Origin: a virus
DNA: 26,005 nt
Reading direction: 5' to 3' (one strand)
Virus record (IMG/VR): IMGVR_UViG_3300028823_000394
Coordinates: 1-26,005 of that record
Part shown: positions 1 to 26,005 of the stretch, in pieces
Layout: every line of letters starts with the position of its first letter
Numbering within the stretch: the first letter of the stretch is position 1
Position numbers and translations under genes: made by a program
Notes under the pieces: generated by a model
What the model saw: only the letters and a program-made list of their open reading frames with translations
What the model was told of the DNA's origin: nothing
Databases searched by the model: none

Positions 1-2
1 TG

Positions 3-257
3 GCTTATTTATTCCCAGATGAAGACCCTGGATATTTAGAAGAAGACCCTGGACATTGTGGATTCTGTGAACGCAAATATGAACTTGGTGTGGGATGTGA
101 AGAATGTCCAGCATTTGACGAATGTCGGTATGGAGTGTATGTTAGATGGATGAGGTTAGAACACAGGGTTGACGCAGCGTGGGAGAGTGAACAGTGTCTT
201 CTTGAGATACTCGAGTTGTTACATGGTTACGGAAAAGAAAGAGAATGGGTGAAATAA
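3..257 (+). CDS. Cys-rich small protein, 5' end cut off by window edge
   Basis: An open frame enters from the left edge and stops at TAA 255-257, giving 84 visible residues with no start codon needed at the edge. It carries a cysteine cluster (HCGFC, then CEECPAFDEC) followed by an aromatic/charged helix-like tail. The CxxCPx4C part has exactly the same spacing as motifs in the proteins at 995-1156 and 2966-3346, so it is probably a metal-binding (Zn or Fe-S) module. Function unknown. The reading frame is convincing because of the regular cysteines and the ribosome site of the next gene right after it. Confidence 0.6.
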   Translation, partial: AYLFPDEDPGYLEEDPGHCGFCERKYELGVGCEECPAFDECRYGVYVRWMRLEHRVDAAWESEQCLLEILELLHGYGKEREWVK

Positions 258-274
258 ATAAATAAATAAATAAA
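252..274 (+). repeat. AAAT tetranucleotide tandem repeat (about 5.5 copies)
   Basis: A perfect run of AAAT units begins in the last codons of the preceding gene and ends directly before the GGAGGTGA ribosome site of the next. It places TAA stops in all three frames. Simple repeats of this type can vary in copy number. Confidence 0.85.
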
Positions 275-286
275 GGAGGTGAGTTG

Positions 287-448
287 ATGGAATTGTATTG
301 TCCGAAATGTGGTAACGCGCTTCATAGCAGAGGAGATGATATTTGGGCATGTGAGGTTTGTCCTGACGAGCCTTGGTATCACATTATCGAAGTAGGAGAT
401 TGTATCAGTTTGATGTCTGTTCCGAACAAAAACCATAGGAGGTGGTAA
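287..448 (+). CDS. Small zinc-ribbon protein
   Basis: A 53-residue protein starting at ATG 287 behind a perfect GGAGGTGA (275-282). It has CPKCG at residues 5-9 and CEVC about 18 residues later, the two knuckles of a zinc ribbon, followed by a short tail. TTG 284 is an alternative in-frame start one codon upstream. Such tiny ribbons in viruses often bind nucleic acid or proteins, but nothing here fixes the role. It is followed after one base by the TTG start of the next gene, so the two are probably co-translated. Confidence 0.65.
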   Translation: MELYCPKCGNALHSRGDDIWACEVCPDEPWYHIIEVGDCISLMSVPNKNHRRW

Positions 449-449
449 A

Positions 450-635
450 TTGGTTCGAAGAGAATATGGCTTCGTCAATCTTGTTGTCGAGGCAGATGAA
501 AAACAAGTGAAAATCTGGGCTTGTAACAAGAATGGCCAAAGTGTATTTCGACTGAAAAATCTCGGTGGTGAAGTGAAATATACCGAGGAAATGAACGGAA
601 TTATAGTGAGGTGTAAGTCGTTTGGAAAAGCGTGA
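450..635 (+). CDS. Hypothetical small protein
   Basis: A 61-residue protein from TTG 450, with AGGAGGTGG just upstream inside the end of the previous gene. The sequence alternates short beta-like stretches (YGFVNLVV, KQVKIWAC, GIIVRC) with charged turns, suggesting a small beta-rich fold. I do not recognise a family. It overlaps the next gene by 14 bases, the usual packing here. Confidence 0.5.
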   Translation: MVRREYGFVNLVVEADEKQVKIWACNKNGQSVFRLKNLGGEVKYTEEMNGIIVRCKSFGKA

Positions 636-1002
636 AGTTAAGCTGACTAGATTTGAAAGACGAATGATACTCAAAGCAGCGAAGCGAATCGAAGAGATAT
701 TCAAGCTAATGGGCTGGCGATGGAAACGAAACAAACGTTGGGTGGATGTTACGTTTCGGAGAGCAGCAAAGGTAATACGAACTCAAGTGAGACTACTTAA
801 ATGGAGTGAGGAAGATAAAGACGATGACTATTATATCAGTGGAGGAGGCAGCGGAAGGGTATATGTACAAGCAGATTGGGAGTTTGCGGAAGAAAAGAAG
901 TTGATTACGATACGAGTATTCGTAGAAGTGCTCTCAATTCCGATAGAGTATCAGGACTTATTCAGCAATGCATTTAAACATAGGGTGTTGACTCGTGAGT
1001 AA
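622..1002 (+). CDS. Hypothetical protein, 126 aa
   Basis: Starts at TTG 622 with GAGGTG about 10 bases upstream. The N-terminal half is strongly basic and helical (ERRMILKAAKRIEEIFK, then a Trp/Arg-rich stretch). The C-terminal half looks like beta strands (GRVYVQADWEF, LITIRVFVEVL). No motif is recognised. The basic half could bind nucleic acid, but that is a guess. It overlaps the following GTG-started gene by 8 bases. Confidence 0.55.
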   Translation: MEKREVKLTRFERRMILKAAKRIEEIFKLMGWRWKRNKRWVDVTFRRAAKVIRTQVRLLKWSEEDKDDDYYISGGGSGRVYVQADWEFAEEKKLITIRVFVEVLSIPIEYQDLFSNAFKHRVLTRE

Positions 1003-1156
1003 GGAACAAGGCAGAAAGATGGTCGAGACAGCGATGATTCAGACTTGTAGTGCATGTCCAGCAAGACCGTATTGTAGAGTCAAAGCAAGCTGTTTTGGAC
1101 GGTTCCTGATTAACTTGAAGCGTATCACGGAAAATGCGGAGCGTTTCTCAAGTTGA
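995..1156 (+). CDS. Cys-rich microprotein with CxxCPx4C motif
   Basis: A 53-residue protein from GTG 995, overlapping the gene before it by 8 bases and ending in TTGA, which also starts the next gene. It contains CSACPARPYC, then a fourth Cys in KASCF, followed by a basic helix. The CxxCPx4C spacing matches that of the proteins at 3-257 and 2966-3346. Four cysteines could hold a zinc ion or an iron-sulfur cluster. The frame is supported by coupling on both sides; function unknown. Confidence 0.55.
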   Translation: MSKEQGRKMVETAMIQTCSACPARPYCRVKASCFGRFLINLKRITENAERFSS

Positions 1157-1497
1157 TTATCTATACAGATGGGAGTCCCAAACATGTAGCGTACATGATT
1201 AATGGAATACCGTACGTGGAGAAAATTGAGTTCTCAACAAATTTCGAAGCAGAATACAAATCAATCATCGCGGCAATGCACAAATTAGGGATACTTTATC
1301 CTACCGAAAGTCCAATCACAATCCTTAACGACAATGCAGTTGTAATCGCACAGTTGAAAGGACAGGCGAAGGTAAGAGCTGAAAATCTCATACCGTTATA
1401 CAATACAGTAAAAATGTTACGGAACTCATTCCATGGAAAGGTATACTTCGATTGGGTAGGACGAAAGCAAAATCCTGCAGGTAGGATATTAGAATGA
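1153..1497 (+). CDS. Ribonuclease H-like protein
   Basis: A 114-residue protein from TTG 1153 with the RNase HI layout. The first catalytic Asp is in IYTDGS (D6), the Glu in STNFEAEY (E34), and the second Asp in ILNDNAVVIAQL (D60). A C-terminal WVGRKQNPAG resembles the family's H-x-N-x-x-A-D segment, but the last Asp is replaced by Gly (about 110) and the His by Arg. The family cleaves RNA in RNA:DNA hybrids, for example replication primers. The missing fourth acidic residue means activity may be altered. It could instead be an RNase H-fold relative with another role. Confidence 0.7.
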   Translation: MIIYTDGSPKHVAYMINGIPYVEKIEFSTNFEAEYKSIIAAMHKLGILYPTESPITILNDNAVVIAQLKGQAKVRAENLIPLYNTVKMLRNSFHGKVYFDWVGRKQNPAGRILE

Positions 1498-1607
1498 ACG
1501 GGTTAGTGTTCAGACTACAGGCCTGCCTGGCCCACATATTATATATTTCGGTAAAGAGGAATATATTTCTGTCGGAACAAACAAATCAAAATGGTGAACG
1601 AAATTAG
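1494..1607 (+). CDS. Possible 37-aa ORF after the RNase H-like gene
   Basis: ATG 1494 overlaps the preceding stop as ATGA and opens a 37-codon frame ending at TAG 1605-1607. It has no clear ribosome site of its own and covers a probable TATA-like promoter, so it may be chance. It is listed because ATGA coupling is the rule in this window. Confidence 0.2.
   Translation: MNGLVFRLQACLAHILYISVKRNIFLSEQTNQNGERN
1536..1547 (+). promoter_or_regulatory. TATA-like promoter element
   Basis: An A/T-only stretch (ATATTATATATT) lies about 70-80 bases before the ATG at 1619, in the only gap in this part of the cluster. Archaeal TATA boxes sit roughly 25 bases before the transcript start, which would leave a leader of about 45-50 bases. 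A second candidate, AATATATTT, lies near 1560. Confidence 0.35.
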
Positions 1608-1618
1608 GAGATTGTAAA

Positions 1619-1861
1619 ATGGGAAAGGAAAAACTATGGCGTATCGAAACTTGCAGTTTCAAGCGGAATAAGGATTCAGAGTATGAACGTGGATTGTTGT
1701 TGAACGAAGGCGATCTTGGAGTAATCGATATGTACGGAAAACCTGTCAAAGAAGTATATCATTGGAGACGTATATCTGACTTTGCACTATTCGTGGGACT
1801 ATTGCTGGATGAGAAAATTATAACTGCTGGTTGTAAGCATTTATCAGGTGATTCAGCATGA
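1619..1861 (+). CDS. Hypothetical protein, 80 aa
   Basis: Starts at ATG 1619 behind TAGGAGAT. The protein mixes a beta-like N-terminal half (LWRIETCSFK, LLLNEGDLGVIDMYG) with a hydrophobic segment (FALFVGLLLDEKIITAG) too short and too charged to be a sure membrane anchor. No family is recognised. Its stop overlaps the ATG of the first winged-helix gene, and it is probably the first gene of the transcript that leads into the winged-helix series. Confidence 0.55.
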   Translation: MGKEKLWRIETCSFKRNKDSEYERGLLLNEGDLGVIDMYGKPVKEVYHWRRISDFALFVGLLLDEKIITAGCKHLSGDSA

Positions 1862-2247
1862 GCCCAATCACACGCGAGGATTTCGAGAAAGCAAAGAAGA
1901 AGCTGGATACCCATGACGAACTGACAGGCGAAATTTTGAAGTTCCTTCGCATCGATTACACTTTAGCATACAGTACCAAAGAACTATGTGACCATTTCAA
2001 GGTAGATGATACAGACGTAGTTCTGACAAGATGTAAAAGGCTAATGAAGGAGAAATTGGTCGATGGATTTAAGCCAAAACATAGCCGCATGTATTATTGG
2101 ATCGCGAGGAGGATAATCGGTGTTAAGTCAGAAGGAAGCGATAAAGATGTTCGAAAGACTAGTAATCGCAAATCTAAACGAACTGGTGACCGACGAAGAA
2201 AAACAAAGGGAGTTCAGAATAATGTTGAGGTTAGCGAAGCAGGGTAA
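1858..2247 (+). CDS. Winged-helix protein A, with a basic C-terminal tail
   Basis: From ATG 1858, overlapping the previous gene as ATGA. Residues about 30-83 form a winged helix-turn-helix: AYSTKELCDHFKVDDTDVV, a recognition helix, then a wing ending SRMYYW. The same pattern recurs in four downstream genes. After residue 88 the protein turns into a low-complexity basic tail. That tail lies entirely over the next gene, which starts at GTG 2120 and reads better in its own frame. The tail may therefore be run-on after loss of the original stop. Likely DNA binding; target unknown. Confidence 0.65.
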   Translation: MSPITREDFEKAKKKLDTHDELTGEILKFLRIDYTLAYSTKELCDHFKVDDTDVVLTRCKRLMKEKLVDGFKPKHSRMYYWIARRIIGVKSEGSDKDVRKTSNRKSKRTGDRRRKTKGVQNNVEVSEAG

Positions 2248-2323
2248 GGTTCGAATACACTTCGATCCGCTCAATGCATTCAGGCTTGAGGATCTTCGAG
2301 AAAACAAAAGGATGGTGTCCTAA
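2120..2323 (+). CDS. Hypothetical helical protein, 67 aa
   Basis: GTG 2120 follows GAGGAGGAT at good spacing. The 67-residue product is charged and mostly helical (KEAIKMFERLVIANLNELV, REFRIMLRLAKQGKV), ending in a short beta-like segment (VRIHFDPLNAF). It overlaps the end of winged-helix gene A by 128 bases in a different frame, far longer than other overlaps here. Its stop overlaps the next ATG as TAATG. No family is recognised. Confidence 0.55.
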   Translation: MLSQKEAIKMFERLVIANLNELVTDEEKQREFRIMLRLAKQGKVRIHFDPLNAFRLEDLRENKRMVS

Positions 2324-2616
2324 TGCCGATAGATGCTGACAAGTTTCTAAAACGGATCGAAAAGTTGGAGAAGCTCGAATTCGAAATGCTGGAGTTGTTG
2401 AAGAAACAACAAAATCTTACGACACGTGAAATCGCTGATGAACTCGAAATTGATATCCAGAAAGCACTAAATGTTTTACAGAAACTTGAAAAGGAAGAAA
2501 TTGTACATAGGCACAAAAGGGGTACAATGTACAGTTGGACTACACTGGCCAAAAAATCATATATACCTGCCGATGAAGAGAATACTATAGAACAAACTGA
2601 AAAAGGAGGTGAATAA
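2323..2616 (+). CDS. Winged-helix protein B
   Basis: A 97-residue protein from ATG 2323. An N-terminal charged helix (KFLKRIEKLEKLEFEMLELL) looks like a short coiled coil suitable for dimer formation. It leads into a winged helix: LTTREIADELEIDIQKAL, LQKLEKEEIV, and a wing with RGTMYSW. It shares the pattern of proteins A, C, D and E. It resembles MarR/ArsR-scale archaeal transcription regulators, though I cannot place it in a named family. The next ribosome site (GGAGGTGA) overlaps its C terminus. Confidence 0.7.
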   Translation: MPIDADKFLKRIEKLEKLEFEMLELLKKQQNLTTREIADELEIDIQKALNVLQKLEKEEIVHRHKRGTMYSWTTLAKKSYIPADEENTIEQTEKGGE

Positions 2617-2618
2617 GC

Positions 2619-2963
2619 TTGCCTATAACGGCGGATGAGTTTGAAACGGCTGTTGTTAAAGGAAAGGAAACAGTCACTGCCGAAGCGATCCTTCGGTATA
2701 TGTTGACTCGTTTCGATTTCTCTGGAAAGGAACCAATGCCAAGTGAAGACGGTTCACTAGCAAGTTTCACTACTACAGAAGTTGCAACAGGTATCGACGT
2801 TGAGAACAGAGAAGCTGTTCTTAACCGATTGAAGAGCCTAGAGAAAGACCACAAAATTGCATCAAAGAAAATCGGCATCAGTTATTACTGGCGTGTTCCC
2901 CCTGAAGCGGCAGAAGAAATCGAATCCGAACTTGAAGCAACAGAAGAAGAAGGAGCTGATTAG
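2619..2963 (+). CDS. Winged-helix protein C
   Basis: A 114-residue protein from TTG 2619 behind a perfect GGAGGTGA. A helical N-terminal third precedes a winged helix at about residues 47-92: SFTTTEVATGIDVENREAVL, LKSLEKDHKI, and a wing ending GISYYW. The tail is acidic (EEIESELEATEEEGAD). The opening MPITADEF resembles the MPIDADKF of protein B, which supports recent duplication. Probably a DNA-binding regulator. Confidence 0.7.
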   Translation: MPITADEFETAVVKGKETVTAEAILRYMLTRFDFSGKEPMPSEDGSLASFTTTEVATGIDVENREAVLNRLKSLEKDHKIASKKIGISYYWRVPPEAAEEIESELEATEEEGAD

Positions 2964-2965
2964 TT

Positions 2966-3346
2966 TTGGAAACTCCCGAGAGTTCCAAACAATTCTCCTT
3001 CATACCCCATTTTTCTTGTCAATACCTGTTCAAAGGTGATAAGTGCAACTTCGGGAAATGTTTTCTTTATGCAAACCAACCGTTTACACCATGTTGCAAT
3101 TTCTGTCCGAGAGCTGAGCAATGTGAGAATGTTTGCTATAAGTTCATTGAGACATTTGTGAACTATAAACTCAAAGAAGTAAAGCGTCTTAATCCAAACT
3201 ACGCGTACTCTGAAAGTGAGCTGACATTTCTTTGCAAGATACCTGAAAGTATGAAGGTAGACTTTTTCCGAGTTCTTGCGAGCAAAGTTCCAAACAAGAT
3301 GAGAAAGGGAAAAATGTATTATCTGATTAAGGAGCTAAAGTTATGA
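2966..3346 (+). CDS. Cys-rich plus winged-helix protein D
   Basis: A 126-residue protein from TTG 2966 with GGAG about 10 bases upstream. The N-terminal half holds at least eight cysteines, including CCNFCPRAEQC, whose CxxCPx4C spacing equals that in the genes at 3 and 995. The C-terminal half follows the winged-helix pattern of its neighbours (AYSESELTFLCKIPESMKV, ending KMYYL). This is a fusion of the window's two small recurrent modules. A metal- or redox-sensing regulator is possible but unproven. Confidence 0.6.
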   Translation: METPESSKQFSFIPHFSCQYLFKGDKCNFGKCFLYANQPFTPCCNFCPRAEQCENVCYKFIETFVNYKLKEVKRLNPNYAYSESELTFLCKIPESMKVDFFRVLASKVPNKMRKGKMYYLIKELKL

Positions 3347-3771
3347 CACGAGAGTTTACCTGTCCTGATTGTGGTGGGCGCATCGTGGTGGACAAAGATC
3401 CGAAACAAAGTGCCTATGTGGTTCAATGTATTGGAGAATGTAGTTTTACACTAAGGTTACGTATACCAAAGGTGTACGATGAAGCAGATGCATTGTGTTT
3501 TGCACTAGACCATCTGAAAGGTACAAGATATCGTTTTGTACAAGTAATCGGCATGACAGATTTGAGTCTCGATTTGCTCAAGGAGTTCGTCGATACAGAT
3601 TTGGCATATAGTACTTCGGAGATTGCTGCGAAGTTGAACCTACATGAACAACAGGCGTATGATTTACTTTGGCGTGCATATCAAAAGAAAATCGTTGAGT
3701 GGAAGAAGCTGAAGAAAGGTAGAAGAACGATGAATTATTGGTTATTCAGTGCGAAGGAGAAAAAACAATGA
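3343..3771 (+). CDS. Zinc-ribbon plus winged-helix protein E
   Basis: A 142-residue protein from ATG 3343, overlapping the previous stop as ATGA. The N terminus is a zinc ribbon (FTCPDCGG, then CIGEC 22 residues later). The C-terminal part has the winged-helix pattern of the series (LAYSTSEIAAKLNLHEQQAY, ending RRTMNYWLF). It is the fifth and last of the set. A zinc ribbon plus winged helix is seen in transcription factors such as archaeal TFE, but it is not clearly that family. The role is inferred as DNA binding. Confidence 0.65.
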   Translation: MTREFTCPDCGGRIVVDKDPKQSAYVVQCIGECSFTLRLRIPKVYDEADALCFALDHLKGTRYRFVQVIGMTDLSLDLLKEFVDTDLAYSTSEIAAKLNLHEQQAYDLLWRAYQKKIVEWKKLKKGRRTMNYWLFSAKEKKQ

Positions 3772-3965
3772 AGAAGGAAATAGAAGAGCAGGTTGGGTGG
3801 TTAGCATCGGAATGTGGAAGAGAGGATGTCGAGATTCGAAAGCTAGAGCAAGAACTTAAGAGACGAAAAACACGTAGAATGCACTTGTGGGATAGATGTA
3901 CAAAACTAGAAACTATGTTACAAGAAATGAGTAAGGAGGAAAAGTCGAATGGGAAGAGCGGATAA
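3768..3965 (+). CDS. Small coiled-coil protein
   Basis: Taking ATG 3768, which overlaps the previous stop as ATGA and follows AAGGAG, gives 65 residues that are almost entirely charged helix (EIRKLEQELKRRKTRRMHLW, KLETMLQEM). A longer frame from 3738 lies inside the upstream gene and is unlikely. Probably a coiled-coil protein; function unknown. It overlaps the resolvase-like gene by 17 bases, and that gene's ribosome site (AAGGAGGA) sits inside it. Confidence 0.55.
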   Translation: MKKEIEEQVGWLASECGREDVEIRKLEQELKRRKTRRMHLWDRCTKLETMLQEMSKEEKSNGKSG

Positions 3966-4362
3966 TCGTAGAAAGGGACTTGAAGCAGAAAAACGTATTG
4001 CTAAGGAACTATCAGCATACGGTACAGTTGAGAGAAATACGAATCCGAATATTCCGGACTTTGACTTTACTGCAGATTCCGGAATACTATTTGCCATCGA
4101 AGCTAAGTCGATTCGTCCGATATCCAAATGTCGAGTTGGACGAATCAATCTGAGGAACTTGAGTAAGCTTGAGGAATATTCTGTCTGGAATAGCAGTTAC
4201 TTACTTGTTCTTGTCGAACTAAAGATTCGTACTGGAAATCTGTATTACGTACTTCCAGAGATACACTTACGTTCAAGCTTTACAGTGTATCATGTTCTTC
4301 GCTGCGGAATACCATTAGGTCAGTACTTCAACATTCCAATTAGTCCTGCTGGTGAAGATTGA
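3949..4362 (+). CDS. Holliday-junction-resolvase-like nuclease (Hjc/PD-(D/E)XK type)
   Basis: A 137-residue protein from ATG 3949 behind AAGGAGGA. It shows the archaeal Hjc pattern: RRKGLEAEKRIAKEL with the conserved Glu (E12), PDFDF with Asp (D37), and AIEAKS with the E-x-K pair (E51, K53). Length fits Hjc-like resolvases. Known members cut four-way junctions, which suits resolving replication or packaging intermediates. A general PD-(D/E)XK nuclease of another specificity cannot be excluded. It lies between a coiled-coil gene and a MazG-like gene, each joined by short overlaps. Confidence 0.75.
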   Translation: MGRADNRRKGLEAEKRIAKELSAYGTVERNTNPNIPDFDFTADSGILFAIEAKSIRPISKCRVGRINLRNLSKLEEYSVWNSSYLLVLVELKIRTGNLYYVLPEIHLRSSFTVYHVLRCGIPLGQYFNIPISPAGED

Positions 4363-4643
4363 TGGATCTTTTCGAACTGATGCAAATCTACAAAGTCAGG
4401 AATTTGCTATCGGACGAATGCAAAGACTTCGTTGATGAGTACAATCACTTGTGTAAAGAAACTCGAGAACTGAAGGAAGCATTGAAAACGGGTGATCTGT
4501 CCTGTATCTCAGAAGAACTCGCGGATGTCATAATCACGGCGGTCAAGTTGGGAAATCGACTTGGTGTGAATGTAAATCTTGCCGTTGCAAAGAAAACTGA
4601 CAAGAGTTTAGAGAAAGGAGAGTTGAAACCATTATGGAGGTGA
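4362..4643 (+). CDS. MazG-like nucleotide pyrophosphohydrolase
   Basis: From ATG 4362 (TGATG overlap with the stop before; TTG 4359 is one codon upstream) it gives 93 residues. It carries the all-alpha NTP-pyrophosphatase signature ExxE...ExxD: ETRELKEA (E33, E36) and EELAD (E52, D55), then a third helix with KKTDKSLEKG. The family hydrolyses (d)NTPs to monophosphates. In viruses it is thought to remove unwanted nucleotides or alarmones. Here it may tune the nucleotide pool for a modified genome; that link is inference. Confidence 0.7.
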   Translation: MDLFELMQIYKVRNLLSDECKDFVDEYNHLCKETRELKEALKTGDLSCISEELADVIITAVKLGNRLGVNVNLAVAKKTDKSLEKGELKPLWR

Positions 4644-4822
4644 AAAAGACAAATGAAGAAAAAGTTGATGATGCTGATTGGTGTCATAACTTGTTTGCCA
4701 CCAATACTGAAAGTAGCAGCCGAGTTCGCCTTTCATACATTCCTGAAGGGCGTGTCAGGAATCTGCTAGACGATATACTGCTGTATCCCGAGGCTTCAAA
4801 GAAGGTGCGATACCATGCATGA
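4634..4822 (+). CDS. Possible 62-aa ORF, competing frame
   Basis: ATG 4634 opens a 62-codon frame that starts inside the MazG-like gene and stops at TGA 4820-4822, overlapping the next ATG as ATGA. Against it, the strong GGAGGTGA at 4636-4643 lies within its own first codons and is placed for ATG 4653 in another frame. The product is unremarkable. Only one of the two overlapping frames is likely real. Confidence 0.3.
   Translation: MEVKKTNEEKVDDADWCHNLFATNTESSSRVRLSYIPEGRVRNLLDDILLYPEASKKVRYHA
4653..4769 (+). CDS. Putative 38-aa membrane microprotein
   Basis: ATG 4653 sits nine bases after a perfect GGAGGTGA. The product begins MKKKLMMLIGVITCLPPILK: a positively charged start and a hydrophobic segment typical of a tiny membrane protein or signal-like helix. 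It overlaps the alternative frame 4634-4822. The next gene also encodes a small membrane protein, so a two-gene membrane unit is plausible, such as a holin-like or envelope pair. Function is not shown. Confidence 0.45.
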   Translation: MKKKLMMLIGVITCLPPILKVAAEFAFHTFLKGVSGIC

Positions 4823-4986
4823 TTGTAACTGCACTGATGTTCGGTGGACTCTGGTACGGATTACTTGGTCTAGTACCAGCACATATACCACATCCGTATA
4901 GGATGATAATCATCTGGGGAGCGTATGGAATCATGATGTTCTTTGCATACGGTATAGCGTATACGCGGAAGATGCAAAACCGGTAA
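4819..4986 (+). CDS. Small two-helix membrane protein, 55 aa
   Basis: ATG 4819, with GAAGGTG about 11 bases upstream, encodes 55 residues with two hydrophobic segments (VTALMFGGLWYGLLGLVPA and IIIWGAYGIMMFFAYGIAY) joined by a short HIPHPYR loop, and a basic C terminus. This topology resembles small holins, but many viral membrane proteins look alike. It is the last gene before a T-rich terminator. The frame is supported by its hydrophobic pattern. Confidence 0.6.
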   Translation: MIVTALMFGGLWYGLLGLVPAHIPHPYRMIIIWGAYGIMMFFAYGIAYTRKMQNR

Positions 4987-4988
4987 AC

Positions 4989-5011
4989 TCTCTCTTTTTT
5001 TCGCTATTTTT
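4989..5011 (+). terminator. T-rich terminator
   Basis: Directly after the stop at 4986 comes a pyrimidine run containing T7, then a second T5. Archaeal RNA polymerase terminates at such T tracts without a hairpin. The context closely resembles that at 12551-12568. Confidence 0.6.
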
Positions 5012-5021
5012 GGATTTGAGG

Positions 5022-5076
5022 ACCTGTGTGTAGGCAGGTATTGTAATTTTAAATACTCGTGAAATGGATTTAATAA
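5022..5076 (+). promoter_or_regulatory. Promoter region of the replication block, with small inverted repeat
   Basis: Within the 138-base gap 4987-5124 there are two TATA-like boxes, TTTAAATA (5048-5055) and ATTTAATAA (5068-5076). The second would place the transcript start near 5100, about 25 bases before the ATG at 5125. A short inverted repeat ACCTG/CAGGT (5022-5026 and 5035-5039) lies just upstream and could be an operator. The gap follows a terminator, which fits a new transcription unit. Confidence 0.45.
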
Positions 5077-5124
5077 CCTTACGTAATCGGTTCAGACGAG
5101 GGATTTGAGATACTTTCAGCTGCG

Positions 5125-5598
5125 ATGGCACATTTCCTTGCATACAAACATAAGGTACTGAAGTTTGGAGATGACTTTGTCGATGTTGTTATCAATGGTA
5201 GGCGATTCTACTTGTATACTGATACTTTAACTCCAATTGGTCTATACTATTACCTGCGGTGTAAAAATCCAGAAGTACGTGAATTCGCAATTACAATCTC
5301 AAGCTTTCTCGAATTCCTACCGTTCTTAACTCAAAATATGGTTGTGAAAGGATTGACAGAAAATAGAGCACAATTCGCTGTGATACTTCGACAAAACAAC
5401 CAGATGACATTTCCCAAGCCAATTCTTGATGAGCTTGGTCTTAGTCATCCGATATATGGAACTGTTGTTGTTTTCGAAATGAAGAAAATTATTCTGCGTG
5501 ACGGTCGAATAATCACAAACGACGAATTGTTAGCAAAACTTCAAGCAAATCAAACTGACCAGATTAATGGTCAAGAAAAGGAGGTGAAAAATACATGA
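5125..5598 (+). CDS. Protein with possible AbrB-like DNA-binding segment
   Basis: A 157-residue protein from ATG 5125 with no clear ribosome site, perhaps read from a short leader as the first gene of its unit. Residues about 92-128 (MTFPKPILDELGLSHPIYG followed by beta strands) resemble the swapped-hairpin AbrB/SpoVT fold (pattern i-t-i-P-k-x-i-r-x-x-L-g-l). The N-terminal 85 residues look beta-rich and are not recognised. It may regulate the replication block it heads. It overlaps the next gene as ATGA, and that gene's GGAGGTGA lies in its end. Confidence 0.45.
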   Translation: MAHFLAYKHKVLKFGDDFVDVVINGRRFYLYTDTLTPIGLYYYLRCKNPEVREFAITISSFLEFLPFLTQNMVVKGLTENRAQFAVILRQNNQMTFPKPILDELGLSHPIYGTVVVFEMKKIILRDGRIITNDELLAKLQANQTDQINGQEKEVKNT

Positions 5599-6770
5599 GC
5601 GAAAGTGAAAACAAAGTGGCGGAAACTCCGAAAGCAGCGGTAATCCCAGAACTTACTTTAGCAAAGTTTAGAGATTGGGCAGCAAAGACAGGTAAGCAAG
5701 TTGGAGATTTCATCAGTCAGTATAACAGCAGTATTGAGCTGTTGAAACGTCATCATCCAGTTATGGATTCAACAATGCTGAATAATCGAGCACGGGCAAT
5801 GGTATACGCGAATATGAAGTCGATAATTCTCAGTCCAGCAGTCCCATACGAATGGATATGTCTAGGCTTAGCAGAATCATTTGACCTTGCAGATTCAATG
5901 CATAAAACTTGTACTGAAATGTGGAAGGAAGATCCTGGCAGAGCAGCAAGTGAGGTCAAAGAAGGAAATGAAGTAGTTGAACCACGATACTGCAATACTG
6001 AAGGAGTTCATCTTGACTACAGATTCAGATATAAATCATCGGGTAAGGAAAACCCGAACTATGGCAAACCACTAGCTGCCCATAATTGGCTAAGAAATGT
6101 CTTCGGAGTCGGAAAACCCGTTGATAAACCAAATACTCCCGCAGCATCAATCCTACCAATGATTGGGATATTAAGTGATGCACGAGCAGAGCCAACAGTA
6201 GAAATTCCACTTGGCGTGTCATTGACGACTAGATTTAATCCGAAACAAGCAGAAGGATACTACCTCTTAAACGATTCAACGACAAGCAAGTTTGAGCTAA
6301 GGAAAGTCGAGTCAATGCCTGAGATTGGATCAATCATTACTGGAGTATGTCAAAAGTTCATTGTATCTTTAGGCGAACTAATGTCCTGGCATAACTTGCA
6401 CGAGAGCGACCCACAACGCGTTTGCATCGTTGAGGCAGATTTAGTAGATTTGCGTCTCGATGTATCCGATCGTAGCCACCAGATTATACTTGACGACGAG
6501 ACTTTGGGATTCCAGGATGACAAAGGTAACTTGCAATCGGGTGTAACAGTATGGATTCCAAAATTCCTAACGGAATATGTATACCCAATTGGCAATGGTA
6601 GTCGAATCTACGTAGTTGGACAGACACAAGTTGGACCTGGCTGGGTTGGTGGACAACAACGCGACGATATAAAGCAAGTCTTCATGAACGGGTACGGAGT
6701 TTGGCCTATCAAGGAGATGCTGGTGCCAAGAGAGGCAGATAGAACTGCATATCCAGAAAGTAGTTTTTAA
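5595..6770 (+). CDS. Putative OB-fold single-stranded DNA-binding protein (RPA/SSB-like)
   Basis: A 391-residue protein from ATG 5595 behind GGAGGTGA. The C-terminal 150 residues look like an OB fold: strand-like VCIVEADLVDLRLD, HQIILDDETLGFQD, VTVWIPKFL and GSRIYVVGQTQVGPGW, the kind of barrel found in RPA-type proteins. The N-terminal part is helical, with conserved-looking Cys/Trp positions. It lies directly before the Sak4/RecA-like ATPase, and SSB and Sak4 genes commonly neighbour each other in viruses. The assignment rests on fold impression and context; no zinc finger is seen. Confidence 0.5.
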   Translation: MSESENKVAETPKAAVIPELTLAKFRDWAAKTGKQVGDFISQYNSSIELLKRHHPVMDSTMLNNRARAMVYANMKSIILSPAVPYEWICLGLAESFDLADSMHKTCTEMWKEDPGRAASEVKEGNEVVEPRYCNTEGVHLDYRFRYKSSGKENPNYGKPLAAHNWLRNVFGVGKPVDKPNTPAASILPMIGILSDARAEPTVEIPLGVSLTTRFNPKQAEGYYLLNDSTTSKFELRKVESMPEIGSIITGVCQKFIVSLGELMSWHNLHESDPQRVCIVEADLVDLRLDVSDRSHQIILDDETLGFQDDKGNLQSGVTVWIPKFLTEYVYPIGNGSRIYVVGQTQVGPGWVGGQQRDDIKQVFMNGYGVWPIKEMLVPREADRTAYPESSF

Positions 6771-6784
6771 GGAGGTGAAAAAAC

Positions 6785-7663
6785 TTGAGTAGTACATGGG
6801 AAGAAGCGAGCGAGCAAGGTGAAGCAGTAGAGCAAGCAAAACAGGAAGTGAAGACAATTGATACAATGTTCAAAAAGCCAAAGGTACAACCACTTGGTTT
6901 GAAAGTTGCAAGCTATGGTCCAGAGGAAGTAGGAAAGAGCTACTTCGCATTGACATTCCCACCTCCTATCTACGTGATTAACTTTGAACCGAATGGCATT
7001 GTAAGACTATTGCATCTATTTCCCGACAAAGATATTCGCGAATGTCCAACTTGGGAAGGTTGGATAGGAAAAGGGCAAGAAGACGATGTAACAATTGCTG
7101 TTGAATCAATCAAGGCCTTGGAAGAAGCAATCAATGTGTTATCAGGTGTTACTGAAGGTACAATCGTTGTAGATTCTGTAACTCATATTTGGAGATACGC
7201 CGAAGTATGGATGAAGCGAGTGAAAGTACCGGAGCTTGCGAGAAGGTCTGGAAATAAGGTATTCGAGTTTGATTGGGCGTACGCATACGCGTTAACTCGA
7301 AGACTAATGCTGAAGTTACTTGTTCGACCAGTGCACTTAGTACTAACTGGACAAACAAAGGATGAATATGTTGCTGAAAAACCAACCGGAAAATGGATTG
7401 CACGTTGGATGACCGAAACACCACATATGGTGGATGTTGTAATACGGATGGAAAAGCGCAAGACAGTAACTACGGTTAATAACGTACCGACGACAAAGAT
7501 AAAGTACATCTCGATCATTGAGAAAGTTCGTGGAGAAGACAGAAAAGTGAAGAAACTGAAGAAGCCAATTGAAATTGAAGACCTTACATTTGATAAACTT
7601 GTCAAAGCATTAACAGAGGAACTCAAGATACCAAGGGAGGTACTTGGACTTGAACGGGATTGA
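6785..7663 (+). CDS. Sak4/RecA-like ATPase, single-strand annealing recombinase
   Basis: A 292-residue protein from TTG 6785, six bases after a perfect GGAGGTGA. Walker A is GPEEVGKS (45-52) and Walker B is GTIVVDS with D130, followed by HIW. Further on come LVLTGQTKDEY, a sensor-like strand, and a helical C terminus. This matches the RecA-core annealing proteins of phages (Sak4 / AAA_24 type), which load with SSB to drive strand annealing during replication and repair. An archaeal RadA paralogue is a less likely alternative because it lacks the RadA N-terminal domain. Confidence 0.75.
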   Translation: MSSTWEEASEQGEAVEQAKQEVKTIDTMFKKPKVQPLGLKVASYGPEEVGKSYFALTFPPPIYVINFEPNGIVRLLHLFPDKDIRECPTWEGWIGKGQEDDVTIAVESIKALEEAINVLSGVTEGTIVVDSVTHIWRYAEVWMKRVKVPELARRSGNKVFEFDWAYAYALTRRLMLKLLVRPVHLVLTGQTKDEYVAEKPTGKWIARWMTETPHMVDVVIRMEKRKTVTTVNNVPTTKIKYISIIEKVRGEDRKVKKLKKPIEIEDLTFDKLVKALTEELKIPREVLGLERD

Positions 7664-7967
7664 GTTACTCTTCGAAAAGCTGAGAACACTTCTAACTGGA
7701 AGCGCTCATCATATCATTGGTGTTTTCGAGACCTGTATCGAGATAACCGAAAGTCGCGAAGAACAATACGGTGACTGTTGGTTCCAAATGCATACACACG
7801 ATCACGAGATAATCATTAAGGAGAAATTGCGAAGAGTAATGCATGAGAAAGATCTAAGCGTTGAAAAGAATCTTAAGGCTAAACTGGACGATTTGTACGA
7901 CATAATCAACTATGCTGCTGCCGAAGTTGTTGTACTTCGCAGGAGAAATTCGAAATGTCGGAAGTAA
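7650..7967 (+). CDS. Nmad1-like (DUF1599) all-alpha protein
   Basis: Starting at TTG 7650, nine bases after GGGAGG (TTG 7644 is the longer option), this gives 105 helical residues. The pattern EEQYGDCW, then H-rich HTHDHEIIIKEKLRRV, then KLDDLYDIINYAAAEVV resembles DUF1599, named nucleotide modification associated domain 1. That family has the (Y)G-x-x-W...K...D-x-x-D-x-x-N-Y layout of all-alpha NTP pyrophosphatases. Members occur near base-modification genes in phages. Here it lies close upstream of the DpdA-like gene. The exact substrate is unknown. Confidence 0.55.
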   Translation: MNGIELLFEKLRTLLTGSAHHIIGVFETCIEITESREEQYGDCWFQMHTHDHEIIIKEKLRRVMHEKDLSVEKNLKAKLDDLYDIINYAAAEVVVLRRRNSKCRK

Positions 7968-8191
7968 AACATTGGAACTATACGGGAACAATCATCGGTA
8001 GACTATCAATGGAAGAGATTCAACAGATACTCGTGAGTTGTACACTGAACAGTGATTTGCGTCAGAAAATTGTAAGGTTTCTACTAGAAGCTCAGAAAGT
8101 TGAACTTGAACAAGAGGAAAAACTTGGACTAGAGATTTCATTGCCTTTGACTGATGAAGAAAGGAAGGAGTTAACGCGAGTATGCAAGTAG
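7955..8191 (+). CDS. Hypothetical protein, 78 aa
   Basis: From ATG 7955, overlapping the previous gene by 13 bases; AGGAG lies upstream. The product is acidic and mainly helical (SMEEIQQILVSCTLNSDLRQ, FLLEAQKVELEQEEKL). No motif is recognised. It lies between the Nmad1-like and DpdA-like genes and overlaps the latter by 10 bases, so it is probably produced with them. Confidence 0.55.
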   Translation: MSEVKHWNYTGTIIGRLSMEEIQQILVSCTLNSDLRQKIVRFLLEAQKVELEQEEKLGLEISLPLTDEERKELTRVCK

Positions 8192-8967
8192 CACACATTG
8201 CTCCAATTGCAGGTTTACCACTAATCAAAGGTAAACCTGTCCAATTCGTGATTGCGCCGTATGTGGAAAAGTATCCGGCGTATGCAAGCTTTTATAAGAA
8301 TGAGAAAGGCTACAAGATTATTGATAACGGTGCCTGGGAATTGCGTAAACCAATGTCCCCAACAAAGTATCTTAAGATTGCAGTTGATGTCGGTGCTGAC
8401 GAGATTATACTTCCGGACTATGAGTTCAAACCGGTTCATACATTGGCACGAACACGTGAATTCATCAATCTATTGCGTACCGAACAACACGAACATTCGT
8501 TCAATTATCAATTGGTATTGCATGGACGCGATTACTTCGATATGGTTGACAGAGCATCATGGTTGATATGTGAAATACGGAAAATGAAGTTCGAAATTAA
8601 TCGACTAGGTATTCCGTTGTATAACAAGGATTGGACAGGACGAATCATGGCAGTCTATTTGCTCCGGCAGAAACAAACACTATTGCAGAATCTTACATTT
8701 CATCTTCTCGGACTTCACGATCCTATCGAACTGATGTGCTATGGAAACGAAGTACATAGTGTTGATTGCCGATATGCATTCAAGTACGGAATAACATTGA
8801 CTGATTGGTATATTCAGAATCCGTTACCGATTATACATCGATTTGATATGCGTGTTGAATGGTCACAAACAAATACACAAAAAATCAAGTTGCATATGTA
8901 TATGATTGAAAAACTTGCGAGACGTGGTGAAAAAGACGTCACATTGTTACAATCTGATCACCGCTGA
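8182..8967 (+). CDS. dpdA: TGT-fold DNA guanine transglycosylase (DpdA-like)
   Basis: A 261-residue protein from ATG 8182. It shows the order of motifs of tRNA-guanine transglycosylases: YKIIDNGAWE (D48, where TGT has DSGGFQ), GADEIILPDYEF (D79), YQLVLHGRD, then FHLLGLHDPIEL and VHSVDCRYAF, with D195 at the place of the nucleophilic Asp. It is much shorter than tRNA TGTs and lacks the zinc-binding C terminus, as in viral DpdA-type enzymes that exchange guanine for a 7-deazaguanine base in DNA. It lies immediately before PolB (62-base overlap), and the virus also encodes all preQ0 synthesis enzymes. A tRNA target is not formally excluded. Confidence 0.75.
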   Translation: MQVAHIAPIAGLPLIKGKPVQFVIAPYVEKYPAYASFYKNEKGYKIIDNGAWELRKPMSPTKYLKIAVDVGADEIILPDYEFKPVHTLARTREFINLLRTEQHEHSFNYQLVLHGRDYFDMVDRASWLICEIRKMKFEINRLGIPLYNKDWTGRIMAVYLLRQKQTLLQNLTFHLLGLHDPIELMCYGNEVHSVDCRYAFKYGITLTDWYIQNPLPIIHRFDMRVEWSQTNTQKIKLHMYMIEKLARRGEKDVTLLQSDHR

Positions 8968-11647
8968 ATACATACCGGATAACGATATTCCGGTACTGTA
9001 CCTAATTACTCGACGCGATGATGGCAAAAAGGAAATACTACCAATAGTCTGTAAAGATTTATCTCTCCGCCCACGTTTCTTTGCTCCAACTGTACCAGAC
9101 GCAATAAGGAATTCAAATCGCGTGTTAGATATACTATCAGAACCGAGAAAAAGCATATACGGTCCATCGCTTTACAAGATTTATACGAAACTTCCTGCTG
9201 ATGTAGGTAAACTACGTGAAATGGTCAAAAATCATCATGAAGCAGACATTCAATTTCCATATGTAATACTAGTACAAGAGGACATAAAGATTGGCTTTGA
9301 GAGAACCGATGCAGGCAAGATTAAACCAACAGAACCCTTAAATCTCCCACTTTATTTATTCTATATCGATATCGAGGTGGCTTCGCCACCAGAAGAGTTT
9401 CCAGATTATCGGAGACCAAGATTTCCAATAGTTTTGATTACAACATGGAATAGTAAGACTAATTCCATTATCGCATTTTTCTATCATCCGAATTTTCCAC
9501 CAGGCTCAATCGATTCAAACGGAGCCTGTAGTGATGAGTATTTCCTACTGTTCAAACCGCTTATTGAGAAAGCAATGTTGCGGGATGAATATACAGGTAT
9601 GAAACCTGATTTTGTAGAAATCCGATTTTTCAACAATGAGAAGTTCATGCTAAGACGCTTTGCAGAACATCTCGTACATATCGTGCAACCAGATGAATTG
9701 ATTGCATATAACTGGCCATTTGACGGGAACTATCTAATAGCCCGTATGAATGCATTACGTGTTGGAGCCGACAAACTTTCACCACTTGGTTCCGCATATT
9801 CACGAAGTGCCGAAGAAGTAGTTATTAAAGGTTACGATTGCTTCGATATACTTCGAGGATTTAAAGAACTCTGGACGATGGCGTTCGGAGAATTGAGTTC
9901 ATGGAAATTCACTTCAGTGATCGAGCATCCAAAGGTTTTTGGAAAACCGAAAACTGAGTTTTGGCTTGGACATCAGATTGAAGAGGCATGGAACAAAGAT
10001 CCGGCAAGTTTACTTTGGTACGGTATTGATGATGCTAAGGATAGCGCAGCGTTGATTGACAAGTTCGATGTGATAAACTTTTATTCCGGAATACGCGAAG
10101 AAGCTGGCTGTAGTTTATCAGACGCCCTGTCATATTTCAAGGCACTCGATATTTGCTGTTTACGTGACAAAGAGTTCGTCTTACCGTCTGGACATTATGT
10201 AGAGAAGTTTGGGAAGACTACAGGTCCAATAGTATTTGAACCAGTACCTGGAATACATGAAGATGTTGGTCAAGTAGATGCAAAATCTCTATACGTGAAC
10301 ATGATTCGTCTGAACAATATTGGTATCGAGACAGAGGATCCGAACGGTGAACATGCAGTCGAGATATTCTTATTCGGAAGGAAAGAAACTATTCGATTCA
10401 AACGTTCACCTGAAGGCATACTAAGCCGTATTGTGAATAAGTTCGAAAAGCGTCGTGATGCTGTCAGAGACAAAATGGTTGGTCTGGATAAGCACAGTAT
10501 TGAGTATCGTGTACTATATCAAAGACAAAACGGTATTAAGTTTCTAACCAGTGCATTACCTGGATTACTTGGAAACGAAGCCTTCCGACTGTTCAATCAA
10601 AGAATACATGCTGCTGTAATGTTCAGTGGTAGAGAATGTACGGAGTTCATGTCCGAAATTGCTGAAGATGAAGGTTTCAAAACTCTTTACGGTGATACCG
10701 ATTCAGTATTCTTGAAAAGATTCCGTACAATTACTGAAGAACTATCAGTCAAGGATCATCTCGAACAAACTGCTGAAACAATAAACACTGCTTTGTACGG
10801 AAAATATGGTTCCAAGAAATTCTTTGTCAAGGTTGAGGATATCTGGCAGAGTATTTTCTTTGGAAGAAAGAAGTCAGGAGAAGCTCGCAAGAAATGTTAT
10901 GCTGGTATAACGCAAGATGGAGAACTCAAGATTGTCGGACTAGCAGCAATTCGATCGGACAGTGCACCGATTACCGTTGAAGTACTACTACAAGTATATA
11001 ATCTCGTACTTAAGGAAAAGGATGTTAATGGGGCCCTAAAAGTTATCTATTCGACAAAGGAAAAATTTGAACAACTGTCTCCTCAAGAAATTGCTGTTCC
11101 GAAGGGATTATCAATGGATCCAGATGAATATGGAGTGAAGGATGAAAACAAGAACTTCGTGCTTATTAATGGTAGAAAGAAAGGAGTTCCAGCGCATGCA
11201 CGAGGAGCAGTTTACGCACGTAAGCATTTACATGTTCCTTTGGGCTCAGGCACGAAGGTAAGATATATTTGGATAAGGCGAGTCAAAGATCCGACACCTT
11301 TTGGAGAACCAAGAAAATATCCCAAAACTAACGTATTATCATTTGAACATGAATCACAAGTACCATGGGAAATATTTGACATTGATTACTCAAGAATGTT
11401 TGGTTTGACAGTGATGGGTAAGGTCGAAGACATTTTTGAGGCACTTGGAATTACAAGAGCAGAGATATTGGCAAAACAACGCACTGCAAAACTCACAAGT
11501 TTCGAAGAATTAACCTTACCTGAACGAACATGTATAGGTTGTGGAGTAGTGTTCAAGCGGAAGAACCATATTCCGTATTGTGAAAAGTGTATCCAAGTAC
11601 GTGTGAAGCAAATGGGGAGAAGAGGCCCAAGACGTGAGGATAATTAA
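8906..11647 (+). CDS. polB: Family B DNA polymerase with 3'-5' exonuclease and C-terminal zinc finger
   Basis: About 913 residues from TTG 8906; GTG 8924 or 8927 are possible starts, and none has a clear ribosome site. Exonuclease motifs: YIDIEVA (D155, E157), YNWPFDGNYL (D273), YGIDDAKD (Y372, D376). Polymerase motifs: A, VDAKSLYVNM (D458); B, GIKFLTSALPGLLG (K545); C, LYGDTDSV (D597, D599). In motif B the usual N-S-x-Y-G reads S-A-L-P-G. A KKCYAG thumb motif follows. The C terminus adds a four-Cys finger (C876, C879, C892, C895) in a basic tail. This is the viral replicative polymerase, adjoining the DpdA-like gene. Confidence 0.93.
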   Translation: MKNLRDVVKKTSHCYNLITAEYIPDNDIPVLYLITRRDDGKKEILPIVCKDLSLRPRFFAPTVPDAIRNSNRVLDILSEPRKSIYGPSLYKIYTKLPADVGKLREMVKNHHEADIQFPYVILVQEDIKIGFERTDAGKIKPTEPLNLPLYLFYIDIEVASPPEEFPDYRRPRFPIVLITTWNSKTNSIIAFFYHPNFPPGSIDSNGACSDEYFLLFKPLIEKAMLRDEYTGMKPDFVEIRFFNNEKFMLRRFAEHLVHIVQPDELIAYNWPFDGNYLIARMNALRVGADKLSPLGSAYSRSAEEVVIKGYDCFDILRGFKELWTMAFGELSSWKFTSVIEHPKVFGKPKTEFWLGHQIEEAWNKDPASLLWYGIDDAKDSAALIDKFDVINFYSGIREEAGCSLSDALSYFKALDICCLRDKEFVLPSGHYVEKFGKTTGPIVFEPVPGIHEDVGQVDAKSLYVNMIRLNNIGIETEDPNGEHAVEIFLFGRKETIRFKRSPEGILSRIVNKFEKRRDAVRDKMVGLDKHSIEYRVLYQRQNGIKFLTSALPGLLGNEAFRLFNQRIHAAVMFSGRECTEFMSEIAEDEGFKTLYGDTDSVFLKRFRTITEELSVKDHLEQTAETINTALYGKYGSKKFFVKVEDIWQSIFFGRKKSGEARKKCYAGITQDGELKIVGLAAIRSDSAPITVEVLLQVYNLVLKEKDVNGALKVIYSTKEKFEQLSPQEIAVPKGLSMDPDEYGVKDENKNFVLINGRKKGVPAHARGAVYARKHLHVPLGSGTKVRYIWIRRVKDPTPFGEPRKYPKTNVLSFEHESQVPWEIFDIDYSRMFGLTVMGKVEDIFEALGITRAEILAKQRTAKLTSFEELTLPERTCIGCGVVFKRKNHIPYCEKCIQVRVKQMGRRGPRREDN

Positions 11648-11821
11648 ATGACTTGTGAGAAATGTTGCCTTTGGCCTTGCGACCGAACTAACAGATGCCC
11701 AGAGGGAACCTATTGGGTACGGAATAAACATGACAAACTTATCCGGATGATAGAACTGTCTAAACCGACACAAGTGATTATTGGTCGAGCTGTTATCAAG
11801 GCACTTGAAATGGAGGTCTAA
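11648..11821 (+). CDS. Cys-rich small protein, 57 aa
   Basis: ATG 11648 follows the PolB stop with no gap. The first 18 residues hold five Cys (CEKCCLWPCDRTNRCP), then a helical tail (LIRMIELSKPTQVIIGRAVI). The cluster resembles those of other small proteins here but without exact CxxCPx4C spacing. Metal binding is likely; function unknown. It carries the ribosome site of the next gene (GGAGGT). Confidence 0.5.
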   Translation: MTCEKCCLWPCDRTNRCPEGTYWVRNKHDKLIRMIELSKPTQVIIGRAVIKALEMEV

Positions 11822-11824
11822 TAC

Positions 11825-11959
11825 ATGTCATACGTATATCTTGGTGATTTAGTCGAAGAGCACGAAGAGATGGAAAGAAAGCTTAAACGTAGGAAAAGAC
11901 GAAAGAACAACTTGAACAGACGTAAATTAATGGGAAACCAGTCTCGATCGAGACGCTGA
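11825..11959 (+). CDS. Small, very basic protein, 44 aa
   Basis: ATG 11825 lies eight bases after GGAGGT. The product has an acidic first half (GDLVEEHEEMERK) and then an Arg/Lys-rich stretch (LKRRKRRKNNLNRRKLM), which suggests nucleic acid binding or charge neutralisation. A 14-base perfect palindrome forms its last codons. Too short for family assignment. Confidence 0.45.
   Translation: MSYVYLGDLVEEHEEMERKLKRRKRRKNNLNRRKLMGNQSRSRR
11941..11954. promoter_or_regulatory. 14-bp perfect palindrome
   Basis: GTCTCGATCGAGAC is its own reverse complement, and CAG/CTG flanks extend it imperfectly. It lies at the end of the small basic gene, about 100 bases before the membrane protein gene, a position suitable for a dimeric repressor or an RNA stem. 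Coding constraint could also explain part of it. Confidence 0.35.
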
Positions 11960-12023
11960 AAGTCTGTTGATTAGTAAGGCTCGTGAGAGGTGTCACTGGT
12001 GATCCATTACAGAATACATTACA

Positions 12024-12043
12024 CTCAGTAAAATATTGCTGAG
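12024..12043 (+). promoter_or_regulatory. Hairpin directly before a ribosome site
   Basis: CTCAGTAA pairs with TTGCTGAG (seven Watson-Crick pairs and one G-U) around a four-base loop. The stem ends one base before the GGAGGTGA (12045-12052) of the membrane protein at 12057. The 97-base gap 11960-12056 holds no gene and no obvious tRNA. The stem could modulate access to the ribosome site. Confidence 0.35.
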
Positions 12044-12056
12044 AGGAGGTGAAAGT

Positions 12057-12530
12057 ATGAGAAAAGCGAAAACAGTTCTTGTCTGCCTAACGGTGATTCT
12101 GATTCTTGCTGGAGTTGGGTTCGCAACCGCCCAAAATGCGACTCAAAATGCGACCGACACAAATGGTACAATCGAAGAAAATGGATTGAATCCTGAAACA
12201 CAGACGATTCTTTATGTTGCTGGTGCTTGGCTATTGTACTTTATCTTGGGTCTAACCGCAGCGATCGTGAAAGGTGAAGAAACATTCGATCCAAAGAAGT
12301 TCCTTACGAGCGTCCTCTATGCGCTATTCGTAGTAATCATAGCTATTGGAATGGGTATTAAACCAGTAGCTGTTGAAGCCCAATACTCAAATCTTGTCAC
12401 AGAGGTTGTAGCAGTAATTATGAACAGCGGTGCAGGAGTCTTTATGATATACGCACTTAACAGAATCGTACTAATACTGACAGGATTGGCAGACAGACTA
12501 AAAGTTGAACCAGCAAAAAAGACCACATAA
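12057..12530 (+). CDS. Membrane protein with signal peptide and glycosylation sites
   Basis: ATG 12057 follows GGAGGTGA (an upstream in-frame TTG 12036 precedes the ribosome site and is rejected). The 157-residue protein has a signal peptide (RKAKTVLV, hydrophobic core, cleavage likely after ATAQ near residue 26) and a Thr/Asn-rich spacer with three N-x-T sequons. It then has about three hydrophobic segments (near 40-62, 75-98, 108-140). It is probably placed in the cell membrane with its N terminus outside. Role unknown: a virion membrane, egress or superinfection-exclusion protein are options. It is followed by a T7 terminator and preceded by a hairpin, so it may be expressed apart from PolB. 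Confidence 0.7.
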   Translation: MRKAKTVLVCLTVILILAGVGFATAQNATQNATDTNGTIEENGLNPETQTILYVAGAWLLYFILGLTAAIVKGEETFDPKKFLTSVLYALFVVIIAIGMGIKPVAVEAQYSNLVTEVVAVIMNSGAGVFMIYALNRIVLILTGLADRLKVEPAKKTT

Positions 12531-12550
12531 CCAAGATAAGTCTGGATGAG

Positions 12551-12568
12551 AAACTCCCTTTTTTTCCC
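12551..12568 (+). terminator. T-rich terminator
   Basis: AAACTCCC followed by T7 and CCC lies 20 bases after the stop of the membrane protein gene. It closely matches the tract after position 4986. Confidence 0.6.
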
Positions 12569-12597
12569 ACATTTCATATTCAGTTTGGAGTTAGAAC

Positions 12598-12804
12598 ATG
12601 AAGAATTTAATCAAACTTGAACAGGAAAAGATACTTTCAAGGACTCGTTGTGTAATGAGTGGAAACAACTGTAAGAAGTGTAAGAAGAAAAACTGTGATA
12701 TACGCAAACAGCTTCTAACCTGTATCGAACAACGAGTTCTTGCACAAACCGAGTTGAAGAAAGCACTTCAGCTCGATATCTCGATCTCTGAAGGAAGGAA
12801 ATGA
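12598..12804 (+). CDS. Cys-rich helical protein, 68 aa
   Basis: ATG 12598 follows TTTGGAG. Cysteines fall at residues 18, 25, 28, 33 and 42 (CVMSGNNCKKCKKKNC, then LLTC) in a strongly Lys-rich setting, followed by a helix. This is probably a metal-binding, perhaps nucleic-acid-binding, protein. It is the first gene after a terminator and ends one base before the GTG of the thymidylate synthase-like gene. Confidence 0.55.
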   Translation: MKNLIKLEQEKILSRTRCVMSGNNCKKCKKKNCDIRKQLLTCIEQRVLAQTELKKALQLDISISEGRK

Positions 12805-12805
12805 T

Positions 12806-13531
12806 GTGCCAGATGAAATGAAAACAGAATTCATACGAGCCTTCGATCTACCCGATGTATGGTTCCGAGCGGTTAAAGCATGTATGGATAAAGGATACAA
12901 TAGACCTGTGTTTCGAGGATCCCGTAAAGAACAGCGTAGAATGGAACTCGACCATGTAGTACTCGAGATAGCCAAACCATCCATGAGACCGTTAGTGCCA
13001 GATGTGCCGGAAGGTGTACCTCCACCAGTCGATATGCGATACGTGAATCGATATGTTGGCTATATCATTACTGCAGACAAGACAGCAGATGAACAATATA
13101 CGTACGGTGAACGAGTAGCAGGTGAAATCAATGTAGAAGTAAGTCCAGAGATGGAACACATAGATAAAATCGAAGGTGAACGCATTTCGAGTTTCAGTTT
13201 CAATCAACTTGAAAAGATTTCGGAGTTTCTTGGCGAAACACCAGAAACCAACCGATGTATAATTGAAGTCGGAAAGGCTGAAGACTTGCTACTGAAACAC
13301 CCTCCATGTCTTAGACTTATGCATTTCAAGGTTCGTTACGGACAGTTACATCTATATGTTTACTTTCGAAGCTGGGATGCTTGGGCAGGATTACCTGGTA
13401 ATCTTGCTGCCTTTCAATTGCTTAAGGAGTATCTTGCTCGACAGTTCAAAGTAGACGATGGTAAGATATTCGCGAGCTCGTTAGGTCTACACGTTTACTC
13501 TGGACAATGGAAATACGCGAAACTGTTATAA
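12806..13531 (+). CDS. thyA: Thymidylate synthase-family enzyme (ThyA-like)
   Basis: A 241-residue protein from GTG 12806 (AAGGAAGG upstream). Family features: YTYGERV near residue 98; the nucleophilic Cys in HPPCLRLMHF (C168); the dUMP-binding YFRSWDAWAGLPGN (R188, S189, D191, N199); and C-terminal GLHVYSG matching the H-x-Y motif. N199 corresponds to the Asn that selects dUMP, whereas dCMP hydroxymethylases carry Asp. The short length and divergent N terminus resemble archaeal ThyA. It converts dUMP to dTMP with a methylene-pterin cofactor, or possibly to a hydroxymethyl product. It supplies DNA synthesis. Confidence 0.8.
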   Translation: MPDEMKTEFIRAFDLPDVWFRAVKACMDKGYNRPVFRGSRKEQRRMELDHVVLEIAKPSMRPLVPDVPEGVPPPVDMRYVNRYVGYIITADKTADEQYTYGERVAGEINVEVSPEMEHIDKIEGERISSFSFNQLEKISEFLGETPETNRCIIEVGKAEDLLLKHPPCLRLMHFKVRYGQLHLYVYFRSWDAWAGLPGNLAAFQLLKEYLARQFKVDDGKIFASSLGLHVYSGQWKYAKLL

Positions 13532-13565
13532 AGTTTACAGCGGAAAACTCAATGAGAGTATAAAC

Positions 13566-14360
13566 TTGATTCCACGAAAAAGCGATTTCGAACAGTTCAA
13601 TTGGTGTCCTAAGTCATTCGAAATTCTAGTCATTCGTGGAGTCGAACCATCAAGATTACCTTATGTCATGCAAGTCGGAGATAGCTTTCATCATGCACAT
13701 GCAGAATTCTACGGTAAGTTGAACTTTAAGCATCTTGATCAACTTGGTAACAATGAAATTGCAATACGGAAGTATTTCCGAGGATTGTTGCTTTGGACGA
13801 AAGATGAGAGAATACGATTACTCTGTGATAACTTTGCAAATATGGAAACTAAACGTTGGATTGCTGCAGTCAAGGAAAAAGGGATTCAAGCTCCGAAGTA
13901 CTTTAAGCCGGTGTTATCTGAAGTCGCACTACTCAGTTTGAAACTTAGACGACGCGGACATCCTGATCGAGTTGACTTAACCTTCGACGATGAGTATGCA
14001 GTTGGCGAAGTCAAAACTGGACATGTACCGAAAGATTTAAGTTCGTATCGACGTGAGTGTGTCTGGTATCTTGAGATACTTGAGGACGTATGTCTAATCG
14101 GAATGGATGGGACATACGATAATCTCGAACCGTTCCGATTGCCGAAACCTCCAAAATATCTATTCGTTTACTTTCCACTCGACAATACCGTAATCTGGGA
14201 AGTACCCAATCCATGGACAAGAAAGGCATTGAAGAGACGCGAGAAGAAATTCTGGCATCATGTACGCAACGATATCTATCCACGTCTTGCAAATCCCTTT
14301 TGTCGGGATTGTTTAGTCGTTGATACTTGTGTTGATGAATGGGGAGGAGAATACACATGA
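13566..14360 (+). CDS. Cas4/RecB-like nuclease with four-Cys cluster
   Basis: A 264-residue protein from TTG 13566 (GAGAG upstream). An N-terminal FNWCPKSF holds C14, and GDSFHHAHAEF matches the RecB/Cas4 His motif. GHPDRVDLTF and AVGEVKTG supply the catalytic Asp (134 or 137), E148 and K150. The C terminus has CRDCLVVDTC (C246, C249, C255). One Cys at the front and three at the back is the layout that holds the 4Fe-4S cluster in Cas4, AddB and Dna2. Likely a DNA end-processing exonuclease in recombination or packaging. No cas1/cas2 or CRISPR array is present, so a CRISPR role is not indicated. Confidence 0.8.
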   Translation: MIPRKSDFEQFNWCPKSFEILVIRGVEPSRLPYVMQVGDSFHHAHAEFYGKLNFKHLDQLGNNEIAIRKYFRGLLLWTKDERIRLLCDNFANMETKRWIAAVKEKGIQAPKYFKPVLSEVALLSLKLRRRGHPDRVDLTFDDEYAVGEVKTGHVPKDLSSYRRECVWYLEILEDVCLIGMDGTYDNLEPFRLPKPPKYLFVYFPLDNTVIWEVPNPWTRKALKRREKKFWHHVRNDIYPRLANPFCRDCLVVDTCVDEWGGEYT

Positions 14361-14593
14361 ATATTTGGAAAGACGATACTTATGAGAAAAAAATCCGTGA
14401 ATGTATTGAGCAACAAGCAACGAAAAAGGATTTATGGTTACTAGGACGAATTGGTGCAAAACCTGGTGACGTCAAATCCAAAGAAGACCTTAAACGTTTT
14501 CACTTCTACTGTGATGGCTGTAAACAGAAAACACCAGCAATTGAAGCAGTATTGCACCACAATATAATGAAGTCAAAGTCTCCGACGGAATGA
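14357..14593 (+). CDS. Small protein with one CxxC knuckle, 78 aa
   Basis: ATG 14357 overlaps the nuclease stop as ATGA and follows GGGGAGGAGA. The product is helical and basic, with FHFYCDGCKQKTPAIEAV near residues 53-70: a single CxxC. A zinc ribbon needs a second CxxC, and that is found in the next tiny ORF (VCGDC). The two may be halves of one ancestral protein or partners. Function unknown. Confidence 0.6.
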   Translation: MNIWKDDTYEKKIRECIEQQATKKDLWLLGRIGAKPGDVKSKEDLKRFHFYCDGCKQKTPAIEAVLHHNIMKSKSPTE

Positions 14594-14679
14594 TAGGATT
14601 GATAACTGAGAAAGTAGCGTTGGTGTGTGGAGATTGCGAGTCGAAATTAAAACCGATGGAGAAAACCAAACTTGATTGA
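14590..14679 (+). CDS. 29-aa microprotein with CxxC, possible second half of a split zinc ribbon
   Basis: ATG 14590 overlaps the previous stop as ATGA, and its end overlaps the TTG of the ERCC4 nuclease. It encodes 29 residues with EKVALVCGDCESKLKPMEK. With the upstream CDGC it would complete a ribbon with about 35 residues between knuckles. It could be a coupled subunit or the remnant of a frameshift. Confidence 0.4.
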   Translation: MIGLITEKVALVCGDCESKLKPMEKTKLD

Positions 14680-15334
14680 ACTCGATACTCGTGAACCAAA
14701 GTTCCATAGAGTACTAAAGGCACTAAGAGTACCGTATAAGAGAAAAACACTACCTGCAGGAGATATCAAGATTGGACCGATTGTAATAGAAAGGAAGGAA
14801 ATCTCGGACTTTGTGCTTAGTATGCAAGAGGAAGAAAGGCTTTGGAAACAATGCACAAGACTTGCACGGGAAAAATTTCCATGCGTTGCAATCACCGGAG
14901 ATGTAATTGAGTTATCAGGACAGTATCAAAAACGACACATGTACTTGAACATAAAGGCAATTAGGCATGCTATCGCAAGTATCTATATCCGTTATGCAAT
15001 ACCGGTAATATGGCTACCAAATGACGTCGAACTCGTTAATGTTTTGATAGCGATGGAGAGTAAGTATTCTGAGGGAAAACTTGGAATAACACACTTAATC
15101 CGACACACTGTAAAAGGACGACCGCGACAAATCACTGCCTTATGTGTGCTATTTGGACTTTCGGAAGCACAGGCAACCAGTTTGTTTCGATATGCAGGTG
15201 GGTCAATAAAGACTATATTCGAGTGGATAGATAATAAACCATATAAGATTCAAGATATTCATGGTATTGGAGAATCAACGGTTAGACGTATGCAGACTGT
15301 TTGGAAGGGGATGCAGAGGAAAGTAAAGGTATGA
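14672..15334 (+). CDS. ERCC4-domain (XPF/Hef/Mus81-type) structure-specific endonuclease
   Basis: A 220-residue protein from TTG 14672. It opens with IELDTREP and has the full nuclease signature GDIKIGPIVIERKEISD (D31, E40-R41-K42, D46). Helix-hairpin-helix-like repeats lie at about 155-215 (LCVLFGLSEAQATSLF, IHGIGESTVRRM). This is the compact archaeal XPF/Hef C-terminal architecture without a helicase. The family cuts branched DNA such as flaps and fork structures. It sits between a Cas4-like nuclease and an AAA+ ATPase, so it belongs to the replication-repair set. Confidence 0.88.
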   Translation: MIELDTREPKFHRVLKALRVPYKRKTLPAGDIKIGPIVIERKEISDFVLSMQEEERLWKQCTRLAREKFPCVAITGDVIELSGQYQKRHMYLNIKAIRHAIASIYIRYAIPVIWLPNDVELVNVLIAMESKYSEGKLGITHLIRHTVKGRPRQITALCVLFGLSEAQATSLFRYAGGSIKTIFEWIDNKPYKIQDIHGIGESTVRRMQTVWKGMQRKVKV

Positions 15335-15510
15335 AGATAATCAACGATTTTCAAACAAATGAAGGCATTGAGATGTTTGTCGGTATACTGATAAAGCATA
15401 AGAAGCATAGATTATGGATTTTCAACAAACCGGTTCATGGTTCTTATCTCGCGTTCGGACCCGATCCAAATAATCCAAAAAAGCAAAGATGGAAAGACTT
15501 GAGAACATGA
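15331..15510 (+). CDS. Hypothetical protein, 59 aa
   Basis: ATG 15331 overlaps the nuclease stop as ATGA. The longer frame from 15301 lies inside that gene. The product looks like a small beta protein (EMFVGILIKHKKHRLWIFNK, GSYLAFGPDPNNP) with many Lys and aromatic residues. No family is recognised. It ends overlapping the AAA+ gene. Confidence 0.5.
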   Translation: MKIINDFQTNEGIEMFVGILIKHKKHRLWIFNKPVHGSYLAFGPDPNNPKKQRWKDLRT

Positions 15511-16640
15511 AGGAACTCAATCCATACGATTTGACATTGGAAATACTCCATAGTAGAAGGATAGCCTTCGTTGACCTTTACCTACCTTACTACATAGCGT
15601 CGATTGGTACCCACATATTCAATATTGTGAATTATCAGAAACGCATCTTTTGGATGCATCAAATGGTTCCCAATTTTCGTTTACATATCATGATGGTTGC
15701 ACCACCAGGTTGGATCAAAAGTTTCACACTGAAGCAATTACTTGATGGTCCATATTCACTGTTCGCAGGAACCAAACTCGATCCCCATTTCGAAGCAACC
15801 ATGACTGAAGCAGGATATGTTGGAACGTTAAGACTTGGAAAAGAAGGAGAAAAAGTACAAGTTATCGGAGCAGCAGAAGAACACAAGTATAGTATAATCG
15901 GTTGTGAGGAGTTTTCAGCTCTCGCAGCAATGATGTTAACGAGTCATAGCAAATCGCTTGATGTTGCAATGCTTACAGGTTTAGAATCCGGATGGGTGCG
16001 AAAACGTCTTGCTGCAGGCAAAATCGAGTATCAGACATTTCATACGCTTTGGGCTGGAACCCAACCGATGAGATTTGATCCAACAGCTGGGATGACAAGA
16101 CGGTTTATATTTCTGGTCAAAACTCCAACTCAACGGGATAAGAGAATAATCAAGGATGCGAGAATTAAAGGCAGATACCAACGCTTTAGTGGAGATCCTG
16201 TTAAGCACTTACGTAAACTAACCGATCAGTTGTTTACGAAAATCGGTAACCTTGACGCCATCCATTTCGAAAACAGATTAGATAAGTTTATCCGAAGTTT
16301 CCAGGTCCCTCATTACGAGGATCAACTTTACGAGCGTCTAGCGCTTGGATACACAATAATGAGTAAACCATTTGAGAAAGAGTTATATGTTACACTTGAC
16401 GAAAACTTAAAGAACTTGATTACACATGCACATCAGTGGAGAAATAAACTTAAACGTGGATTAATGTCTAGTCAGGTGATAACAATTCTCCGTGACCATG
16501 GTGGGTCAATGGAGGTAAACAAACTTCGAATGGAATTGACGAATATTTCGTTAAGCTGGATGGAATCAACGAGATTAATCAACATGTTGATTCGATCCGG
16601 TGATTGTAAGCGAGATGGAATAAAGGTGATATTGAAATGA
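15507..16640 (+). CDS. MCM-like AAA+ ATPase, putative replicative helicase
   Basis: Using ATG 15507 (ATGA overlap; ATG 15489 is in frame) gives 377 residues. The AAA+ core shows VAPPGWIKS at the Walker A position (65-72) with Ala and Ile where two glycines are usual, and K71-S72 kept. YSIIGCEEF follows as Walker B (E134-E135), then TLWAGTQPM (sensor 1) and MTRRFIF (arginine finger, R198-R199). TEAGYVGTL resembles the MCM helix-2 insert. The C-terminal 60 residues look like a winged helix. It most resembles reduced MCM-type helicases of archaeal mobile elements. A helicase loader or another AAA+ is possible. Confidence 0.6.
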   Translation: MKELNPYDLTLEILHSRRIAFVDLYLPYYIASIGTHIFNIVNYQKRIFWMHQMVPNFRLHIMMVAPPGWIKSFTLKQLLDGPYSLFAGTKLDPHFEATMTEAGYVGTLRLGKEGEKVQVIGAAEEHKYSIIGCEEFSALAAMMLTSHSKSLDVAMLTGLESGWVRKRLAAGKIEYQTFHTLWAGTQPMRFDPTAGMTRRFIFLVKTPTQRDKRIIKDARIKGRYQRFSGDPVKHLRKLTDQLFTKIGNLDAIHFENRLDKFIRSFQVPHYEDQLYERLALGYTIMSKPFEKELYVTLDENLKNLITHAHQWRNKLKRGLMSSQVITILRDHGGSMEVNKLRMELTNISLSWMESTRLINMLIRSGDCKRDGIKVILK

Positions 16641-16855
16641 AGTTGAGAATTGTGATTGAGATTACAGATAATGAAGTAAAATTGAAATGTGGGAAATACG
16701 AGTTTGAGTTACCAATGAAAAAGTTAAGCACAGCTACTCGAGAACGATTGAAATACAGAGGGTACACTCCAGATACAATTGAACTCAAACATACTATCGA
16801 TGATATTCTAGCGATGCTGTACCGTAATTTAGGTATAGGAGCAGATAAACTGTAA
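16637..16855 (+). CDS. Hypothetical protein, 72 aa
   Basis: ATG 16637 overlaps the ATPase stop as ATGA. It starts with beta strands (LRIVIEITDNEVKLKCGKYE) followed by helices (STATRERLKYRG, IDDILAMLYRNLG). No motif is recognised. It is separated from queC by 12 bases holding a perfect GGAGGTGA. Confidence 0.5.
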   Translation: MKLRIVIEITDNEVKLKCGKYEFELPMKKLSTATRERLKYRGYTPDTIELKHTIDDILAMLYRNLGIGADKL

Positions 16856-16867
16856 GGAGGTGAAAGA

Positions 16868-17569
16868 TTGAAGGTTATAGCTGTTTTATCGGGTGGTATA
16901 GACTCAATATGCTATGCCGTAATTTGGCAGAACAGAGAAAACGTTGATACAATTCATCCGTTGATATTCGACTATGGGCAAAAAGCGTTAAGAGAAACAA
17001 TGGTAGCAGAAACGATGTCGACAAAACTGGAGTTCAAGAAGCCCAAAACAGTTGACATCATATTTATGAAAAAGCTATGGCCTGGAACACAACTCACTGA
17101 TGATTCAGTTGAAGTCAAAAATACTTATTCTCCGGATGTGGTTGTTCCAATCCGCAATGCAGTTTTTCTTGCAATAGCAACAGCATATGCGTATAGTATT
17201 GGTGCCAAAGTCGTAATCTACGGTGCACATATGGGTGATATCGTTCCAAACCCAATTACTGGTGAACCACTCTATCCCGACTGTAGTCCGGAATTCCAAA
17301 TGGTTCTTGAAACCGCCCTTAACATCGGACATTTCAGACACACAAGACAAATCGAGATACATTCACCAGCAAGAGATCAATTATCAAAGGTCGATATAGT
17401 CAAAAAGGGATTTGATTTGATTGGTGATACAATCTTCGAGACCTGGAGTTGCTATCAAAACTATAGACTTCAATGTGGTGTATGTGAGTCATGCCAAAAC
17501 CGTAGAAAAACATTCGAACTAGCTGGAATAGAAGACAAAACAAAATACTTAAAGGAGGTGATTGATTGA
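16868..17569 (+). CDS. queC: QueC, 7-cyano-7-deazaguanine (preQ0) synthase
   Basis: A 233-residue protein from TTG 16868 behind GGAGGTGA. It has the PP-loop SGGIDS (8-13), VPIRNAVFLAIA, the substrate motif YPDCSPEF and a four-Cys zinc site (C195, C203, C206, C209), all family hallmarks at normal length. QueC uses ATP and ammonia to turn CDG into preQ0, the last step of the route started by FolE, QueD and QueE downstream. It ends in TTGA, overlapping the start of a secreted protein gene. No QueF-like gene follows, so preQ0 is the expected end product in this window. Confidence 0.93.
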   Translation: MKVIAVLSGGIDSICYAVIWQNRENVDTIHPLIFDYGQKALRETMVAETMSTKLEFKKPKTVDIIFMKKLWPGTQLTDDSVEVKNTYSPDVVVPIRNAVFLAIATAYAYSIGAKVVIYGAHMGDIVPNPITGEPLYPDCSPEFQMVLETALNIGHFRHTRQIEIHSPARDQLSKVDIVKKGFDLIGDTIFETWSCYQNYRLQCGVCESCQNRRKTFELAGIEDKTKYLKEVID

Positions 17570-18042
17570 CTAGGTTAGAACAAGTACTTTCCGTTGCCTT
17601 ACTCGCAACGATTATTGTTGCCGCAGCAGTGATATATCTGATCTCGATACGTACAATTCCATCAACAGGAAAAATCAAAACAATCGGTGTTGAAGCATAC
17701 AAGGATCCCAACTGCACAGAGATTCTTGAGATGGTTGATTGGGGAATAATGAGTCCAGGCGACATTGCAGGATTCACGTGTTATTGCAAGAATATAAGAA
17801 ATGTGAACTTCACGATGAATATCAATGACAGTAATTGGAATCCAGCGAATATCTCGCAGTACTTTATCCTTGATTGGAACTACACAGGACGAATTATGCA
17901 TCCAGAAGATGTCGAGTTAGTACAAGTAACTCTTTACTTATCAGTGTCAATCCTTGATGACTATGATTCCACAGATATTCCTGATACATTCAGTTTCGAT
18001 ATCAATATTATCGCAACGGAGGTGAGTGCTAATGGCAGTTAA
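17566..18042 (+). CDS. Membrane-anchored secreted beta-sandwich protein
   Basis: A 158-residue protein from TTG 17566 with GGAGGTGA in the end of queC. One N-terminal hydrophobic segment (about 7-28) anchors or exports it. The rest is beta-rich with several N-glycosylation sequons (NCT, NFT, NIS, NYT). The order GVEAYKDPNCTEIL, VDWGIMSPGD, NWNPANIS, ILDWNY and LYLSVSI resembles a family of small exported proteins I recall from uncultured archaea such as Bathyarchaeia; that memory is unverified. Its place between queC and queD is odd: it may act at the cell surface, unrelated to base synthesis. Confidence 0.65.
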   Translation: MTRLEQVLSVALLATIIVAAAVIYLISIRTIPSTGKIKTIGVEAYKDPNCTEILEMVDWGIMSPGDIAGFTCYCKNIRNVNFTMNINDSNWNPANISQYFILDWNYTGRIMHPEDVELVQVTLYLSVSILDDYDSTDIPDTFSFDINIIATEVSANGS

Positions 18043-18244
18043 AAGTTGGTCAGGAATTCTTTGTCCTAAGTGCAAGTCAAGACTGAACAAGATAGCGAAT
18101 ATTCAATTGTATCCGAAAGGTGACACAACTGCAATTGAAGGCTACACATACTGCAAAACTTGTAGGGAGATTTACAAGGTTCCGAAAAAGAAACCGGAGG
18201 TGAAGAAAACTGAGAACTCTAGTACTAAAGCAACACAAATTTAG
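18032..18244 (+). CDS. Zinc-ribbon protein, 70 aa
   Basis: ATG 18032 follows GGAGGTGA; a longer in-frame start at 18026 is too close to the ribosome site. It has ILCPKCKS and YCKTCREIY, two zinc knuckles about 27 residues apart, with a Lys/Thr-rich tail. It overlaps queD by 35 bases, and its tail codons contain queD's ribosome site. A transcription-factor-like or accessory ribbon is plausible; function unknown. Confidence 0.6.
   Translation: MAVKSWSGILCPKCKSRLNKIANIQLYPKGDTTAIEGYTYCKTCREIYKVPKKKPEVKKTENSSTKATQI
18197..18212 (+). promoter_or_regulatory. Ribosome site that fixes a CTG start for queD
   Basis: GGAGGTGA at 18197-18204 is followed by five bases and CTG 18210-18212. The layout is nearly identical to that before TTG 6785. 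In the queD frame a TGA at 18201 closes the upstream side, and no ATG, GTG or TTG occurs before the active-site codons. Confidence 0.7.
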
Positions 18245-18608
18245 TGCTGCACATTATCTTGAACATCATGAGAAATGTGGTGTACTACACGGACATACGT
18301 ACTTTGTGAGAAACCTTGAAGTAGATTGCGAAGGGTTCGTTGATTTCGGTGCAATTACTGGTCTGATAGACGCATTCGATCATGTGCTACTTGTACCAAA
18401 GAAGCACTTGTCATATTGGCAAAAGATCGAAGACATCCTAGAACCAATAGGTGTGCGTGTACCAGTCATTGTATTGAACGATTCTAGTACAGTTGAAGAT
18501 ATTTCCGTAATGCTCGGAAATATGCTTGAAGCAGTAACGCATGTCTCTGCTGTTCGATTTACACTATACGAAGGTCCGAAGAATGGTGTTAAATACCCAC
18601 CGGAGTAA
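18210..18608 (+). CDS. queD: QueD, 6-carboxy-tetrahydropterin synthase, with CTG start
   Basis: A 132-residue protein when read from CTG 18210. It holds all family motifs: FSAAHYLEHH (zinc H15), EKCGVLHGHTY (C23 nucleophile, zinc H27 and H29), VDFG (D45), FDHVLL (D57, H58), SSTVED and LYEG. Starting at the first GTG (18306) would remove the zinc ligands and the catalytic Cys, so a CTG start is much more likely. QueD converts dihydroneopterin triphosphate from FolE to 6-carboxy-tetrahydropterin, the substrate of QueE. Normal length for the family. Confidence 0.9.
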   Translation: MRTLVLKQHKFSAAHYLEHHEKCGVLHGHTYFVRNLEVDCEGFVDFGAITGLIDAFDHVLLVPKKHLSYWQKIEDILEPIGVRVPVIVLNDSSTVEDISVMLGNMLEAVTHVSAVRFTLYEGPKNGVKYPPE

Positions 18609-18686
18609 GCAGTCCAGCAGAACCGATTTTTGGACGGACTCCCTCCTCCTAATTTCGGCACTGGATTTGCCTCTTTAGGTGATCAA

Positions 18687-18818
18687 ATGAGTACGGGTGA
18701 AGGAAAACCGAGAGATAAAGATCATACTGATGCGAGTTACTCTATCTGTCCAAGATGCGGATATGAAGCTCCAAACTATCAGAACAGATGCCCACGCTGT
18801 GGATACTATATAGCATAA
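18687..18818 (+). CDS. Zinc-ribbon microprotein, 43 aa
   Basis: ATG 18687 lies five bases after AGGTGAT; a TTG at 18630 gives a longer version without a ribosome site. The C-terminal half is a compact ribbon of two CPRCGY knuckles separated by ten residues. This is the size of rubredoxin-like or ribosomal zinc ribbons. The 78-base gap before it holds no other gene. Function unknown. Confidence 0.55.
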   Translation: MSTGEGKPRDKDHTDASYSICPRCGYEAPNYQNRCPRCGYYIA

Positions 18819-18829
18819 GACAGAACCCA

Positions 18830-18846
18830 TTTTCCTATTTTTTCTC
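18830..18846 (+). terminator. T-rich terminator
   Basis: A pyrimidine tract with TTTT and T6 follows the zinc-ribbon stop at 18818. It is similar to the tracts at 4989 and 12551. Confidence 0.45.
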
Positions 18847-18851
18847 TCATA

Positions 18852-18874
18852 GAGATAGCCGATACGACTATCTC
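18852..18874 (+). promoter_or_regulatory. Perfect 7-bp stem-loop before a ribosome site
   Basis: GAGATAG (18852-18858) and CTATCTC (18868-18874) form a perfect inverted repeat around a nine-base loop. It ends directly before GGGAGGA, the ribosome site of the gene at 18888. It could be an operator, an RNA stem affecting translation, or part of the terminator. Confidence 0.45.
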
Positions 18875-18887
18875 GGGAGGACACACA

Positions 18888-19178
18888 ATGGAAAATATTG
18901 AAAAGATAGAAGCAATCCCAGCAATCAAAGTAGTTGATGATTTCTTCGAGGCGATAATACAGATATCCGATGAGGAGATCGAAGAAGCAGTAGATAGGAT
19001 TTCCAGACTCGATGCAACATATGGAATACTTTGGGGTCTGAATAGATTTACAGGCAATGATGACAAGAACATAGAACTTTACTTGCTCAAGAGAGAAGCC
19101 TTGTACTTCATGGCCAAAATACGCGAAGACAAAAGATTCAAAATATTCCGTTTAGCGGTAGCAATGAGGAAACAATAA
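18888..19178 (+). CDS. Hypothetical helical protein, 96 aa
   Basis: ATG 18888 follows GGGAGGA. The product is acidic in its first half (ISDEEIEEAVDRISRLDA) and basic at its end (FRLAVAMRKQ), mostly helical. No family is recognised. It leads the queE-folE segment after a terminator and stem-loop, so it may share their transcript. Confidence 0.55.
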   Translation: MENIEKIEAIPAIKVVDDFFEAIIQISDEEIEEAVDRISRLDATYGILWGLNRFTGNDDKNIELYLLKREALYFMAKIREDKRFKIFRLAVAMRKQ

Positions 19179-19184
19179 TGGACA

Positions 19185-19301
19185 TTGTACCACCTGATAA
19201 AAGAATTTATCAATGTGGCAATATCCGCAATTTATATCTTAGCGATCGGAGACAAATGTCCAAAATGTGGAGGTGAACTTGAAAATGTTGAAAGTCTATG
19301 A
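19185..19301 (+). CDS. 38-aa microprotein: hydrophobic helix plus CPKCGGE
   Basis: After the stop at 19176-19178 the same frame continues openly. TTG 19185, with GAGGA about 13 bases upstream, gives 38 residues: a hydrophobic helix (FINVAISAIYILAIG) followed by KCPKCGGELENV. It overlaps the queE start by 17 bases and carries its ribosome site. A competing ATG at 19179 gives a less convincing 31-residue frame. Weak but plausible. Confidence 0.35.
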   Translation: MYHLIKEFINVAISAIYILAIGDKCPKCGGELENVESL

Positions 19302-19920
19302 GATTTTTCCAAGTATTCAAGGTGAAGGATTACATATCGGAACTCCAGCAGTATTCATACGCCTAGTGGGATGCAATCTTAACTGTATCTGGTGCGATAC
19401 GAAGTACGCGAGAACTGGAGGCAAAGAGATGACCGAAGAAGGAATACTGGAGTGTCTTGAAGAGTTGGATGAAGGTTTACGGTTTGTAGTCATTACTGGA
19501 GGAGAACCATTAATACAGGATATAGAGAAACTGGTATATATGCTTGCTAGCCATGCATATACTGTACATATCGAAACAAACGGTACAATCAACATGAGTA
19601 ACCATCTCTTCGTCGATCATTTCATTGTTTCTCCGAAACTGATGAGTGCAAAGATAAGCCGTGATATTGCGATAGTTCCAGGAGTACTTAGACGATACAA
19701 GGAATCTAAAAAGGCAGAATTCAAGTTCGTAATCGCGGATTACAAGGATTTCGAAGAAATGTACAGACTTGTCGACGAGTATAAACTCCTACCAGTTGTG
19801 CTTCAACCTGTACATAACGATCCAGTTCTAGCGAGAGAAATCATCAATTGGGTTGCTAAACATCGAGCATACGCAGCAAGAATCTTGCCCCAACTACATA
19901 AGACATGGAAATTGAAATGA
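19285..19920 (+). CDS. queE: QueE, 7-carboxy-7-deazaguanine synthase (radical SAM)
   Basis: ATG 19285 sits eight bases after GGAGGTGA; the upstream GTG at 19267 precedes that site and is rejected. The 211-residue product opens YEIFPSIQGEGLHIG, has the radical-SAM cluster motif CNLNCIWC (C30, C34, C37; CX3CX2C) and TGGEPL (71-76), all typical of QueE. It rearranges 6-carboxy-tetrahydropterin to CDG with SAM. It lies 13 bases before folE and works between QueD and QueC. Confidence 0.93.
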   Translation: MLKVYEIFPSIQGEGLHIGTPAVFIRLVGCNLNCIWCDTKYARTGGKEMTEEGILECLEELDEGLRFVVITGGEPLIQDIEKLVYMLASHAYTVHIETNGTINMSNHLFVDHFIVSPKLMSAKISRDIAIVPGVLRRYKESKKAEFKFVIADYKDFEEMYRLVDEYKLLPVVLQPVHNDPVLAREIINWVAKHRAYAARILPQLHKTWKLK

Positions 19921-19933
19921 TGGAGGTGACAAA

Positions 19934-20494
19934 ATGAAGAAATATATACCGTTACATCAGGATGAAATGAAGCTGAAGGATATTCTGGCTAATATCGGAA
20001 TCGATTTAACCGCTGAAGGATTCATACGAACTCCGGAAAGATTCTTAAACGTGATGTCGAGATTCACAACTGGATATTCGATGGAAGTAAAGCTTGAGAG
20101 AACCTATACCGAAAACTCGAGTATGAATATTGAACCGAATATTCCATTTGTCTCACTCTGCGAACATCACTTGATGCCTTTCTTTGGACACGTCAGCATT
20201 GCGTATATTCCAAACGCGAAAAAGGTTACAGGACTTTCGAAACTCGATCAACTAGTTGAGAAGTACTCATTGCGCTTCCAAATTCAGGAACGTATGGGAA
20301 ACCAAATCGCGGATGAGATCCAAAAGGTGGTTAAACCACTCGGTACAGCGGTAATTATCAAAGCAGTGCATACGTGTAAGCTTGTTGAAGGTTGTCAGGC
20401 GACTAGATACATTACATCTGCAATACGCGGAGTATTCATTGATGAACCACATGCAAAAACTGAACTCATGATGTTACTGAATTCCGAAAAATAG
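19934..20494 (+). CDS. folE: FolE, GTP cyclohydrolase I
   Basis: A 186-residue protein from ATG 19934 behind TGGAGGTGA. Zinc and catalytic motifs are LCEHHLMPFFGH (C76, H78, H79) and HTCKLVEG (C148), with the TPERFLNV opening region of type I enzymes and full family length. It converts GTP to dihydroneopterin triphosphate, feeding QueD. As the last + strand gene of the block, it completes the four-enzyme preQ0 set. The commonly conserved R-G after the last zinc Cys is E-G here, a small variation. Confidence 0.93.
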   Translation: MKKYIPLHQDEMKLKDILANIGIDLTAEGFIRTPERFLNVMSRFTTGYSMEVKLERTYTENSSMNIEPNIPFVSLCEHHLMPFFGHVSIAYIPNAKKVTGLSKLDQLVEKYSLRFQIQERMGNQIADEIQKVVKPLGTAVIIKAVHTCKLVEGCQATRYITSAIRGVFIDEPHAKTELMMLLNSEK

Positions 20495-20528
20495 CTTGCC
20501 TCAGTCAGACACGTTCAGTACATCTCAA

Positions 20529-20603
20529 ATGGAGGAAAGGTTGAAGGAAAGGTTTAAACGGCGGGTGTCTAAACTCATCATCGACAAGTATGATTATCTG
20601 TGA
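20529..20603 (+). CDS. Possible 24-aa basic ORF at the convergence point
   Basis: ATG 20529 opens 24 codons (EERLKERFKRRVSKL...) and ends ten bases inside the opposing tail gene. TTG 20541 after GGAGGAAAGG is an alternative start. It may be spurious. Confidence 0.15.
   Translation: MEERLKERFKRRVSKLIIDKYDYL
20552..20574. terminator. Imperfect hairpin between converging operons
   Basis: GTTTAAAC and GTCTAAAC form a seven-of-eight-pair stem around GGCGGGT in the 99-base gap between folE and the tail gene. Its place suggests a shared termination or protection structure, but there is no T tract. Confidence 0.25.
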
Positions 20604-23600
20604 TAATGTGGACTGATTCCATATCCAGTCATATAACTCTTTATCGTATAATCTCCACCTATGGCATAATCAAAGTAAATCATTACAGTCGCTGTCCAAC
20701 CTTGCCTATCTCTCGGAATGATGAATATCACTTCCCCTGCCCTCCCACTTGGACAGGTTACTACTGGAACTTTGTTCCAAGTACTGCTTGGATAATACTC
20801 CGTCGTCTCTCCAGACTTTGTAAGCCTAACACAAATATGTATGCCTGAATGTCCAGCCAGACTTTCCATCAAATGAACAGAAACGTTGAGAATAAACTTC
20901 TCATGTGCTGTACTTGGAATCGTCAGCGACGTTGTTGTTACTTCCCACGTGCTATTTGTGCACTCAGTCGTACTTGAATACTCTGTCGTTGTTGTTGCAA
21001 CTATTCCTGCTGTTGGAGTGGCTGCACGAATTTCACTAAATATTGTATCATCATACCAGACTTTACCAGTGGTGCTCGGCTGATAACAATAGTAATAAAT
21101 CTTTACGTAGTATACATCTGCATCTGCCTCATATATATCGTCTTTCAAATACCAAGCTTGTGACTCTCCACTCGGCCATGCATCCTCACTTGCAAAATAG
21201 TTCTTATATGCTACCGTTGAGGCAGTCTTATCCCTCTTATGTTGTCTAACCTGTACAAGTAGGTCATTATTATTCTGATACTCTCCTTTAACCATAACAC
21301 CAAGATAATACTTCTTTCCAGGAACCACTTGTATGAATGACGACATGATGCGGCACCAGTTGGAGCCAGAATTTGCCTTAAGCTCTACACATGCCCCACC
21401 ACGTACTGAGTCTGTCGTTACTCTCTTCGGGTCTACAAATGTTCCGCTTCCACTTCTCGTCCAAAAATCTGGAATATCATCTCCATCACGGTCAATCTCA
21501 AAGTCAGCGTTCGTAATAAGATTCTCCTGCTTCGATTGCATCTCGTAGAGAGGTTCTTTAGGTATTACTGAAACATCCGTCAGTTGTGTTCCTGCTGCAA
21601 ATCTTAGTTGGTCTACATCCGTTCGATACCATAGTCTACCTGCAATATAAGATGGGTCGGAGGTTAGTAAATCAAGATTCAAATGTTCAGTTGTAATTGA
21701 GCTTGCAGCGATTTTAGCCGCTGTAACTGCATCTGCAGCTAACTTCTCGGTCTCAACTGCTAATGCCTTAATCTTCTCAGCGGTCACACATTCGGCAAGT
21801 AGATGTCTTGTGATTACCGCATCTGAACGGATATGATTGGAGAGAATTGAATCCGCAACGATTACACCCGCTCCGATTGAAGGTGCATAACTATTGAATG
21901 GTAGAATCGTTGAAGTATCATCCGCTCCGATGTATTTAAACTTCTCAATATTTGTTTTTCTGGTCTCACTTCCCCAGTATAGATAAATGTAAGTTGTCCC
22001 GCCAGAATAAACTCTCCTCTGTCGATAGTTCATCTTCCAATCGTTCTTTATAAGCTTCGTCGCGCCAAGTTGTTCCGTGATAAATGTTGCTAACTCAAAC
22101 CATCCAACACCCACAAATAGGTTGTATACCGCTACGAGTATTCTATCCGTAGAGACCAATGTTGAACCTGGACAGGCCCATGTAGCAGATACAGTCTGTT
22201 CAGTGTCTGTCGCATCAACCTGTGCGACTGGAGAACCTGAGGTAATCTCCGTCATCGAGTCATCCGAATGATACTTCCACACACGTATCCCGAGTTTAGT
22301 TGTTAAATCTCCTGTTCCAGTATCAACCGCAGAGTCTTCATCACCTTCAAACTCTGTCTTGAGCTTATTATATGTCAAAACTATGGTTTCTTCCGCACCA
22401 CAGCCAAGCCGTATCTCCATTGCGTATTTTCCAACTTGTATCGCAGCCAGTAATCCTTTCCCCTCTCCAACAGCATCATCGTAATTTACTGAGTGCTGAA
22501 TATCGTATTTATTTCCAGTCTTATAACTCTCATCGAAGTAGAAGTAATGTAACCCAAGGGCTAAACTTGTTGTGCTGTCTGCATTGATTCCAACGGATGT
22601 TCCATCGGCAAACTCAACTACTGGGTCTGCTGTCTCATCCTCTGGTGCAGACCAATATATATCATCCGGTGAACCTTCATTGAACCAAAACTTGATATTT
22701 GACGTCCATGGTCGTAATTCAATCTGTAAGTCTACGGGAGCAAGCTTACCTGGCGTTGCAGATGCTACAGAAGAGAATCCACTAGTATTGCCTGACCGGT
22801 CGACTGCTTTCACCCAAAAGTACTGCACAGCATAATCATTCTCATCCTCAATATGCCAGAAGAAGTAATTCGTTCTACAATCTGCAATCTTCGTTGCAGT
22901 TCCCGAGTCATTCGTCGTGTTATGATAAACTTCATAACCATCCAAATCACCCTCTGTATTCTCTGCCCACTCGAGCAAGATAGAATTCGAAAGACTTGTA
23001 GCTGTCAGTCCACTCGGTGTAGCCGGTGCACTTGTATCTTTCGCAGCAACTTTACTTACCTCAGACGTCCAACTTGATAATTGATTTAGCTTGCTGACAG
23101 TGCAGGCTTTAAACTTGTACGTTCTATCAGAACCAGCCGGACTCGGTCTAATATGTGGAGTTACAACAACTGCATCACCTGAGGCCTTTTGTTCAACTTC
23201 CACAAATGACCAATTCGACTCTGTATCTTCACGATATGCAACAAGGTATCCGACAGCATCTGTAACGCGAGGAATTGTAACACGGAACCATGCACGGACA
23301 GTCCCATCCGGATCAACTTCACTTAAAGCATCAATATCAGTCGCGTCAAATCCGACAGGCGGACCAAGGTCAACATCGTGGATGCTATCAACATCAGGAA
23401 TTGGAGGTGTTTCGGCCAATCCGGTATACAGGTAAAGTGAACTTACTTCTGCTGCATTCAACGCTCGGTTATAGATTCTTACCTCATCACCTTTTCCATC
23501 GTAATATTCTGCTGGTCCGTACCAATCATCACCGAAGATTTCCATTTCACCAGAATGATCGCAATCCAATATGATTGTCTTGTCCTCGCTTGTTTTCAAC

Positions 23601-25084
23601 ACACCGTCAATGTAAATCTTCAGCGTACTCGTCGTTGCATCCTTCTTTTTACAAACTCCTACAATATGATGCCATCCAGAACCAGGATCATCAGCAGTAA
23701 CATAGTCACCACTTCCAGTAGTTGCAACATAGAAGTAAATTGATCCACCACTCGTCCGTCCAAGTAGATATCCTCCTACAGTAGTACCTCCCTTATGTAT
23801 GAAGAATCCACGAGTACTATCAGGACTTATCCAGGCAGAAAGTGTTAAGTTCTCCTCAATTTGGAGACTCGGATGATTGGGTACTCCAACGTATTGGGAT
23901 GAACCTGAGTTGAAATCTAGACATTGCCCAAACTTACCTTCAGTCCACGAAGGACTATTCACTAACGTCCCATCATTCAGTAATGGACTTGAATCCTTCG
24001 CAACATTACCTGCTCCTTCATCGAAGTGCATAAGTAATACTAGCCCTTCGGAACTGATTACAACCGGAGACATTTGTTCAGACGAAATTGGATAGATTCC
24101 TAAATCACCATATTGTCGTGTCTCCATAAAGAGTTTTTCTTCTGTCTCTTCTGGTCTCTCAATCTCAAGATCCACAAATGCAATTTTCTTTGTTGTTTTG
24201 TGGATTCGAAAATCTCCGACAAGATTTAGCAACGGTTTATTCAGAGTAATTGTATCACCAGGATAGGCAAGATAACCATTACTGATATCTACGACTACCT
24301 TTGCACCTGCATTTTCCTTTTTCCATTCAGTAAGATAGTTCGCAGCAATCTTGTTTAGCGTCACAACATCAGTAGCCTTTTTCTCGGTAAATGTTTTTGT
24401 CTTCTTATCGTATGGTTCTGGTGGTGGACCCTCAACAATACTTCCACCCGAAAGATATGCTTCACCTTTAATCAACACCCCATCGTTATCTGTACCACGT
24501 ACCACTATATGATTACGTTGTTTCGCTCTGTCTATCTTGTTCCTTGAGATACTAACGTATGTAATTGATCCCAACGAGGAACCTCTATCACCGATATTGA
24601 ATTCGGGATTGGTTCCGGAATAATCTGGCCACCAGTCTTTGCGACAACACTCCGCAACAAACTTTGCTGCTTCGAAACACTCAGTTTCAAAAAACCTTAC
24701 GCTGATTTGGGTTGTCGGACAACTACCAGTAACAACACCTGCTGCAGTACATATATCAGATAGAATTGTGCTTGCCGCAATTGCATTATAAGACTTCGTG
24801 ATGGTTTTCTCTTTCATAGTCTCGATACATTCGTTATAGACAAATCCGGTAATGATTCTTTGACTATATTCCGGTGCATACAGTAATCCAATGAAGACGT
24901 TCTCGACACCATACGTTATTCGAATCTTCGTATCACTAACACAAATTGTACGATTTGCAGAAGTATTCGGAATCTTCAAAACCGCTTCCATATGGCCATT
25001 TAGCTCTTCAGGAATTTTATCTAATCCTACTCCAGTCCATTCAGTATACGCTGCACCAGTCCAGCGTTCAATCAACCACGCCAT
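20594..25084 (-). CDS. Large modular tail tip / receptor-binding protein, 1,496 aa
   Basis: Read from ATG at 25084 leftward. Residues 1-310 look like a phage tail hub/tip protein (beta-rich, with EAAKFVAECCRKDWWPDYSG). A LamG-like jelly-roll follows at about 347-555 (LMHFDEGAGN, LTLSAWISP, WHHIVGV, IDEVRIYNRAL-like end). Two fibronectin-III-like domains lie near 575-680 and 685-780. After beta-rich linkers, short repeats around 1085-1140 (VTAEKIKALAVETEKLAADA) suggest a trimeric fibre helix. A carbohydrate-binding-module-like jelly roll spans 1188-1352, and the C-terminal beta domain ends HYHR. It probably attaches virions to host surface glycans. It follows the tape measure and distal tail genes, the usual siphovirus order. 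Confidence 0.8.
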   Translation of the reverse strand: MAWLIERWTGAAYTEWTGVGLDKIPEELNGHMEAVLKIPNTSANRTICVSDTKIRITYGVENVFIGLLYAPEYSQRIITGFVYNECIETMKEKTITKSYNAIAASTILSDICTAAGVVTGSCPTTQISVRFFETECFEAAKFVAECCRKDWWPDYSGTNPEFNIGDRGSSLGSITYVSISRNKIDRAKQRNHIVVRGTDNDGVLIKGEAYLSGGSIVEGPPPEPYDKKTKTFTEKKATDVVTLNKIAANYLTEWKKENAGAKVVVDISNGYLAYPGDTITLNKPLLNLVGDFRIHKTTKKIAFVDLEIERPEETEEKLFMETRQYGDLGIYPISSEQMSPVVISSEGLVLLMHFDEGAGNVAKDSSPLLNDGTLVNSPSWTEGKFGQCLDFNSGSSQYVGVPNHPSLQIEENLTLSAWISPDSTRGFFIHKGGTTVGGYLLGRTSGGSIYFYVATTGSGDYVTADDPGSGWHHIVGVCKKKDATTSTLKIYIDGVLKTSEDKTIILDCDHSGEMEIFGDDWYGPAEYYDGKGDEVRIYNRALNAAEVSSLYLYTGLAETPPIPDVDSIHDVDLGPPVGFDATDIDALSEVDPDGTVRAWFRVTIPRVTDAVGYLVAYREDTESNWSFVEVEQKASGDAVVVTPHIRPSPAGSDRTYKFKACTVSKLNQLSSWTSEVSKVAAKDTSAPATPSGLTATSLSNSILLEWAENTEGDLDGYEVYHNTTNDSGTATKIADCRTNYFFWHIEDENDYAVQYFWVKAVDRSGNTSGFSSVASATPGKLAPVDLQIELRPWTSNIKFWFNEGSPDDIYWSAPEDETADPVVEFADGTSVGINADSTTSLALGLHYFYFDESYKTGNKYDIQHSVNYDDAVGEGKGLLAAIQVGKYAMEIRLGCGAEETIVLTYNKLKTEFEGDEDSAVDTGTGDLTTKLGIRVWKYHSDDSMTEITSGSPVAQVDATDTEQTVSATWACPGSTLVSTDRILVAVYNLFVGVGWFELATFITEQLGATKLIKNDWKMNYRQRRVYSGGTTYIYLYWGSETRKTNIEKFKYIGADDTSTILPFNSYAPSIGAGVIVADSILSNHIRSDAVITRHLLAECVTAEKIKALAVETEKLAADAVTAAKIAASSITTEHLNLDLLTSDPSYIAGRLWYRTDVDQLRFAAGTQLTDVSVIPKEPLYEMQSKQENLITNADFEIDRDGDDIPDFWTRSGSGTFVDPKRVTTDSVRGGACVELKANSGSNWCRIMSSFIQVVPGKKYYLGVMVKGEYQNNNDLLVQVRQHKRDKTASTVAYKNYFASEDAWPSGESQAWYLKDDIYEADADVYYVKIYYYCYQPSTTGKVWYDDTIFSEIRAATPTAGIVATTTTEYSSTTECTNSTWEVTTTSLTIPSTAHEKFILNVSVHLMESLAGHSGIHICVRLTKSGETTEYYPSSTWNKVPVVTCPSGRAGEVIFIIPRDRQGWTATVMIYFDYAIGGDYTIKSYMTGYGISPHYHR

Positions 25085-25086
25085 GA

Positions 25087-25467
25087 TTATAACACCACGT
25101 GTTGCGATCCTTTCAGAAACTCCATTTCATAGTAAAAGGCAACATTGCTACGATGTATTCCTTCCTCGGATTCGAACTTACTCATTATCCAATTACCGTC
25201 ATATCGAGTATCTGGAGCAGCGATAGTCACTTCAGTGTGGAGTTTTGCATCAAGCGGAAGGATATAATTCGTCTCAAGATATGCCTTATCTTGTCCCGAA
25301 ACCCAAATCCATCCTTCGATAGTAAGCTTTTTTGCTTTCTTTCCAATACTAACAATTAAAGGGAGATCACCAGGTAATGGACCCTCCTCGGTAACAATCG
25401 TACCAGCACATCTAGTGGTTATTGGATTCAGCGGTAAATTAATCCCATCTATTGTCCAATCCGACAT
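25087..25467 (-). CDS. Putative distal tail (Dit-like) protein, 126 aa
   Basis: Starts at 25467 on the minus strand, overlapping the tape measure stop by one base (TAATG), and ends two bases before the tail tip start. The product is beta-rich: LIVSIGKKAKKLTIEGWIWV, PDTRYDGNWIMSKFESEEG and VAFYYEMEFLKG. It has the strand-turn-strand look of small baseplate or tail-tube-end proteins. Position between tape measure and tip is where siphoviruses encode Dit. The family call rests mostly on context. Confidence 0.55.
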   Translation of the reverse strand: MSDWTIDGINLPLNPITTRCAGTIVTEEGPLPGDLPLIVSIGKKAKKLTIEGWIWVSGQDKAYLETNYILPLDAKLHTEVTIAAPDTRYDGNWIMSKFESEEGIHRSNVAFYYEMEFLKGSQHVVL

Positions 25468-26005
25468 TATTTTCTCCTCCTCACACCATCTGCAATACTC
25501 TTATTAACTTCTTCTTTCATCTTGTCGATATCCACTTGGGCAGCAACAGTTCCAATACTTAGCGGTGCATATACTGTTACATGTTGAGTTCCAGCTCCAG
25601 CTCCTCTACCACCTGCAACTCCAACTTCGCCAGTCGGTAATCCACGTAGACCGGAACCTAAACTTCGAACTTCTTTATCTAACCCAACAGTCTTGTCAGT
25701 CACATCCGATACTACTTCTCCAAATTTCTTTGCAGTTGGCATCGCATGTCGGAAGCACAGAGACATTAATGCGTTTCCAAGATTGCCAATACCACTAGTA
25801 ATACCTCCTACTACATTGCTCACGAATCCTCCGACTTCTTCGAAAGCTTTCGCTGCTGCAACAAGTCCCCAGAGTGCTGCTGTCAATCCAATTATTGCCA
25901 AGGCTAGTCCACCCATAGCAAAGGCCATAGCACCTATCCCAACTACTGCTGGAAACAAACCAAGTCCCGCTGCAGCGATACCTATCAAAGCAACTGCAAC
26001 TCCAG
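25467..26005 (-). CDS. Tail tape measure protein, C-terminal part (cut by window edge)
   Basis: The frame runs off the right edge without a needed start. About 179 residues are visible. They begin with long Ala/Gly/Leu hydrophobic segments (GLALAIIGLTAALWGLVAAA), then a region with a Gly-rich linker (GRGAGAGTQHVTVYAP) and a charged end. Hydrophobic Gly/Ala-rich helices near the C terminus, plus location before small tail and tip genes, are typical of tape measure proteins, which set tail length and help DNA entry. It indicates a long-tailed virion. Confidence 0.7.
   Translation of the reverse strand, partial: GVAVALIGIAAAGLGLFPAVVGIGAMAFAMGGLALAIIGLTAALWGLVAAAKAFEEVGGFVSNVVGGITSGIGNLGNALMSLCFRHAMPTAKKFGEVVSDVTDKTVGLDKEVRSLGSGLRGLPTGEVGVAGGRGAGAGTQHVTVYAPLSIGTVAAQVDIDKMKEEVNKSIADGVRRRK

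Follow-up and report, generated by a model that had tools for sequence, protein, structure and literature searches.

The window, i.e. the whole stretch of DNA that was analysed, comprises an entire IMG/VR record of 26,005 bases, which is linear and probably represents a fragment of the genome of an uncultured tailed virus. Tail-type genes on the − strand come after a long replication and modification region on the + strand, and no tRNA genes were detected in the window. Positions of the genes discussed are given in Table 1.

Table 1. Genes of the window referred to in the text, with the matches and motifs that identify them.
Feature	Position	Strand	Evidence
391-aa protein	5595..6770		without family match
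Predicted DpdA-type guanine transglycosylase, short form without TGT zinc motif, 261 aa	8182..8967	+	fold, catalytic residues
Family B DNA polymerase (PolB), adjoins the DpdA gene on its 3' side, frames overlap	8906..11647	+	PF00136 4e-22, PHROG 262 1e-78
Thymidylate synthase, nearest methanogen type	12806..13531		TIGR03283 4e-25 (under its cut-off); GLPxN and PPC motifs kept
383-aa protein, possibly a replicative helicase	15489..16640		P-loop-like stretch
QueC, 7-cyano-7-deazaguanine synthase	16868..17569	+	PF06508 3e-43; SGGIDS, four-Cys cluster
QueD, 6-carboxytetrahydropterin synthase, probable CTG start	18210..18608	+	TIGR03367 4e-10; Cys, HGH motif
QueE	19267..19920	+	PHROG 2076 1e-44; TIGR03963 1e-35; Cx3Cx2C
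FolE, GTP cyclohydrolase I	19934..20494	+	PF01227 2e-49; CEHH, HTC

QueC, QueD, QueE and FolE each match their own family and retain the key motifs (Table 1), which were checked by alignment with phage 9g, BSP7, HVTV-1 and related viruses. The identities of QueC, QueE and FolE are unambiguous, based on profile matches in Pfam, PHROGs and NCBIfam. The QueD frame contains no ATG, GTG or TTG start that would retain the N-terminal half of the active site; the CTG at 18210 fits as a start, with an in-frame stop upstream at 18201, and QueD is recognisable when the frame is read from this CTG. The de novo preQ0 pathway, which the initial annotation had described with its key residues, is present in the window as FolE, QueD, QueE and QueC, active-site motifs included. 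The FolE, QueD and QueE of phage 9g functionally substitute for the E. coli enzymes (PMC6884629).

A short transglycosylase family encoded next to DNA polymerases

The gene located directly before PolB, whose frame overlaps that of the polymerase, encodes a 261-aa protein. It has no match in Pfam, PHROGs or NCBIfam, and as a single query against viral contigs it gave no hits; a four-sequence alignment was required to reach its relatives. These short viral proteins form a large family, the profile of which reached 57 viral contigs, and tblastn detected related proteins in Bacillus phage BSP7 and Weizmannia phage Youna2. Residues D48, N49, E53, D79, H174, L176, G177 and D195 are invariant in an alignment of 38 sequences.

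The initial annotation had predicted a TGT barrel for this protein and had proposed a structure check, in which another fold would speak against the reading. An AlphaFold2 model, built with 37 relatives, displays a mean pLDDT of 90.4. When compared with the PDB by Foldseek, 50 of the 50 matches listed were tRNA-guanine transglycosylases (TGT match at 5e-8), and the VIA matches listed were likewise all TGT (Z 18.0, rmsd 3.5 over 238 residues), so that model, Foldseek and VIA all came out in favour of the predicted barrel. Among PDB sequences, the sole significant match of the family profile was the bacterial DpdA 7ui4, a DNA-guanine transglycosylase (E 4.4e-5), and hhalign aligned the family with archaeal TGTs at an E-value of 2.4e-5 and a probability of 75%. 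The latter alignment places D48 at the aspartate of TDSG, D79 at that of the PLD motif and D195 at that of FDSA (TGT D90, D125 and D246). These are the catalytic aspartates of TGT, and the one paired with D195 is at the nucleophile position. The retention of D48, D79 and D195, as initially annotated, extends to all 38 sequences, and the relation of the protein to DpdA and TGT is well beyond chance.

The hallmarks of the archaeal TGTs are a CxCxxC...H zinc motif and C-terminal tRNA-binding domains, and those aligned here have the CxCxxC motif and a length of about 480-500 aa; the 261-aa protein lacks this motif. Its short length and missing zinc site, together with a long branch of unsure position in the family tree, are points against a function as DNA-guanine transglycosylase. 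Since the fold is common to tRNA enzymes, which fill the Foldseek matches listed, the protein could instead act on tRNA and raise host archaeosine, with the viral DNA left unmodified. We consider this very unlikely: the difference in length and the absent zinc motif speak against a tRNA enzyme, the genes adjoin DNA polymerases throughout the family, and the sole PDB sequence to match significantly is that of an enzyme acting on DNA. Fold, catalytic aspartates and relation to DpdA support the prediction that the 261-aa protein is a DpdA-type guanine transglycosylase, which would insert its base into DNA.

The relatives in BSP7 and Youna2 sit directly before a DNA polymerase, with QueC, QueD, QueE and FolE encoded a few genes away. 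At least one preQ0 gene was found in 47 of the 57 related contigs, and all four in 18 of these. This co-occurrence is above background, since QueE was detected in only 305 of 50,697 phage records, a rough comparison as the collections and thresholds differ. At 26 of the 43 loci examined, the end of the family gene lies at most about 0.5 kb from the estimated DNA polymerase start, and the adjoining polymerases are of several kinds. Among the family members are gp056 of Campylobacter phage CP220 (profile match at 1e-49) and, from a Flavobacterium phage, a protein that carries the annotation DpdA; part of the family presumably corresponds to DpdA3 of Cui 2023.

This tight coupling to polymerases would also suit a route in which PolB incorporates a modified dGTP made from preQ0, the transglycosylase-like protein having a different role, and such a route has been considered in the literature for phages without a known DpdA (PMC6884629). 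It appears extremely unlikely here, given that all three TGT/DpdA catalytic positions are retained and that DpdA is essential to DNA modification in phage CAjan (PMC6884629). The family of predicted short transglycosylases is large and mostly unannotated, and in many viruses its genes immediately precede that of a DNA polymerase; this adjacency may provide a simple handle to predict modified viral genomes from sequence.

Related lineages of archaeal viruses

The virus had been annotated as archaeal, and its assignment to the tailed viruses of archaea is well supported because the phage records that PolB is nearest to are haloarchaeal tailed viruses (all 25 of the matches listed). The window also carries a Hef-type nuclease, the methanogen-type thymidylate synthase and a weak tape-measure match, in keeping with an archaeal tailed virus, and related archaeal lineages were found. 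When PolB was compared with cellular genomes, the three best matches were from Methanocalculaceae. One of the top cellular matches (L079) was considered as a provirus and rejected: its polymerase is the methanogen's own, as it is flanked by chromosomal genes. When the 391-aa protein was used to look for a host, no genome was found, and the 383-aa protein had 0 matches among 232 genomes from the same class as a Methanocalculaceae MAG. PolB alone as a query gave no match in the viral contigs.

The replication plan of the window is common to two other lineages, L050/L074 and L076, which share with it the 391-aa protein, an AAA_24 ATPase, PolB, a RecB-like nuclease, QueE, FolE and QueC. The 391-aa protein lies beside the AAA_24 ATPase in every related archaeal virus found; the 383-aa protein shows 39% identity to its counterpart in L074 and has no match among phage records. 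A short DpdA is located one ORF before PolB in L050, and common ancestry of this protein and the DpdA of the window gave an AU p of 0.129. In L076, which also has PCNA and primase-like genes, the slot held by the short DpdA in the window is filled by a Pfam-recognised TGT with zinc-type cysteines (8724-9878, PF01702 1e-6), which overlaps the PolB start. No QueD was found in the L050 record (70,958 bases) or the L074 record, an L050 ORF tried as QueD being rejected as it does not align as such. Since FolE, QueE, QueC and DpdA are present and QueD was not found, the L050 and L074 viruses may use the QueD of their host.

A broader idea, improbable as a whole, is that a group of archaeal tailed viruses reserves a place for DpdA, at the PolB start or close to it, that is filled by different transglycosylase lineages (one short form in the window, a second in L050 and the zinc-type TGT in L076), and that the window virus may swap guanine wholesale for preQ0 near replication. 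To our knowledge, wholesale guanine replacement has been reported for dADG and not for dPreQ0.

Predicted base exchange and comparison with known systems

The sequence and the model show which genes are present, the fold and catalytic residues of the 261-aa protein, and the conserved gene context. It is highly probable, in our judgement, that the virus encodes both the synthesis of preQ0 and its DpdA-mediated exchange into DNA, and in this way evades restriction. FolE, QueD, QueE and QueC would convert GTP into preQ0; the DpdA-type transglycosylase would then excise guanine from the replicated viral DNA via a covalent intermediate on an aspartate, by homology D195, and insert preQ0 in its place post-replicatively, and the 7-deazaguanine would shield the DNA from host restriction enzymes. 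We infer the base exchange, its DNA substrate, the identity of the base and the evasion of restriction from characterised relatives.

The initial annotation took the absence of QueF-like and amidotransferase genes to predict preQ0 itself as the final base. Neither gene was found in the 26-kb window, and the related records agree: the L050 record (71 kb) yielded neither QueF nor glutamine amidotransferase, and L074 and L076 lacked a recognisable amidotransferase. QueF-family matches seen in related records were rejected, as they fall within FolE and the window FolE gives an identical cross-match. The prediction is nevertheless weaker than initially put, because the record is a linear fragment, in which absence proves little, and because CP220, whose DpdA belongs to this family, carries dADG and not dPreQ0; every dG of its DNA is replaced by dADG according to a passage of PMC8306585 that cites Crippen 2019. 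With the same system, a viral gene beyond the fragment or a host enzyme could thus lead to dADG, dG+ or dPreQ1 as the final base. The archaeal virus HVTV-1 has mainly dPreQ1, and ANME-1 head-tailed viruses were reported with QueCDEF (PMC9894754). Against this stand the absences listed above, from records that may be fragments too, and we hold a final base other than preQ0 to be a tentative but serious alternative.

A preQ0/G+ pathway was described for all druskaviruses and a DpdA homologue for HRTV-29 (PMC8651126), so that, with the ANME-1 viruses, the 7-deazaguanine theme is already known in archaeal viruses. New here is that a lineage distinct from the haloarchaeal isolates has the complete preQ0 set together with a short DpdA. 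A virus-encoded 7-deazaguanine DNA pathway with its own predicted short DpdA is thereby extended to archaeal tailed viruses beyond these isolates, and a known anti-restriction trick, 7-deazaguanine in viral DNA, would operate in a lineage far from those studied.

The 261-aa protein shares its fold and catalytic aspartates with the bacterial DpdA 7ui4 and the tRNA-guanine transglycosylases, which are, however, much longer. The DpdA of phage 9g, the only characterised phage DpdA compared, is not recognised by the family profile (E 0.53). The short DpdAs of CP220, BSP7, Youna2, Flavobacterium phage immuto and Aeromonas phage Ahp1 resemble that of the window in their equal length, invariant residues and profile matches (E 1e-26 to 1e-60), and most have preQ0 genes nearby, as in the window; their hosts, in contrast, are bacteria, and the window branch is long, with 22-29% identity at most.

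The haloarchaeal druskavirus HVTV-1 is, like the window virus, an archaeal tailed virus with QueC, QueD, QueE, FolE, PolB, MazG and Hef-like nuclease genes, but differs by a QueF-like gene, dPreQ1 and the lack of a short DpdA, only its DUF6610 protein reaching a marginal score with the short-DpdA profile (0.018). This protein (gene 69, L005:33806-34963) adjoins FolE and keeps an HLLG...SID stretch; DUF6610 weakly matches four members of the short DpdA family, and gene 69 gave no BLASTP alignment with the L076 transglycosylase. Judged by its sequence, it may be the missing transglycosylase, possibly DpdA4. HVTV-1 was reported to have dPreQ1 but no DpdA.

The closest parallels in gene content are Escherichia phage CAjan and Mycobacterium phage Rosebush (group 2 of Hutinet 2019), which encode, like the window, FolE, QueD, QueE, QueC and a DpdA but no amidotransferase, and which are, unlike the window virus, bacterial viruses. 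Both have dPreQ0 in place of about 30% of G (Hutinet 2019), and synthesis of preQ0 followed by guanine exchange in DNA, as the simplest reading of the window, would match these measured cases.
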